54,107 bases of DNA from a virus, in the IMG/VR virus record IMGVR_UViG_3300009422_000007, positions 1 to 54,107 of that record; one strand, 5' to 3'. Positions 1 to 54,107 of the stretch are shown here, one piece after another. How positions within the stretch are numbered: position 1 is the first letter of the stretch; each line of letters starts with the position of its first letter. Both the position numbers and the translations under genes were made by a program. The notes under the pieces are model-generated. The model ran no database searches. It was given only the letters and a program-made list of their open reading frames with translations, and was not told the origin of the DNA.

Positions 1-135
1 GCAGAAGCAGTACAAGTACCTCCAAAAAGTGGTGTTGGTATACATTTTATGAAGTTTTGTGGTAAACATGATATGCAAAAGGCAGTAGATCAAGCACAAC
101 ATCATTCAGAATGGTTAAGTTCCGTATATGGTTAG
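1..135 (+). CDS. 3' end of an unknown protein (partial)
   Basis: Frame 1 is open from the first base of the window and stops with TAG at 133-135. It gives the last 44 residues of a protein that begins outside the window. The tail is rich in His, Gln and Ala, with the segment KSGVGIHFMKFC followed by a short amphipathic helix, and ends SSVYG. No domain is recognisable in so short a piece. It is followed directly by a T4-type late promoter box, so transcription of the next gene probably restarts there. Confidence 0.6.
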   Translation, partial: AEAVQVPPKSGVGIHFMKFCGKHDMQKAVDQAQHHSEWLSSVYG

Positions 136-137
136 GT

Positions 138-145
138 TATAAATA
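138..145 (+). promoter_or_regulatory. T4-type late promoter box TATAAATA
   Basis: The octamer TATAAATA is an exact match to the T4 late promoter consensus recognised by gp55-containing RNA polymerase. It begins three bases after the stop of the preceding gene and 45 bases before the next start codon. A second, weaker copy (GATAAATA) lies at 165-172. The call rests on motif and position. Confidence 0.6.
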
Positions 146-189
146 GTTTTAACGGTATTAAGATGATAAATACTGTTAGAGGATAAACT

Positions 190-492
190 ATGAGCAGACC
201 TAAACCAACAGTAATACTAACACATACAGATCCAACTACTTACAAGTCAGAGGAGGTTCTTGGAGCAGATGCAATTTATGCTGTCTTCTTTAAAGACAAA
301 CCTATTAACTTGAGAACACTAAATTCACTTGTATCTTATCCTGGACCAAAGTATAAAAAAGTATCCTTTAGTAATCCAGGACATGCTTTTAATTTAGCAG
401 ATAGATTGAATAAATTATTTAGAACTAACGACTTTTCTGTTGTAGAATTGAAAAATGGCAGAAAGATCGTAGAGCATGGGTCTAGCAAATAA
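190..492 (+). CDS. Unknown small protein, 100 aa
   Basis: This is a 100-residue soluble protein with no recognised family. It contains a Gly/Ala-Asp segment (EVLGADAIYAVFF, about residues 22-34) and a basic middle (GPKYKKVSF), and has no signal peptide or membrane segment. The ATG at 190 follows an AGAGG Shine-Dalgarno-like stretch and lies downstream of late promoter boxes at 138-145 and 165-172, suggesting late expression. Its last 17 bases overlap the next gene in another frame, so the two are probably translationally coupled. Function cannot be stated. Confidence 0.7.
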   Translation: MSRPKPTVILTHTDPTTYKSEEVLGADAIYAVFFKDKPINLRTLNSLVSYPGPKYKKVSFSNPGHAFNLADRLNKLFRTNDFSVVELKNGRKIVEHGSSK

Positions 493-856
493 ACTAGTAG
501 CACACTATCTAAATATGAACCCTAGACAAGGCTTATGGGAAACTACAGAAGTGACTCCATATAGTATGTTCAAAAACTATGCACCGGGTAAGGAAAAGGG
601 ATTAAGGCTAACAAGTTTTGGCTGGGCTTTAATGCGGAAAGACTTTACAAACTATTCACATCAATTACCTACAGGATTTCGTTTAACTGCTGGACATTTA
701 ATTGGATTGCAAAATCATTGCGATTGGCCTTATTATATTGGTGCAGGGTATTTGAGGCTATTTGGAGAAGCTGATAATATAGAGGTACGGCTCGTAAACA
801 ACGATATTGTACTATGGCTTAATAGTTTAAGTACGTTAGGGCAGGGTAGATTTTAG
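476..856 (+). CDS. Unknown protein, 126 aa
   Basis: A 126-residue protein of unknown function. The middle is rich in aromatic residues (YPYYIGAGYL-like segment near residues 85-95) and the C-terminal part is a hydrophobic beta-like stretch (IEVRLVNNDIVLWL). The start at 476 overlaps the preceding gene by 17 bases. An alternative ATG at 515 would remove the overlap and 13 residues, and there is no strong Shine-Dalgarno to decide between them. The stop at 854-856 touches the late promoter box of the following gene. Confidence 0.65.
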   Translation: MGLANKLVAHYLNMNPRQGLWETTEVTPYSMFKNYAPGKEKGLRLTSFGWALMRKDFTNYSHQLPTGFRLTAGHLIGLQNHCDWPYYIGAGYLRLFGEADNIEVRLVNNDIVLWLNSLSTLGQGRF

Positions 857-863
857 GTAAATA
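857..863 (+). promoter_or_regulatory. Late promoter box GTAAATA, 5 nt from ATG
   Basis: GTAAATA ends five bases before the ATG at 869, and there is no Shine-Dalgarno in between. In T4 the late box occupies about -13 to -6, which would place transcription start on the A of this ATG. The mRNA would be leaderless. The same geometry recurs at 9367, 9982 and 41114 (minus). Confidence 0.5.
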
Positions 864-868
864 CATAT

Positions 869-1300
869 ATGAAAGACTGGAACCCCTATATCAAGGCCGG
901 TTGGGAATTGGTTACAGAAGCGACTTCGGTTACTCCTGTATACTTAGATCCAGAAATTGAACATTTCCTAGTTTTCACAATCGCAAGAACCATTGAACGT
1001 AGCGATATAGGTAGCGAATCTGTTGCTATTAAAATACTAGAAGCACGTTCTGTTCCTAGGGGTAGAACCAGACAACCGATCCTCCGAGCTATTGGTGAAG
1101 AATGTTTGTTTATAGATGCCTGGGATATTAAAAAACCTAAATGGCCTAGCAATACATACTATAGCGAAATGGGCCAAATTGCTTTTATGCAGTCTTCTTT
1201 ATCAACTAGACCAAATAACGAACTGTTAGAGAAAGCAAGTTATAACTTTCCCTTACTATCTAAGGTGCTAAAAACCGTTCGTAACCTCGCAAATTTCTAG
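869..1300 (+). CDS. Unknown protein, 143 aa; predicted leaderless late gene
   Basis: A 143-residue protein without a recognisable domain. It starts MKDWNPYIKAGWELV. It has alternating hydrophobic/charged helices and a basic patch around residues 65-75 (SVPRGRTRQPI), with no signal peptide or membrane span. The ATG at 869 lies exactly five bases after the late box at 857-863 and lacks a Shine-Dalgarno, so expression from a leaderless late transcript is inferred. A large open frame on the opposite strand (886-1152) is a shadow. Function is unknown. Confidence 0.7.
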   Translation: MKDWNPYIKAGWELVTEATSVTPVYLDPEIEHFLVFTIARTIERSDIGSESVAIKILEARSVPRGRTRQPILRAIGEECLFIDAWDIKKPKWPSNTYYSEMGQIAFMQSSLSTRPNNELLEKASYNFPLLSKVLKTVRNLANF

Positions 1301-1331
1301 ACCCGTATAGCGGTAACTTCTACAATACTCA

Positions 1332-1380
1332 CTAAATATAGGTGTTACGGTACAGAACCGTAATAAATTTATTTTAGGAG
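1332..1380 (+). promoter_or_regulatory. Late promoter CTAAATA with 5'UTR hairpin and strong RBS
   Basis: CTAAATA (1332-1338) is followed by a perfect 7-bp hairpin (TTACGGT 1345-1351, loop ACAGA, ACCGTAA 1357-1363) and a TAGGAG Shine-Dalgarno at 1375-1380, eight bases before the ATG at 1389. The hairpin would lie within about a dozen bases of the 5' end of the late mRNA, where it could stabilise the transcript. It could instead be a weak terminator for upstream transcription, because a short T-rich stretch follows it. Confidence 0.5.
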
Positions 1381-1388
1381 ATAAAAAA

Positions 1389-1835
1389 ATGATTGACCCA
1401 AGAATAGAAATCTATGACATGATCTGGAATATTAGCAATCAGTTAAATGAGCTAACAATGAAATTGTCAGAGATCCCACATGATATTGAAGAGTATGATA
1501 TGAACTTCCATGGACCATGTGAGGGTGATTATATGCACCCAGATACACCAACACACGCCAAGCCTGAAGGTTTTGGTGACGAAGCTTATTGGGACGCCCC
1601 ATGCCAAGTTTGGATGGAGCCATCACAATGGGAATGGGATGAGCATGATATGTTCGGTAATGCCGCAACTGACTACTGCTATGACTGTGAAACATCTGAA
1701 TGGGATTATTCAGAAGAGCCAGATTGGTCAAACGAGTACACATGGGAATATGACACATTAGAGCATGATAGTATTTCAGGTGATGATATGCCTCCAATGG
1801 ATATCGATGCACCTAAAGAAGAAGGCAAAGAGTAG
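1389..1835 (+). CDS. Highly acidic, Trp/Tyr-rich unknown protein, 148 aa
   Basis: The protein is extremely acidic with very few Lys/Arg. Its second half is built from short degenerate acidic-aromatic units such as WEWDEHD, SEWDYSEEPDW and TWEYD. Residues 1-38 form a hydrophobic/charged helix that could oligomerise, and the rest looks elongated or disordered. It is a single-gene unit: a late promoter with a 5'UTR hairpin and strong TAGGAG site upstream, and two terminators immediately downstream, which suggests strong independent expression. A DNA-mimic or chaperone-like role would fit the composition but is speculation. No family is recognised. Confidence 0.75.
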   Translation: MIDPRIEIYDMIWNISNQLNELTMKLSEIPHDIEEYDMNFHGPCEGDYMHPDTPTHAKPEGFGDEAYWDAPCQVWMEPSQWEWDEHDMFGNAATDYCYDCETSEWDYSEEPDWSNEYTWEYDTLEHDSISGDDMPPMDIDAPKEEGKE

Positions 1836-1839
1836 TAAC

Positions 1840-1868
1840 AAGTCCGCTTTTATAAGGGGGCTTTTTTT
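1840..1868 (+). terminator. Rho-independent terminator
   Basis: A 10-bp stem (1840-1849 with 1854-1863, one G-G mismatch and one G-T wobble, loop TTAT) is followed by a T run to 1868. It starts four bases after the stop codon of the acidic protein gene. Confidence 0.75.
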
Positions 1869-1896
1869 ATATCTCCTAGTTTTGGCGAGTTAAAAG

Positions 1897-1928
1897 AACC
1901 TGTATATGTTATAGTATACAGGTTTTTT
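1897..1928 (+). terminator. Second, stronger Rho-independent terminator
   Basis: AACCTGTATA (1897-1906) pairs perfectly with TATACAGGTT (1915-1924) around an 8-base loop, with four more T after the stem. The stem is nearly symmetrical, so it could act in both directions. Together with the preceding terminator it insulates the sigma-70 promoter at 1992. Confidence 0.8.
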
Positions 1929-1991
1929 CTTGGCTAAGTCATTGTAATCATTACAAAACCAAAAAAAGTTTAAAAAAGAACCAGAAAAAGG

Positions 1992-2020
1992 TTGACTATA
2001 TAGGACCTTTGTGTTATATT
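1992..2020 (+). promoter_or_regulatory. Host sigma-70-type promoter
   Basis: TTGACT (1992-1997), a 17-base spacer and TATATT (2015-2020). It sits just downstream of two terminators. The same AGGTTGACTA start and 17-base spacing recur at 3874 and 4576, and a TTGACA version at 46986. Confidence 0.8.
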
Positions 2021-2077
2021 ATAAACATAATGCAGTAACGAATGGCGTTGTTGCTAACAGAGTTTAAGGAGATTAGA

Positions 2078-2374
2078 GTGTCTGATATTGTTACAAATGA
2101 AGTTCTTGAAGCGGCAATTAACGAAGTTGCTAGGGGTGAAACATTTAAATTTGTTGGTTATGCAGTTAATAAGAAGGGTCGAGGTAAACTAAGGTTTACA
2201 AATGATAAGAGACGTACTCAAACGTTACTTCGAAATGGTATGACTGATGTTAAGTTTATGGAACTTCCAAACCGTATGAACAAAGAAGAAATCCTTGCTA
2301 GTACATTTGTTCAAGCAGTCAGTCCTCAAATTAATTCAGAAATAATGCAGAAAGAGGTTGACATTACTGCTTAG
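2078..2374 (+). CDS. Unknown protein, 98 aa (GTG start)
   Basis: A small soluble protein with a basic central segment (VGYAVNKKGRGKLRF, then KRRTQTLL), possibly nucleic-acid binding, but no family is recognised. The frame is open from an ATG at 2042, but that codon has no Shine-Dalgarno and lies only about 15 bases after the predicted transcription start. A GTG at 2078 is preceded by a perfect AAGGAG (2066-2071) at six-base spacing, so the GTG is chosen. It is the first gene of the sigma-70 unit and is followed by the AAA+ ATPase gene. Confidence 0.75.
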   Translation: MSDIVTNEVLEAAINEVARGETFKFVGYAVNKKGRGKLRFTNDKRRTQTLLRNGMTDVKFMELPNRMNKEEILASTFVQAVSPQINSEIMQKEVDITA

Positions 2375-2427
2375 TTCGTCTATAGTAGTAATATAATATA
2401 AAACTAACCCATAAAAGGAGCCACACA

Positions 2428-3537
2428 ATGGGACAAGCAGAGCAAAAAGTAAATGAGCCAAACACTCTAAAAATTAGTGAGTGTAAGCCAATTATCCGTA
2501 AAGCAGTTAATAAGAAACGTCCAGTGTTTATTTGGGGACCTCCCGGTTCTGGTAAATCGGATATGGTTGATCAAGTTGCTAACGAATTTGATAACAGTCT
2601 TGTTATTGATATGAGAATGGCACTTATGGATCCTACAGATATTAAAGGTGTTCCATATTACTCCTCAAACGACAACACTATGAAATGGGCACCTCCAGCA
2701 GAATTGCCTAATGCAGAAACTGCAAAAGAATATGAAATTATTTTTCTTTTCTTAGACGAGCTTAATAGTGCTCCTCCAGCAGTACAAGCCGCGGCTTATC
2801 AGTTAGTGTTGAATCGTAAAGTTGGTTCTTATCATTTGCCAGATAACGTTGTAATTATTGCCGCAGGTAATAGACTTGGTGATAAAGGTGTTACTTATAG
2901 AATGCCTAGTCCGTTAGCAAATAGATTCTTGCATATTGAGTTGAGAGTTGATTTTGATGATTGGGAATTGTGGGCAATTGAAAATGCTATCCATCCTCAA
3001 GTTGTTGGATACTTGAAGCAGTTTAAGGGAGACCTTTTTAACTTTGATCCTACAATGCACGATAGAGCTTTTGCTACTCCGCGTACCTGGGCTTTTGTAT
3101 CTGACATGTTAGATGATACAATGTCAGAAAGTGCTAATACTGATATGGTATCAGGACTTGTAAGTGAAGGTATTGCTATTAAGTTTATGTCTCACAGAAA
3201 GCATGCCGCAGATCTTCCGGATCCAGCAGAAGTGCTAAGTGGTAAAGTTACTAAGTTTGCTTCTAAGGAAGTGTCTGCTACATATGCATTAGTTGTTTCA
3301 TTATGCTATGAGCTTAGAACAAAGTATCAAGATGCTAAACGTTCTGGTAAGAGTGAGGACTTTAATAAAGCCGCTGATAATTGGTTAGGCTTTTGTATGG
3401 AAAACTTTGAACCTGAAATGGTTATTATGGGTGCCCATACTGTTCTTAAAAACTACAAGGTGATTTTTGATCGTAAGAAGATGACAAACTTCCCGGAGTT
3501 CTTTAAACGTTATGCGAGCTTGCTAACAGATGACTAA
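2428..3537 (+). CDS. MoxR-type AAA+ ATPase
   Basis: A 369-residue AAA+ ATPase of the MoxR/dynein-like branch. The Walker A is GPPGSGKS (37-44), the Walker B FLFLDE (106-111), the sensor-1 segment AAGNR (145-149) and a likely arginine finger SPLANRF (Arg166). MoxR ATPases act as chaperones that load or remodel partners carrying von Willebrand A domains. The expected partner, a VWA protein, is two genes downstream at 4634. The ATG follows GGAG at six-base spacing in the leader GGAGCCACACA-ATG, shared with the VWA gene. Residues from about 200 on form a helical lid. The ATPase fold is certain; the phage role is not known. Confidence 0.92.
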   Translation: MGQAEQKVNEPNTLKISECKPIIRKAVNKKRPVFIWGPPGSGKSDMVDQVANEFDNSLVIDMRMALMDPTDIKGVPYYSSNDNTMKWAPPAELPNAETAKEYEIIFLFLDELNSAPPAVQAAAYQLVLNRKVGSYHLPDNVVIIAAGNRLGDKGVTYRMPSPLANRFLHIELRVDFDDWELWAIENAIHPQVVGYLKQFKGDLFNFDPTMHDRAFATPRTWAFVSDMLDDTMSESANTDMVSGLVSEGIAIKFMSHRKHAADLPDPAEVLSGKVTKFASKEVSATYALVVSLCYELRTKYQDAKRSGKSEDFNKAADNWLGFCMENFEPEMVIMGAHTVLKNYKVIFDRKKMTNFPEFFKRYASLLTDD

Positions 3538-3865
3538 AAGGATTCGAGACTGGGCCATATCAGATAAGTTATATGGTCCAGATGCTCGTACAATATGGTT
3601 GGATCAACCCCCTGAATCTTCGGAAGTTAGCGAGTGGCTCCGCGAACAACGAAAGGGTTGGTCCAACCGACCTACTGAACACATACCTAGATGGAAGTTA
3701 AAAGTCTGGTGTAAAGATAATAATTTAAAACAATTAGATTATGATTATACTAAACTTACTATATGGTTTAGAAAAGAAGAAGATGCTATGTTATGGGATT
3801 TATCTAAACCAGATACAATAGAACCTGTTTATCATAACAGAGACGGACAAATTAGAGGACATTAA
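3530..3865 (+). CDS. Unknown protein, 111 aa
   Basis: A 111-residue protein whose start overlaps the end of the ATPase gene by eight bases, so translational coupling is likely. It is rich in Trp and charged residues and ends with a KLTIWFRKEEDAMLWDL segment that resembles the end of an alpha/beta domain. No family is recognised. It lies between the ATPase and the next sigma-70 promoter, so it is the last gene of the first transcription unit unless transcription reads through; no terminator is visible after it. Confidence 0.75.
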   Translation: MTKRIRDWAISDKLYGPDARTIWLDQPPESSEVSEWLREQRKGWSNRPTEHIPRWKLKVWCKDNNLKQLDYDYTKLTIWFRKEEDAMLWDLSKPDTIEPVYHNRDGQIRGH

Positions 3866-3873
3866 AAAAAAGG

Positions 3874-3902
3874 TTGACTATTGGTCCTTTCTGTTGTATA
3901 GT
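3874..3902 (+). promoter_or_regulatory. Host sigma-70-type promoter
   Basis: TTGACT (3874-3879), 17-base spacer, TATAGT (3897-3902). It drives the histidine phosphatase gene at 3943. Between the promoter and the ATG lies the leader GGAGAGCCACT-ATG. Confidence 0.82.
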
Positions 3903-3942
3903 ATATACATAATAAGAAAACTAATAAGAGCGGAGAGCCACT

Positions 3943-4557
3943 ATGTATAAAAGAATAATAATATTACTAGTAACATTATTTGCAGTTATGATAACAATAA
4001 CTATCTTAACACCTGCAGACGCAAAGCCTAAATTTGAAAAAGAGTTCAATAAAGAACAAGCAATTAAGTCTTTGCAAAAAGGTGGAATGGTTGTATTTGT
4101 AAGACACACATATGCTCCTAAAGTAGAAGGTAACAATAGTAAAGGTTACGATGGTAATAAGGTTTGTGAAAAACAAAGGAATTTACTTTCAGAGGGTATT
4201 AAGCAAGCAAAAGAGTTTGGTAAGTTTCTTAAAACAAATAACATTGCAGTTGAAAAAGCACTAGCAAGTCCTATTTGTAGATGCTGGAAAACAGCCAAAT
4301 TAGCTGGATTAGAATTTCAAAAAGATGCATTGTTTCAAGCAAAGAACTGGAAGAAGAAAGATAAGATTATTAAGATCAGAGAAGTAATTAAAAACTGGAA
4401 TGGTAAAGGAAACTTATTTGTTTTTACACACTTTAAAGTAATGAAGTCTGTATTTCCAGGATTTAAAGCAGATAACGGACAGATGCTAATAATAGATAAA
4501 AACCTAAAGAAAGTTGGAGTTATTAATACTGCATACAATTCTAGCAATATTCTTTAA
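3943..4557 (+). CDS. Exported histidine-phosphatase-family protein
   Basis: A 204-residue protein of the histidine phosphatase (phosphoglycerate mutase/SixA-like) superfamily. Residues 4-22 form a hydrophobic signal peptide and PADA-K at 24-28 is a plausible signal-peptidase I site, so it should be exported to the periplasm. The catalytic RH pair is at 54-55 (VFVRHTYAP), a second Arg at 113 (ASPICRCWKTA) and the second His at 163 (VFTHF), in family order. The canonical Gly after RH is replaced by Thr. Substrate is unknown; phosphate release outside the cytoplasm would fit the phosphate permease gene at 5858. It has its own sigma-70 promoter. Confidence 0.8.
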   Translation: MYKRIIILLVTLFAVMITITILTPADAKPKFEKEFNKEQAIKSLQKGGMVVFVRHTYAPKVEGNNSKGYDGNKVCEKQRNLLSEGIKQAKEFGKFLKTNNIAVEKALASPICRCWKTAKLAGLEFQKDALFQAKNWKKKDKIIKIREVIKNWNGKGNLFVFTHFKVMKSVFPGFKADNGQMLIIDKNLKKVGVINTAYNSSNIL

Positions 4558-4575
4558 AATAATGCTAGAAATAGG

Positions 4576-4604
4576 TTGACTATAGTAAATATAGATGCTA
4601 TAGT
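4576..4604 (+). promoter_or_regulatory. Host sigma-70-type promoter
   Basis: TTGACT (4576-4581), 17-base spacer, TATAGT (4599-4604), identical in both hexamers to the promoter at 3874. It serves the VWA gene and, 15 bases beyond its stop, the permease gene. An 8-bp inverted repeat (4539-4546 with 4563-4570) spans the preceding stop codon just upstream but has no T run. Confidence 0.82.
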
Positions 4605-4633
4605 ATATATATAATAAGGAAATGGAGCCACAC

Positions 4634-5842
4634 ATGACCACAGATATTGCAAAACAAGCAAAAAATAAGTTAATTAAAGCAAGAATAACTATGCTACTAA
4701 AGTACCCATTTTGGGGACCTTTGTCAGCAAGGCTTGTTTTAGAAGAAGCACCTTGGTGCCAGACTATTGCTACAGACGGTCGTAAGTTTTATTATAATTC
4801 AGAATTTGTATTAAAATTAGATGATCAAGAATGTGTATTTGGTTTTGCACATGAAGTTGGACACATCATTTACGAACATATGACAAGACGTGGTAATAGA
4901 GAACCTGGACTATGGAATATGGCAGGTGATTATATTATTAATAATATGCTTGTTCGTGAGAGTGTTGGTCGTACAATTACTACTGTTCCTATCCTAGTTG
5001 ATCGTCAATACGAAAATCATACTGCTGATGAAGTATATGATAAACTAGTTGATAGAAATGCAGAAGTGCAAAATACATTAGATGAGCATTTAGACTTAGA
5101 TGGTGATGGTGACGAAAAAGAAGGTCCTGGTGCAGGAGGTCAACCTGGAGGCTCTAAGCCTAAATTTAAGAAGCTCTCTTCTGAAGAAAAGAAAGCTATG
5201 AGGAATGAGTGGAAAGAAGCAGTTATTGATGCAGTTAATAAAGCAGGTGCAGATAACGTTCCAGGTGAAGTAAAACGTTTAGTTAAACAAATTACCGAGC
5301 CTGTATTAGATCTTCGTGAACTTTTCCAAATACAATTTAGTAGTTCATTAAAGTCAGATTATACTTGGATGCGTCCTAATAGAAAAGGATGGCACACTGG
5401 TGCAGTACTTCCTGGTAATTTGCCAGGTGAGCAGTTAGACGTTGTTATTGCACTTGATGCTTCAGGTAGTATTTGGGATAGCACACTATCAGACTTCTTA
5501 GGTATTGTACAAGGATCTTTAGATCAATTTGATTCTTATAATGTTAAGATTCTTACTTTTGATACACAAGTATACAACGAAGATAATTTTACACAAGATG
5601 ATGGTCGTGATATGTCCGAGTATGCAATACAAGGTGGTGGCGGAACGGATTTTGATTGTATATGGGAGTGGCTTAAATACAACGATGTTACACCACATCA
5701 ACTAGTAGTTCTAACTGATGGTTACCCTTGGGGATCATGGGGAGATGAGAACTACTGTGATACATTATTTGTAGTACACGGAAACGAAAATATTAAGGCT
5801 CCATTTGGTATTACTGCAAACTATATGCCAGCAAGGGCATAA
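4634..5842 (+). CDS. Metallopeptidase-like plus VWA-domain protein, MoxR partner
   Basis: Numbered from the ATG at 4634 the protein has 402 residues. The N-terminal part carries HEVGH (73-77), a zincin-type HExxH motif, followed by a conserved Asp (AGDYIIN, about 99). A low-complexity acidic/Gly linker lies near 152-175. The C-terminal VWA domain has the MIDAS motif DASGS (275-279), GGGGTDFD and LTDG. This matches the DUF2201-type predicted metallopeptidase/VWA architecture known as a partner of MoxR ATPases, as at 2428. An upstream in-frame ATG (4622) exists, but GGAGCCACAC-ATG puts the Shine-Dalgarno six bases before 4634, as in the ATPase gene. Confidence 0.85.
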   Translation: MTTDIAKQAKNKLIKARITMLLKYPFWGPLSARLVLEEAPWCQTIATDGRKFYYNSEFVLKLDDQECVFGFAHEVGHIIYEHMTRRGNREPGLWNMAGDYIINNMLVRESVGRTITTVPILVDRQYENHTADEVYDKLVDRNAEVQNTLDEHLDLDGDGDEKEGPGAGGQPGGSKPKFKKLSSEEKKAMRNEWKEAVIDAVNKAGADNVPGEVKRLVKQITEPVLDLRELFQIQFSSSLKSDYTWMRPNRKGWHTGAVLPGNLPGEQLDVVIALDASGSIWDSTLSDFLGIVQGSLDQFDSYNVKILTFDTQVYNEDNFTQDDGRDMSEYAIQGGGGTDFDCIWEWLKYNDVTPHQLVVLTDGYPWGSWGDENYCDTLFVVHGNENIKAPFGITANYMPARA

Positions 5843-5857
5843 AGGTAGGAGTTTAAA

Positions 5858-6823
5858 TTGGATCAATTAACGTTATGGATGGCATTGGGCTTTCTATTTG
5901 CAGGCTATAGTGTTATAGCAAACGATAGTGTACAAACACTAGGTACTTGGATTGCAAGTAACAATCAAAGATTCCATTGGACAACTATGTGGTGCTCTGC
6001 TAGTGCAGTTTTACTTTGGGCACTTTGGTATGGTTGGACTGTAAATGGTGGTGATATTAGTTATGGTAGATTAGATAAAATACCATTCCAGGAAGTTAAA
6101 TGGTATCATGCAATGGCTCCACTTGTACTGTTATTACTAACAAGAATAGGCGTACCAGTTAGTACGTCTTTTTTAGTTTTAAGTGCATTTGCAAGTACAT
6201 TTGTATTAGAGAAGATGCTAGTAAAAAGCATAATGGGATATGCAGTTGCCGCAGTATTTGCATATGTATTATGGATACTAATTGCAAAATGGTTAGATGA
6301 ACGTAATAATCCCGTAACAGAATCACGTAAACCTTATTGGAGAGTAGCACAATGGATAACTGCTGGTTTCTTATGGTGGACTTGGCTAGCACATGATATT
6401 GCAAACATAGCAGTATTTCTACCACGCCAAGTTCCATGGGATATGATGGTACTAGTTAGCCTAGTGTTTATTATAGGTCTTGGGTTTATGTTCCGAGAAG
6501 GTGGCGGTAAGATTCAACAGATTGTATTAGAGAAACAACATACTAGATACGTTAGAAGTGCAACAATTATTAATGCCGCTTACTTTGTATGTTTACTTTT
6601 CTTTAAAGAACTAAACAATATTCCAATGTCAACGACATGGGTATTTGTTGGAATACTATGTGGACGTGAACTTGCAATAGGAACACTAAGCAACGGATCA
6701 TACAGATTAAAAAATGTGTTTCCTATAGTAGGAAGAGATTTTATGAAGATGATGGTAGGTTTAGGAGCATCATTGGGTATTGTATTACTAATACATTATG
6801 TATTGGTTCCAAACGGATTCTAA
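5858..6823 (+). CDS. PiT-family-like inorganic phosphate permease
   Basis: A 321-residue polytopic membrane protein with about eight or nine hydrophobic spans. An N-terminal IANDSVQTLGTW segment (about 21-32) resembles the PiT/PHO4 signature with Asn-Asp and GT. GVPVSTS (about 97-103) and a second IPMSTTWVFVG (near 256-266) match the duplicated P-V/I-S-T-T motifs of inorganic phosphate transporters. It starts with TTG, preceded by TAGGAG (5846-5851) at six bases, 15 bases after the VWA stop, so it is in the same operon. It is shorter than most bacterial PiT proteins. Phosphate import is the best guess; another cation-coupled anion carrier is possible. Confidence 0.68.
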   Translation: MDQLTLWMALGFLFAGYSVIANDSVQTLGTWIASNNQRFHWTTMWCSASAVLLWALWYGWTVNGGDISYGRLDKIPFQEVKWYHAMAPLVLLLLTRIGVPVSTSFLVLSAFASTFVLEKMLVKSIMGYAVAAVFAYVLWILIAKWLDERNNPVTESRKPYWRVAQWITAGFLWWTWLAHDIANIAVFLPRQVPWDMMVLVSLVFIIGLGFMFREGGGKIQQIVLEKQHTRYVRSATIINAAYFVCLLFFKELNNIPMSTTWVFVGILCGRELAIGTLSNGSYRLKNVFPIVGRDFMKMMVGLGASLGIVLLIHYVLVPNGF

Positions 6824-6831
6824 ATGGTTAC

Positions 6832-6855
6832 ACACCGTACTTAAAATGGCTATAA
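6832..6855 (+). pseudogene. Vestige of the 3' end of a 2OG-oxygenase gene
   Basis: Read in frame this stretch gives T-P-Y-L-K-W-L-stop, the C-terminus of the two oxygenase genes at 9379 and 9994 (TPDLKWL and KPDLKWL). Bases 6835-6854 match 10555-10574 at 19 of 20 positions. No further upstream similarity is visible, so this looks like a recombination scar or a lost third copy. It lies directly after the permease stop codon. Confidence 0.4.
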
Positions 6856-6912
6856 GTATCAGTGAGCAAATAGAAGATGCTCAATAAATTTTAATTTAGG
6901 AGAATATTTAAA

Positions 6913-7236
6913 ATGGCTGAAGAACAACCTATCGAAGAGACCGCAACACCAGTAGCAGAAGCTCCAAAGGGCCCTGCTAATACCGGACTTAATTTAGAAG
7001 ATTTAAAAGTTGTATGCGGTGCAATCGAAATTGGTGCTAATAGGGGTGCATACCGTCCAAACGAATTTAAAGTTATTGGCGAAGTATGGGAAAGAGTTAC
7101 CGGCTTTATTAAAGCAACAGAACCACAAGTTGCCGCACAAAAAGAAGCTACAACAGATAACATCGGAGAAGGTGTAAATGTAGAACCTGTAAATGCAGAG
7201 CCAGTTGCAGAAGTTACCGACGAGAATGGAAGCTAG
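6913..7236 (+). CDS. Unknown protein, 107 aa, acidic tails
   Basis: A folded core (about residues 27-70: LNLEDLKVVCGAIEIGANR and the following helix) is flanked by low-complexity Ala/Glu/Pro/Val tails. The tails are acidic (EEQPIEETATPVAEA at the start; VEPVNAEPVAEVTDENGS at the end). The ATG follows TTTAGGAG. It is the first of four closely spaced + strand genes (6913-8873) that probably form one operon. Compact cores with acidic extensions are common among small T4-like virion or accessory proteins, but no family is recognised. Confidence 0.75.
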   Translation: MAEEQPIEETATPVAEAPKGPANTGLNLEDLKVVCGAIEIGANRGAYRPNEFKVIGEVWERVTGFIKATEPQVAAQKEATTDNIGEGVNVEPVNAEPVAEVTDENGS

Positions 7237-7245
7237 GAGTATATC

Positions 7246-7914
7246 ATGGCTAGATTTATTAAGCACGTTGGACAAGACGGAAAAGGCGCTCCAGTAGTAG
7301 TTGTATTCCGTGAGGTTCCAAATGATTCTGAAAACTGTTTGATTGTTAGAACAACAGACTTACCAGAACTACATCAAGCAGATCTTATTAAAGCAGTTGA
7401 AAGTGTTTCTGGGCAAGATGCTAATGACATTGGCGACTTTTTACATAGACAAAAGTTTAATGATGGCACAGACATGTTATCAACAATTCATGCTAAAGGA
7501 TGGTTAACTAAAGTTCCTACTAAGCATATTGTTATGGTACCATCGCCAGGTAATAAAATTAATTTACAAGATCTAAATAAAGAGTTAAAGCAAATTAACC
7601 GTCCAAAACCAGGCATTCCTGGCAAAGGAGGAGTAGCTACACGTTCAGCTGACATTGCTAATGACTCAACAACACCAGGTGGAAATCCAGGAGTTTTAGA
7701 TGATAGTGCTATTGCAAACAAACTTCGTAACCAAGCAAAAACATTTCAAGCTGAAGCAAAACGTTTATTAGCAGAAGCAGAAGAACTAGTTCCAGTTGGT
7801 ACACCGGTAGATTTATCCACTGTAGAAGCTCCTACAGTAGGTGAAGTTGCAGAAGCGTCCGTTAAGCCTAGAAGAGGTAGGCCAAAGAAGGCTAAGGTAG
7901 CGGAAAACATCTAA
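7246..7914 (+). CDS. Unknown protein with C-terminal AT-hook, 222 aa
   Basis: A 222-residue protein. Residues 1-110 look like a globular alpha/beta domain (MARFIKHVGQDGKGAPVVVV onward) and about 118-155 form a Gly/Pro-rich linker. About 156-180 is a charged helix of coiled-coil character (KLRNQAKTFQAEAKRLLAEA). The tail KPRRGRPKKAK contains RGRP (210-213), the core of an AT-hook for minor-groove binding in AT-rich DNA. TAGGAG precedes the ATG. Given the AT-rich genome, a DNA-associated role (packaging, nucleoid or transcription) is plausible but inferred from one short motif. Confidence 0.78.
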   Translation: MARFIKHVGQDGKGAPVVVVFREVPNDSENCLIVRTTDLPELHQADLIKAVESVSGQDANDIGDFLHRQKFNDGTDMLSTIHAKGWLTKVPTKHIVMVPSPGNKINLQDLNKELKQINRPKPGIPGKGGVATRSADIANDSTTPGGNPGVLDDSAIANKLRNQAKTFQAEAKRLLAEAEELVPVGTPVDLSTVEAPTVGEVAEASVKPRRGRPKKAKVAENI

Positions 7915-7934
7915 ATTAGGAAAAGTAGATTTTA

Positions 7935-8237
7935 ATGAGTATTCGTAAGAAAGATCGTAGCTTTGAAGAAATGTTACGAGAAATACAAGTTGATCAAGTA
8001 CCAGTCGAATACATAGATTACATTCGAGTTTACCTTGACGATGGACAGCAGATTGTTTTCCGTCAAGATGAATTAACTGGTATAAAGCATAGTAACGATA
8101 TATTAGAGATTAAACAATTACAAGAGTGTTTAGATCGTATAGTTGATTTTGAAGTTATGATGAATTCAGATTTAGTTAAGTCTAAAGTAACAAGATTTGT
8201 AGGGGCATTGCTGGCTACACACTTCTCGGAGAAATAA
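7935..8237 (+). CDS. Unknown protein, 100 aa
   Basis: A 100-residue protein, mixed alpha/beta by eye, with no recognised family: a basic N-terminus (MSIRKKDRSFEEML), a central beta-like segment (YIDYIRVYLDDGQQIVF) and a C-terminal helical part. It lies 20 bases after the AT-hook gene and three bases before the next gene, in the same operon. A Shine-Dalgarno (TTAGGAAAAG) lies 10-18 bases before the ATG. Confidence 0.75.
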   Translation: MSIRKKDRSFEEMLREIQVDQVPVEYIDYIRVYLDDGQQIVFRQDELTGIKHSNDILEIKQLQECLDRIVDFEVMMNSDLVKSKVTRFVGALLATHFSEK

Positions 8238-8240
8238 TAT

Positions 8241-8873
8241 ATGGATTTTGTTTTTATCAATCCAAGTGAAGTTGCAACAAGATTTTTTCCTTTGTTTGAA
8301 AGAACACTTACATTTGGTGTAAAACTAACAGAAGATTTTGTTCCTCAATACGATACAAGTATTGTAACTGATATCCCATTACTTGATGAAGGCTTCAATG
8401 GAGGCTTTGATTCTATTGCATGGGATAGAGATGGTGTACAATTACAACAGGCTAAAAAATATCCTAAATTTAAGTTAGAAGATTATCAAGACAAAGAAGT
8501 ACCTAATGGTGTTATTTTAATTGATATGATTTGTCATCATAGAATATATGCAGTAACTAGCCAATGGATTAGAGAAGATAACAAATGGTCATTACAACGT
8601 AATGCAGATGTTAATGATGACAAAGATAATTACAAGAAACGTGCTATCGAAGAAATAGAAGCAAGACATTTGCATGGAACAGTACAAACATATCTATACC
8701 CAGATGGTACTGTTAAGTTCAAAATGCATCCAATTGATATGGCTTATATGGTTAGTAAAAATATTGTTAGTAGGCATTGGATTTCAATATATCCTACATT
8801 AGTTGCTCAAAGACATAATGAAGCAGTAAGTACAGCAATATTTAATAATTGGATTGAAAAAACTGCTATCTAG
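8241..8873 (+). CDS. Unknown protein, 210 aa
   Basis: A 210-residue soluble protein without a recognised domain. The N-terminal half contains acidic segments (DEGFNGGFDSIAWDRDG). A His pair ICHHRIY is near residue 93, and the C-terminal part is helical with SRHWISIYP. A CGGAGAA ribosome site lies in the end of the preceding gene. Its last eight bases overlap, tail to tail, the end of the fatty-acid-hydroxylase-like gene on the opposite strand, with no terminator visible. It marks the left edge of the accessory island. Confidence 0.75.
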   Translation: MDFVFINPSEVATRFFPLFERTLTFGVKLTEDFVPQYDTSIVTDIPLLDEGFNGGFDSIAWDRDGVQLQQAKKYPKFKLEDYQDKEVPNGVILIDMICHHRIYAVTSQWIREDNKWSLQRNADVNDDKDNYKKRAIEEIEARHLHGTVQTYLYPDGTVKFKMHPIDMAYMVSKNIVSRHWISIYPTLVAQRHNEAVSTAIFNNWIEKTAI

Positions 8874-9327
8874 TATACGTTTTGTAACTACCAAATAGTA
8901 AATCCCAAATAGGAATAAACAGTCCATAGTTTTTAAATGGCGATACATGATGTACTAAATGCCATTTGCCTGATGTAAGTACAGGATACCAAGTAAACTT
9001 AGGATTGTGTTCTATTACTTCTTGCAAGAATGCCGCCCAAAAATAGTATGCAATACTAACCCACCATGCACCAGTTATATAACTAAAGATTAAAGTAGGA
9101 ATAACTTCTGTGATCCAGAGATCTAAAGTTGATAGCCATGTGTCATTAAACAGAAAACAATTATTCCAATGCCAGGATGTTCCGCCTGTAATGTTAATGT
9201 ACTTGTGGTGGTCGTTATGTGCTTTAAAAGACACAGGAAACCATCTGCGACCGTGTACATGTACAGTTCTGTGTACAATGTAAAGCAGTAAAGTCCATAG
9301 TAAAAATGTTAATATATAATGCATCAT
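8866..9327 (-). CDS. Fatty-acid-hydroxylase/sterol-desaturase-superfamily protein
   Basis: A 153-residue membrane protein with the histidine boxes of the membrane di-iron fatty acid hydroxylase superfamily. Numbered from the TTG at 9330 these are HRTVH (20-24), HNDHH (38-42) and HLVHH (124-128), separated by hydrophobic spans (about 5-19, 75-105). This family hydroxylates or desaturates lipid substrates, including carotenoids and sterols, at the membrane. It is shorter than usual members (200-300 aa) but keeps all three boxes. TTG 9330, ATG 9327 and ATG 9324 are consecutive. ATG 9327 lies six bases after the minus-strand late box at 9339-9334, so it is chosen; the transcript would be leaderless. 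Confidence 0.82.
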   Translation of the reverse strand: MMHYILTFLLWTLLLYIVHRTVHVHGRRWFPVSFKAHNDHHKYINITGGTSWHWNNCFLFNDTWLSTLDLWITEVIPTLIFSYITGAWWVSIAYYFWAAFLQEVIEHNPKFTWYPVLTSGKWHLVHHVSPFKNYGLFIPIWDLLFGSYKTYTR

Positions 9328-9333
9328 CAATAC

Positions 9334-9340
9334 TATTTAT
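9334..9340 (-). promoter_or_regulatory. Late promoter box ATAAATA (minus)
   Basis: On the minus strand ATAAATA ends six bases before the ATG at 9327. It forms a divergent pair with the plus-strand box at 9367-9373 in the 51-base gap between the two genes. Confidence 0.5.
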
Positions 9341-9366
9341 TAGGATAAGCAAATAAGATAATTCCG

Positions 9367-9373
9367 ATAAATA
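9367..9373 (+). promoter_or_regulatory. Late promoter box ATAAATA, 5 nt from ATG
   Basis: ATAAATA ends five bases before the ATG at 9379 and no Shine-Dalgarno lies between, giving a predicted leaderless late transcript for the first 2OG oxygenase gene. Confidence 0.55.
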
Positions 9374-9378
9374 ATAGT

Positions 9379-9939
9379 ATGGAAGAGATATACTACCAAA
9401 AAGTAGACATACCAAATATTGCACAATTACAGAAAGATCTTGACGAATCTCTTACCAAGCATAATATTAATGAGATGTGTAGAATTAAAGATAGTAAGTA
9501 TGACTTCTACGAGCAAATATATAGATTCAAACTATTGAATAAACATCCTGTTTGGGACGGCTTAATGTTAAAAGACGGGATTTTCTTTTTTCTTGAAAAG
9601 AATACAATACAAGGTGTACATGTTGATGGCTTTCGTGCTGATAGAAAAGATGCATCTGATATGGCACTTAACATACCAATTCGTAATTGCGGTATTGGTA
9701 GTATGGATTGGTACGGTGGTCCAAAATATACATTAGAAGAAAAAACTGTGGCGGAAAGCCGTAGAACAAAATATCTTAAACTTAATTGGGAAAGTAAACC
9801 TGAGGTTGTTGCATCTGTAACTATTGACACTCCTCATTTAGTTAGAATTGACAGACCGCATCAAGCAAAAAACTTATGCCCAGACAAACCTAGAGTAATG
9901 CTTTCCATTCGATTTACGCCAGATTTAAAATGGCTATAG
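9379..9939 (+). CDS. 2OG-Fe(II) oxygenase, tandem copy 1
   Basis: A 186-residue protein with the double-stranded beta-helix signature of 2-oxoglutarate/Fe(II) oxygenases: H81-x-D83 (GVHVDGF), distal His161 (RPHQAKN) and Arg172/Arg178 (PRVMLSIRF) for 2-oxoglutarate. Such enzymes hydroxylate peptides, nucleobases, sugars or small molecules; the substrate is unknown. It is closely similar along its whole length to the next gene (both share GSMDWYG, ALNIPIRN and MLSIRF), so the two arose by tandem duplication. It starts five bases after a late box with no ribosome site. Paralogues with the same motifs lie at 10602, 13321 and 18277. Confidence 0.82.
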   Translation: MEEIYYQKVDIPNIAQLQKDLDESLTKHNINEMCRIKDSKYDFYEQIYRFKLLNKHPVWDGLMLKDGIFFFLEKNTIQGVHVDGFRADRKDASDMALNIPIRNCGIGSMDWYGGPKYTLEEKTVAESRRTKYLKLNWESKPEVVASVTIDTPHLVRIDRPHQAKNLCPDKPRVMLSIRFTPDLKWL

Positions 9940-9949
9940 TATAACATAT
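9925..9949 (+). repeat. 25-bp direct repeat at oxygenase gene ends, copy 1
   Basis: These 25 bases (last five codons plus 10 bases after the stop) are identical to 10561-10585. The duplicated unit therefore extended past the coding region. A related shorter piece lies at 6835-6854. Confidence 0.8.
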
Positions 9950-9981
9950 ATTTATTTGGTTAGACGTTTTTAGCCTTTCCA

Positions 9982-9988
9982 ATAAATA
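9982..9988 (+). promoter_or_regulatory. Late promoter box ATAAATA, 5 nt from ATG
   Basis: ATAAATA ends five bases before the ATG at 9994. The duplicated gene therefore kept both the promoter box and its exact spacing, again without a Shine-Dalgarno. Confidence 0.55.
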
Positions 9989-9993
9989 GTAGT

Positions 9994-10575
9994 ATGGAAA
10001 AACTTTTTCAAAAAATTGACGATATTCCTAATATTGCAGACTTAGTGTTTAGAATTAATAAGTCGTTGTATATGCATAAAATTAATAAAACATTAACAAT
10101 TCAATCACCCGAATATAACTTTTATGAAATGATAGATGAATTTATAAAGGCAAATCCGCATCCAGTTTGGAATGGTTTAAGTTTGAAGTCTGGGTTAATT
10201 TTTGTGTTAGGTAAAGATAAGGCACAAGGCCTACATATTGATGGTTTTAGAGCAGACAGATCAGGTGCATCAAATTATGCATTAAATATTCCAATTCGTA
10301 ATACTGGTATTGGTAGTATGGATTGGTACGGAGAATCTCCGTACAGATTAGAGGTTCAAAAAATAGTAGATGCAACTGTAATAGGAAGAAAAACAAACTC
10401 TAACAAATATTTAAAACTTGAATGGGACGGAGAGCCAAAACTAATTGCGTCTGTAACTATTAAGGATCCTCACTTAGTTAGGATTGATGTTCCACATCAA
10501 GCAATTAACTTATGCAAGGAAAATCCTAGAGTAATGCTTTCTATTAGATTTAAACCGGACTTAAAATGGCTATAG
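9994..10575 (+). CDS. 2OG-Fe(II) oxygenase, tandem copy 2
   Basis: A 193-residue paralogue of the preceding gene with the same catalytic set: H81-x-D83 (GLHIDGF), His168 (VPHQAIN), Arg179/Arg185. It has a seven-residue insertion near 127-134 (VIGRKTNSN), in the region between GSMDWYG and the distal His where substrate specificity is often set. That suggests the copies act on different substrates. The 25 bases at its end (10561-10585) are identical to those of copy 1. Predicted leaderless late gene. Confidence 0.82.
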   Translation: MEKLFQKIDDIPNIADLVFRINKSLYMHKINKTLTIQSPEYNFYEMIDEFIKANPHPVWNGLSLKSGLIFVLGKDKAQGLHIDGFRADRSGASNYALNIPIRNTGIGSMDWYGESPYRLEVQKIVDATVIGRKTNSNKYLKLEWDGEPKLIASVTIKDPHLVRIDVPHQAINLCKENPRVMLSIRFKPDLKWL

Positions 10576-10585
10576 TATAACATAT
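10561..10585 (+). repeat. 25-bp direct repeat at oxygenase gene ends, copy 2
   Basis: Identical to 9925-9949 and overlapping the stop codon of the second oxygenase gene. The sequences diverge immediately afterwards. Confidence 0.8.
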
Positions 10586-10601
10586 CATAGAAGGAGTTAA
10601 A

Positions 10602-11582
10602 ATGATATCATTAAAATTAAGCGATGCATCAGAAGAGATACCTGTTGCTAACTCTTTACATAGAAGAGCCCCTTTTATGAAAAGCACATTACAACCTCGA
10701 GAACCTTATCCAAGTTTAATTAAATTAGAATTAACTGAAACTGATACAGACTTATTAATCAAAGATACTTTAGAGGCTTTAGATAATGTAGGTATGTTTG
10801 GATATAGATTAAGAGGTAAAAGACCAGATGGATCATTAAAAAGTGATACTGGTTACTTAGGAATGGGTTTAACCTACAATCCTTTACACATTGATGGAAT
10901 TGAAACAGATCCACATGAGCAAGTACAAGGAAATCACTTTAAACATATTAAACAAGAATTTGGTGCAAAGTCAGGCGATGGTCGCGTTAGCCCTTATAGC
11001 AGAATGGACCAATCAGAGGCTAGAACATTAGCAGTAAGAAAAGATACACATTATGATACCTATAGTATGGCTTTTCGTACAGAAGGTAGTAAACACGGAT
11101 ACTTAGGAACGTTCTTAGATAGTTTAAAAAGAAGCATGGTTAGATCAAGTCTTCGCATAATCTCTTCTCATGGTTCTACTCAAGCAATGGGTCAAAAAGG
11201 AGCAGAACGTGCAGTACAAAAGCCAGGTGTTGCTTGGCACACAGACGAAATGATGTTTAACAATTTAAGAATCAATATTGCTATTAAAACATCTAAAGAG
11301 TTTGTACTAGAGCAACAAACAAACGTAGGAAAATTAATTCACTTAGAAGCTCCATATGCATATAGCTGGGACACAGGTATTCCTCATCGTGCTTATTGTT
11401 CAGAGAAACCAGAAGAGCCTTTTTTCCGTACACATATTATGTTAGGTGTTGCTCCGTGGTTTGACTTTAATGAAGAAACACAAACTTGGACACAAAACGA
11501 ATTCTATCAAAAAAAGCATCCTTGGGACATGCTATGTGATGGTGATATTATCCCTGGAGCAAAACTGGTAGTACAAGACTAG
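10602..11582 (+). CDS. Large 2OG-Fe(II) oxygenase-like protein, 326 aa
   Basis: The C-terminal half carries a 2OG-Fe(II)/cupin dioxygenase motif set: H213-x-D215 (VAWHTDEMM), Arg223 (NNLRINIAI), distal His262 (GIPHRAY) and Arg276 (FFRTHIMLG). The ending APWFDF resembles that of aspartyl/asparaginyl beta-hydroxylase-like proteins. The N-terminal about 180 residues have a second His-x-Asp (LHIDGIETD, about 96-102) but no matching partners. A strong AAGGAG precedes the ATG, unlike the two smaller oxygenase genes upstream. Substrate is unknown. Confidence 0.75.
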   Translation: MISLKLSDASEEIPVANSLHRRAPFMKSTLQPREPYPSLIKLELTETDTDLLIKDTLEALDNVGMFGYRLRGKRPDGSLKSDTGYLGMGLTYNPLHIDGIETDPHEQVQGNHFKHIKQEFGAKSGDGRVSPYSRMDQSEARTLAVRKDTHYDTYSMAFRTEGSKHGYLGTFLDSLKRSMVRSSLRIISSHGSTQAMGQKGAERAVQKPGVAWHTDEMMFNNLRINIAIKTSKEFVLEQQTNVGKLIHLEAPYAYSWDTGIPHRAYCSEKPEEPFFRTHIMLGVAPWFDFNEETQTWTQNEFYQKKHPWDMLCDGDIIPGAKLVVQD

Positions 11583-11591
11583 TTTACTATA

Positions 11592-11598
11592 TTAAATA
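11592..11598 (+). promoter_or_regulatory. Late promoter-like box TTAAATA
   Basis: TTAAATA lies 20 bases before the ATG at 11619, with a normal TAAGGA ribosome site between. It is a late box with an ordinary leader, in contrast to the leaderless class. Confidence 0.4.
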
Positions 11599-11618
11599 GA
11601 TATAATAAGGAATAACAC

Positions 11619-12248
11619 ATGGAACAACATTGGATTGCTTTAGCCACTACTGCTGAAAATGAGATACTTGCCTGGCATACAAATCTAAATATTCTCGAAT
11701 CAGCTTGTGCTGGAGACTTTCGTGCTATATGTAAAGTATTTGGTGTTAGTGCTGATGAGTATGCAAAACTTAAACAAGGTAAACTTAACTATAAACTACA
11801 ATACTCTAGCCCAAGAGATACTCATTTTGTAGAAGATACTACACGTTCTGAAGAAATTACTATTGTAGGTCAGTTACTACAAGGTAGAGTAAGTTTAACA
11901 TTAGAATTACATCAACGTTTAGAACACGGATATAAAAGATTTGAACCTGTTGTTCCTTGGCAAGCAAAAGCATACCAGTTAAAAGAAGAACAAGCAAGAC
12001 GAGCTCTTGCTGGAGATACAAATGATATTGAATTTATTAAAGACGAACAGGCTATTAGAAAACTTCCAATAGAAACTATTTGTAATTTAATCATTGCTAA
12101 AGCAGACAATGATAGATATCAAATACGAAAGTTAGAAAGAATTCGTATTAAAACACAAAAAGCAATCCGTAAACTACAGACAAGAGAGGATGTTAGTGAG
12201 ATTAGAGCTACTTTAGCAGAAGAATCTTTCCTAAGCATGTTGATGTAA
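11619..12248 (+). CDS. Unknown helical protein, 209 aa
   Basis: A 209-residue, mostly helical protein with no recognised family. About residues 140-200 form a long charged helix (KADNDRYQIRKLERIRIKTQKAI region) that may be a coiled coil. The centre contains VVPWQAKAYQLKEEQARRAL. It shares one base with the next gene (TAATG), so it is probably coupled to the PP-loop enzyme downstream. A TAAGGA site precedes the ATG. Confidence 0.75.
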   Translation: MEQHWIALATTAENEILAWHTNLNILESACAGDFRAICKVFGVSADEYAKLKQGKLNYKLQYSSPRDTHFVEDTTRSEEITIVGQLLQGRVSLTLELHQRLEHGYKRFEPVVPWQAKAYQLKEEQARRALAGDTNDIEFIKDEQAIRKLPIETICNLIIAKADNDRYQIRKLERIRIKTQKAIRKLQTREDVSEIRATLAEESFLSMLM

Positions 12249-13315
12249 TGAAAAATTTAATATACTATATTCCACAAAGAATACTAAACTCTGATAAAGG
12301 AAGAGACATTAATAATGTACAACGTGACTTTTTAGGTATGTTTAATCCTTGGATTAGTTTAAGTGATAGAACAGGTACATTAGACTTAGGAATTAATGTA
12401 TATAATAATAGTCCTATTCCTAAAAATACACATGCTGAAACTTTTGAGTCTTGTTCAGTTGGTAGAACAACAAGTATTATTAAAGATTTCTTATTTAACT
12501 TAGAGTCTGAAATTAAACAAAAGTTAGTTATTATGTACTCAGGTGGTATTGATAGCACTTTAATTGTATGTATGTTGATTTCAAGTCCTTATTGGGAACA
12601 AATTAAAGACCATGTACTACTAGCATTTAACGAAGATAGTCAACTTGAGAATCCTGTGTTCTTTAATCAAATTATATTAAAATCATTTGGACATTGTTTA
12701 ATTAGCAGTAATAACTTTTATGATATTGTTAGTAATCCTGATTATACTGTAGTAACAGGCGAATGTGCTGATAACTTATTTGGAAGTTTAACAGTTAAAA
12801 GTTATATGGATTCAACAGGTGATTTTGATTGTTTACATAAAGACTGGGAAACAGGTAGTTTAGATTGGTTACTAGATAAATCAAATAAAGAAACCAGAGA
12901 TGTTCGTGAACAAATGTTATATGACTTAGTTAATGCAAGTCCTATAGACATTGCTAGTAATCATGAGTTTTTGTGGTGGATTAACTTTTCAATGAAATGG
13001 CAAGCAGTAAAGTATCGTATGTGTATGCATGGTCCTACAGCAAATCATGTAATTGGTATGTGTAACAACGTTATTAACTTCTTTGATACAGAAGAATATC
13101 AAGTATGGGCTTTATATACAACAGAATCAAAACTAGGCGATACATGGGCTAGTTATAAACTTCCTGCAAAAAGACTTATTAACGATGTATGGGAAAATCC
13201 TAATTATCTTATTAGTAAAACAAAGTGGCCTAGTTTGCCAACTATTACTCGTTACAATAATGCATGGGGTTACTTATACGAAGAGGATGGTGAGTTGACT
13301 GTTTCTAAAAATTAA
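12248..13315 (+). CDS. Asparagine-synthase-like PP-loop ATPase
   Basis: A 355-residue protein with the N-type ATP pyrophosphatase P-loop SGGIDST (98-104), typical of the synthetase domain of asparagine synthase B and related amide-forming enzymes. A second conserved region TGECADNLFG (about 172-181) matches the acidic G-E-x-x-D segment of the same domain. There is no N-terminal Cys2 glutaminase domain; residues 1-90 are different, so it would need free ammonia, another amine donor or a partner. In other systems such domains make Asn, beta-lactams, lasso peptides or amidated sugars. It ends five bases from the end of the opposing - strand operon. Confidence 0.82.
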   Translation: MKNLIYYIPQRILNSDKGRDINNVQRDFLGMFNPWISLSDRTGTLDLGINVYNNSPIPKNTHAETFESCSVGRTTSIIKDFLFNLESEIKQKLVIMYSGGIDSTLIVCMLISSPYWEQIKDHVLLAFNEDSQLENPVFFNQIILKSFGHCLISSNNFYDIVSNPDYTVVTGECADNLFGSLTVKSYMDSTGDFDCLHKDWETGSLDWLLDKSNKETRDVREQMLYDLVNASPIDIASNHEFLWWINFSMKWQAVKYRMCMHGPTANHVIGMCNNVINFFDTEEYQVWALYTTESKLGDTWASYKLPAKRLINDVWENPNYLISKTKWPSLPTITRYNNAWGYLYEEDGELTVSKN

Positions 13316-13320
13316 TGACT

Positions 13321-14127
13321 TCATATACTCCCAAATATTGATTTTTTAGCAGTTGGTTTATGTTTAATCTTTTGTTTAAATTCTTCTGTAAAGACTCCAT
13401 CAACTCTAATACTAAAAGCAGAGTAAGGACTTGTATCACTTCCGTGATAGTTAGCAGTATCAAACCATGCTACTTGGCTCTTAATATAATGTCTTGTATC
13501 ACTATCCTTGTCTTCTACAAAGAAAGACTTACGATCCATAAACATGTTAATCCAAATAAACTCATCTGGATCTGTGACCCTATTTAAAGGATTATGATCT
13601 CTATGTGTTATACATTGCTGATCCTGGTCATTATAAAATATTAAAGTTCTACCAATCTCGCTAAAGATGTTCTGTTCATCTACCCAATCCATAAAAAACT
13701 TAAAGTTCTCATAAAAGGGTCCTTCTTTATTGTTTTTTGCTAAGTGCTTATCTGCATAGTCTTTTGTAATAGGTTGCTTTATAAACATATTGTAACCAAT
13801 GCCTTGTGCTTCAGTTACTAACTTTACAAACGTTAATGCATAACTAGGTTTACCTGTTGCTAAGTATTCATGCACTTGCTCATGTCCAGGTGCAGTATTA
13901 TCTTCAGCAATTCTTTTTAATGCAGTAGATAGTTCTTCTCCTGGATTCTCTTCTGGCCAGTTTAGTCCAGCACCGGCTACAGCAGGAAGTACTTGACAAC
14001 CTATTTTTAATCCTAACCATGAGTCAGCAAAAGCCTTACATAGTTTTATTTTTAATTTATTAAGCCCTTCAATATCAATGTATTTGTCTAAGTTAACGTA
14101 AGGCTTTCCATTAATTTTGTATATCAT
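13321..14127 (-). CDS. 2OG-Fe(II) oxygenase, 268 aa
   Basis: It carries H175-x-D177 (CITHRDHNP), distal His228 (NYHGSD) and Arg241 (AFSIRVDG) in the spacing of 2-oxoglutarate/Fe(II) oxygenases, preceded by RTLIFYN, as in several phage members. The N-terminal 160 residues are helical and unassigned. It is the last gene of the long - strand operon and overlaps the end of thyX by 17 bases. Its stop is five bases from the stop of the opposing PP-loop gene, with no terminator between. Substrate unknown; one of five such enzymes in the island. Confidence 0.8.
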   Translation of the reverse strand: MIYKINGKPYVNLDKYIDIEGLNKLKIKLCKAFADSWLGLKIGCQVLPAVAGAGLNWPEENPGEELSTALKRIAEDNTAPGHEQVHEYLATGKPSYALTFVKLVTEAQGIGYNMFIKQPITKDYADKHLAKNNKEGPFYENFKFFMDWVDEQNIFSEIGRTLIFYNDQDQQCITHRDHNPLNRVTDPDEFIWINMFMDRKSFFVEDKDSDTRHYIKSQVAWFDTANYHGSDTSPYSAFSIRVDGVFTEEFKQKIKHKPTAKKSIFGSI

Positions 14128-14980
14128 TCAGACCAAATTTTTCTACAATCTCTTGCATCTCTCGTTTACTAATACCAAAGTTATTGCCTATCTCATCAAT
14201 CCTTTTAATATCAATTTCTCTAAACATAAGAGATTTAACAAATACAAGTTCTTGTTTACTGAGCTTTACAGATTGTTCTTGATAATCTTCAAAAGCCTCA
14301 CATGCAACAGGAAACTTTTCTTTTACCATATCATACATTGCTCTAGCATATTCTTGTATTTCCCATTGTGCATGGCTATCCATTCGTAGTCTAGCATAAT
14401 GTAAAAAGTTTTTAAGATTAGATTTCCAGTAACATTCTGTATATCCGCCTACTGGAAGAACTTGCCTCGCAGTTTCTCTAGCCAAGTTAAGGTTATCGGA
14501 ATGTTCTGTGTAGAGGGAGTAATCACGATCCCATGACTCGTTAATATCGTCACTGATTCGTCTTTTTGTTTCTTCGTCAAGCTCTCCTTCTCTACCTTGC
14601 TTATTGGTTGCACTTTGTGGCTTGATGTTCTCTGAGTTGGGTACATATACTTCGTCTGTAAGTACCGAGTAGCGAGCCGAATATTCATTTAATGATGCCG
14701 TCCTATGTCTGACTAATTGCCTCATTACAAAAATAGGCAGTTTAATGTGAAACTTTACTTCGCACATCTCGAATGGCGTAGTGTGTTCATGTCGCATTAG
14801 ATAACGTATTAATGCTCTATCACTACTAGCCTTTTTAGTACCATCTCCGTAACTTACCCGGGCGGCTTGTACAATAGAGTTATCTGTGCCCATATAGTCA
14901 ACTAGGCCAATAAATCCTTTATCTAATACTTGTTTGTAATTCGGGTCTTTATTAAAATCTATCTCCGAACATAATGTCAT
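14111..14980 (-). CDS. thyX: Flavin-dependent thymidylate synthase ThyX
   Basis: It makes dTMP from dUMP using FAD, NADPH and methylene-tetrahydrofolate, supplying phage DNA synthesis. The ThyX motif RHRTASLNEYSARY is at residues 91-104, and residues 55-75 (RALIRYLMRHEHTTPFE) match the family. The frame is open upstream to 15088, but the ATG at 14980 has an AAAGGAAA ribosome site and overlaps the desaturase stop as ATGA; the 289-residue product starting MTLCSEIDF is therefore chosen. It is longer than many bacterial ThyX, with an extra C-terminal segment (KRIDEIGNNFGISKREM) that looks like a small helical, HTH-like tail. Confidence 0.93.
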   Translation of the reverse strand: MTLCSEIDFNKDPNYKQVLDKGFIGLVDYMGTDNSIVQAARVSYGDGTKKASSDRALIRYLMRHEHTTPFEMCEVKFHIKLPIFVMRQLVRHRTASLNEYSARYSVLTDEVYVPNSENIKPQSATNKQGREGELDEETKRRISDDINESWDRDYSLYTEHSDNLNLARETARQVLPVGGYTECYWKSNLKNFLHYARLRMDSHAQWEIQEYARAMYDMVKEKFPVACEAFEDYQEQSVKLSKQELVFVKSLMFREIDIKRIDEIGNNFGISKREMQEIVEKFGLNDIQN

Positions 14981-15888
14981 ACTGTTTCCTTTACTTCTGT
15001 TTGTCTTTCTATTATAGCACGTTTTCTGTTTCCCCACAACCTTTTTATTTCCGAAAGTGGAGCAAACGGCAACATTATAAGTAAACATGCATCAAACTCG
15101 TGCCATCTTCCACTTACACTTGCACCAAAATCAAAACTACTTGCTTCTCTGTGATGATTGTTATGCCAACCACTTCCAAAATGAAAGTATCCAATTGGCC
15201 AACAATTGGTACTGCAATCATTATTATTAAAGTTTTGATACCCAGATGCAGGAACGTGTCCAAATGTATTAACTAGCCCGTCCATATGTAAACTAGATAA
15301 TGCACCCATAATCCAAAACCAAAATGTAAACTGCCATCCAAATACTAGTGTACTAGCAAGTAATGTTATGAATATAATTTTGTTATAATGATTATGTAAA
15401 AATACAATTTTCTTATCTCTTAATAAATCAACAGCATAACGGAAACTTACAGTATCTTGTTTAATGCCAAACTGCCAACCCATGTAACTATGCCACCAGC
15501 CATTTTCTACTGGAGTGTGTATGTCTTTGCCTGGCTGATCACTAACTTTATGATGATGTCCTCTATGTAAAGATGCCCACCATAACGGGCTTCCTTCTCC
15601 TACCATAACTGCCAGCCAGTATAAGATAGGCTTCATCCATTCTCGTGGCTTCCACGACTTGTGACTTAGTAGCCTATGTAACGTTAAGTTATTTCCAATT
15701 CCATCTAGTGTAATCCATCCACATATCATTGCAACTAAATACCACCACTCCCAACCTGTATAAATTAAGTAAGGTATTAATGTAACAGCCGCTATATGAT
15801 ACGGAAACCATATTGCTACTATAAAAGGTATTTGCTTTGTTTTTTTATATAGGTCTACCTGTCCTTGAATCCAAGTACTAATCGCCAT
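14977..15888 (-). CDS. Stearoyl-type (delta-9-like) fatty acid desaturase
   Basis: A 303-residue integral membrane desaturase. Three histidine boxes bind the di-iron centre: HRLLSH (71-76), HRGHH (108-112) and HNNHH (242-246), in the order and spacing of the acyl-CoA/acyl-lipid delta-9 family. Hydrophobic spans lie at about 22-45, 47-65, 85-98, 170-182 and 185-200. It would introduce a cis double bond into host or imported acyl chains; desaturases are known from cyanophage genomes. The ATG has an AGGAG ribosome site, and its stop overlaps the thyX start (ATGA). Confidence 0.9.
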   Translation of the reverse strand: MAISTWIQGQVDLYKKTKQIPFIVAIWFPYHIAAVTLIPYLIYTGWEWWYLVAMICGWITLDGIGNNLTLHRLLSHKSWKPREWMKPILYWLAVMVGEGSPLWWASLHRGHHHKVSDQPGKDIHTPVENGWWHSYMGWQFGIKQDTVSFRYAVDLLRDKKIVFLHNHYNKIIFITLLASTLVFGWQFTFWFWIMGALSSLHMDGLVNTFGHVPASGYQNFNNNDCSTNCWPIGYFHFGSGWHNNHHREASSFDFGASVSGRWHEFDACLLIMLPFAPLSEIKRLWGNRKRAIIERQTEVKETV

Positions 15889-16531
15889 TTATTCTCCTAT
15901 TATTTCTGACCGCTTTGCCTCCCTCTGAGGGTGCTTCTGTGTCAGTTCTTCGTAGTATATATCTTCTAAAATTCATAGCATGTGGATGTAGTGTTCTTCC
16001 TAGCAATTCGTTAATTAAACTATAATGCGTTAAGGTTTTAGCAGGAATTGTCATCTCAACAAATGTATAATATCGCTCTCTAAGGAACAACATAATACGA
16101 CTATAAGGATCTTCTCTATCTTCTGGATAAGTTAAAAAGAACTCGTTTAATCCCATTTCTTCATGTACTTTGCATAGCTGAGTAACAATCTCTCTAAACA
16201 TAGGAACAAATCTTGTACCCATAGAAGGCGATAGTATCCAAGCAAAACACCAACTTGGTGCATGCGGTAAACGCCTAACTCCTACTGCTGAAATTAAATT
16301 ATCATCTTTAAATACTCCCCAACAAGCACGTTGGCTAAAGTTTTTAAACTTATTAGGGTCTAGCATAAACATACTAAAGAACTTTTCTCGTTCTTTAACT
16401 TGATCAATGTCAAAGCCTACTCTAAAGTCTGGATACTTGCTAGGATCTACTCCATCGTAGATAGTATCAGCAAGCTCTAATACTGTAGTTAGATCGTTAT
16501 GATCAAACTGTTTTAGTTTATATGCTGGCAT
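15878..16531 (-). CDS. Unknown protein, possible GNAT-like acyltransferase
   Basis: A 217-residue protein. By eye it has strand-strand-helix order like a GNAT acyltransferase: a strand pair CWGVFKDDNLISAVGVRRL (about 90-108), a helix after SMGTRFVPMFREIVTQLCKVHEEMGL, then a strand NEFFLTYPED. The typical R/Q-x-x-G-x-G/A motif is not clear, so the assignment is weak. The C-terminus is basic (RRYILRR, KAVRNNRR). It overlaps both neighbours in the operon (PP-loop gene by 19 bases, desaturase by 11). A host-derived DUF cannot be excluded. Confidence 0.7.
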   Translation of the reverse strand: MPAYKLKQFDHNDLTTVLELADTIYDGVDPSKYPDFRVGFDIDQVKEREKFFSMFMLDPNKFKNFSQRACWGVFKDDNLISAVGVRRLPHAPSWCFAWILSPSMGTRFVPMFREIVTQLCKVHEEMGLNEFFLTYPEDREDPYSRIMLFLRERYYTFVEMTIPAKTLTHYSLINELLGRTLHPHAMNFRRYILRRTDTEAPSEGGKAVRNNRRINGD

Positions 16532-17460
16532 ATTGTTTCTTTTCCTTGTTCTAAATTGTTCTTTAATAAGTTTGCTGATACAGTATAATCTACTGGAGAA
16601 AAACTATCTAAGGAAGGATGTCTGTTTTCTTCTACATAATCCCATAAGTGCATATAGTTTTCCATACCGTGATACTTGGGCCTTCTTCTAAACTTAAAAC
16701 CAGCTTCAGAATATATATTCATCTTACTACTAGTCCAACCATATTTGTATTCAAAGTTATTTGTTATTAATAAACTTGCAGTTGGTATATTTAAAAATGC
16801 AAGCATAGACTCTGGTGTATAAGTGTAAAAGTTATTTAATGCTACTTGTCCTGTTTTATCTGAGAACCTTCTCCATACTCCGTCTTGATCTTCTTTCTTT
16901 AAGAAAACCCAATCCCAGACTATTTCACCTGTTTCATAATTTACTGTTGGCTTTTTCTCTAACTCAACTTCATCTACTGACAGCATAGGTTGTTTAAAAT
17001 CTTCAACAACCTTCATTAGTATTTGTTGATAAAAAGTATAAGACTGATACTTCTCTGCAATTTCTAAATACTCTCCACTTAAACAAAACTCTTCTGGGTC
17101 AAACTCTATAACCTCTACTGTCTCGTTAAATTCTGATTTCATCATTTCTATCATAGGTCCAATATCATACATATTAGATTCATCTTTAAATTTAACTGTT
17201 ACTAGTCTAGGTTTAATACCTGCGGCTTTAAAACTGCGAAATGCTACTTCACTATCTAACCCACCACTCATAAAAAGTGTTAAGTCTGGATGCTGATCAA
17301 ATATCATTTGAGCATTTCTTCTCCATTCTATTTTTGCACTAAAGACTGGCCTAGTACAACCACCAATAGACATACTAGTAATATCAGACTCATGTGTTCT
17401 CCAGATAGAATCCTTATCATCATTGTACCAAAATTTTAGATGATTGTTAAACGTGTTCAT
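16513..17460 (-). CDS. PP-loop ATP pyrophosphatase-like protein, 315 aa
   Basis: It contains the PP-loop SGGLDS (65-70) followed by an alpha/beta unit (AGIKPRLVTVKF) as in the asparagine synthase, NAD synthase and tRNA-thiolation superfamily. Upstream, residues 25-50 (DITSMSIGGCTRPVFSAK) are not a glutaminase domain. It is a second, divergent member next to the one at 12248. Enzymes of this type adenylate a carboxylate or amide and then transfer nitrogen or sulfur, so a substrate-activating step in the island's pathway is plausible. Its start codon overlaps the stop of the 59-residue ORF (ATGA). Confidence 0.8.
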   Translation of the reverse strand: MNTFNNHLKFWYNDDKDSIWRTHESDITSMSIGGCTRPVFSAKIEWRRNAQMIFDQHPDLTLFMSGGLDSEVAFRSFKAAGIKPRLVTVKFKDESNMYDIGPMIEMMKSEFNETVEVIEFDPEEFCLSGEYLEIAEKYQSYTFYQQILMKVVEDFKQPMLSVDEVELEKKPTVNYETGEIVWDWVFLKKEDQDGVWRRFSDKTGQVALNNFYTYTPESMLAFLNIPTASLLITNNFEYKYGWTSSKMNIYSEAGFKFRRRPKYHGMENYMHLWDYVEENRHPSLDSFSPVDYTVSANLLKNNLEQGKETICQHIN

Positions 17461-17636
17461 TTAAAATTAAACTCCATTTGTTCTTCTTCTTCATAATTCT
17501 CACCATGTACTGTAAAGTCTAGTGCATTAATATCTGCATCATGCTCTGCTACTCTAAATTCTAAAGCCTTAATTCTAGTATACAGTTCATCAATCAATAC
17601 TGAGGAAACATATGTGTATCCATTAACTGTAGTCAT
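17457..17636 (-). CDS. Small unknown protein, 59 aa
   Basis: An open frame of 59 codons fills the gap between the GNAT-like gene at 17623 and the PP-loop gene at 17460. The ATG at 17636 is preceded by AAAGGAT on the minus strand and its TGA overlaps the next ATG, both typical of this operon. The product begins MTTVNGYTYVSSVLIDELY, continues as a charged helix and ends in an acidic stretch (ENYEEEEQMEF). No family is recognised. The perfect fit in the operon supports it as real. Confidence 0.65.
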   Translation of the reverse strand: MTTVNGYTYVSSVLIDELYTRIKALEFRVAEHDADINALDFTVHGENYEEEEQMEFNFK

Positions 17637-18261
17637 GTTGTATCCTTTTTATATCGTGTTTAAGTTGATCTAACGAAAAGTAAGTACAAGGTTTAATAAC
17701 TGCCCATTGTTTAGTATTATGTACTATAATAGGTTCTGCAATCGGCACACAATCACTCCACCAATCACTCCACATATTACTAAAACTGGCTACTTTGCCT
17801 TTTGCACTAATTACGTCCCATAGTATTTTGTTGTATTCGTTAAAGGTTAATATCATTCCGTTTTTATTATTTGTCATTGCCCAGTTTAAGTTTGCTGTTA
17901 GTAAGTGTTTTGTTATATTATGATTTGCTCTGTATTGCTTATCCATCCATAAACGATTTCCGCCACTAGCATAATCAGGATGTAAATTAGAATTTTCTAC
18001 AGCACTAACACCTACTATTGATCCTTTTTCTAAGTCATATAATAGATCAATTTGTCCTGTATCTGTTGTCCAACGTCTATGCTCGTTTCTTTCTTCTTTA
18101 ATAAGATATAATAGTCCTGAAGGTTCAGAATTATCCATATTAGGCATTACATGTTCTTTAGTTTCATCTTGTTGCATACGTCTTAGAAAAGACAAATATG
18201 CAGATTCGTGACTCTTAAAGTTTTCCGCATCTGTAGTTTGTATTTCCAAGTAATCAGTCAT
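17623..18261 (-). CDS. Unknown protein, possible GNAT-like, 212 aa
   Basis: A 212-residue protein. The centre, GSIVGVSAVE (about 80-90) followed by GGNRLWMDKQYRANHNITKHLL and a strand ILTFNEYN, is arranged like the beta4-alpha3-beta5 core of GNAT N-acyltransferases. The pyrophosphate-binding loop is not canonical, so the call is tentative. It ends just inside the start of the 59-residue ORF. It sits between a 2OG oxygenase and that ORF, in a stretch where every gene looks enzymatic. Confidence 0.7.
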   Translation of the reverse strand: MTDYLEIQTTDAENFKSHESAYLSFLRRMQQDETKEHVMPNMDNSEPSGLLYLIKEERNEHRRWTTDTGQIDLLYDLEKGSIVGVSAVENSNLHPDYASGGNRLWMDKQYRANHNITKHLLTANLNWAMTNNKNGMILTFNEYNKILWDVISAKGKVASFSNMWSDWWSDCVPIAEPIIVHNTKQWAVIKPCTYFSLDQLKHDIKRIQHDYS

Positions 18262-18276
18262 ACTAATATGTACCTT

Positions 18277-18804
18277 CTAATCCGTGTCGTTGCTGTCCAA
18301 GCTCATTAGCAAGTGCCAACGTTTTTCATTTCCACAATTTATTGCAGTATGTAGTTCTCTTGTATCTACTTTAAATACTCCGCCATTAGCAGGTATTTCT
18401 ACTAATTCAGGAGGATCAACAAATAAAAACCTAGCCTGTTTGTTAGTGTATGTTGCTATATGTAATCTTTGGTGCGGATCTACATGCATACTATAGCAAG
18501 TACGAGGTTGCATTATCATTATTCTTGTACGATATACTTTCCAAGGAAATTCATCAAAAAACTTTTCCCAATATGTTCCAATTAAGTCTGGACGTAACTT
18601 ATCCCATTGATGTTCATTATTGCCTAAGTATGTTCCTGTGCCTTCTGCAAAGTCTCCATCGCCACCTGATTGTAATGCTGTTTGTGTTCTAAAATCTCCT
18701 AGCTCTTTATCCCATGCTAGTTTTTTACATTCCTCATGTAGTCTTTCTATATCGTCAATAACGTAAGGCTTATCGTTATGTCGCATACGATACTTCTTGC
18801 TCAT
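18277..18804 (-). CDS. Aspartyl/asparaginyl-hydroxylase-like 2OG oxygenase
   Basis: A 175-residue protein with H107-x-D109 (YSMHVDPHQR), the following RLHIATYTN strand, distal His152 (TRELHTAINCG) and Arg162 (KRWHLL). This is the pattern of the aspartyl/asparaginyl beta-hydroxylase (cupin) branch of 2OG-Fe(II) enzymes. The N-terminus is a short basic extension. The gene is inside the long - strand operon, directly after the methyltransferase-like gene, two bases separating its ATG from that gene's stop region. Substrate is unknown; a peptide or amino-acid side chain would match the branch. Confidence 0.78.
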   Translation of the reverse strand: MSKKYRMRHNDKPYVIDDIERLHEECKKLAWDKELGDFRTQTALQSGGDGDFAEGTGTYLGNNEHQWDKLRPDLIGTYWEKFFDEFPWKVYRTRIMIMQPRTCYSMHVDPHQRLHIATYTNKQARFLFVDPPELVEIPANGGVFKVDTRELHTAINCGNEKRWHLLMSLDSNDTD

Positions 18805-20082
18805 TTAAACTTCTCCTATAACCATGTACCTATTACATCTGTCTAAATTTAATTCTCCATAATAGTGTACTTTTGAAACTCCGCATTCCTCTACGAAGTC
18901 ATCTAAATTATGAAAGCAATTAACATGATCTTCAACATCAAACATATCGTTACCTTGCAAAACAACTCTAGTTCCTTTAGGAAGGGATTGTACCCAACCT
19001 CCGTGATCATGGAAGTGTTCTGTTATTGTATCAATTATAACAAGGTCTTTTATTGTTGTAAAATCCATTGTTCTTATGTCTTCGTTTGATACTTTATAAA
19101 ACTCTGTTGACACTCCTGCCATCGACATTTCATTACCATTAACGTCTGTTATGTCTGGTGCTTGTACATTCAATATACAAGATGGATCGTTAACAGTTTT
19201 ATCAATATCTACATTAAGAACTTTTCCAAATTCTTGTTTACGACAACCTGCTAAGAAAGGCAATATGCCTAGCCACCCTCCTACAATTATTGTTGTAGTA
19301 TTATCTGTTACCCAACCAGTTTCTTGTAACTTGTCTAACAACCATACTTTACTTTTAATTTGATTCCTACTTAACGCATCAAACCAGTTTAACTCTGGAC
19401 TATGCGTTATTGCTTTAGACATTCTTTTTAGTTCTGGTTCTAATTCAGGAAAGTAATTTGTACTTGCATTAGATGCTAATAACTCTATACTAGTATCAAT
19501 TAAGTTTTCTAACATTGACGTTCTACCTACAAGTAATCTTGCAAAGTAACATAATTCAAATATGTTTCCTTCTTTTGCTTCTTGTAACTTAGTAGCTCCC
19601 CATGCAATATTATCTAAAGCATCAGTTCCGTTTTCTTTTATCCAGCCACTAATATTATAAACAGCATCTGGTGTGTCTTCAATCTCTTGACATCCTTTCC
19701 AGATTGTATTAATAATATCATCATGTGCAGATTTAAATTTAATATTAGGATCCTCTCTATGATACATTCCAAGTGCTACTGCTAACTTTAGTTGTATCCA
19801 TCTAGTTTTTTCTTTAGAAGGTTCTACACAATCTAACAATTCATTGAAGTTTAGAAAGTTCTCAATTCCAACATTATAAAATAAATGTTCCATATCATCA
19901 TCTGAACCTGTTTCTAATACTCTTCTAATCCAATGTAAACTACTACGGAAGCCAATAAACTCTTCCATAAAATATAAAAATGCTATTCTATTTTTTCTAT
20001 CTATATCTTCCTTACTACCAGGAACTATTCTAATATTTTTCTTTTGCTTTACTTCCTCTAGCCTTCTTATCATGCCCACCAC
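18805..20082 (-). CDS. SAM-methyltransferase-like protein with helical N-domain
   Basis: A 425-residue protein in two parts. Residues 1-255 are helical and unassigned. Residues 262-425 look like a class I S-adenosylmethionine methyltransferase: TTTIIVGGWLGILPF (263-277) as motif I, LNVDID (289-294) with an acidic residue at the end of strand 2, and VIIDTITEH (about 349-357) as the motif IV region. Two starts are possible: ATG 20082 (overlap of 13 bases with the upstream gene) or ATG 20073 (ATGA overlap, the commoner form here). The target is unknown. Confidence 0.75.
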   Translation of the reverse strand: MVGMIRRLEEVKQKKNIRIVPGSKEDIDRKNRIAFLYFMEEFIGFRSSLHWIRRVLETGSDDDMEHLFYNVGIENFLNFNELLDCVEPSKEKTRWIQLKLAVALGMYHREDPNIKFKSAHDDIINTIWKGCQEIEDTPDAVYNISGWIKENGTDALDNIAWGATKLQEAKEGNIFELCYFARLLVGRTSMLENLIDTSIELLASNASTNYFPELEPELKRMSKAITHSPELNWFDALSRNQIKSKVWLLDKLQETGWVTDNTTTIIVGGWLGILPFLAGCRKQEFGKVLNVDIDKTVNDPSCILNVQAPDITDVNGNEMSMAGVSTEFYKVSNEDIRTMDFTTIKDLVIIDTITEHFHDHGGWVQSLPKGTRVVLQGNDMFDVEDHVNCFHNLDDFVEECGVSKVHYYGELNLDRCNRYMVIGEV

Positions 20083-21053
20083 CCGTATAGTTTTAAGTTA
20101 GTTCTCCAATGTACATCATTATATGTTAATGGCTTCTCAGGATGTAACTGCAAGTGTTTAAACATTAAACTAGTTTTCTCGTCTAGTATTGGTATACTAA
20201 ATCCAAAAACTTCGTCTACTGCTTCTTGTAATTCTTTCATTCCTCTATCTGTTATTTCGTTAAAGCCTTTAAAGTACTCTGCAAACCATTCGTAATCTCT
20301 AATTAATGCATGATCAAAGTTATTAAAGTGTAGTTGCCTAATAGCACTACGAGCTCCTATAATACTCCAAATTCCATTTTCAACATCAGCACCAACAGTT
20401 AGCCATGTTAAAAGTCTTTGATAGTTTGCGGCATGCATTATCTCTTTAATTTCTTCTGGCTTTATTAAAATTCCTGCTTCGGTTGAGAGCTTAACTCCTT
20501 CTCTAAAACCTACACGGAATGCTTGATACTTAGATGCATTTGTATATACGTTACAATAGCAACCAGGTAGTTCTTTATATTGTGTTTCATCCCAACAAAA
20601 ATCAACTTGATCTCTTTCGTTATTAGACTCTTCATGGCTTTTCATAGTTAGTAAGTGTTCTGTATTCCATAACTTTAATCCTCCATTGCCATACATTAAT
20701 CCATTAGTATACTGTCTACCACCCCAAGTGTAAGACATAAAGCCAATATTTTTAGGAAGATTTAGTTCAAAGAAACTAGGATCAACAACACTATCTGCAT
20801 CTACTGTAATAACATATTGCTCTCCAGGAAAAGCATTTGCCGCGGCTTTGTGTGCGGCATCAAATCCTTTTACTCCGTGTACACGTTGTATCTCTTGATG
20901 AGGAGTTGTTTGCTGTAATGTTTTCCAGTTAGCATCTGCATTTGGCTCGTCATAACTTAAAAATACTATTGGAATATCTTTAATAGTTTTAGTACCTTTT
21001 TTCCAAGTAGTAATTTTTGCTTTTTCTTCTTTAGATAACTTAAACATTGACAT
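20070..21053 (-). CDS. GT-A-type glycosyltransferase, paralogue 3 of 3
   Basis: A 327-residue protein with a nucleotide-sugar-transferase-like N-domain: strand IVFLSYDEPNADANW (29-43), a helix-rich segment HKAAANAF and D85-A-D87 (VDADS), the metal-binding DxD of GT-A enzymes. The C-terminal half contains LTWLTVGADVENGIWSIIGAR, conserved in the paralogue at 21910 and, more weakly, at 21040. Three similar genes in a row indicate tandem duplication with divergence. It probably adds successive sugars to a virion or surface glycan; donor and acceptor are unknown. Confidence 0.75.
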   Translation of the reverse strand: MSMFKLSKEEKAKITTWKKGTKTIKDIPIVFLSYDEPNADANWKTLQQTTPHQEIQRVHGVKGFDAAHKAAANAFPGEQYVITVDADSVVDPSFFELNLPKNIGFMSYTWGGRQYTNGLMYGNGGLKLWNTEHLLTMKSHEESNNERDQVDFCWDETQYKELPGCYCNVYTNASKYQAFRVGFREGVKLSTEAGILIKPEEIKEIMHAANYQRLLTWLTVGADVENGIWSIIGARSAIRQLHFNNFDHALIRDYEWFAEYFKGFNEITDRGMKELQEAVDEVFGFSIPILDEKTSLMFKHLQLHPEKPLTYNDVHWRTNLKLYGWWA

Positions 21054-21906
21054 TGTTAAATTCCTTTTCTAACCATTCCCAGTCGTTAATTAGATTCATC
21101 TTTACACTATTTGCATATTGCAATCCATGCTTAACTCCTGCCTTTGCTCCAAGTATTACCCACTTTGCATTCTCTCCATCTGCTACAGTAGACCATACGT
21201 GATATCTAACTGACGCTTCAAACACCTCATCAAAGTAGTTGTATATAAGCAAACTCTCTTTATACTTCTCATTTATAAGACTTCTTTTGCCACCTCTATA
21301 TGATGCCCTGTTGCTTTGTTGCCATTCTTGTTTATTAATATGTTCTTCTAGTTTATTAATTTCGTCTATTCTTGCCTTGTCTCTTCTTTTAACTGCACCA
21401 AATACTGAACCTAACGATGCCAGTTTTGCACACTCTCTAAATGCTCCTATAAACGCACTATCTGGTGTTGCGTTAAATCTTGTCTCACAACTAACTTTAG
21501 ACTTAGCAATAGTAGATGCTCCTATTGTTGTAGACAAATCAATTTCCCAACTGCGACCTTCTAGGAATGGTTTTTTTGGAAATAACTTAACTCCACCATA
21601 TCCGTACTCTAATCCGTTAACTGGATTAACACTATTCCATACAATTACACATTGATCTTCTGGATGATCCCAGTACATTTCATCTGGATCTGGAACAAAG
21701 TCAAAATCAAAGTCATCTACAATCCAGGCATCAGCGTCAACTACATAAAAGTTATCTGTATCTGATAGTTCTGCACAACGTTTATGTACTTCGTATATTC
21801 CTTTTACATCTCTAACTTCTTTAACGTTCGGAACAAACTCCACAAGTCGCTGATAGTTTTCCTCGGCATTCCATTCCCCTTGGGATATAAAAAACACATC
21901 TAACAT
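21040..21906 (-). CDS. GT-A-type glycosyltransferase, paralogue 2 of 3
   Basis: A 288-residue protein, the most divergent of the three. It has FFISQGEWNAEENYQRL at the N-terminus in the place of SYDEPNAD-NW, and D57-A-D59 (VVDADAW) as the DxD. ADGENAKWVILGAKAG near the C-terminus matches GADVENGxWxxxGAR of the paralogues. The ATG has a TAGGATAG ribosome site three bases after the upstream stop and the end overlaps the next gene by 14 bases. Confidence 0.72.
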   Translation of the reverse strand: MLDVFFISQGEWNAEENYQRLVEFVPNVKEVRDVKGIYEVHKRCAELSDTDNFYVVDADAWIVDDFDFDFVPDPDEMYWDHPEDQCVIVWNSVNPVNGLEYGYGGVKLFPKKPFLEGRSWEIDLSTTIGASTIAKSKVSCETRFNATPDSAFIGAFRECAKLASLGSVFGAVKRRDKARIDEINKLEEHINKQEWQQSNRASYRGGKRSLINEKYKESLLIYNYFDEVFEASVRYHVWSTVADGENAKWVILGAKAGVKHGLQYANSVKMNLINDWEWLEKEFNNVNV

Positions 21907-21909
21907 ATT

Positions 21910-22884
21910 CTATCCTATAATTAATTGTTCAACATCAGTTTCTTTAACTAACGGTGCAAGCCTAATGGGATTAAAATAACTTGCTTTATAGAACTTACTT
22001 GCTTGTTCATCTAATGTTGCAATCTCTAAACTCATATCTTGTTTTAATATTCTTCCTAGTTTCTCTGTCTCACTCTGTAATATACTTTTACTCCAAGTAA
22101 AATCACTTATTGCACAATGCTCGTCTTTGCCATAAAACTTTGGCATAATTTCTTCATGCCAGTATTTGTTATGCCATTCAAAGTCTCGAACTAAAGTAAA
22201 ATCAAACTCGCTTCTTTTTAAGTTTGTCATATAGCAACCTAGTCTAGCACCATACATTGCCCATAAGCCATTTTCAACATCAGCACCAACACTCATCCAA
22301 ATTAACAAACGTCTATGATTTTTGTAATTGTTTCTCTCTGCTACTTGTCGCCAATCCATAGGCTGACCGTTATGTAATGCTAACTTAACACCTTCCCTAA
22401 ATCCTGCTCTATATGCTTGATAAGGAGTCTTATTATTATACACATCACTATAGATATTGTTTAACTGATGATAATGTATATCCCAACAAAAGTCAACAGC
22501 ACCTGCTCCGCCACTAACTTCCTCATGTGTTCTCATTTGTTCAACTACTTTTACTGGCCATAATTTAATACCACCATTGCCGTATACTAAACCATTTATA
22601 ATATTCTTCCCTGACCAACTTAGTACGTCACTTTTATCAAATGCTTCTATCTCTAGTTCAAGTTCAAAGAAGTCTTCTCTAACTTTATTATCTGCATCAA
22701 TACCAATAAAACGTTCTGTTTCTGCTAGTTTAGCGGCGGCTTTATGACAAGCATCAGAACCAAATACTCCGTGGCTTCTTTTAGCCCAAGGACAAATTGA
22801 TTGTAAGTGAGCCCAGTTCTCGTCTGCATTTGGTTCATCATAACTGATAAACACAACATCATATTCACTTATAGGCACACTCAT
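21910..22884 (-). CDS. GT-A-type glycosyltransferase, paralogue 1 of 3
   Basis: A 324-residue protein closely related to the one at 20070: VVFISYDEPNADENW (10-24), HGVFGSDACHKAAAKLAE (38-55), D63-A-D65 (IGIDADNK) and the signature LIWMSVGADVENGLWAMYGAR. The YGNGGIKLW segment is common to all three (YGYGGVKLF in the divergent copy). The start overlaps the upstream stop as ATGA. The pattern indicates a GT-A fold with DxD; exact CAZy family cannot be read by eye. Confidence 0.75.
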   Translation of the reverse strand: MSVPISEYDVVFISYDEPNADENWAHLQSICPWAKRSHGVFGSDACHKAAAKLAETERFIGIDADNKVREDFFELELEIEAFDKSDVLSWSGKNIINGLVYGNGGIKLWPVKVVEQMRTHEEVSGGAGAVDFCWDIHYHQLNNIYSDVYNNKTPYQAYRAGFREGVKLALHNGQPMDWRQVAERNNYKNHRRLLIWMSVGADVENGLWAMYGARLGCYMTNLKRSEFDFTLVRDFEWHNKYWHEEIMPKFYGKDEHCAISDFTWSKSILQSETEKLGRILKQDMSLEIATLDEQASKFYKASYFNPIRLAPLVKETDVEQLIIG

Positions 22885-23846
22885 GCTTCTACTCCTACGT
22901 CTAGATTGTTTGCTTTATATAACAAATTTATTGGGGTGTTGTTTGGCCAGTTAGTAGATATCTCAAACGGTACATTTTGTCTTAACATTAGTGCAGGTAA
23001 ACTAACCCATGCTACAAAGTTATCAGGATCATCTCCTGTTATTAGAGCACCTTTTAAATCTCCAGCCAAATCGTCTATTGCACTTCCTGCTGTATAATTA
23101 CTTTGTGCATAAACTTTACCATCTTTTATATATAATGTAATATGTGTTCCTGGTCCAGGATGAGATATAATTGTTTGTAGTTCTGACGTTCCGTTAAATG
23201 CATAATATTTTTCTGTCTTTACAAATACTATTCCTGTTGCTACTTGAGGTAAGTTTAAACGTACATCTTTATCATTATGTACAATGTCGTGTATAACAGA
23301 AGGATCAATTAAATCCCATAAAGAAAACTCTGCATATCCTTTTTCCATTAATTGACCTATAGCAATATCAATATTACCAAAGTATATGTGTGGATCGCTA
23401 CTATCAGTTATGTAAATTTTAAGAGGCATTGTTGCTTTATTTTCCATTGCACGAGTTGTCCAAATTCTGTTTGGTTCTACTCTCACTATTCCTTTTTCAG
23501 CAAACAATACAAATTTTATTTCAGCATTATTATTTTCTTCATGTAACGTAGTACTATGCCAATTATAACGACTATTTGTTGCAAGTTTGTAAGAATCTAG
23601 TTTACGTTTATCAACTAAATCTAATGCTCCAATTTTTTCATTAAGTGCAACCTTATAGTTACTTTGGCTATCACTACCTTCTAATAAACTTTTAATTTTA
23701 GCATATGTAACATTAAGTGCTTTTGGATTATCAGGTTGTCTTCCTGCAGATATTTTCTTAATAGTACCGGCACCGTCATATTCAACTGACCAAAATTCTT
23801 CTTTAACTCTTGTACGTTTTCTAACTGTAAATTGTATATCAGCCAT
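22881..23846 (-). CDS. Unknown protein, 321 aa, possible virion/adhesin
   Basis: A mostly beta protein without a recognised family. It starts MADIQFTVRKRTRVKEEFW. A central charged segment (YKVALNEKIGALDLVDKRKLDSY) is followed by strand-rich sequence (IVRVEPNRIWTTRA, PLKIYITDSSDPHIYF). GKVYAQSNY and the C-terminal beta stretches resemble parts of phage tail or surface proteins. The ATG at 23846 is used because the GGAG site lies 10 bases before it; an upstream ATG at 23855 is only one base from GGAG. It overlaps the upstream stop by eight bases and the downstream start by four. Confidence 0.7.
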   Translation of the reverse strand: MADIQFTVRKRTRVKEEFWSVEYDGAGTIKKISAGRQPDNPKALNVTYAKIKSLLEGSDSQSNYKVALNEKIGALDLVDKRKLDSYKLATNSRYNWHSTTLHEENNNAEIKFVLFAEKGIVRVEPNRIWTTRAMENKATMPLKIYITDSSDPHIYFGNIDIAIGQLMEKGYAEFSLWDLIDPSVIHDIVHNDKDVRLNLPQVATGIVFVKTEKYYAFNGTSELQTIISHPGPGTHITLYIKDGKVYAQSNYTAGSAIDDLAGDLKGALITGDDPDNFVAWVSLPALMLRQNVPFEISTNWPNNTPINLLYKANNLDVGVEA

Positions 23847-24540
23847 TGTGTACATACTCCAATGTTTTCTCTGATTTATCTAACCATACTGGAAATAACT
23901 GTACATGATTTTCTAATTTAAAATTACTGTTTGACGGATAATAAGAAATCCAATCATGCCATGTATTAGTTGCATACATTACAGGAGCAGTTTCTAAGTC
24001 TCTAATACTCATATCAACTAACGGAAATGTTTCATATGCTTGCCAGGACGGAAACAAAGAAACTATAGCACTTAGCCAATGTTGTAACTCTGCTTCTTCT
24101 GGAAAATAGTAAGTCCATAACTGTTCTTGTGTAAAGTTTATTACTAACATAAACGACTCAACGGCACTCATTGAATCTCCTATTAGCATGACATACGGAA
24201 TCCCCAAATGATTATTCTCTTCTTGTACTTTTCTTTTTAGTATTTTCTTTTTAGGAATTTCTAATAACCTGTGATCTACAAGTTTACCAGGAACTATGTT
24301 TATTTTGTGCTCTATCGCAATTTCTAATAACTTAAACGACATAGGTCTAATAGCAACACCTGCCTGACATAATATATCTCCGTCCTCAAGTGGAATACGA
24401 GATAGTTCAAGTAATTGCTCTTCTGGGCTTGTTTCTAATAGTTCTACAAATACAGTTTCAACATCATCTTTAAAAGACTTTATATCAGCCTCAGTTACTT
24501 TATATAGTTCCATGTTGTTTCCAAATACATAACACTTCAT
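23839..24540 (-). CDS. Unknown protein, 233 aa
   Basis: A 233-residue protein, alpha/beta by eye, starting MKCYVFGNNMELYKV. It contains a DGDILCQAGVAIRP segment (about 53-66) and a possible nucleotide- or sugar-handling region VMLIGDSMSAVESF (about 117-130). No signal peptide or membrane span is seen. Both ends overlap neighbours (ATGA with the glycosyltransferase upstream; eight bases downstream). Its position among the glycosyltransferases suggests a glycan-related role. A structure-based comparison would be needed to place it. Confidence 0.7.
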   Translation of the reverse strand: MKCYVFGNNMELYKVTEADIKSFKDDVETVFVELLETSPEEQLLELSRIPLEDGDILCQAGVAIRPMSFKLLEIAIEHKINIVPGKLVDHRLLEIPKKKILKRKVQEENNHLGIPYVMLIGDSMSAVESFMLVINFTQEQLWTYYFPEEAELQHWLSAIVSLFPSWQAYETFPLVDMSIRDLETAPVMYATNTWHDWISYYPSNSNFKLENHVQLFPVWLDKSEKTLEYVHNG

Positions 24541-25412
24541 GACATAAAACTCATAATTTGTCTATAGTTACGAAGTATACTCATTTTGTTCATCATATGT
24601 ATATCCTCTCCTGTAACTCTTACTGCAATATTTTTATATTCCTCTTCTGAGTTACTAAGCATAACCCAATCGTTTGCTCCTTTAACTTCTACAATATCAT
24701 CACGTTGATCTTGGTAACGCATATGTAAAGGTATGCGTCCTATAAACCCTCCGTCTTGGAAGCCGTCACATAAGTGACATGCAATAGAAGCCGCATAGTC
24801 AGTACGATACAAACTTCCAGGAAACTTATATAGGAAGCGATAATATTCCCAATGATCCTTTACATGCGACCATACATTAAAGAAATGTTGTGCTTCTTCA
24901 GACTTTCTCCAATATACTACTGTTGACCACCACATGCGTATTCCTGCATAATGCAACCATCTTTCTGTAGTATAAGGTTCTTGACAACGCAGATTCATTG
25001 CATCTCGGTGCATTGCTACATCACTTTGTCCACCAAATAACATTTGTAAGTTATCGTTACCTACTAGGTAGTCTGTATCAATTAATATAGTTTCATCGAA
25101 AGGAGTCAAGTTATATATGTCGTGCTTATTTGTATTTGTAAATTGTGCATTAAAACTTTTATAAGCACCATCATTATGTATTCTAATATTAGTTTCATAT
25201 TCTGGATCAGTCATAATAACTTGATCCCAGAGTTTTGTGGTCATCTTTTTTGTAGTATATTGTTTGGATTGAATTAAACTGCGTTCGTTGGTTACTAACA
25301 CTACGGGAATATCTGGCATATATTTCTTTAGTGCTGAAGTGGCAACAATCGCTAATTTAGTATAATCTATTTGCTCATTGTTATAAGCAAACATCATAAA
25401 ACCTTTTGTCAT
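24537..25412 (-). CDS. Glycosyltransferase-like protein with DxD
   Basis: A 291-residue protein resembling GT8/GT-A type transferases: an N-terminal Rossmann-like strand-helix (GFMMFAYNNEQIDYTKLAIVAT), VVLVTNE (37-43), and ILIDTDY (109-115) with D112-x-D114 as the metal and nucleotide-sugar ligand. The C-terminal part has HYAGIRMWWSTVVYWRKS and GGFIGRIPLHMRYQ. It is unrelated in detail to the three tandem transferases and probably acts on a different step. The start overlaps the upstream stop as ATGA. Confidence 0.75.
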   Translation of the reverse strand: MTKGFMMFAYNNEQIDYTKLAIVATSALKKYMPDIPVVLVTNERSLIQSKQYTTKKMTTKLWDQVIMTDPEYETNIRIHNDGAYKSFNAQFTNTNKHDIYNLTPFDETILIDTDYLVGNDNLQMLFGGQSDVAMHRDAMNLRCQEPYTTERWLHYAGIRMWWSTVVYWRKSEEAQHFFNVWSHVKDHWEYYRFLYKFPGSLYRTDYAASIACHLCDGFQDGGFIGRIPLHMRYQDQRDDIVEVKGANDWVMLSNSEEEYKNIAVRVTGEDIHMMNKMSILRNYRQIMSFMS

Positions 25413-25762
25413 TTTGCTCCTACAACTGTCTTTGTTGCTCTAGCTTTTTTTAGTTTTTGTTGTTCGTCCCATTTTAGTTGCATTGCTTTATCATATGTTT
25501 CTAATAGTTTCTTTAGGAACTCTTTGCTTTTATCAATAGAACTAGTGTTACCAATGCTATCTGCAATGTATAATACTTTTTTAGGATTTAGACTTACCTG
25601 TGCAGACACATAACCAATTAAGTCTTGTGTTACTTTAAAGACATAATTGTTATAGTTTAGTAGTAACATTGATTCAACACGGGCATCAATGTTCTTCCTT
25701 TGTGTTTGCAGAGTCAGTCTATAATTTGCAAAAGCAAGTGCTTTTTTTAGTCTATCATCCAT
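25409..25762 (-). CDS. Unknown helical protein, 117 aa
   Basis: This is the first gene of the long - strand accessory operon. The 117-residue product is basic and helical (starts MDDRLKKALAFANYRLTL; ends QKLKKARATKTVVGAK), with no membrane span. It is preceded by a TAGGAT ribosome site and a minus-strand late box 28 bases upstream. It overlaps the glycosyltransferase start (ATGA). The position between structural and sugar-transfer genes could mean an assembly or chaperone function, but no family is recognised. Confidence 0.72.
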   Translation of the reverse strand: MDDRLKKALAFANYRLTLQTQRKNIDARVESMLLLNYNNYVFKVTQDLIGYVSAQVSLNPKKVLYIADSIGNTSSIDKSKEFLKKLLETYDKAMQLKWDEQQKLKKARATKTVVGAK

Positions 25763-25790
25763 ATTACTATCCTAGAGTTATATATGCACT

Positions 25791-25797
25791 TATTTAT
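25791..25797 (-). promoter_or_regulatory. Late promoter box ATAAATA (minus)
   Basis: On the minus strand AATAAATA precedes the gene at 25762 by 28 bases, with a normal ribosome site between. It is the only promoter-like element found at the head of the 16-gene operon that runs to 13321, so the whole island is probably late-expressed. Confidence 0.5.
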
Positions 25798-25823
25798 TAG
25801 GAGAATGTAACGAAGTTAAACCG

Positions 25824-26825
25824 TTAAGTTTGTGTCCATACAACAGGGTTTGATACTACTGGTGTTGGAATATCTAACGTCACGTTGTTTTCTGTAACAC
25901 TATTAGGATGGACCATAGTTGCTATTACAGAAAGTTCACCTGTTGATGCAAGTGTTGTACTAGAGCTATCTAGTACTATTCTTAAGTTAAGATACTTACT
26001 ATCAGTGCCATAAACTCTTCCATAAACTTTTACTCGTATACTTGAATAATTACCATAACCAGCATATCCGCCATATCCGCCATATCCGCCATAGCTACCG
26101 CCGCCACCAGCTGGGCTAGTGTAGAGTAGTTTTTCTGTACTATTAAGCTCACTAAATCCAACATCTTGTGTAATACCAACAGAATTTAAACTTGCTATTG
26201 TATCAACACTAAGTTTAAGAATACCCATGTCTGCAAATACTGTTTTCCATGTTGTATAACCCGAACCGCTTCCGTTAGTATATGCAAGTTCTAATCTAAT
26301 ATCACCACCAGCATTAAAGAAGTGTCTAGCACTTTCATAGTAAGCTGGGTCAGTACCAAACAAATAATCTAGTTGTGTTTCAAACTTATTTGTCCAGCCT
26401 GTGGTGCTACTAAAAGTGTTTAATGTAGTTAATTGTGTTAAGTTTGGATCTACTTCGTTGCGTTTAGCTCTAGCAAGTTCGAGGTAATTATGTGCAGTAT
26501 TAAAGAAGTCTGCTGTTATTTTCCCACCACGTGATGTTACTACAAGCTCATTGTCTGTAGCATCAGTTCTAAGTGTACTAATATTAATTCTGTTAACTAA
26601 TTCGTTTGCATGTGTAGAAGTAACTTTGTCGCCTCTTGCTACTGTAGATATTGCTGTTCCTCCCCAGCCCCATCGGATACTATCTTGAACTGCGGTGTCA
26701 TCTGTTTCAGATGGTCCTTCATTTGCATGTGTGTCTGCAAACAGTTCATTTGTTTCAGCTGAAAGAGTATTAAAATAATCTTTCTCAACTTTATTGCCTT
26801 TTGCGTTTCTTGGATGGCCAGCCAT
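25824..26825 (-). CDS. Virion structural protein with Gly-Gly-Tyr repeat
   Basis: A 333-residue protein at the end of the structural operon. The N-terminus is helical with polar repeats (TSTHANELVNRIN, FNTAHNYLELARAKRNEV). Residues 240-260 form a low-complexity GGY tract (SPAGGGGSYGGYGGYGGYAG). A beta-rich C-terminal domain ends PVVSNPVVWTQT. Gly-rich loops at the tip of beta domains recall phage adhesins such as T4 gp38/gp37 tips, so a receptor-binding or fibre-tip role is a reasonable guess. It follows the preceding structural gene by one base. Confidence 0.7.
   Translation of the reverse strand: MAGHPRNAKGNKVEKDYFNTLSAETNELFADTHANEGPSETDDTAVQDSIRWGWGGTAISTVARGDKVTSTHANELVNRINISTLRTDATDNELVVTSRGGKITADFFNTAHNYLELARAKRNEVDPNLTQLTTLNTFSSTTGWTNKFETQLDYLFGTDPAYYESARHFFNAGGDIRLELAYTNGSGSGYTTWKTVFADMGILKLSVDTIASLNSVGITQDVGFSELNSTEKLLYTSPAGGGGSYGGYGGYGGYAGYGNYSSIRVKVYGRVYGTDSKYLNLRIVLDSSSTTLASTGELSVIATMVHPNSVTENNVTLDIPTPVVSNPVVWTQT
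26046..26108 (-). repeat. In-frame GGY-coding tandem repeat
   Basis: Three near-perfect copies of a 9-bp unit (GGCGGATAT read on the minus strand) with degenerate flanking copies encode Gly-Gly-Tyr repeats in the gene at 25824-26825. Such repeats can expand or contract by slippage without shifting frame. Confidence 0.75.
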
Positions 26826-26826
26826 A

Positions 26827-27939
26827 TTATCTAACTCCTACTGTGGCCTCAATCAATCCAATATCTTTGCCGTTAAAGTCTTCTAAACTACGACCAATAA
26901 TACTAAAAAGAGGATCTTCCTTGGTTGCTTTTCTTGCAACGCCTGGTGTATCACTTGCTACTAGTCTATCACCTTTTGCAATAGGTCCTGTTACTTTAGT
27001 TGGAATACGTCCTGCTACTGCGATAGGTAACGCATGCAGTTCTCTTTTACGTCTTGCGTTTAACAAGTAAGCAGGTCTTGTTGAGACAACACCAAATATT
27101 CCTGGATCGCCATCAAACATTGTACTAGTTACTTCGTTAACTCCACCAAGTGCTACTAGTGTACCTGGCTCGTATGTTGCATCGCCTACATAAATTTCAG
27201 CAACGTCAGCAAATTCTGCTTCAATAGCAACACCACGTAATTTAAAATCACTACTTGAATTTAAGTTTAAACCTTTACCAATTACACCTGTTTGGTTGTA
27301 ATCGCCAGTTCCTAAATTAGCATCTGCACCATTTGCACTTGCACCACAAAATGATTGTAAGTTTTCACTTGCATGAGGAGTATAATCTGCATCACTACTA
27401 ACAATCGCTACAAGTATTCCGTTAACTTTAAGTTTGATTGCTTTGTGTATATACAAGTTTGGAGTTGCGGCATTATAGTTGCTATCTTTAATTGTTTCAT
27501 TTATAACAACACCTGTTTCTAATCCAGGTACGCCAAATATATTATTAAGTTGAATAAATGAGGCTCCGTCCCACATAAACACACCTTGATTTGCAGTATC
27601 AAACCACATATCGCCTTTAGCACGTTTAACTAAAGAAGGTTCAGAACCTACAAATAAATGTCCTACTGGCTTCCACACACCACCGCCTTGGTAGACGTTG
27701 ATCTGTTTTGGTTCGCCAATTACATCAGTATTCTTATACCAAATTTGCCCAACAATAGGATTTGTTGGTTCGTCATTACTATTAAAGTTTTCTAATAGTT
27801 TAACAAAATTTTCAGCAATTAATTCGCCGTATCCTAAATAGTTTTTTCCTAAAAGATTTAAACCGTAGGTTGTATCGATTTCACCCTCTTGGATATTTAG
27901 GAGAATTGTACCATCTGTTTTGTTTACTTCATATGCCAT
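26827..27939 (-). CDS. Virion protein with tail-fibre-type C-terminal domain
   Basis: A 370-residue structural protein. The N-terminal half (QIWYKNTD, GDMWFDTANQGVFMWDG) has the repeated W-x-N/D pattern seen in phage fibre and baseplate-attached proteins. Residues about 233-370 contain AEFADVAEIYVGDATYEPG followed by GIFGVVSTRPAYLLNA, which resembles the ADLAE-type C-terminal domain of T4-like and other tail fibres, sometimes compared with intramolecular chaperones. It begins 21 bases after a minus-strand late box with an AAGGGA ribosome site. It probably forms part of short or side fibres. Confidence 0.75.
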   Translation of the reverse strand: MAYEVNKTDGTILLNIQEGEIDTTYGLNLLGKNYLGYGELIAENFVKLLENFNSNDEPTNPIVGQIWYKNTDVIGEPKQINVYQGGGVWKPVGHLFVGSEPSLVKRAKGDMWFDTANQGVFMWDGASFIQLNNIFGVPGLETGVVINETIKDSNYNAATPNLYIHKAIKLKVNGILVAIVSSDADYTPHASENLQSFCGASANGADANLGTGDYNQTGVIGKGLNLNSSSDFKLRGVAIEAEFADVAEIYVGDATYEPGTLVALGGVNEVTSTMFDGDPGIFGVVSTRPAYLLNARRKRELHALPIAVAGRIPTKVTGPIAKGDRLVASDTPGVARKATKEDPLFSIIGRSLEDFNGKDIGLIEATVGVR

Positions 27940-27960
27940 AGTTTATTATCCCTTACCTAT

Positions 27961-27967
27961 TATTTAG
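27961..27967 (-). promoter_or_regulatory. Late promoter box CTAAATA (minus)
   Basis: CTAAATA on the minus strand, 21 bases before the start of the fibre-like gene at 27939 and with a ribosome site between. Confidence 0.5.
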
Positions 27968-27972
27968 TACAA

Positions 27973-28596
27973 CTAGGCTCTTATTCTTAGTGTGTAAATA
28001 ATTTGTATTCTTTGTTCTGCGGTTTTCGTAACCGGATGAAACCTGTAATGCGTTAATAATCTTCCACTATCTAAGCCAGTTATACCTTTGCTTTTCAAGC
28101 CAATTTCATCAAAAATTATCTCTCCGTTACTTGCTAATCCTGCATCATATGTTGCATCTGTTAAGTTAGTAATATAACCACCAGTCTGCGAATTAACATC
28201 TGGATCAGCATAATCAAGTGTTGTAGTAACAATTAAATCTGTAAATTGTGATCCTTTAATATGACTAGTTTCTACTTTATTATCTGTTGGTAATATGTTA
28301 CCAAAATCTAAAGCATCTACTAATCTGTAGTATAAAGGATGATATAGTCCTGCATTTTCTCCAAGAATATTAGCAGATTTATATGTAATAGTTCCTGCAT
28401 TAGTAGATGTTGCTCCATCACCAAAGTGTATTTCGCTAACAATACTATTACCAGAGCTCATTACTTCTGCAAGTGTTTGACTCATGTTTTCTTTATGTAC
28501 AGAGTTTTTACCTTTGCGGAGTACTTGTTTTGTATCGAGATCAATAATCTCAACAAAACCTTCGATTCCTGCGTTAATATCTTGTATATGTGTCAT
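27973..28596 (-). CDS. Virion-associated protein, 207 aa; predicted leaderless
   Basis: A 207-residue, beta-rich protein in the structural operon: an N-terminal strand pair GIEGFVEIIDLDTKQVLRKGKN, then SEIHFGDGATSTNAGTITYKS and a C-terminal QIIYTLRI strand. The pattern resembles phage baseplate/tail accessory proteins with a parameter-like N-terminal beta domain, but no T4 gene name can be assigned. Its ATG lies six bases after a late box with no Shine-Dalgarno, so it probably also has its own leaderless message besides the operon transcript. Confidence 0.75.
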   Translation of the reverse strand: MTHIQDINAGIEGFVEIIDLDTKQVLRKGKNSVHKENMSQTLAEVMSSGNSIVSEIHFGDGATSTNAGTITYKSANILGENAGLYHPLYYRLVDALDFGNILPTDNKVETSHIKGSQFTDLIVTTTLDYADPDVNSQTGGYITNLTDATYDAGLASNGEIIFDEIGLKSKGITGLDSGRLLTHYRFHPVTKTAEQRIQIIYTLRIRA

Positions 28597-28602
28597 TATT
28601 AA

Positions 28603-28609
28603 TATTTAG
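28603..28609 (-). promoter_or_regulatory. Late promoter box CTAAATA (minus), 6 nt from ATG
   Basis: CTAAATA on the minus strand ends six bases before the ATG at 28596. The region between the giant gene stop and this ATG has no ribosome site. Confidence 0.5.
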
Positions 28610-28636
28610 CCCTTTTGTTATAACCCGTTATATCAA

Positions 28637-31600
28637 TCAACTCGGAACAAATCCAACTTCTCCATCTGGATTAGCATCAGTTAATGTTACAGTAGATTTA
28701 TCTGGATTTAAGAAATTAATTGTATTTCCATCTTCGTCAGTAAGTATTGCAAAATTAGTTTCATCAACATCTACACTAAGTTGGAACTCAGATGTTTCTA
28801 TTGACATTGATAACGTTTCTTCTATACCAACGTTAATTGTTTGTGTGGTTGATATTTTATTATTAAAGTTTGCAATCTTAGTATGGAAAGGTTTTACTTC
28901 CTTAACATATGTTTCAACTTGTTCTGAAAGCCTATCATAAAATAATGAAATAGTTCTTAAATCAGATCCTGATGTTTTAGATATATCTAAGTATGTTGTT
29001 TTAATTGCCCAGTTTGAACTTGGAATCTGGTTTAATGACTCCTTAACCATATCAAAAAAGAATACGTTAAAGAATCCAACATCACTGCCTACTAGTAAAT
29101 CTTGTCTTAATGCAGTCATAATACTTTCTAAAACTTCACTACCATCTTCGTCCCATGGATACTTGTCCCAACGAGCCGTGTCCCATGCATCACCTAATGT
29201 TCCGTCCCATACACTATCTAAAAATTGTATTGTTCCATTACGTTGATATACTAGTTCAATGTCTAATCCATCTTTATTAAATGAACGATCTAGTTCGCCG
29301 TTAGCATCTAGTAATCCAAATACAGTAATATCATCTGTTATTGTTGTTATTTCTGACAAGTCACTTACAAACATTTGTTCACTACCTTCAATATATCCTG
29401 ATGCAAAGTAATCAACATACTCCCAATAAGGAGTTAAGTCTTTTATATAAGGTCCAAATAAAGGCTGGTATGTTAACAAGTGTGCATCAAACGTTGCCTT
29501 GTTTACAGAATTTACTTGTAACAGATACTTGTTTGCTGAGTAAACTAAGTTACGTCTTGCTTCTCTTACATTCTTATACCAAGTTTGTGGTAAAGGAGTA
29601 TACTGATTTCCGTATCTACGAAGTGGATGTAATTTAGTATCTGGAACTCGTCTTCTTGCAGGAATTACTGCTTGATAACCCCCAGTAAGTCCGCCATCTC
29701 TCTGTAATGCAGTAGCTCCACTAACTATCATGTTCCAATCACTTGTTACATCTGCAACGTAATCAGTAGTAGAAGTAAATCCACCTGAACGTGTTACTAA
29801 CATTGGTCTATGTAGTTTTTTCTTTTGTTCTAGTTTAGGATCTGTTGATGTTGCCAATACAGTTCCGTTAACATCAGCTAAATCTCCGTTACCATCTATT
29901 GCATACTTAGGTCTAAATACTGCTTCGACTATTTCTCTTGTATCGTTTAAAAAACCAATAATAGGAATATCTCTTTCATTATAATTAGTAGATATGCTAA
30001 CTTCAGATGAATAATCAAAGTTTATAATATAGTCACCTTCGTTATAAACTGTATTAGGTGCCCATATTTTTAATGCATTTGTTCTTCTATAATTGTCTCT
30101 GCCTGCTATGCTTGTTTTAAGCCTACGGAATAGGTATTCTGGAATAACACTTCCTGACTTACCTTCACTTACTAGTAAACTATTAACGTGTTGTTGCAAT
30201 CCATCATCTCTTTCAACAATTCTTAGTATTACACTTTTTCTTGTTGATAAGAAACTGTTAAGATTTGAAACTACTAAGGCACTAGTTGCAATTGGACTTG
30301 CCCAAGTTATACCTGCAACATCTGGACTGTTTAGTGAAGATTGTATTGCAAGTGCTGAATAAGGTCTTGTTACATTGCTTGGAGTATCACTTGGATTCTT
30401 AGTCCAAAAATAATACTTTGTTACTAACGCACCATTACGAGTGTATTCTTCGTTTTGCGTATATCTAATAACAGGATCACCACTTGACATATCTACTCTA
30501 GCATTAGGGTGTGTATCAACTGACGGCTCTTCATCTGACGAAGACCATTCGTATATTTCTACTTCACTATCTGCAAATTGTTCTCCCCAATAGTTTGCTC
30601 TGTATTCAATGTTGTCTCTTTGCTCGTACTCTGCATAACGTAACTTGCTGGTATCCCACCATAGTTTGCCAACTTGTATTGTTTCCCAATATGTTGTTGC
30701 ATCTAGTTCTGGATTACCAAACTCATCTATATTATAGACTGCTGGATCTGCACCTTGTCTATAATCTAAGTATTGTGTTACTTCGTCAATAGTAAATCCT
30801 TTATAAGGATCAAACAGTTCAATATTAGTAAGTTTGTTTCCAGTAGTTCCGTCTAACAATGTAATACTATCTATTGCTTTTGAGTTTACCATGTCACCTG
30901 TTAGTGTTGTTGCTTCTTGATTTATTTCCCAAGCAGTTCCGTTAAACTCATATACTGTATATTCACCTTGAGCAGTACTATCTGGCTCTAAGTAAAACTT
31001 AGTTCCAACAGCAATGTTTGTAAAGTCAGTTGGTAAGTCTGCTGTAGTTTTACCTTTAGTGTTCATCATTATTATTGCTACTAAGTTTTCAATTTTTGTT
31101 GAAACTCTAGTAGGAATTAAAATATTATAAGAATCAATTACTTTTGTAACTATGTGAAAAGTTCTAATTGGATCTTCGTTAGTTCCAAGTATTAATAGCA
31201 TATCATCTACAGCCAAGCCATGTGCATTGGCAAATGTAACTTTGCTTTCTGCAAACTGAGGATCTGCATTAGGACATATTTCACTTATTAGTGTCGGTAC
31301 AGTACCTTTTAAAATATTCCAGCTAACTTCAGTTTCACCTGTTTCTGTTGATGTAAAATCTTTAAAGTCAAAATCACTTAACCATACACTAGGTGGATTT
31401 GTTATAGCATCTTCTGTAACTACAGTCCATTGTGCTGAGTTAAATGCTGTAGTTGGTCCGCCTGTAATTGGTACTAAGGCCTGATATAATATAGCATTAT
31501 TCCATACTCTATCTTGTTCCTTATATAAATTAAACTTACTAAAGGATCTTAATTCATTTAAACGTTCAAAGTTATCATCATTAAAAACACTAATGTCTGA

Positions 31601-34600
31601 ACCAAACAGTTCATTAACACTTCTCTTTTGTACGTTTGTTTCAATTAGGTTTCCTACACCAGCACTAGGTAGCCAATTATTCTTTGCTACATAATCTGCT
31701 GTTAAAGTTGAACGTGGTATTACTGGAAAGTTAACATCATTACTTCTTGTTACCCATCTGCTATCATTCTTTAGTATATCAATTATATTATCGCTTTTAA
31801 GGTCAACATCATTTTTGCCTTCTTTAAAACGTATAACTTGTCTAGTACTTGTTACGTCCTCTGCCCTAATTTCTATTTCCCAAACTTTTCTATTTCCTAG
31901 TTTACCAAATTCTCCATCTGTAAACATCCATTGTTCGTTAATTTCTAAGTCTTGTAATACTCCTGGAATATCGATTGCAGAGTTCCTAAACAATGCTTCA
32001 ATGGCTAAGTTTGTTCCTGAAGCAGATATTAATCCTTGCTTAAATGCAAATTCAACAGACTCATCTGCAATTATTTCTTCAATAATTGATTTCTTATCTG
32101 GAATAATATCTCCTTTACTAACATCACTTAGGAATGTATTAAATTGACTTTTCTCTGATTCTCTTGACTTAATAACATCATCTGTTAAACTTTCAAATCC
32201 TGGAAGTAGTCCTGTGTTTGTTACTACAACTCCTTGTGCAAATGGCTTACCGTCCCAACCTCTAGTTCTTCTAGCAATTAATTTCATGCTTGGAAGTCTA
32301 AACTGTAGTTGGCTATTGTTAATTACATCTCCAAATCTAGTAGAGTTATTAAAGAAAAATACATGATCATAACTTCTTATTGAAAAGTCAATAAACGTAA
32401 CTTGCTTTTGAGAAGTAATCTCAACAAGGTCTTGTTTATCGTTGTAGTTTCTTGATATTAACAAATCACTTGGTTGTGCTAACTTTCCGTCTGAGAATAC
32501 AATCTTTCCTCGTCTAGTTAAATCGTTGTCTAGTTTATCAAGATGCCCTTGCTGATGTTCATATAAGAATCCTGAAGAGTCAATAGGACCACCTAACCAG
32601 AAAGTATCTGTTCCCCAGTTCTCCCCAATCCATGTCATTGCATCTAATGCCACTTGCTCCCAGTTACCAACAGTTCCTCTTGAGTTTAAACTATCAAATA
32701 CTAATCCGTTTCTTACCTGTAATTCTTGTAATCCAATAAAGAATTCATATAGTTCTTGTTTAGTTTCAAATTTATGTCCATAAGAAACTTTTGTTACATC
32801 TTGTACATGCTGTTTAAAGAAAGTAAATGTATCTGTATCTGTTGTTACTTTACGTTGATACGTTCCACTTGCACTTCCTGTAGGTCCTTCTTTTATAGGT
32901 AATACTATATTAAAGTATCTCTCTTCTGGATCAAAGCCATATACTCTAAATCCAGCATCTTCTCTTTCTAGTCTTACTGCACTATATCGTAATTCGTTAG
33001 TTGCAACACCTTCGTCTAATGTTAAGTTAAAATCTTCTTCAGGTACAAATGTTCCATCAGCAAACTTTGCATGTGGCATTTTAAATTTAGCTTCTTGATT
33101 ACTATATCCGCCCATACCAAACATTAATACAACTCCGAGGCTTTCAATTTCGTTGATTACTTCTGAACCAGGAAAGTTTAACTCTTTATTGTTTTCAAAC
33201 AATAATGCTCCAATACCAACAGTAGGCCTTAACTGTACAAAAGGTACATCTGGAAAAATACTATATGTTCCTAGTGCTTCTGTTGAATTATTTTTGTTAC
33301 TAACAATATAAGGATTAATTCCTTTTTCTATTGCTTCGTTTACAGTTTCCTTGTTGCCTATCTTATCTAAAATTTGATGGTATGCTCCTGCAGAACTTCT
33401 AGCCCATAAATCTTCCCATACACCGTAACTGCCAATCTCCCAAGGAGCGCCTGCGGCATCTTCTGTTACAGTTATTCCTAACCATTCTTTTGGGCTTATT
33501 AATCTTGCAGAGTTAGTAACTGGAAATCCATTTGGGTAATCTCTTTTAACTGACATGTCATATACTAAAGGAGTACCAGGCTCACTTATAAGTCCTGTTG
33601 TTAACGCTTGCTCTAATGCAATACGCTGAGTTGCATCACCCCATTGGTAATGTGAATCCCACCAAGTTGGTTTATTAGTAAATTTTAATATTTCCCAAGG
33701 TCGACTGTCTGGCTGATATGTTCCAAATAATCTAACATACATTCCTCTCCAGCTCTCTCCGCTATAATTCCATGTCCAAGGATCCGTAAAATCAAAATCT
33801 TGTGTACGATCTCTAAAGTCAATATCGTTAGATTGAAACCATCTAACTTCTGCTAACGAACGTAATGGAGTTACAGTAGGACTTGCATATAACCCTGCGT
33901 TTTCTCTTGTTGCTTCATCTGAAAGAGGTGTACAACTAACATAAATTCTTCTTTCTAATTCTAGTATTAAGTAATCTCTAGCATCAGGAGCTGAATAAAT
34001 GTTATCCTGGTGTGCCATTACCTTACTTCCGTCATGTCTTATAATTAAGAAACGATCAAAGTCTCCCCAACGTTCTCTAATAAGTTCTGGCTTAGTTAGT
34101 GCTTTTAATCCTAGTTTAGTCGGACTAGCAGGCATTCCACTTAACAATGGAGTTGATAAACCTCTATAGTAAATACTTACAATACTTGCAACATCAACTG
34201 GTGTGTCAAATACAACGTTAGGACTTGTAACAGTATAACCAGTTATTTGTAATATGTTATCAATATAAACATAAACATGATCTGGATCATATTCGTCTAA
34301 TGCTAAAGTACTACTTCCAACGTTAATTGCGAATGTTGTTTCACTTGCCCCTGCTATAGTATAATCTACTTTAAGCATGTTAGTAGTAGAAAACACCATT
34401 CCACTTTCTGAATCTGGCGAGTTCCTATTAACCTCAATGTTTAGTTGGTCTAGCAATAAGTCTAATATTTCTCTAGAATTTGAAGTTGTTACATCATATG
34501 TGTTGTTATAAGTTTCTACTAACTTTATAAATCTTCTATGCCATCTCCAAGAATTCATGCTCCTATTAATAACAGCCTCACCTAAACTTGGATTAAGTCT

Positions 34601-37564
34601 TTGCGTAGCCCACATGCCTCTTATTGCTGAAATATCAGCAGTATAAGATCCGTTTAGTGATGGAATTTGAAAACCATTGTCCCAATTACTACCATCCCTT
34701 GTGTTTGCTTTTATATTCTTTGTTAAAGCAGAGTCTAGCATTGCTGGTGTAAATCCGTTTACAAACGAAATATTTTGTGTTGGATTATATGCAAGTCCTG
34801 GAATTGCAGTACAATGTTCAAGTTCTAAACCAGCCTTGTTTAAAAATTCACCTTGGTGTTTAATTTCAATAGTTGAAGAGTTACTTACATCTGTTAATGA
34901 AATATTAAACTCTGTTACAAAATTTGCTACATCTCTAATAGTAGTATGATTCCAGTTATATGGTATACCATCAACTTTTACTTCAGGAGACCTTGGATCG
35001 TTTTTAACATCAATTACCATTAATGTAGTACCATAGTAATTTGGACCAAATGTACACTTATAACAGCCTTCGCTTAATGCTAGATCAAGTTTTATAAATC
35101 CATCAACTGTTGTCGCTGTTGCTACTGTAACATTATTGTGGTCTTTAATAATTATGTCTGTTAATGTTGTAGTATTAATTACTAATGGTTCGTCTGTTGC
35201 ACCTACTAACATATTATGTACAACTGTTTGATAGTTGTCATTATGTTGTACAAGTACACCAGATTTATGTCTTACTACTGTCCAATCATAGACTGGCCAA
35301 GATGTTTCTGTAAACGTTAATCCTGTTGTTGGCATCTGCGTTGCCTGTATTCTAACACTTGCCCAACTTTTTAATCTATACCAAGCTCTTAGTAAACCTG
35401 TGCTTAATCCACTGTTTACATCTGTAGGTAAGTTTGTAATTGCGTCATTCATTCTTCTAAAGTTTATTGGTCCTGGAACATCAGCATCTCTGTCACTTGA
35501 ATCTAAAAACTTTGTAGTATCTTGCAAAGTATAATTAAACAATATATCAGCAGTTTTGTTAACAGCATTATTTGTTAACTCTGTTGAAAAGTTTGCTTTA
35601 TCAAACTTAATTCTAAATCCACTCTCTTTATCTACTGATCCAGTGCCGTCTGTAAATTCAATAATAGTTGAATTCTGTCTAGTTGGAACTTCATTATATG
35701 TTTCTTTCCATAAGTCAAGTGCTACTTGATCTCTATCATACAATCTCCATAATGGAACATGGGTTTTACTTAACCTTGTCTGTGCTGGAATGACTGCTCC
35801 ATTTTTAACTTTGTATTCTAGATATGCTTTCAAACCTGCTTTAATGTACATAGACTGGCCGTCTCTTAGTTTATCAATTATAAAATGAGTACAAATACCT
35901 TGTGCATCTGCTCGGAAGATAAGAATATTATTCATATACGTTCCAGACCTTAACCATAAAGTTTGGATAGCTCGTATTCTGTTTCCTCCTCTAAATCTTG
36001 TCGCTATTAAATTAAGATCACTAATTGCAGTTCTTGCTAATTGGTTTGTTGAAAATGTGTCTGTTAAAAAGTTTTCAATAGCAGTCTCGTCACCGTTAAG
36101 TAATGCTTGATAAATTGCTTCGTTTTGTGTTTGGTCAGCAGTACCAAGAAAGAAGTCTACCATAATTCTTAAAATAGGAGTTCCAATATAATCATTAGGC
36201 TGTTGAGTTGCCCCGGCTTCGTCTTCGACTACACAAGTAATACGTCCTTTAAATGTAGTTCCATGATTAAATGCTTCTAGTGTATTCTCAAATTCAATAA
36301 TAGGTCTTAGAGCAACGTCTTTTCTATCAGTAATATCACTTTGTCTAATATTTAAAAAGTTACAAATTTCATTAATTGTATCTTTATGTGTCCATACATT
36401 TGCTCTAGAAAACGCACTTCTATTTTCAGCACCAATTGCTTGTGTAACATAATGTTTTTCGTTTATTCCTAGTATATCACCTTCCCAAGATATTTCGTCC
36501 CATGATAAATTTGTCTGGTCCCATAACGAAGTTAGCTCTGTACTATAAACTGTTCTTCTATCTTGTTGCGTAGCTGGTAAGAATCTAATACCTGCTGGAG
36601 TTCCAACACCAGCAACTTGGAAAATTCGTTGTGTATTAACTTCTGCAGACCTAAGTGTTGTTTCTGAATTTACATAGTAATCGTTTAGTACAAGTGTTAT
36701 TGACGTACCGATTGCAGGAACAAATCCTGTTCTCCATATAATAGATTCTGACACAAAGTCAAAATTAGTACCCACTACTTGTAAAACTCCGTCTACATAG
36801 ACTTCAACACTTGCTGATTTATTGTAACCAAAGTCGCCGTCTACTTCATTATTAAAGTCTACTTGTCCTGTATCATTTGCAATATGTGTTTCTGTAATTG
36901 TTCCATTGACGCTTTCTCTACCAGTAACATCTTTCTTAAACGAAACTCTCATGCCGTTTTTAAATTGCAGTACTTTGCCGTTTGCTTGTATTGGAGTTGT
37001 ATAAGTTTGTTTTCCAATAATATCAGAATTAATATTAATAGGAGCACTTGTATCTGAAACTATAGAACCTGTAAGATGTAGAATTGGTGTTTGAGGACGT
37101 ATCCACATATAGTTACTCCAGTTAATAAACTTATCTGGATTAATTGGAAGATCGTTAACACTTACTGGAACAGCAGGTTCATCATCATGCTTATCTACAA
37201 AGCCTTGTGATAATGCAATGTTATCTGATGTTAATGTATAAGTCTTGTTATCGTTTCTTCTGACTACAATACCTTCTTCTAATTGTCTTTTCTTATTATC
37301 TGCTGTTGGTAAAAAGTCGTTAACATCTTGGATAGCACTAGCAATTCCTGATGTAGGTCTTCCAATATTATAGTTTACATTTTCTATAACATTAGGTTGG
37401 AACATATCTTCGATTGTTGCTGTAAATATTTTCTTAGTAATATCAGTTTTAAATATACTAGGTAATAAATTTACTGCAAGAGGTTCTACTTTTCCTACTT
37501 CTTTTTGCTTTGGATATGTATTGTCTCCAATAACTTTGCCATTAAACTTTTTAGGGTTTGCCAT
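28637..37564 (-). CDS. Giant baseplate/virion structural protein, 2975 aa
   Basis: An uninterrupted 8.9 kb reading frame, about one sixth of the window. The N-terminus (LLPSIFKTDITKKIFTAT, then a segment on a W-S-N-Y-M-W-I pattern near 150) resembles large structural proteins of marine T4-like phages encoded just after gp6. Its position equals that of T4 gene 7 (1032 aa), the baseplate wedge initiator. It is largely soluble and beta-rich with repeated W-x-x-G and R-x-N-G segments; no enzymatic motif is evident. It starts five bases after the gp6 stop. The structural assignment is secure by context; equivalence with gp7 is inferred. Confidence 0.85.
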   Translation of the reverse strand: MANPKKFNGKVIGDNTYPKQKEVGKVEPLAVNLLPSIFKTDITKKIFTATIEDMFQPNVIENVNYNIGRPTSGIASAIQDVNDFLPTADNKKRQLEEGIVVRRNDNKTYTLTSDNIALSQGFVDKHDDEPAVPVSVNDLPINPDKFINWSNYMWIRPQTPILHLTGSIVSDTSAPININSDIIGKQTYTTPIQANGKVLQFKNGMRVSFKKDVTGRESVNGTITETHIANDTGQVDFNNEVDGDFGYNKSASVEVYVDGVLQVVGTNFDFVSESIIWRTGFVPAIGTSITLVLNDYYVNSETTLRSAEVNTQRIFQVAGVGTPAGIRFLPATQQDRRTVYSTELTSLWDQTNLSWDEISWEGDILGINEKHYVTQAIGAENRSAFSRANVWTHKDTINEICNFLNIRQSDITDRKDVALRPIIEFENTLEAFNHGTTFKGRITCVVEDEAGATQQPNDYIGTPILRIMVDFFLGTADQTQNEAIYQALLNGDETAIENFLTDTFSTNQLARTAISDLNLIATRFRGGNRIRAIQTLWLRSGTYMNNILIFRADAQGICTHFIIDKLRDGQSMYIKAGLKAYLEYKVKNGAVIPAQTRLSKTHVPLWRLYDRDQVALDLWKETYNEVPTRQNSTIIEFTDGTGSVDKESGFRIKFDKANFSTELTNNAVNKTADILFNYTLQDTTKFLDSSDRDADVPGPINFRRMNDAITNLPTDVNSGLSTGLLRAWYRLKSWASVRIQATQMPTTGLTFTETSWPVYDWTVVRHKSGVLVQHNDNYQTVVHNMLVGATDEPLVINTTTLTDIIIKDHNNVTVATATTVDGFIKLDLALSEGCYKCTFGPNYYGTTLMVIDVKNDPRSPEVKVDGIPYNWNHTTIRDVANFVTEFNISLTDVSNSSTIEIKHQGEFLNKAGLELEHCTAIPGLAYNPTQNISFVNGFTPAMLDSALTKNIKANTRDGSNWDNGFQIPSLNGSYTADISAIRGMWATQRLNPSLGEAVINRSMNSWRWHRRFIKLVETYNNTYDVTTSNSREILDLLLDQLNIEVNRNSPDSESGMVFSTTNMLKVDYTIAGASETTFAINVGSSTLALDEYDPDHVYVYIDNILQITGYTVTSPNVVFDTPVDVASIVSIYYRGLSTPLLSGMPASPTKLGLKALTKPELIRERWGDFDRFLIIRHDGSKVMAHQDNIYSAPDARDYLILELERRIYVSCTPLSDEATRENAGLYASPTVTPLRSLAEVRWFQSNDIDFRDRTQDFDFTDPWTWNYSGESWRGMYVRLFGTYQPDSRPWEILKFTNKPTWWDSHYQWGDATQRIALEQALTTGLISEPGTPLVYDMSVKRDYPNGFPVTNSARLISPKEWLGITVTEDAAGAPWEIGSYGVWEDLWARSSAGAYHQILDKIGNKETVNEAIEKGINPYIVSNKNNSTEALGTYSIFPDVPFVQLRPTVGIGALLFENNKELNFPGSEVINEIESLGVVLMFGMGGYSNQEAKFKMPHAKFADGTFVPEEDFNLTLDEGVATNELRYSAVRLEREDAGFRVYGFDPEERYFNIVLPIKEGPTGSASGTYQRKVTTDTDTFTFFKQHVQDVTKVSYGHKFETKQELYEFFIGLQELQVRNGLVFDSLNSRGTVGNWEQVALDAMTWIGENWGTDTFWLGGPIDSSGFLYEHQQGHLDKLDNDLTRRGKIVFSDGKLAQPSDLLISRNYNDKQDLVEITSQKQVTFIDFSIRSYDHVFFFNNSTRFGDVINNSQLQFRLPSMKLIARRTRGWDGKPFAQGVVVTNTGLLPGFESLTDDVIKSRESEKSQFNTFLSDVSKGDIIPDKKSIIEEIIADESVEFAFKQGLISASGTNLAIEALFRNSAIDIPGVLQDLEINEQWMFTDGEFGKLGNRKVWEIEIRAEDVTSTRQVIRFKEGKNDVDLKSDNIIDILKNDSRWVTRSNDVNFPVIPRSTLTADYVAKNNWLPSAGVGNLIETNVQKRSVNELFGSDISVFNDDNFERLNELRSFSKFNLYKEQDRVWNNAILYQALVPITGGPTTAFNSAQWTVVTEDAITNPPSVWLSDFDFKDFTSTETGETEVSWNILKGTVPTLISEICPNADPQFAESKVTFANAHGLAVDDMLLILGTNEDPIRTFHIVTKVIDSYNILIPTRVSTKIENLVAIIMMNTKGKTTADLPTDFTNIAVGTKFYLEPDSTAQGEYTVYEFNGTAWEINQEATTLTGDMVNSKAIDSITLLDGTTGNKLTNIELFDPYKGFTIDEVTQYLDYRQGADPAVYNIDEFGNPELDATTYWETIQVGKLWWDTSKLRYAEYEQRDNIEYRANYWGEQFADSEVEIYEWSSSDEEPSVDTHPNARVDMSSGDPVIRYTQNEEYTRNGALVTKYYFWTKNPSDTPSNVTRPYSALAIQSSLNSPDVAGITWASPIATSALVVSNLNSFLSTRKSVILRIVERDDGLQQHVNSLLVSEGKSGSVIPEYLFRRLKTSIAGRDNYRRTNALKIWAPNTVYNEGDYIINFDYSSEVSISTNYNERDIPIIGFLNDTREIVEAVFRPKYAIDGNGDLADVNGTVLATSTDPKLEQKKKLHRPMLVTRSGGFTSTTDYVADVTSDWNMIVSGATALQRDGGLTGGYQAVIPARRRVPDTKLHPLRRYGNQYTPLPQTWYKNVREARRNLVYSANKYLLQVNSVNKATFDAHLLTYQPLFGPYIKDLTPYWEYVDYFASGYIEGSEQMFVSDLSEITTITDDITVFGLLDANGELDRSFNKDGLDIELVYQRNGTIQFLDSVWDGTLGDAWDTARWDKYPWDEDGSEVLESIMTALRQDLLVGSDVGFFNVFFFDMVKESLNQIPSSNWAIKTTYLDISKTSGSDLRTISLFYDRLSEQVETYVKEVKPFHTKIANFNNKISTTQTINVGIEETLSMSIETSEFQLSVDVDETNFAILTDEDGNTINFLNPDKSTVTLTDANPDGEVGFVPS

Positions 37565-37569
37565 TTATA

Positions 37570-40500
37570 TTAAATCCTTTTTGGTAGCGGAACTTGATCT
37601 GTTGTAATAATCTCGATATTATCAGCCGTTGCACTACTAATGAATAGTTCGTTCTCTTCGCATTTGATTTGAAAAATATCACTAACAGCCATATCTGCTT
37701 GCACAGGTACTAAAGCAACACTTGAAACTACACCAGATAGTTGTTGATGTATCCAGGATGCCATGTCTGTAAAATAAAACGTTTCTCCAAATTCCCAGTT
37801 ATCTACAGAAAAGTATTGGTTAATAGATCTAATAACTCTACTTCTAACTTCTGCATTACTTACTTTTGTTCCATCACTCTTTGTAACTCGTATTGTTACT
37901 TGGTCTCTAATATTTGAATTCTCTCCAAATATAACTTTATATTTTATTGGGTGGAATACAATAGTATCACTTACACTTTTAAAAGGAGCAATACTAGACA
38001 TAAAGTCTTCTAGTTCAGATGATGTTACAGGAATTGGCTTGTCATCAAATTCTGTTCCTGTTTCTAACCAGTTTCTAAAATTTGAATCATATTCGTCTGT
38101 TAAAATAAACATGTCAATAATATTAGTAGTTGTTGCATCTACTCTATTCTCTCTTAAAGGAACATGATTATGTTGTATTGTTAAACTCTTACGTCCAGTA
38201 ACATTAATGGATGGACTTGTTACATCATCATCCGCTCTTGGTGAAAGAGTAAACTGTCCTTGTGCGTCATCAAATTCTTTTTCCATTAATTCTATTGTTT
38301 GTGTTACTCCACTAAGTGTAAAAATTAAATTAAACAAATTTGGATTTGTTGGAATTAAATCATCACTAATACCAGGAAGTTGAACTATAACACGTTTAGG
38401 ATCATACCTACCATCATCTAGTGTAAAATATTCTGATACTTCAAGTTCTGCTTTTTTAGTAACACCTGGATTATTAGCACCACTGTTTGAAAGTATTTGT
38501 ACAGTATCTTTAATAACACGTCTAGTTACAGCATCTAATGACTGTCCAAACTTCTGATTATGAAATACTATTTGCTGTTCGCTTCCAAGTACTACAATAT
38601 CACGTCTTGTAGTTAATGTCCACTTATTACCTTCGTTAGCATGTGTTAAACGTAGTAACCAACTTGATCCGTTAACAGAGCCATCATAGATTCCAGTAGT
38701 AATTATTTCATCAGCATTTACAATCTTCCATACATCATTAACATTATCATACTTTAGTCCAAAGTTTCTTTGTGCTTTGAACTCATCAAGTATGTTACGT
38801 TTCTCTCCATCTGTAAACACTACTCTTAAATTTGGCATCCAGTTTACTACATCTTGGTTAGCTGAGATACCTTTTATGAAAATTGCACCTTCTCCGTTTG
38901 CACGTCTACCTGTGTTTATTCCGTCTGGCGATGTTAAGCCAAATCCATCTCTAAACACATCTTGTACTTTATAGTATCCTAAATCTGCTAACTTGACTAA
39001 AGAGTTTTTCTTTAAAGTTCTTATATCTGTTTCAACTGCACTTCTGCCAATTCTTCTAGGAGCAACATCATTTGTAAAGTATCCATGACTTGATCCAATT
39101 GTTGTATCTACTGTTACCCACTTAACTGGTACTGTAGGTGTAATTGGTAAAAATCTACGATAGTATAATTGATGCAATGGACGATATTGCATGCCGTCTA
39201 AAAGCCATTTATAAAGTTTATTTGTTCCTACTGAATCAGATATCTTACTATCTATAGTTGATTCGTTTGTGTATATAAATGCATCATCTGCTAAACTAAT
39301 TACAGGTCTGTATGTTGCAGTTGGATCAGCCAAATCTGCATATAAACTTTGTCCTGTGTGAATTCTGTTTACTGATTTTATTCTTGAAATGCCTGATACT
39401 TTTCCTTGCGGATAGTTATTATAATCATCAGCAGTAATCATTCTGTTTTGACTAGAAGCGGTTCTACTTGCATTATTTCTAATTTCTTCAAGTGACTCGC
39501 TTTCAATACCTGCTAAGTTATTTTTAGGACTAATGTTACAGATTAGTTCTTGTGTTTTACCTAAAGAGTCTACATAAACTAAATTTAAGTTTATTTCTGA
39601 TGTATCGTTCTTTTGTATTAAAAAGTCCTCGTTAGCACTAACTCTAAACCAAATTCTAATTTTACCAGTTGGTATATTACCAAATGATCCGTTACCAAAT
39701 TTAATTGATACTTGGTCGTTTGTTCTTGTAATTACTTCAAATATGTTTCTTGACTCTTTATCAATGTCGTTAAATGCAATGTTACTTCCTACAGCACTTT
39801 GTACTTGCTCCCAACTTGTTAACGGAGTTCCAGTATCATCAACAGTTTGTACCCATATATCACTATCATTGATATTATCTACATTAATATCAATTACTCT
39901 GTTTTCAACTACATTATTAATAGTAACATCTTGGAATAATAATTCTCCTTGCTTACAGTTAAAGAACCAACCATTTGAATCTCCTGCAAAGCCTGTACCA
40001 TCGTTATTAAACATGAGACTCTTTGTATTTTGCGGAGTAGGTGCTCTTTCAAGTAATGCTCCATTTAGTAGTTCTACAGGGATAATATCAAATACATATG
40101 CCTCACCTGACCTACTAGTTAAGGAAACATTCTCTATTAAATTAGAGTCTTCTGTTTCATCAAATTCATAAATTTCTCTTGTTAACGCACCTGATTGAAA
40201 TGTGCTTATTGGTCTTCCAACAGGATTGCTTTTATTAAATGCTTCATTTAATATTAAATTATATTGTTCTTGGAAGTCGCTATTTAAAGGGTCAGCCCAT
40301 ACAATGCTCTCGCCTGCTAAGTTTACTCCTCTACTGTCGTAAATTTCTTGTGAGGATGCAATACTATTAATTCTTAAAAAGCCTTCTGCTGTTTTATTTC
40401 TATGAGGCTTATAACCAATTTGTCTAGCAATAGATAATACGTTTTCTCTTACTTCAGCAGTTTCTAAGAAAGTTTCTCTTAAATTTAAATCTGATCTAAA

Positions 40501-40728
40501 TGCTAAATTTTGTCCTAAAAAAGAAATTAAATCAACAAGTGCAACATACTCACTACTGTTAATAAAGTCATTAAAGTCTTCTCCGTAGTTTACTTGTATG
40601 TGGTTTAGTAATGCTTCACGCAATGACTCAAAGTCATATGCTTTGAAATCTGCGTTAACTAAATTTCTATAATTATTAAGCCAACTCTCTGCGGCGTTTA
40701 ATTGACTAAGACGCTTTGTCTGGCTCAT
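37570..40728 (-). CDS. 6: Baseplate wedge protein gp6
   Basis: A 1052-residue T4 gp6-type baseplate J-family protein. The N-terminal region (YGEDFNDFINSSEYVALVDL, then NLAFRSDLNLRETFLETAE and ARQIGYKPHRN, about residues 50-115) is the hallmark of gp6. It is larger than T4 gp6 (660 aa). gp6 forms the ring that holds the baseplate wedges together with gp7 and gp25. The ATG shares one base with the gp25 stop (TAATG), so translation is coupled to gp25. Confidence 0.92.
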   Translation of the reverse strand: MSQTKRLSQLNAAESWLNNYRNLVNADFKAYDFESLREALLNHIQVNYGEDFNDFINSSEYVALVDLISFLGQNLAFRSDLNLRETFLETAEVRENVLSIARQIGYKPHRNKTAEGFLRINSIASSQEIYDSRGVNLAGESIVWADPLNSDFQEQYNLILNEAFNKSNPVGRPISTFQSGALTREIYEFDETEDSNLIENVSLTSRSGEAYVFDIIPVELLNGALLERAPTPQNTKSLMFNNDGTGFAGDSNGWFFNCKQGELLFQDVTINNVVENRVIDINVDNINDSDIWVQTVDDTGTPLTSWEQVQSAVGSNIAFNDIDKESRNIFEVITRTNDQVSIKFGNGSFGNIPTGKIRIWFRVSANEDFLIQKNDTSEINLNLVYVDSLGKTQELICNISPKNNLAGIESESLEEIRNNASRTASSQNRMITADDYNNYPQGKVSGISRIKSVNRIHTGQSLYADLADPTATYRPVISLADDAFIYTNESTIDSKISDSVGTNKLYKWLLDGMQYRPLHQLYYRRFLPITPTVPVKWVTVDTTIGSSHGYFTNDVAPRRIGRSAVETDIRTLKKNSLVKLADLGYYKVQDVFRDGFGLTSPDGINTGRRANGEGAIFIKGISANQDVVNWMPNLRVVFTDGEKRNILDEFKAQRNFGLKYDNVNDVWKIVNADEIITTGIYDGSVNGSSWLLRLTHANEGNKWTLTTRRDIVVLGSEQQIVFHNQKFGQSLDAVTRRVIKDTVQILSNSGANNPGVTKKAELEVSEYFTLDDGRYDPKRVIVQLPGISDDLIPTNPNLFNLIFTLSGVTQTIELMEKEFDDAQGQFTLSPRADDDVTSPSINVTGRKSLTIQHNHVPLRENRVDATTTNIIDMFILTDEYDSNFRNWLETGTEFDDKPIPVTSSELEDFMSSIAPFKSVSDTIVFHPIKYKVIFGENSNIRDQVTIRVTKSDGTKVSNAEVRSRVIRSINQYFSVDNWEFGETFYFTDMASWIHQQLSGVVSSVALVPVQADMAVSDIFQIKCEENELFISSATADNIEIITTDQVPLPKRI

Positions 40729-41102
40729 TAAAATTCTCCCTTGTCAAATTCCAGAGGAAGTGTTGTTACTTCATTTTCTGGACGGTATATTAGTGTTACA
40801 TCAACAGTAACTGAATGTTCGCTATCTAGTGTATTTACTTCTACAAATTCCCATCTAGGGTCTTCGGAAATAATCCTGACAACATCATTTCTAATTAATG
40901 CTCTTGTGTTATCGTCTAAAGGATCAAAAAGTAATTCCCATATAATACTACCATGTGACGGTAACATAATACGTTCACCTAATTTTGTACCAAACTGATT
41001 TAATAAATCTCGTTTAGCTAAGTCAAAATCTGTTAACACTGGTTTTGAAAAACTAGTGCCTATCGTACTGTATCCTTTGTATTTTGTTGTCAATGTAGTC
41101 AT
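40728..41102 (-). CDS. 25: Baseplate wedge protein gp25
   Basis: A 124-residue protein of the GPW/gp25 family (T4 gp25 is 132 aa). Features are a conserved N-terminal strand after FSKPVLTDFDLAKRDLLNQF, GERIMLPSHGSIIWELLFDP (43-61) and the EDPR motif (80-83), which corresponds to the family's EPR core. It anchors the sheath-like end of the baseplate wedge in the gp6-gp7-gp25-gp53 complex. Its ATG lies five bases after a minus-strand CTAAATA late box without a ribosome site, so a leaderless message is predicted for the start of the gp25-gp6 unit. Confidence 0.93.
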   Translation of the reverse strand: MTTLTTKYKGYSTIGTSFSKPVLTDFDLAKRDLLNQFGTKLGERIMLPSHGSIIWELLFDPLDDNTRALIRNDVVRIISEDPRWEFVEVNTLDSEHSVTVDVTLIYRPENEVTTLPLEFDKGEF

Positions 41103-41107
41103 AACTA

Positions 41108-41114
41108 TATTTAG
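41108..41114 (-). promoter_or_regulatory. Late promoter box CTAAATA (minus), 5 nt from ATG of gp25
   Basis: CTAAATA on the minus strand ends five bases before the gp25 ATG, in the 39-base gap between gp5 and gp25. It matches the spacing seen at 857, 9367 and 9982. Confidence 0.6.
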
Positions 41115-41141
41115 CCAGCTTATTATACTGGGTTATTACTC

Positions 41142-43325
41142 CTATGCTGTTGTAGGTGCATTTGGTGGATTGTTTTCATCTGTATGTGGATTTCCGTGTT
41201 TATTTTGTAGAGATGCAACCTGCGTTACAGAAGATCCCGGAGGAATCTTTCCTATATTTAAAAAGAAACTTCTTTCAAATTGTGCTCGTTGCAGTTTATT
41301 AGGAGGAAGATATTTTGACTGTAATCTTTTACCTGTTTGTGGTCCATTTCCTAGTTCAGTTTTCCACTGATCGTTTTGTGGCTGACGCAATCTTTGTTTC
41401 ATAAAGCTCTTTGTATCAGCATTAACTCCCTCTGTCATTAATTCGCTTGCAGACTTCTTAGCACCTTGTACTTCTCCGGTCATTGCATACTTTGCTTCTG
41501 CGTTACGTTGAGAACCGTTTGGAGTATAATGCGAGTTTGCCCATATAGTAGCAATGTCTTTATGTTGTGGTCTACCATCGCCGCTTGCTTTTCCGCTATC
41601 AACTAATGCATCTGCCATTCTGTAAGCCTTACTTGGATTTCCAAATGAAGCCATGCATAACGCATCAAACATTGTTTGCGTAATACAAACAGTATCATTT
41701 CCAATACGTTTAATAATTCTCTGTCTTAGAGGAGGTGTTATATGTCTATCAATAATTTGTCTACTTGCAATTCTTGCTTCTGCTTCACTAGGTCCATTGA
41801 CTAATGCTTGTTTTATACTTCCGTCTAGTTTACTTGCTGGATTTTGCGGTCCCCAAATATCTATCCTAGTTCCATACCCAATGCTATAACCTTGAAAGTC
41901 TGCATACATTATTCCTCTATATGCTTCTCTACTTTTCATCATATCAAATGCTTTGTCACTCATTACTGCACCTTTTATACTTAAAGCAGGCATACACGAA
42001 ACAGCATCAGCAGAAACTAAAATTCCTGTTTGTTGTGATACTAATTCACCTTCTGCATTTTCTACAGGTTCTAATGTTTCATAACTTTCTGGTGCTGGTG
42101 CTACTGTTGGATTACCTGGTATACTGGCAAGAACTGCTGTTGGAGATTCAGGACTTAATGTTCCAACTGGTAGAGATATTTCTTCCCCTCCCTCAAACTT
42201 TCCATGTCCTGCCCACGGCTCGTGTTCTGGCACTCTAGCAGAAACACTTTCTCCTACTAGTTCATTAACAATATGATTATGTACTTCAGGCTTTGATGCT
42301 TTTCCTGCTACAGGCCCGTTCATATCAATTCTTGTAGCAGTTTCTTTATATGTTGCCGCAACATTAACGTCCATATTAGTAGCAGACGTTTCAAACAAAC
42401 CTTTGGCGGCTGTTACATTATAACTCTCTCCTGTTTCAAATCTAGTATGTTCTTTAGACTTAACATTAATGTCCTTTACTGCTTCTACATTTATATTCTT
42501 ACCGGCATGCATGTTAATATTTTCTTCAGCATGTAAAGAGATATCTTTCTTTGAGTATAAATCAATATTACCTTCCTCGTCCATCTCAATCCAAGCAGTA
42601 CCTGTTGCATTAATAATATTAATATAGCCACCTTCTTCATGCATTTGTATTTGATGTCCTGAAGAAGTACGAAGACGTATTTGTCCATCTAATCCTTCCT
42701 CTCCGTCATCTAACATAAAGCTATGTTGATTTGGACTTAATATCCCATACACTAAACCAGGATGTGTTTTGTTATCTCTAAATGGTCCTGCGTTAGATTG
42801 TCCTCTTCGTAAATCTTTGTCTATGCCTTGCTCGCTTAATCTAAAACTAGTAGGGTGTTCTGGCCTACGCATAATATTTTTATCTGCTGTATTAAATCTA
42901 TTTCTATCACCAATAGGTTTAACTAATCCTTCGTGTGTGGATCCTGATGCTACACCTGGTAATGCATGTGTCTTGTCATCATGTGGCATACAAGCCCACC
43001 ATACTCCTAAGTTTTTATCTCCGTTAATAAAAGAACATATTACCCAAACATTTAAATCTGGCGGAACATGCCATATACCATAAGCTCTATCTGTTTCTTC
43101 AAAAGCTGTAGCACTCTTTGATGGTTTTTCTGCTTGGTGATTTGATGATCCTGCAAACGGAGGACAGTACTTGACTTTTCTCCATGACTGAGGTTTATCC
43201 TCATCACCTAAGAACTCTTTTATGTAGACTTGCAAAACACCCATGCCATAAGGATCAGTATTGTCTTTAACTTTACCTAAGTACACTCCTGTTAAATTGT
43301 CACCGTCACTAAAAGGATTTGCCAT
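41142..43325 (-). CDS. 5: Baseplate hub/tail spike gp5 with C-terminal lysozyme
   Basis: A 727-residue central spike protein. Residues 10-120 are the N-terminal OB-fold (GVYLGKVKDNTDPYGMGVLQV). About 195-335 form the spike with VgrG-like triple-stranded beta-helix repeats (KDISLHAEENI, NMHAGKNINVEA, VKDINVKS). About 340-450 is a Pro/Glu-rich linker. Residues 455-570 are a T4-lysozyme-like (GH24) domain: catalytic Glu467 and Asp476 in E-x8-D spacing, Ser481 in place of the Thr, then IGYGT. T4 gp5 has the lysozyme before the beta-helix, so domain order differs. It pierces the outer membrane and locally degrades peptidoglycan. TAATG coupling to the preceding gene. Confidence 0.9.
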   Translation of the reverse strand: MANPFSDGDNLTGVYLGKVKDNTDPYGMGVLQVYIKEFLGDEDKPQSWRKVKYCPPFAGSSNHQAEKPSKSATAFEETDRAYGIWHVPPDLNVWVICSFINGDKNLGVWWACMPHDDKTHALPGVASGSTHEGLVKPIGDRNRFNTADKNIMRRPEHPTSFRLSEQGIDKDLRRGQSNAGPFRDNKTHPGLVYGILSPNQHSFMLDDGEEGLDGQIRLRTSSGHQIQMHEEGGYINIINATGTAWIEMDEEGNIDLYSKKDISLHAEENINMHAGKNINVEAVKDINVKSKEHTRFETGESYNVTAAKGLFETSATNMDVNVAATYKETATRIDMNGPVAGKASKPEVHNHIVNELVGESVSARVPEHEPWAGHGKFEGGEEISLPVGTLSPESPTAVLASIPGNPTVAPAPESYETLEPVENAEGELVSQQTGILVSADAVSCMPALSIKGAVMSDKAFDMMKSREAYRGIMYADFQGYSIGYGTRIDIWGPQNPASKLDGSIKQALVNGPSEAEARIASRQIIDRHITPPLRQRIIKRIGNDTVCITQTMFDALCMASFGNPSKAYRMADALVDSGKASGDGRPQHKDIATIWANSHYTPNGSQRNAEAKYAMTGEVQGAKKSASELMTEGVNADTKSFMKQRLRQPQNDQWKTELGNGPQTGKRLQSKYLPPNKLQRAQFERSFFLNIGKIPPGSSVTQVASLQNKHGNPHTDENNPPNAPTTA

Positions 43326-45391
43326 TATGATTTTGCTCCTTGCTTCTTATTTTGTGTCTTTGCTTGATTACCTTTTGCTACTTTTGTAAATGAAGCAAAT
43401 ATTTCATTGCTTGCTTTCTTCTTTTGCATTGCTTCTTTTGCTTTCTGTCCTAGAAGCTGATCCTTAGTTCCATTTAACTTTGATGTAAACTTTCCACCTG
43501 CAAACGTATGTACTACAGAGAAAATTCTGTATACTCCTGTTATTGAATCATCGCCATCTATATCCATTAAGTCTTGGTCGTTTCTATCATTGCTAGGTAC
43601 TTGTACTTCTAAATATATTGTATTGTCTACATTATGCCCTGCTGTTTCTTCTAAGTATTGTTTTATTGACTCTTTATAGTTTCCTAAGTTTTTTATATAA
43701 AATTCAACATTATCTGATACTGGTCCAGGGCCTTTTGCTCCTGCAGGTATCTGATGTAACCAATAAGGATCGCCTAGTACATCTAGTTCTATTGTTTGTA
43801 AATCACCACTTCCTGTACTAGCACCAGCATGTAATTGTTTAAAAATATACTTTGATGCAAATTCTGGCTTCTTACTATCTGATTGTGTTACTTTTTCTTT
43901 ACCTTGTGTATTAACAGGAGTAAACCTAGGCTGGTATCTATTACTGCTATCTTGTTGCTCTTTATTAACATCTTCCTCTGACATAGTTTCAGCAAATCTA
44001 AATTTATTATTTCCTGGACTAGCCACTCCTGCACTAGTAATTTTAGTACTAGCATCTGGTTTTGTTTGCGATTGCTGTTGAGCATACGTCATTGCTTGGT
44101 CACTTATAATTGGTAAAGGAACTCTCCAAAGATTATTAAACTTTAAGTCTACACTAAGTATTTCAGTATTTTCACCTGTATAAATCCATTTATATGCTTT
44201 TCTTATTATGCCGTTTTCAATATAATCATCAAGTCTAGCTGATACTGTATCAATAGATGCTGTATCTAATAACTCTATAGGAGAAATAATAGGTTTAGGA
44301 TTAGGCCTAGCACCAATGAATATTTGTACATCTACTGCCTTTTTCTTACGTTTCTCATCATATGAATCTCCAGATTGTGTAGTAACTCCAGTAACAATCA
44401 TTAATGTTTTGTTTAATTTTTTAATAGAGCCTTTCTTTGGATCAACTTTTCCTTTTGGCCAAGCATCGTTAACTAAAAAGTTTACAAGCTCAGGAGATGT
44501 ACCAAACATTTGATGTACAAAGCCTTGTACTGTTTCGCCTGGTGCTAGTGCAATATTACCATCTGTAAATAAACTACTGAAGAATCCTTCTTCTTTTGTT
44601 GGAATCTTAGATGAAGCAAAGTCAAACTTTAAACCTAGTAGTGTTGGGCAAACAAAAAATTTATAAGTGTCTGCTTTCTGTTGTGTATTCTTTTCAACTA
44701 GTTCTTTTTGATACTCGTTTAATCCTTTTTCTAATCTATTAACCAAACCTCTGATATTGTTTTGTCCACTTGCGTCATTGTCTTTACTAACCTGTACACC
44801 TTTTTCTATTTGCAGGTGTTCTGTATTACTTGACGCTCCTAAGTTTGTAACTAATTGCATATTGTATGTTGAGCCTCTAAGATCTAATTTCATTTCTAAG
44901 TCAGTTAATGTAACAAACCATTTGTAGATCATTTCGTTCTCATTGGCATCTAAACAAACTACTGGATAGTCAGTTTCACCTACATATCCTTTAAAGTTTA
45001 TCTCTAAAAGATAAAGTGCTTCTGCTGTATTTTGATAGTTAAATGCTCGACCTGCTCTAGCAATCATCTCTGGAAACTTTCCTCCAATAGGTTCGTTTGC
45101 TACTAATTTAAAAGTATGATCGATTGCTGACATATAAAACTCTCCTGGGTGTCCAGGATTTGCTGTTGTAATTTCAAGTGACTCTGTAACAACTGAACCA
45201 ACTTGTGCTGTATCTATTAACGTAATACCTGCTTTATGATCCCACTCTCTTTCAGCTTCTTTCATAGTCAGAAGCTCTCCTGGCATCATTGTAAGTATTA
45301 TATTGTAAGTGACACTTCGGTATTGTAGTAAGGCGTTATCGCCAACTTCGCTTGCAATTTTTGGCGGTGGTGACTTGATATCATTAGCCAT
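43325..45391 (-). CDS. Baseplate hub-associated structural protein, 688 aa
   Basis: A 688-residue protein directly upstream of gp5 and coupled to it (TAATG). It is beta-rich in the first third (RSVTYNIILTMMPGELLTM, VVTESLEITTANPGHPGEFYMS), with a long middle and a low-complexity Gln/Lys-rich C-terminus (about 470-530 and the final QAKTQNKKQGAKS). Position and size suggest a gp27-like hub subunit on which the gp5 trimer sits, but sequence identity to T4 gp27 cannot be seen by eye. Structural role: good; gp27 identity: tentative. Confidence 0.78.
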   Translation of the reverse strand: MANDIKSPPPKIASEVGDNALLQYRSVTYNIILTMMPGELLTMKEAEREWDHKAGITLIDTAQVGSVVTESLEITTANPGHPGEFYMSAIDHTFKLVANEPIGGKFPEMIARAGRAFNYQNTAEALYLLEINFKGYVGETDYPVVCLDANENEMIYKWFVTLTDLEMKLDLRGSTYNMQLVTNLGASSNTEHLQIEKGVQVSKDNDASGQNNIRGLVNRLEKGLNEYQKELVEKNTQQKADTYKFFVCPTLLGLKFDFASSKIPTKEEGFFSSLFTDGNIALAPGETVQGFVHQMFGTSPELVNFLVNDAWPKGKVDPKKGSIKKLNKTLMIVTGVTTQSGDSYDEKRKKKAVDVQIFIGARPNPKPIISPIELLDTASIDTVSARLDDYIENGIIRKAYKWIYTGENTEILSVDLKFNNLWRVPLPIISDQAMTYAQQQSQTKPDASTKITSAGVASPGNNKFRFAETMSEEDVNKEQQDSSNRYQPRFTPVNTQGKEKVTQSDSKKPEFASKYIFKQLHAGASTGSGDLQTIELDVLGDPYWLHQIPAGAKGPGPVSDNVEFYIKNLGNYKESIKQYLEETAGHNVDNTIYLEVQVPSNDRNDQDLMDIDGDDSITGVYRIFSVVHTFAGGKFTSKLNGTKDQLLGQKAKEAMQKKKASNEIFASFTKVAKGNQAKTQNKKQGAKS

Positions 45392-45392
45392 A

Positions 45393-45683
45393 TTAAACTC
45401 CAGATGTGCTGGTGAGGACTTCGAGTACTAACCCAGCCTTTAAATCTCTAATAGGATCTGTAAGTGCATTCCTATTAAGCATTGCAATAGTCCACCAATA
45501 TTTACTGTTTCCATATAAATCAAAACTTAGTTTGTCTGGCCTATGTGCTTGGGCTGGTGTTACTATATGTTGTTTTGTTTCTGTTCCTGTTGCAACTAAA
45601 TCATTAACAGTCTTAGGTTTATAAATGTCTAAGAAGAAATCTTTAATTTCTGTAGTTCCGTAATGTGCCTTTCCTGTTGCCAT
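45393..45683 (-). CDS. 53: Baseplate wedge protein gp53-like
   Basis: A 96-residue protein with the hallmark of gp53/LysM-like baseplate proteins, YGNSKYWWTIAMLN (57-70) followed by DPIRDLKAGLVLEV. In contractile tails gp53 joins neighbouring baseplate wedges. T4 gp53 is 196 aa; the short version here consists mainly of the conserved core. It shares one base with the preceding gene (TAATG) and is one base from the next. Confidence 0.8.
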   Translation of the reverse strand: MATGKAHYGTTEIKDFFLDIYKPKTVNDLVATGTETKQHIVTPAQAHRPDKLSFDLYGNSKYWWTIAMLNRNALTDPIRDLKAGLVLEVLTSTSGV

Positions 45684-46279
45684 TAGATGTATCCTTTTTG
45701 TAATAACTTACCTGATGCAAAATCTTCTAGTTTAAAATCTTTAACTACCTCAAGCGGTGTAAGTTGAACAAGCAATGTTACACTAATATCAAATAATACA
45801 GGGACAGTTTGAAATCCATCTGCCATGCCTACTGTAATGTAATCAACATCTTGCGGATAGTCATAGTTAAACGATTGCACTACTACAGGCGTATCGTTGT
45901 ATAAACCATAAGCATTTAATCTACCAATTGGAGGAGGAGTTCCTCTTACTTTTTTGTCTTCTCTTCTACCATAGAACATCATTGTTGCTGTTCTTAGCAA
46001 GTGAATTGCATTTAATGTTTTACGACCTTCTTCTTCATCTCTACTAACAAACGGTCCAGTAATTGATATAGTTGGAACTTTTCTACTACCAAATGCACTT
46101 GGCTGATAGTTTGTATGTTGCAAGTCAATAGTATTATAATTAACTTCAATTCCTTGAGTTACTCGAGGTGTATACTCCCATTCTATGGTATTTGTATTGA
46201 AGGCACCAGGCTTTGCCTCTACTACTTCTGGAGTCAATGCTTTAAAGGAAACTCTTACCTTGTCTGCTACTTGTGCCAT
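45683..46279 (-). CDS. Baseplate/tail-tube junction protein, gp48-like
   Basis: A 198-residue beta-rich protein: IEWEYTPRVTQGIEVNYNTI, then TISITGPFVSRDEEEGRKT and the C-terminal VPVLFDISVTLLVQLTP. Its position upstream of gp53-like and gp5 and the conserved end are those of the tail-tube initiator (gp48/gp54) position in marine T4-like phages, although T4 gp48 is 364 aa. It is the second gene of the structural operon; its ATG is two bases past the nucleotidyltransferase stop. Virion role likely, exact name uncertain. Confidence 0.75.
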   Translation of the reverse strand: MAQVADKVRVSFKALTPEVVEAKPGAFNTNTIEWEYTPRVTQGIEVNYNTIDLQHTNYQPSAFGSRKVPTISITGPFVSRDEEEGRKTLNAIHLLRTATMMFYGRREDKKVRGTPPPIGRLNAYGLYNDTPVVVQSFNYDYPQDVDYITVGMADGFQTVPVLFDISVTLLVQLTPLEVVKDFKLEDFASGKLLQKGYI

Positions 46280-46280
46280 A

Positions 46281-46931
46281 TTATCCTAATCTCCTGCTAA
46301 AAATAGCAAGTATCTTTTGTATTGTACCATCGTCGGCGTTTGGGTATAAATCTTTTATAATTTGTTCTTGTTCTTCGCTACTTGCACCTGCAAACATATT
46401 TCTAATCTCTGATGCACTTCCTGCTGTCTTACCTGCAACAGTAAATTTATAATCCTTTACTGGGTAAATGTACCCATGTCCTGGACGTTCTGTTCCTTCA
46501 CCTTTGTCATTAGTATAAGGTTTCATGTTACCACCTGTATACTTCTGAAAATAAGATGCTTGACCACTTTTTAATGGTGTAAACTGAAATCTAGGATCTT
46601 CTGCCATATCCTTTGAACCTACACCAAAAACCATTACATCAGTATTAGGATCAAGACCAAGTGCGTTTGGAAGTGCTGTTGGGTTGTAAGGTGATCGTTC
46701 TTCAATAACATTACCAGGATTAACACCAGATGCTTGCATCATTAATTTCTTTTCACTAAAGCTAAATGGGCTCTTTTCCGGCTCTACTTTACCGCTAGAC
46801 GCTATATAAGTATTGTTAATGCCAAACTTAGTTGACAATTCTTTATATGCAGAAGCATGCCCATGATGGAACGGATGAAACCTTCCGGCATAGATGGCAA
46901 TTACTCGAGCTTGCAAATCGCTAATTTTCAT
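46281..46931 (-). CDS. Nucleotidyltransferase (NMNAT/cytidylyltransferase-like)
   Basis: A 216-residue protein of the nucleotidylyl transferase alpha/beta phosphodiesterase superfamily. It has GRFHPFHHGH (16-25) with the HxGH active-site motif and SASEIR (172-177) as the counterpart of the I-S-S-T-x-I-R motif. Members include NMN adenylyltransferase and cytidylyltransferases. The first gene of the baseplate operon, it is preceded by a GGAG ribosome site and a minus-strand late box. A link to NAD or nucleotide-sugar metabolism is likely; the precise substrate cannot be told. Confidence 0.85.
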   Translation of the reverse strand: MKISDLQARVIAIYAGRFHPFHHGHASAYKELSTKFGINNTYIASSGKVEPEKSPFSFSEKKLMMQASGVNPGNVIEERSPYNPTALPNALGLDPNTDVMVFGVGSKDMAEDPRFQFTPLKSGQASYFQKYTGGNMKPYTNDKGEGTERPGHGYIYPVKDYKFTVAGKTAGSASEIRNMFAGASSEEQEQIIKDLYPNADDGTIQKILAIFSRRLG

Positions 46932-46950
46932 GTTATAATATCTCCAACTA

Positions 46951-46957
46951 TATTTAC
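46951..46957 (-). promoter_or_regulatory. Late promoter box GTAAATA (minus)
   Basis: GTAAATA on the minus strand 19 bases before the nucleotidyltransferase ATG, with GGAG between. It heads the structural operon, back to back with the sigma-70 promoter at 46986 on the other strand. Confidence 0.5.
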
Positions 46958-46985
46958 CGTTTTAATAAAGTGGGTACATAACCAG

Positions 46986-47014
46986 TTGACATTAGCTTTA
47001 AAGTCTGCTATACT
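46986..47014 (+). promoter_or_regulatory. Host sigma-70-type promoter for the gp55 operon
   Basis: TTGACA (46986-46991), 17-base spacer, TATACT (47009-47014). One mismatch in the -10 hexamer against the consensus, none in the -35. It would be read by unmodified host polymerase, as expected for the gene that makes the late sigma factor. Confidence 0.82.
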
Positions 47015-47041
47015 AATTAAAATAAGGAAATGGGATATAAT

Positions 47042-48004
47042 ATGACAACAAATTTAAAAAACGTTTACTTGAAGAATAAGGACCTACTTGCTCAGATACA
47101 TAAGAGCAAATTGAAGTTTTGTTGGAAAGAGGACCTAAAGGCTTATGGAGATTATGATGTTATCTTACATGACCTTGCACACTTTCATAATCGTAAAACT
47201 AAAGCATTTCCAGATGGTGCTCTTAATATTGCACGAATTGCCAGAGCCAAAAGGTTTGGTGAAATTGCACATAAAGAAGCATTGAAAGTTTGGGAAGAAG
47301 AAGGAAAAAGGCCCAGCAAGAAACCTAAGTTGGACCAATTTCTTGTAGATACTAAAACTATTCCACAAGAAGAAATAGTAGTTAGGCTTGTTACTTGGGA
47401 TCATATTCCAGAAGAGCCAGGACGTAAAACTAATCCTAAGACACCTGCAGATTATAGGGCCAAAGTTAACTTTCCTCCCTTTAAACATTTTGTTAAAAAG
47501 GAAGGCGAGTGGAAAGAAGTAGTTCGTAGTCATTGGAAAGGTGATTTAGAAACTGGAAACTTTAGTATCGATCATGGAAAGATTACTAATCAATTAGGAG
47601 CAATGTTTTTAAAGTTATGCGAACGTTATAGTTTAAGAAGTAACTGGCGTGGATATAGTTATATTGACGAAATGCGAGGTCAAGCACTAATTCAGTTGGC
47701 CCAAATTGCTTTACAGTTTGATGAAACTAAAAGTCAAAATCCGTTTGCATACTATACTGCTTCAGTTACAAATAGTTTTACTCGTGTATTAAATGTTGAA
47801 AAGCGTCAAAGAGATATCAGAGACGACTTACTACAAGAAGCAGGTCAAATGCCTAGTTGGACTAGACAATCTGAGCATATAGAAAAAGTTAAAGCAGAAG
47901 TTGAAAGACAACTTGCTTTGAAACAAGAAGAGAAAAAAGAAATTGTAAAAGAGGAAGAGCCTTTATCAGAAATGATTGGGCATAACAATCCGCCACAAGA
48001 CTAA
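47042..48004 (+). CDS. 55: Late sigma factor gp55 with long N-terminal extension
   Basis: The C-terminal half (about 180-265) is sigma-region-2-like: a segment ITNQLGAMFLKLCERYSL, YSYIDEMRGQALIQLAQIAL, NPFAYYTASVTNSFTRVL and KRQRDIRDDLL, as in T4 gp55. gp55 binds core RNA polymerase and recognises the TATAAATA late box. T4 gp55 has 185 residues; here 320, with about 165 extra N-terminal residues (basic, alpha/beta) of unknown function. Starts at 47030 and 47042 are both possible: AGGA lies one base before 47030 and about 13 before 47042; the latter is preferred. Confidence 0.85.
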   Translation: MTTNLKNVYLKNKDLLAQIHKSKLKFCWKEDLKAYGDYDVILHDLAHFHNRKTKAFPDGALNIARIARAKRFGEIAHKEALKVWEEEGKRPSKKPKLDQFLVDTKTIPQEEIVVRLVTWDHIPEEPGRKTNPKTPADYRAKVNFPPFKHFVKKEGEWKEVVRSHWKGDLETGNFSIDHGKITNQLGAMFLKLCERYSLRSNWRGYSYIDEMRGQALIQLAQIALQFDETKSQNPFAYYTASVTNSFTRVLNVEKRQRDIRDDLLQEAGQMPSWTRQSEHIEKVKAEVERQLALKQEEKKEIVKEEEPLSEMIGHNNPPQD

Positions 48005-48022
48005 AGTAAGGAGACCACCAAG

Positions 48023-48406
48023 ATGACGAATCCATTTGAAGATCAAGAACGTTTTATGACAGCTTGCGATCAAACTGTTTATGGGGAGAACATTCCTCAA
48101 TACCAACTGTATCTAAAGCTGATAGAAGAAGAAACTCGAGAACTTGTTGACGCAATTAAGGCTAGCGATAAACAGGAACAACTAGACGCATTAATTGATA
48201 TTCTTGTTGTTACTATTGGTGCAATCCATTCTATGGGTGCTGATGGTGAAGGAGCATGGAAAGAAGTAATGTGGACAAACTTTGCTAAAATTGATGACAT
48301 TACAGGCAAGGTTAATAAAAGAAGTGATGGTAAGATTCTAAAGCCAAAGGACTGGAAAAGCCCAGAGTTACAACAGTATTTGGAGAGAAAAAATGAAGAT
48401 GAGTAA
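48023..48406 (+). CDS. MazG-like nucleotide pyrophosphohydrolase
   Basis: A 127-residue helical protein with the MazG/phosphoribosyl-ATP pyrophosphohydrolase metal-binding pattern E35-E-E-x-x-E40 (IEEETRELVDA) and E52-x-x-D55, with D59 in the second helix (QLDALIDILVV). A C-terminal tail KVNKRSDGKILKPKDW is common to phage MazG. It hydrolyses non-canonical or (p)ppGpp-type nucleoside triphosphates, and in cyanophages it is thought to alter host nucleotide pools. Leader GGAGACCACCAAG-ATG, with the Shine-Dalgarno as in the other sigma-70 units; same operon as gp55. Confidence 0.87.
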   Translation: MTNPFEDQERFMTACDQTVYGENIPQYQLYLKLIEEETRELVDAIKASDKQEQLDALIDILVVTIGAIHSMGADGEGAWKEVMWTNFAKIDDITGKVNKRSDGKILKPKDWKSPELQQYLERKNEDE

Positions 48407-48557
48407 CAGCCCACACTACCTCAAAATTAAACACGAAGCCCTTAAAGTTCTTGTTGAGGAAGCAACAGGAGATAAACTTAAGGTGCTTAAGAAAGAAAAA
48501 CTTTTTGTTAAAGATATGTTAGAAAAGTCTTTACAACTATCAAATAACGTGTTATAA
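48393..48557 (+). CDS. Small unknown basic protein, 54 aa
   Basis: An open frame of 54 codons overlaps the end of the MazG-like gene by 14 bases and stops six bases before gp47. TGGAGA (48381-48386) gives a Shine-Dalgarno six bases from the ATG. The protein, MKMSNSPHYLKIKHEALKVL onward, is Lys/Leu-rich and helical, and would be coupled to mazG. No family is recognised, but the perfect operon fit supports it. Confidence 0.62.
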   Translation: MKMSNSPHYLKIKHEALKVLVEEATGDKLKVLKKEKLFVKDMLEKSLQLSNNVL

Positions 48558-48563
48558 TAAATT

Positions 48564-49586
48564 ATGATTCAACCTTTTAAAAAAGCGGCATGCTTTACAG
48601 ATATTCACTTTGGGTTACGGAATAACAGTAGAGCCCACAATGATGACTGTACTAATTTTATTAAGTGGTTTGTTGAACAAGCACATAACGAAGGATGTGA
48701 AACTTGCATTTTTCTTGGTGATTGGCACAATAGCCGTAGTAATATTAATGTTAGTACTCTTAACTATACTACAACAAATTTAGAATATTTAAGCCAAAAC
48801 TTTGAAAAAGTATATGCTATTATGGGAAACCATGATTTAGCTTATAGAGAAAAACGTGAGATTAACTCTCTACCTTTTGGTGATTATTTGCCTAATTTGC
48901 AAATTATTAACGATATTACTACAATAGGTGACATGACTATTGTTCCTTGGCTAGTAGGTGATGAGTGGACAGATATGAGAAATATTGAGTCTCGTTATAT
49001 ATTTGGTCACTTTGAGTTGCCTCGCTTTAAGATGAATGCAATGGTAGAGATGCCGGACCATGGAGGACTAAATGAAGGACACTTTCCTAATCAGGAACTA
49101 GTGTTTAGTGGTCACTTCCATAAACGTCAACGTAGAGGTAACATTGTTTATATGGGCAATGCATTTCCTCATAACTTTGCTGATGCAGGCGATGACGAAA
49201 GAGGTATGATGATACTACCTCATGGTGAAGATTATGAATTTAGGACCTGGCCTGATGCTCCTAAATTTAAAACTATGTCACTGACACATGCTATTGATAA
49301 CCACGAACATTTGTTTGATCATACAACATTTGCTCGTGTTACCATTGATGTAGACATTAGTTTTGAAGAAGCTTCTTATATCAAAGAAAAGTGGTATGAT
49401 GAGTACGGAATGCGTGAATTGTCTCTTATCCCAAATGCTAAAGAAGAACATTCTAAAGAATGGGAAGGTGGAGAAATTAAGTTTGAAAGTGTTGATGCTA
49501 TTGTTTTAAATCAGATTCAGTCTATTGATTCTGCCCAGATAGATAAACGTTTATTAGTTGAAATTTATCAAGGATTGAATAAATGA
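48564..49586 (+). CDS. 47: Recombination nuclease subunit gp47 (SbcD/Mre11-like)
   Basis: A 340-residue calcineurin-type metallophosphoesterase with the Mre11/SbcD motif series: D13-x-H15 (FTDIHFG), GDWH (52-55), GNHD (88-91), a second His region GHFE (148-151) and GHFH (183-186). With gp46 it forms the 46/47 exonuclease that resects ends for recombination-dependent replication and degrades host DNA. T4 gp47 is 339 aa. It overlaps the gp46 start by four bases (ATGA). Confidence 0.94.
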   Translation: MIQPFKKAACFTDIHFGLRNNSRAHNDDCTNFIKWFVEQAHNEGCETCIFLGDWHNSRSNINVSTLNYTTTNLEYLSQNFEKVYAIMGNHDLAYREKREINSLPFGDYLPNLQIINDITTIGDMTIVPWLVGDEWTDMRNIESRYIFGHFELPRFKMNAMVEMPDHGGLNEGHFPNQELVFSGHFHKRQRRGNIVYMGNAFPHNFADAGDDERGMMILPHGEDYEFRTWPDAPKFKTMSLTHAIDNHEHLFDHTTFARVTIDVDISFEEASYIKEKWYDEYGMRELSLIPNAKEEHSKEWEGGEIKFESVDAIVLNQIQSIDSAQIDKRLLVEIYQGLNK

Positions 49587-51352
49587 TTGTTTTTAAAAAT
49601 ATAACTATTAAAAACTTTATGAGTGTAGGAAATGTTACACAAGCATTAAATTTAAATGCTGACGGACTTACACTTGTCTTAGGCAACAACTTAGATTTAG
49701 GTGGTGATGGTGCTAGAAATGGTGTTGGTAAGACAACTATTGTTAATGCATTATCGTTTGCACTATATGGTGATGCATTAACTACAATCCGTAAACACAA
49801 TTTAATTAACAAAACTAATGGCAAGAATATGCTTGTTACATTAGAGTTTGAAAAGAACGGTGAAAAGTTTAAAATTGAACGTGGCCGCAGTCCTAATGTA
49901 TTACATTTTTATATTAACGATAACAAGCTCGGCGAAGCAACAGATGAGGGCCAGGGTGAAAATAGGGTCACACAAAAAGAAATAGACAGGCTCATTGGTA
50001 TGGGCAAAGAAATGTTCAAACACCTTGTTGCATTGAACACTTATACACAACCTTTCTTAGCATTACGAGCTAACGATCAAAGAGAAATTATTGAAGAACT
50101 ATTAGGAATTACCCAGCTCAGTGAAAAAGCAGACATACTCAAGGAAAATATTCGTAATACTAAAGATTTAGTTAAAGATGAAGAATCAAGGCATCGTGCA
50201 TTAGAAGAAAGTAATTCTAGGGTAAAGCAAACTATTGACGATTTGAAAAGACGTAGTAGGACTTGGACCAAGAAAAAAGATGAGGACCTTACTAATATCC
50301 TAGCAGGTATCACTGAACTAGAATCCACAGATATTGATGCAGAGATACAAGCTCATAGAGATTTAGAAGTTTTTAAAGAAAACGATAATCGCCTAAAGTT
50401 AGCAAATAATGAATTAGGATTACGACAGAGTAATATTAATAAGTTGAAAGAATCTTTTAAAGTTTCTGAATCAAATCTACTATCTTTGCAAGAAAATAAG
50501 TGTCATACATGTGGACAAGATATACATGATGATAAACAGAAAACTTTGCTTGACGATGCAAATAAATTAGTGGTCCAGATTAAAGATGCATTAAAAGATG
50601 AACATGGATTACTTGCACAAGCAGACCTTTCAGTTAGAGAAATTGGAGATATGGGTACTAGACCAGTTACAAAGTATCCTAACATCGAAGAAGCAATTAA
50701 ACATCAAAGTAACTTAGATAATTTAAAAAGTACATTGGTGTCTAAGGAAGGAGAGGCAGATCCTTACCAGGAGCAAATAGAAGCTCTTGAAACTACTGCC
50801 CTTGCAGAAATTTCATGGGATAACATGAATAAGTTTACAAGACTGCAAGAACATCAGGAATTTTTGCTTAAATTGCTTACTAATAAGGACTCATTTGTCC
50901 GTAAACGTATTATAGAGCAGAATTTAGCATATTTGAACCACAGACTAGGTTATTACTTAGATAAGTTACAATTACCACATGAAGTGGAATTTAAAAGCGA
51001 CTTAGAGGTCGACATTACTCAGTTAGGTCAAACATTTGATTTTGACAACCTAAGTAGAGGAGAACGCAACAGGCTAATCCTAGCTCTAAGTTGGAGTTTT
51101 AGAGATGTATACGAGAGTTTTACAGAGCCTATGAATTTATTGTTTATCGATGAATTAGTAGACTCAGGCATGGACCAAGTTGGTATTGAGTTATCAATGG
51201 GTGTCTTAAAGAAAATGGGCCGTGAAATGAACCGTAATGTCTTTTTAATCAGCCACCGAGACGAACTCGCTGGTCGTGTAAACAACGTACTAATGGTTGT
51301 CAAGCAAAACGGTTTTACTATGCTTGATAACTCGACAGAAATTATTTTATAA
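49583..51352 (+). CDS. 46: Recombination nuclease ATPase gp46 (SbcC/Rad50-like)
   Basis: A 589-residue SMC/Rad50-type ATPase. Walker A is GARNGVGKTT (43-52), coiled-coil arms lie at about 180-310 and 320-400, and the zinc-hook CHTC (307-310) is in QENKCHTCGQD. The ABC signature LSRGERNRL (about 492-500) and the Walker B LLFIDEL complete the head. T4 gp46 has 560 residues. It holds gp47 and DNA ends together. It follows gp47 with an ATGA overlap, as in T4. Confidence 0.95.
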   Translation: MIVFKNITIKNFMSVGNVTQALNLNADGLTLVLGNNLDLGGDGARNGVGKTTIVNALSFALYGDALTTIRKHNLINKTNGKNMLVTLEFEKNGEKFKIERGRSPNVLHFYINDNKLGEATDEGQGENRVTQKEIDRLIGMGKEMFKHLVALNTYTQPFLALRANDQREIIEELLGITQLSEKADILKENIRNTKDLVKDEESRHRALEESNSRVKQTIDDLKRRSRTWTKKKDEDLTNILAGITELESTDIDAEIQAHRDLEVFKENDNRLKLANNELGLRQSNINKLKESFKVSESNLLSLQENKCHTCGQDIHDDKQKTLLDDANKLVVQIKDALKDEHGLLAQADLSVREIGDMGTRPVTKYPNIEEAIKHQSNLDNLKSTLVSKEGEADPYQEQIEALETTALAEISWDNMNKFTRLQEHQEFLLKLLTNKDSFVRKRIIEQNLAYLNHRLGYYLDKLQLPHEVEFKSDLEVDITQLGQTFDFDNLSRGERNRLILALSWSFRDVYESFTEPMNLLFIDELVDSGMDQVGIELSMGVLKKMGREMNRNVFLISHRDELAGRVNNVLMVVKQNGFTMLDNSTEIIL

Positions 51353-51362
51353 GGAGAATAAC

Positions 51363-51563
51363 ATGTCAGATAAAGATCCAAGAGATTCAGCACATCATTT
51401 GTCACTAATGGAAAATATGGATACCTATATTGCTGAAAATAGAAAGTTTGTAGAAAAAGGTGTTAAGGCAAGTGCAACTAGAGCTCGTAAAGCTCTTCAA
51501 GCTATTGCTGTCGCTGTAAAAGAAAGACGTAAAGAAATTACAGAAGAAAAAAACGCCCTTTAG
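51363..51563 (+). CDS. Small basic helical protein, histone Hc1-like
   Basis: A 66-residue protein. The ATG at 51363 has AAGGAG at 51352-51357, six bases before. An upstream ATG at 51297 lies inside gp46 and is not used. The C-terminal half (KASATRARKALQAIAVAVKE, then RRKEITEEK) is a basic amphipathic helix resembling the Hc1/H1-like phage and chlamydial proteins. It may bind DNA. The family match is by pattern only. It is in the operon after gp46. Confidence 0.68.
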   Translation: MSDKDPRDSAHHLSLMENMDTYIAENRKFVEKGVKASATRARKALQAIAVAVKERRKEITEEKNAL

Positions 51564-52076
51564 ATGCCTAGTAAAAGTAAGACTAAAGGATCAAGTTTTG
51601 AGAGGGAGGTTGCGACACATCTCTCAGAAATTTACAACGAAAGTTTTGTTCGAGTTCCAAACTCAGGAGCGTTCGTTGGTGGAATGAATAATGTCCGTAG
51701 AAGCTATCTAAGTGAAGAACAAATTAGAGGCTTCAAAGGAGATATCATTCCAGGTCCTAGTTTTCCTTTGCTAGTATTTGAGTGCAAATTTTATGCAGAC
51801 TTTCCTTTCCATCAATTACTCCAAAATACGGACGTACTGATATTAGATGAATGGATAAATCAAACTATAGACTGCATGGATGATAATGACTTAGGACTTC
51901 TTTGTATGAAGTTTAATAGAAAAGGTCGTTACATTGCATACGAGGACAAGTTTAAGTTTAAAACAACAAGATCTATAAACTACAAAAATTGGCTCATTAC
52001 AGAATACGATTCCTTTTGGGAATTAAACATAGAACAAGTAAAAACATACTCACAGCTCACAGAGACCATCTCTTAA
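51564..52076 (+). CDS. PD-(D/E)XK nuclease, Holliday-junction-resolvase-like
   Basis: A 170-residue protein with the PD-(D/E)XK core: Glu14 (GSSFEREVATHL), D60 (GFKGDIIPG) and E73-x-K75 (VFECKFYADF), in the spacing of resolvase- or VRR-NUC-like nucleases. The basic start MPSKSKTKGSS suits DNA binding. It adjoins gp46/gp47, and begins directly after the preceding stop (no spacing), so it is the likely last gene of the recombination operon. Role could be branched-DNA resolution or restriction of host DNA. No terminator is seen; the putative RNA region follows. Confidence 0.75.
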   Translation: MPSKSKTKGSSFEREVATHLSEIYNESFVRVPNSGAFVGGMNNVRRSYLSEEQIRGFKGDIIPGPSFPLLVFECKFYADFPFHQLLQNTDVLILDEWINQTIDCMDDNDLGLLCMKFNRKGRYIAYEDKFKFKTTRSINYKNWLITEYDSFWELNIEQVKTYSQLTETIS

Positions 52077-52080
52077 ACAC

Positions 52081-52490
52081 ATTGGCAAGCTATCTACTGA
52101 TAGGTTAGTGCAAGCCGTTTATATTGCACCCATAAAATCTGGATCAATTGAGGATCACAGAGGACGGAAATTCTGAGCAGTAGCAGAGACATATCACCAC
52201 TATCCTTGACAGGACGTAGTTCAAACAGCATGAAACTGGACTGGTGTATGTATATTATTGCTAAAATGAGTAGGCTCTGGTGAACTATTACAACCTACAT
52301 AACATTAGAATTGGTTTGGTTCGGTTCTATTGTTTGCGTTATTACAGTCGAGAGTAAAAGGGTACAGCGTAACCGCCCTAACATAATATGTTTCTTTAAC
52401 CAAAGTGTGGTACGAGTCTGGGTCAAGACAAACCATTTACCTTAGCCCCCAAACGGGGCTAAGTGTGGATACTCATCCAGCTCAAGCTAT
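52081..52490 (+). ncRNA. Candidate structured RNA in a 576-base gene-free gap
   Basis: No convincing gene lies in 52077-52652. The + strand can form many local hairpins: 52090-52103, 52109-52129 (GTGCAA/TTGCAC), 52203-52214, 52270-52298, 52306-52329, nested 52408-52435 (TGGT/ACCA outside GTCT/AGAC) and a 9-bp GC-rich hairpin 52441-52463 (CTTAGCCCC/GGGGCTAAG), followed by 52467-52478. Base composition here is more GC-rich than the flanks. It does not match tRNA, tmRNA, RNase P or group I/II intron hallmarks that I can recognise. It could be an RNA processed from the gp55-gp46 operon transcript, or only a long untranslated tail. Ends are approximate. Confidence 0.4.
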
Positions 52491-52507
52491 AATTATTATT
52501 CATGTAT

Positions 52508-52538
52508 ATAAAAAAAATTACAGTATCATAACAATACC
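52508..52538 (-). terminator. Weak candidate terminator (minus strand)
   Basis: Read leftward, a 4-bp stem (GTAT/ATAC, 52537-52523) is followed after a few bases by an eight-T run (52517-52510). It could end the gp26 operon. The stem is short, so confidence is low. Confidence 0.3.
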
Positions 52539-52652
52539 ATTAATTATCTTTCGAAGTTTAAATGTGAATGAGTTAAGCGAAGCGAAACGATATTCAAGAA
52601 CGAAGTATTCGTTCTATTACTGATACTTAACATTGTTAATGGAGTATTACGA

Positions 52653-52880
52653 CTAACCTACTCTGTTAGCTATGCCTTTCTTACCATACATCGTGTCAAT
52701 CTTCTCTTTAACGACTTCTGATAAGACGGCTCTGTCAGTATAAGGCATATCCCAAAGTACGTTTATTGGGTTATTTGACCATACACTTAAATTACATATG
52801 TCTTGGGTTAGGGCTCTTGCGTCAGTTTCAAAACTTTCGATATACTTGTTAATCTTATTTGAATCAGTTCCTAGACTCAA
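52653..52880 (-). CDS. Small baseplate hub assembly protein, gp51-position
   Basis: A 75-residue helical protein whose start overlaps the gp26 stop (ATGA). In T4-like genomes a short gene after gene 26 is commonly the hub assembly factor gp51. The product (MSLGTDSNKINKYIESFETD onward) has a central WSNNPINVLWDMPYTDR and a helical end. Identity with gp51 is by position and size only. No other gene follows it on this strand. Confidence 0.65.
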   Translation of the reverse strand: MSLGTDSNKINKYIESFETDARALTQDICNLSVWSNNPINVLWDMPYTDRAVLSEVVKEKIDTMYGKKGIANRVG

Positions 52881-53764
52881 GAGCCTGCGGAAAAAAAACT
52901 TGTTGGATCAAATAGCATATCTGTTTTATATTGTTCTTTACAATAATCACATTCAGCAGTTATTTCTCTAATAATTCCATATTCTTGAAATGCTTTAAGT
53001 TCTTCTTCAAGTCTATCTACGGAACCTCTATCTAAATTCATTAACCAATCACCAATATGCTTTCTATCTGTAATTTCATTGTCAGCATCATCTCCTGGAA
53101 TAACAACTTTAAGAATAGCACCAATTAATAAGTCTTGGCTTAGGTCAACTAATTGTGCAAAGCCAGTGTTTGCAATTTCTGTTTGTCTTTCAACTGCTTC
53201 TTCACGTTGCTCACTTGCTTGTAAAGAACGCATAGAATCAAATTGCATTTTTAATAAACGTGACTGATCCTTTAAGTTATAAGGTCTTAAATGTATTTGT
53301 AAGTTATTTGATAGTTTAACGATGCCTAATTTATCTGGAATTGGCTTTAATGTACCAATTATCTGTCCTAAACTTACATTTATTCTCTGAGACTTGCCGT
53401 CTGCTTCGTTACAGCCGTGACTAATATCCATTGGCATGTCATCTCCGTAACTTGCCATCTTAATAGCAACTAAGATCATATCAACATCTGCTGACGGAAT
53501 TTCATCAACATTAACAATGTCTGGGCAAGAACTTTTGATTACACTTCGCATAGCCTCGCCGTTAAATAAAGCGTCAGGGTTTTTAAGACGTAGTTCGTCT
53601 TTTGCAGTCATTGGATAGATAGCAAGTTCATTGCTATCTGTTAACTTAGGTGCTTCCTTGTAATATCTTCCATTTGAAGGAAGAGATATGTATGTACCGG
53701 GCTGTCTGAAATAATCCGATAAAGGGTTGGCAGTTTGTCCGGAAAGTGGGTTTTTATTATCCAT
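52877..53764 (-). CDS. 26: Baseplate hub protein gp26 (T4 baseplate protein family)
   Basis: A 295-residue protein of the T4 gp26 family: N-terminal YFRQPGTYISLPSNGRYY (18-35), YPMTAKDELRLKNPDALFNG (50-69) and the C-terminal CxxC pair C272/C275 (ECDYCKEQY). gp26 is needed to build the T4 baseplate hub. T4 gp26 has 208 residues. The minus-strand start has an AGGAT ribosome site; no late box was found in the 96-base gap, so its promoter is not seen. Confidence 0.85.
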   Translation of the reverse strand: MDNKNPLSGQTANPLSDYFRQPGTYISLPSNGRYYKEAPKLTDSNELAIYPMTAKDELRLKNPDALFNGEAMRSVIKSSCPDIVNVDEIPSADVDMILVAIKMASYGDDMPMDISHGCNEADGKSQRINVSLGQIIGTLKPIPDKLGIVKLSNNLQIHLRPYNLKDQSRLLKMQFDSMRSLQASEQREEAVERQTEIANTGFAQLVDLSQDLLIGAILKVVIPGDDADNEITDRKHIGDWLMNLDRGSVDRLEEELKAFQEYGIIREITAECDYCKEQYKTDMLFDPTSFFSAGS

Positions 53765-53781
53765 GTAGTTAATCCTATAAG

Positions 53782-53817
53782 GTAAATAGGCTTATAGAAG
53801 CCTAATATGTGTAAATA
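53782..53817 (+). promoter_or_regulatory. Two late boxes flanking a hairpin
   Basis: GTAAATA at 53782-53788 and again at 53811-53817, with a perfect 6-bp hairpin (AGGCTT 53788-53793, loop ATAG, AAGCCT 53798-53803) between them. They lie upstream of the + strand gene at 53861. Confidence 0.45.
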
Positions 53818-53860
53818 TACTTATACCGGGTTATAACGAATCAAAGGTCCAAATTAATAA

Positions 53861-54107
53861 ATGGAAGAAGAATTATTACAAGCGATTAATAAATTAACGG
53901 ACGAGATTGCCAAAATGTCTGCACGAACTGGTGCTAGGACAGGTGGAACTCGTGCAAAGCAACCTGCTGACGCTACAGCCGCATCAATGGATAAGCTAAA
54001 GCAAGGAGTGCAAGGAACTACTGCCAGTTTAAAGAAAACAGCTGAATCTAATGACAAACTTATACAAACATCTAAAAGACTTACTTGGGAACAAAGATCA
54101 CAAATAA
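53861..54107 (+). CDS. 5' end of an unknown, probably virion, protein (partial)
   Basis: The frame is open from the ATG at 53861 to the end of the window. The 82 visible residues (MEEELLQAINKLTDEIAKMS onward) contain a helical start, a Gly/Ala/Thr-rich basic stretch (TGARTGGTRAKQPADATAAS) and a second helix. Next to gp26, a large tail protein such as a tape-measure protein is expected, and low-complexity helices fit; but too little is visible to name it. It is read from the two late boxes above; no clear ribosome site is seen before the ATG. Confidence 0.6.
   Translation, partial: MEEELLQAINKLTDEIAKMSARTGARTGGTRAKQPADATAASMDKLKQGVQGTTASLKKTAESNDKLIQTSKRLTWEQRSQI

Follow-up and report, generated by a model that had tools for sequence, protein, structure and literature searches.

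Does this large marine phage carry a matched pair of genes for scavenging phosphate, or two separate genes that lie close together? The question concerns a locus in a 54-kb IMG/VR virus contig (record IMGVR_UViG_3300009422_000007), whose full 54,107 nucleotides are called the window here. The window probably represents part of a jumbo phage genome, since two of its genes, for an SbcCD-like nuclease and a late sigma factor, match giant myoviruses such as PA5oct, PBECO4 and Atu_ph07 at ~66-73% over short stretches. A preliminary description of the locus placed an exported histidine phosphatase and a PiT-like permease two genes apart, both under sigma-70 promoters, and proposed that they form a scavenging module. 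The genes and promoters are arranged as follows:

2428-3537, plus strand: MoxR-type AAA ATPase (AAA_5/AAA_3; phrog_1297, 1.3e-97)
3530-3865: small ORF between the MoxR-type ATPase and the phosphatase
3874-3902, plus strand: promoter TTGACT-17-TATAGT before the phosphatase gene, extended motif
3943-4557, plus strand: predicted exported histidine phosphatase, 204 aa (His_Phos_1 above cut-off, fold, signal-peptide-like N-terminus)
4576-4604, plus strand: promoter TTGACT-17-TATAGT before the VWA gene, extended motif, likely also serving the permease gene by presumed co-transcription
4622-5842, plus strand: metallopeptidase-like/VWA protein (Pfam DUF2201_N 1.5e-38, DUF2201 VWA 1.2e-17)
5858-6823, plus strand: PiT-family (PHO4/SLC20-like) permease, 321 aa, TTG start (family profile, fold, motifs)

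Only one gene, encoding the metallopeptidase-like/VWA protein, thus lies between the phosphatase and the permease, and the permease starts 15 bp past its stop. The usual partner of a VWA protein is a MoxR-type AAA ATPase. In PHROGs the family of this protein (phrog_1314) is named 'HNH endonuclease', a label that looks wrong beside the DUF2201 and VWA domains seen by Pfam.

The PiT identity of the permease was revealed solely by its family profile and its fold. Single-sequence searches did not disclose it: a Pfam scan returned only PHO4 at E 0.03 and 13.7 bits, and neither tblastn against 50,697 phage records nor phmmer against the PDB gave a match. There was no meaningful match in PHROGs or NCBIfam, or in a fold search of BFVD. 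A profile built from 36 viral homologues, the window copy included (A1), matched one protein in the PDB, 6l85 (E 9e-8), the solved structure of TmPiT, a sodium-dependent phosphate transporter. The AlphaFold model of the permease (pLDDT 80, pTM 0.81) had 6l85_B as its sole significant Foldseek match in the PDB (E 1.6e-4, prob 1.00, TMq 0.61). Structure prediction, suggested earlier as a check, therefore does not place the protein outside the PiT family, and because the rmsd of the alignment is large (10.5 A), the match is read as likeness in overall fold and not in detail. Four motifs that are invariant in A1 lie in the two halves of the protein:

5921-5947, plus strand: N-half PiT signature AND-S-x-QTLGT, residues 22-30
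6155-6166, plus strand: N-half PVST motif, residues 100-103
6392-6406, plus strand: C-half signature HDxAN, residues 179-183
6623-6637, plus strand: C-half PMSTT motif, residues 256-260

The two halves align with each other (E 4e-4), giving the inverted repeat with two signature and two P-S-T motifs that typifies the PiT superfamily. The Asp at both essential positions is retained, D23 aligning with D22 of TmPiT and D180 with D258. The phage permease therefore resembles PiT/PHO4/SLC20 transporters such as TmPiT and E. coli PitA in fold, internal repeat, AND and P-S-T motifs, and paired Asp. It differs from them in its length of 321 aa, compared with 402, and in lacking the canonical GANDVANA signature. 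This is replaced by IANDSVQT and AHDIANIA, with Asn changed to Gln at position 26 and to His at position 179, which marks a divergent branch and not a canonical Pit. Comparison of its profile with a canonical SAR11 PiT (L188) was weak (E 0.11), and the DUF47/PhoU-like partner found beside L188 was not seen beside the phage permease. Unlike canonical PiT/PHO4 transporters, it also falls under the gathering cut-off of Pfam PF01384 (PHO4), which is 33.7 bits. PHO4 was detected in 27 of the 36 A1 members, under the cut-off among the matches listed, and the cut-off was exceeded by none of 16 viral permease records as against 10 of 14 control genomes. We conclude from sequence and predicted structure that the protein is a divergent member of the PiT superfamily (PHO4/SLC20), too distant for the curated PHO4 model to capture. 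The PiT-like assignment is upheld by profile, fold and motifs, and by the phosphate-related genes that surround its relatives in cells.

The short length of the permease, once a ground for doubt, is normal for its subfamily, which measures ~310-330 aa across phages and SAR11, with SAR11 copies at ~321 aa; truncation is ruled out for the same reason. The window copy starts with TTG where most homologues start with ATG. Local PHO4 matches cross the two halves because of the internal repeat, and a swap of the halves is ruled out by the collinear alignment with TmPiT.

The substrate of the permease is suggested by the gene neighbourhoods of its cellular relatives. A MIP aquaporin gene (aqpS) lies directly upstream in 36 of 80 cellular loci, and an LMW-type arsenate reductase gene two genes upstream in 23 of the 80; the SAR11 loci in these counts are not independent, and the contexts agree in two phyla. 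In Flavobacteriales a response regulator gene lies directly upstream in 8 loci and a histidine kinase gene in 7; PhoB and PhoR are their best or nearly best matches in the L086 copies, and an ACR3 arsenite exporter gene lies downstream in 5 loci. In one locus each from Flavobacteriales (L087), an alphaproteobacterium (L090) and a virus (L064), the permease is followed by a gene for an OprP-type phosphate-selective porin. Among alphaproteobacteria Ppk1 is encoded after the permease in L084, and in Bacteroidota a Na/Pi cotransporter gene adjoins the relative in L193 and L195. These phosphate and arsenic genes argue for import of phosphate, and the best reading of the sequence evidence is that phosphate is the substrate, with arsenate entering alongside.

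It is improbable that the permease carries another oxyanion, for instance sulfate, as does CysP, a sulfate-moving member of the PiT family, or that it serves arsenic handling and not phosphate supply. The altered signature motif would suit either function, a SulP sulfate permease gene adjoins one relative (L194), and the arsC, aqpS and ACR3 neighbours could be taken as signs of arsenic handling. However, ArsC, AqpS and ACR3 also provide the protection from arsenate that an importer of phosphate requires, and the PhoBR, OprP, Ppk1 and Na/Pi cotransporter neighbours speak for phosphate itself. Moreover, the phage permease loci fetched contain no arsC, aqpS or acr3. They differ in this from many SAR11 loci, in which the permease relative stands directly downstream of arsC-aqpS. 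This arrangement was observed in L142 and others (e.g. L113, L102), and arsC-aqpS is the known arsenate resistance pair of SAR11 (PMC6426599). The main text of that paper contains neither 'PiT' nor 'permease'.

The permease is widespread in viruses, with 76 homologous loci in IMG/VR and, when the alignment or profile served as query, at least 593 confirmed viral stretches that encode it. Named phages gave no meaningful match to the window copy. A T4-type Gp23 capsid gene is present in 7 of 20 permease-bearing contigs tested. The viral neighbourhoods read were varied, including UvsX/Hsp20, heme oxygenase/porin-like, VWA, DUF6552, OprP and others. Among cellular genomes, relatives were recovered from 37 of 147 in the SAR11 family (almost all of them 54-60% identical), from 8 of 289 belonging to the same class as SAR11, and from 28 of 198 in the Bacteroidota class that includes G002, where identity is mostly 38-45%.

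A quick IQ-TREE phylogeny, with SH-aLRT support only and with long branches that leave its details unsure, groups 47 viral copies with two MAG contigs (L081, L082), apart from most cellular copies. Both MAG contigs have phage-type neighbour genes. Viral copies occupy several other places in the tree, L062 falling among SAR11 copies and L067/L069 among those of other alphaproteobacteria, a pattern suggesting that the gene was transferred more than once. Several phage permease loci (L023-L028, L030, L034, L074) encode, downstream, an exported porin-like protein together with a heme oxygenase. The same set is found in L082, which was binned as Rhodobacteraceae and is probably a phage contig. Near the permease, SAR11 genomes often encode a small membrane protein, DUF6552, which is also encoded there in some phages (L040-L050).

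The second gene of the proposed pair encodes a predicted exported histidine phosphatase, as first described. The 204-aa protein matches Pfam His_Phos_1 above the cut-off (E 5.7e-6) and has a histidine-phosphatase fold like that of SixA, PGAM5 and RosC. Its N-terminus is signal-peptide-like, as judged by inspection only (MYKRIIILLVTLFAVMITITILTPADA followed by KPK, with an A-x-A type site). R54, H55, R113 and H163 are invariant in its alignment, as are the Cys at 75, 112 and 114, so that the RH motif, second Arg, C-terminal His and fold of branch 1 of the histidine phosphatase superfamily are all present. Thr after RH had been counted against the assignment but is no defect; this position is variable, reading RHA or RHS in SAR11 homologues and RHT in other phage copies. 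Of 147 Pelagibacteraceae genomes, 98 encode a relative, in nearly every case at 31-44% identity, and the phage protein is ~32-44% identical to its SAR11 relatives. Codon comparisons indicate purifying selection on both genes (dN/dS ~0.12-0.20 for the phosphatase, ~0.07-0.13 for the permease), and these low values and the full-length ORFs rule out pseudogenes.

The phosphatase shares its fold, RH...R...H residues and signal-peptide-like start with the exported histidine phosphatases PmrG/Ais, SixA-like and PRK06193, though it stays under every equivalog cut-off. Its NCBIfam matches to PmrG (4.8e-6) and SixA (4.9e-6) are equally weak and far under cut-off, so both release of phosphate and editing of the envelope are possible functions. 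In the latter case the enzyme would act on LPS or other surface phosphate of the host, like PmrG/Ais, without any part in nutrition, and the permease would act alone. This is a tentative but serious alternative. The PmrG and SixA matches, weak as they are, the predicted export and the four contigs that carry the phosphatase but no permease are in keeping with it. The two matches do not tell the substrates apart, however, and the SAR11 phosphatase locus read (L161) has no envelope genes. In one of the four contigs (L210, 307 kb), a 999-aa subtilisin-like/autotransporter-like protein (L210:1719-4718) is encoded directly before the phosphatase, with queuosine-type genes nearby.

Are the two genes transcribed as a unit? 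The extended promoter motif occurs twice in the window, against 0.06 expected, and nowhere else than before the phosphatase and VWA genes. The claim that both genes lie under sigma-70 promoters stands for the phosphatase (3874-3902). No sigma-70-type promoter directly precedes the permease, whose gene begins 15 bp after the VWA stop, and the claim extends to it only under co-transcription with VWA from the promoter at 4576-4604. It is probably read on the VWA transcript. A T4 late promoter, TATAAATA, was rejected as a candidate for either gene, since the only one in the window is at 138. Pho-box regulation had been proposed as a check on the module. No E. coli-type Pho box was found in the phosphatase-permease region, although a SAR11-type box could differ, and the whole window holds 6 such matches as against 5.5 by chance; Pho-box control of both genes is thus rejected for the E. 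coli-type box.

A true two-part module, in which a periplasmic phosphatase would liberate phosphate from its organic forms for uptake by a co-selected permease, is unlikely. It would account for the window, L002, L008, L009 and L010, where the two genes always occur with VWA between them, and would accord with purifying selection on both and with the likely export of the phosphatase. In phages, however, the pair is limited to one lineage, the window's own, and joint inheritance was not found, as related phages carry each gene without the other. In L003 and L004, where the permease is 99% identical, the small ORF is followed directly by VWA and the phosphatase is absent, as it is from most permease loci. 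Conversely, four whole contigs of 76-307 kb (L209-L212) encode the phosphatase with no permease found, and in SAR11 HTCC9565 the relatives occupy separate loci ~130 kb apart on the same contig. These loci, like the missing E. coli-type Pho box, leave the proposed module unsupported as a unit. The safer statement is that two useful genes lie side by side in one lineage and do not form a fixed module. In phages the phosphatase is a separate gene and rarer than the permease.

The likely explanation for the locus is that the phage carries a permease of a compact PiT branch that would import phosphate for infection, with the phosphatase as a separate and dispensable neighbour. Marine phages share this branch with marine bacteria, having apparently acquired it more than once. 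During infection, the permease would be made from the phage VWA-permease transcript and inserted into the host inner membrane. There it may import inorganic phosphate by cation-coupled symport, arsenate entering by the same route, and the phosphate could feed phage DNA synthesis in phosphate-poor water. The phosphatase would be a separately acquired periplasmic enzyme that may supply extra phosphate close to the permease, in the window's lineage only. Phosphate import is favoured by a fold and motifs of PiT type, by purifying selection, by the broad distribution among phages and by the cellular phosphate and arsenic neighbourhoods; the altered GANDVANA, the PHO4 scores under cut-off, the weak L188 comparison and the SulP neighbour in L194 count against it. 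PiT systems are also often low-affinity, and therefore a poor fit to scavenging at nanomolar phosphate.

Marine phages are known to carry pstS and phoA, and phosphate supply limits phage production across much of the surface ocean. The proposed role of the permease, phosphate supply during infection, is that of the pstS/phoA-type auxiliary genes, from which it differs as a one-gene secondary permease, not an ABC binding protein, for which no Pho box was found. A virus-borne PiT is already known as a kind: PHO4 transporters were described in algal viruses and in one 1139-nt phage-like marine clone (JF837193) in 2012 (PMC3429862), and pit in soil phages (PMC10987575). All are virus-borne PiT-type phosphate transporters like the one described here. 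Those earlier genes were found by the PHO4 model or standard annotation, whereas the present branch escapes the curated cut-off and has far more members. Judged from the open-licence literature, the apparent novelty lies in how large and how invisible the subfamily is, and in its arsenic/phosphate context in SAR11.

It may be, at slightly less than an even chance in our judgement, that a PiT subfamily missed by standard annotation is among the commonest nutrient transporters of marine phages and is also a phosphate/arsenate entry route of SAR11 and marine flavobacteria. If so, infection would routinely alter how some of the ocean's most abundant cells take up phosphate. The at least 593 viral stretches, missed by Pfam/NCBIfam thresholds and absent from PHROGs, would shift estimates of the number of marine phages with genes for phosphate uptake. 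The position of the SAR11 permease directly after arsC-aqpS suggests which transporter admits arsenate, and offers a directly testable connection between hunger for phosphate and detoxification of arsenic.

Elsewhere in the window, a fatty acid hydroxylase-like gene (8866-9330, minus strand; PF04116, 2.6e-11) lies within a plus-strand block, and a desaturase-like ORF is found at 14977-15888 on the minus strand. Two neighbouring ORFs of 186 and 193 aa (9379-9939 and 9994-10575) are alike and look like a tandem duplication; the first has no Pfam match. Amid the tail genes lies an ORF of 2975 aa (28637-37564, minus strand).
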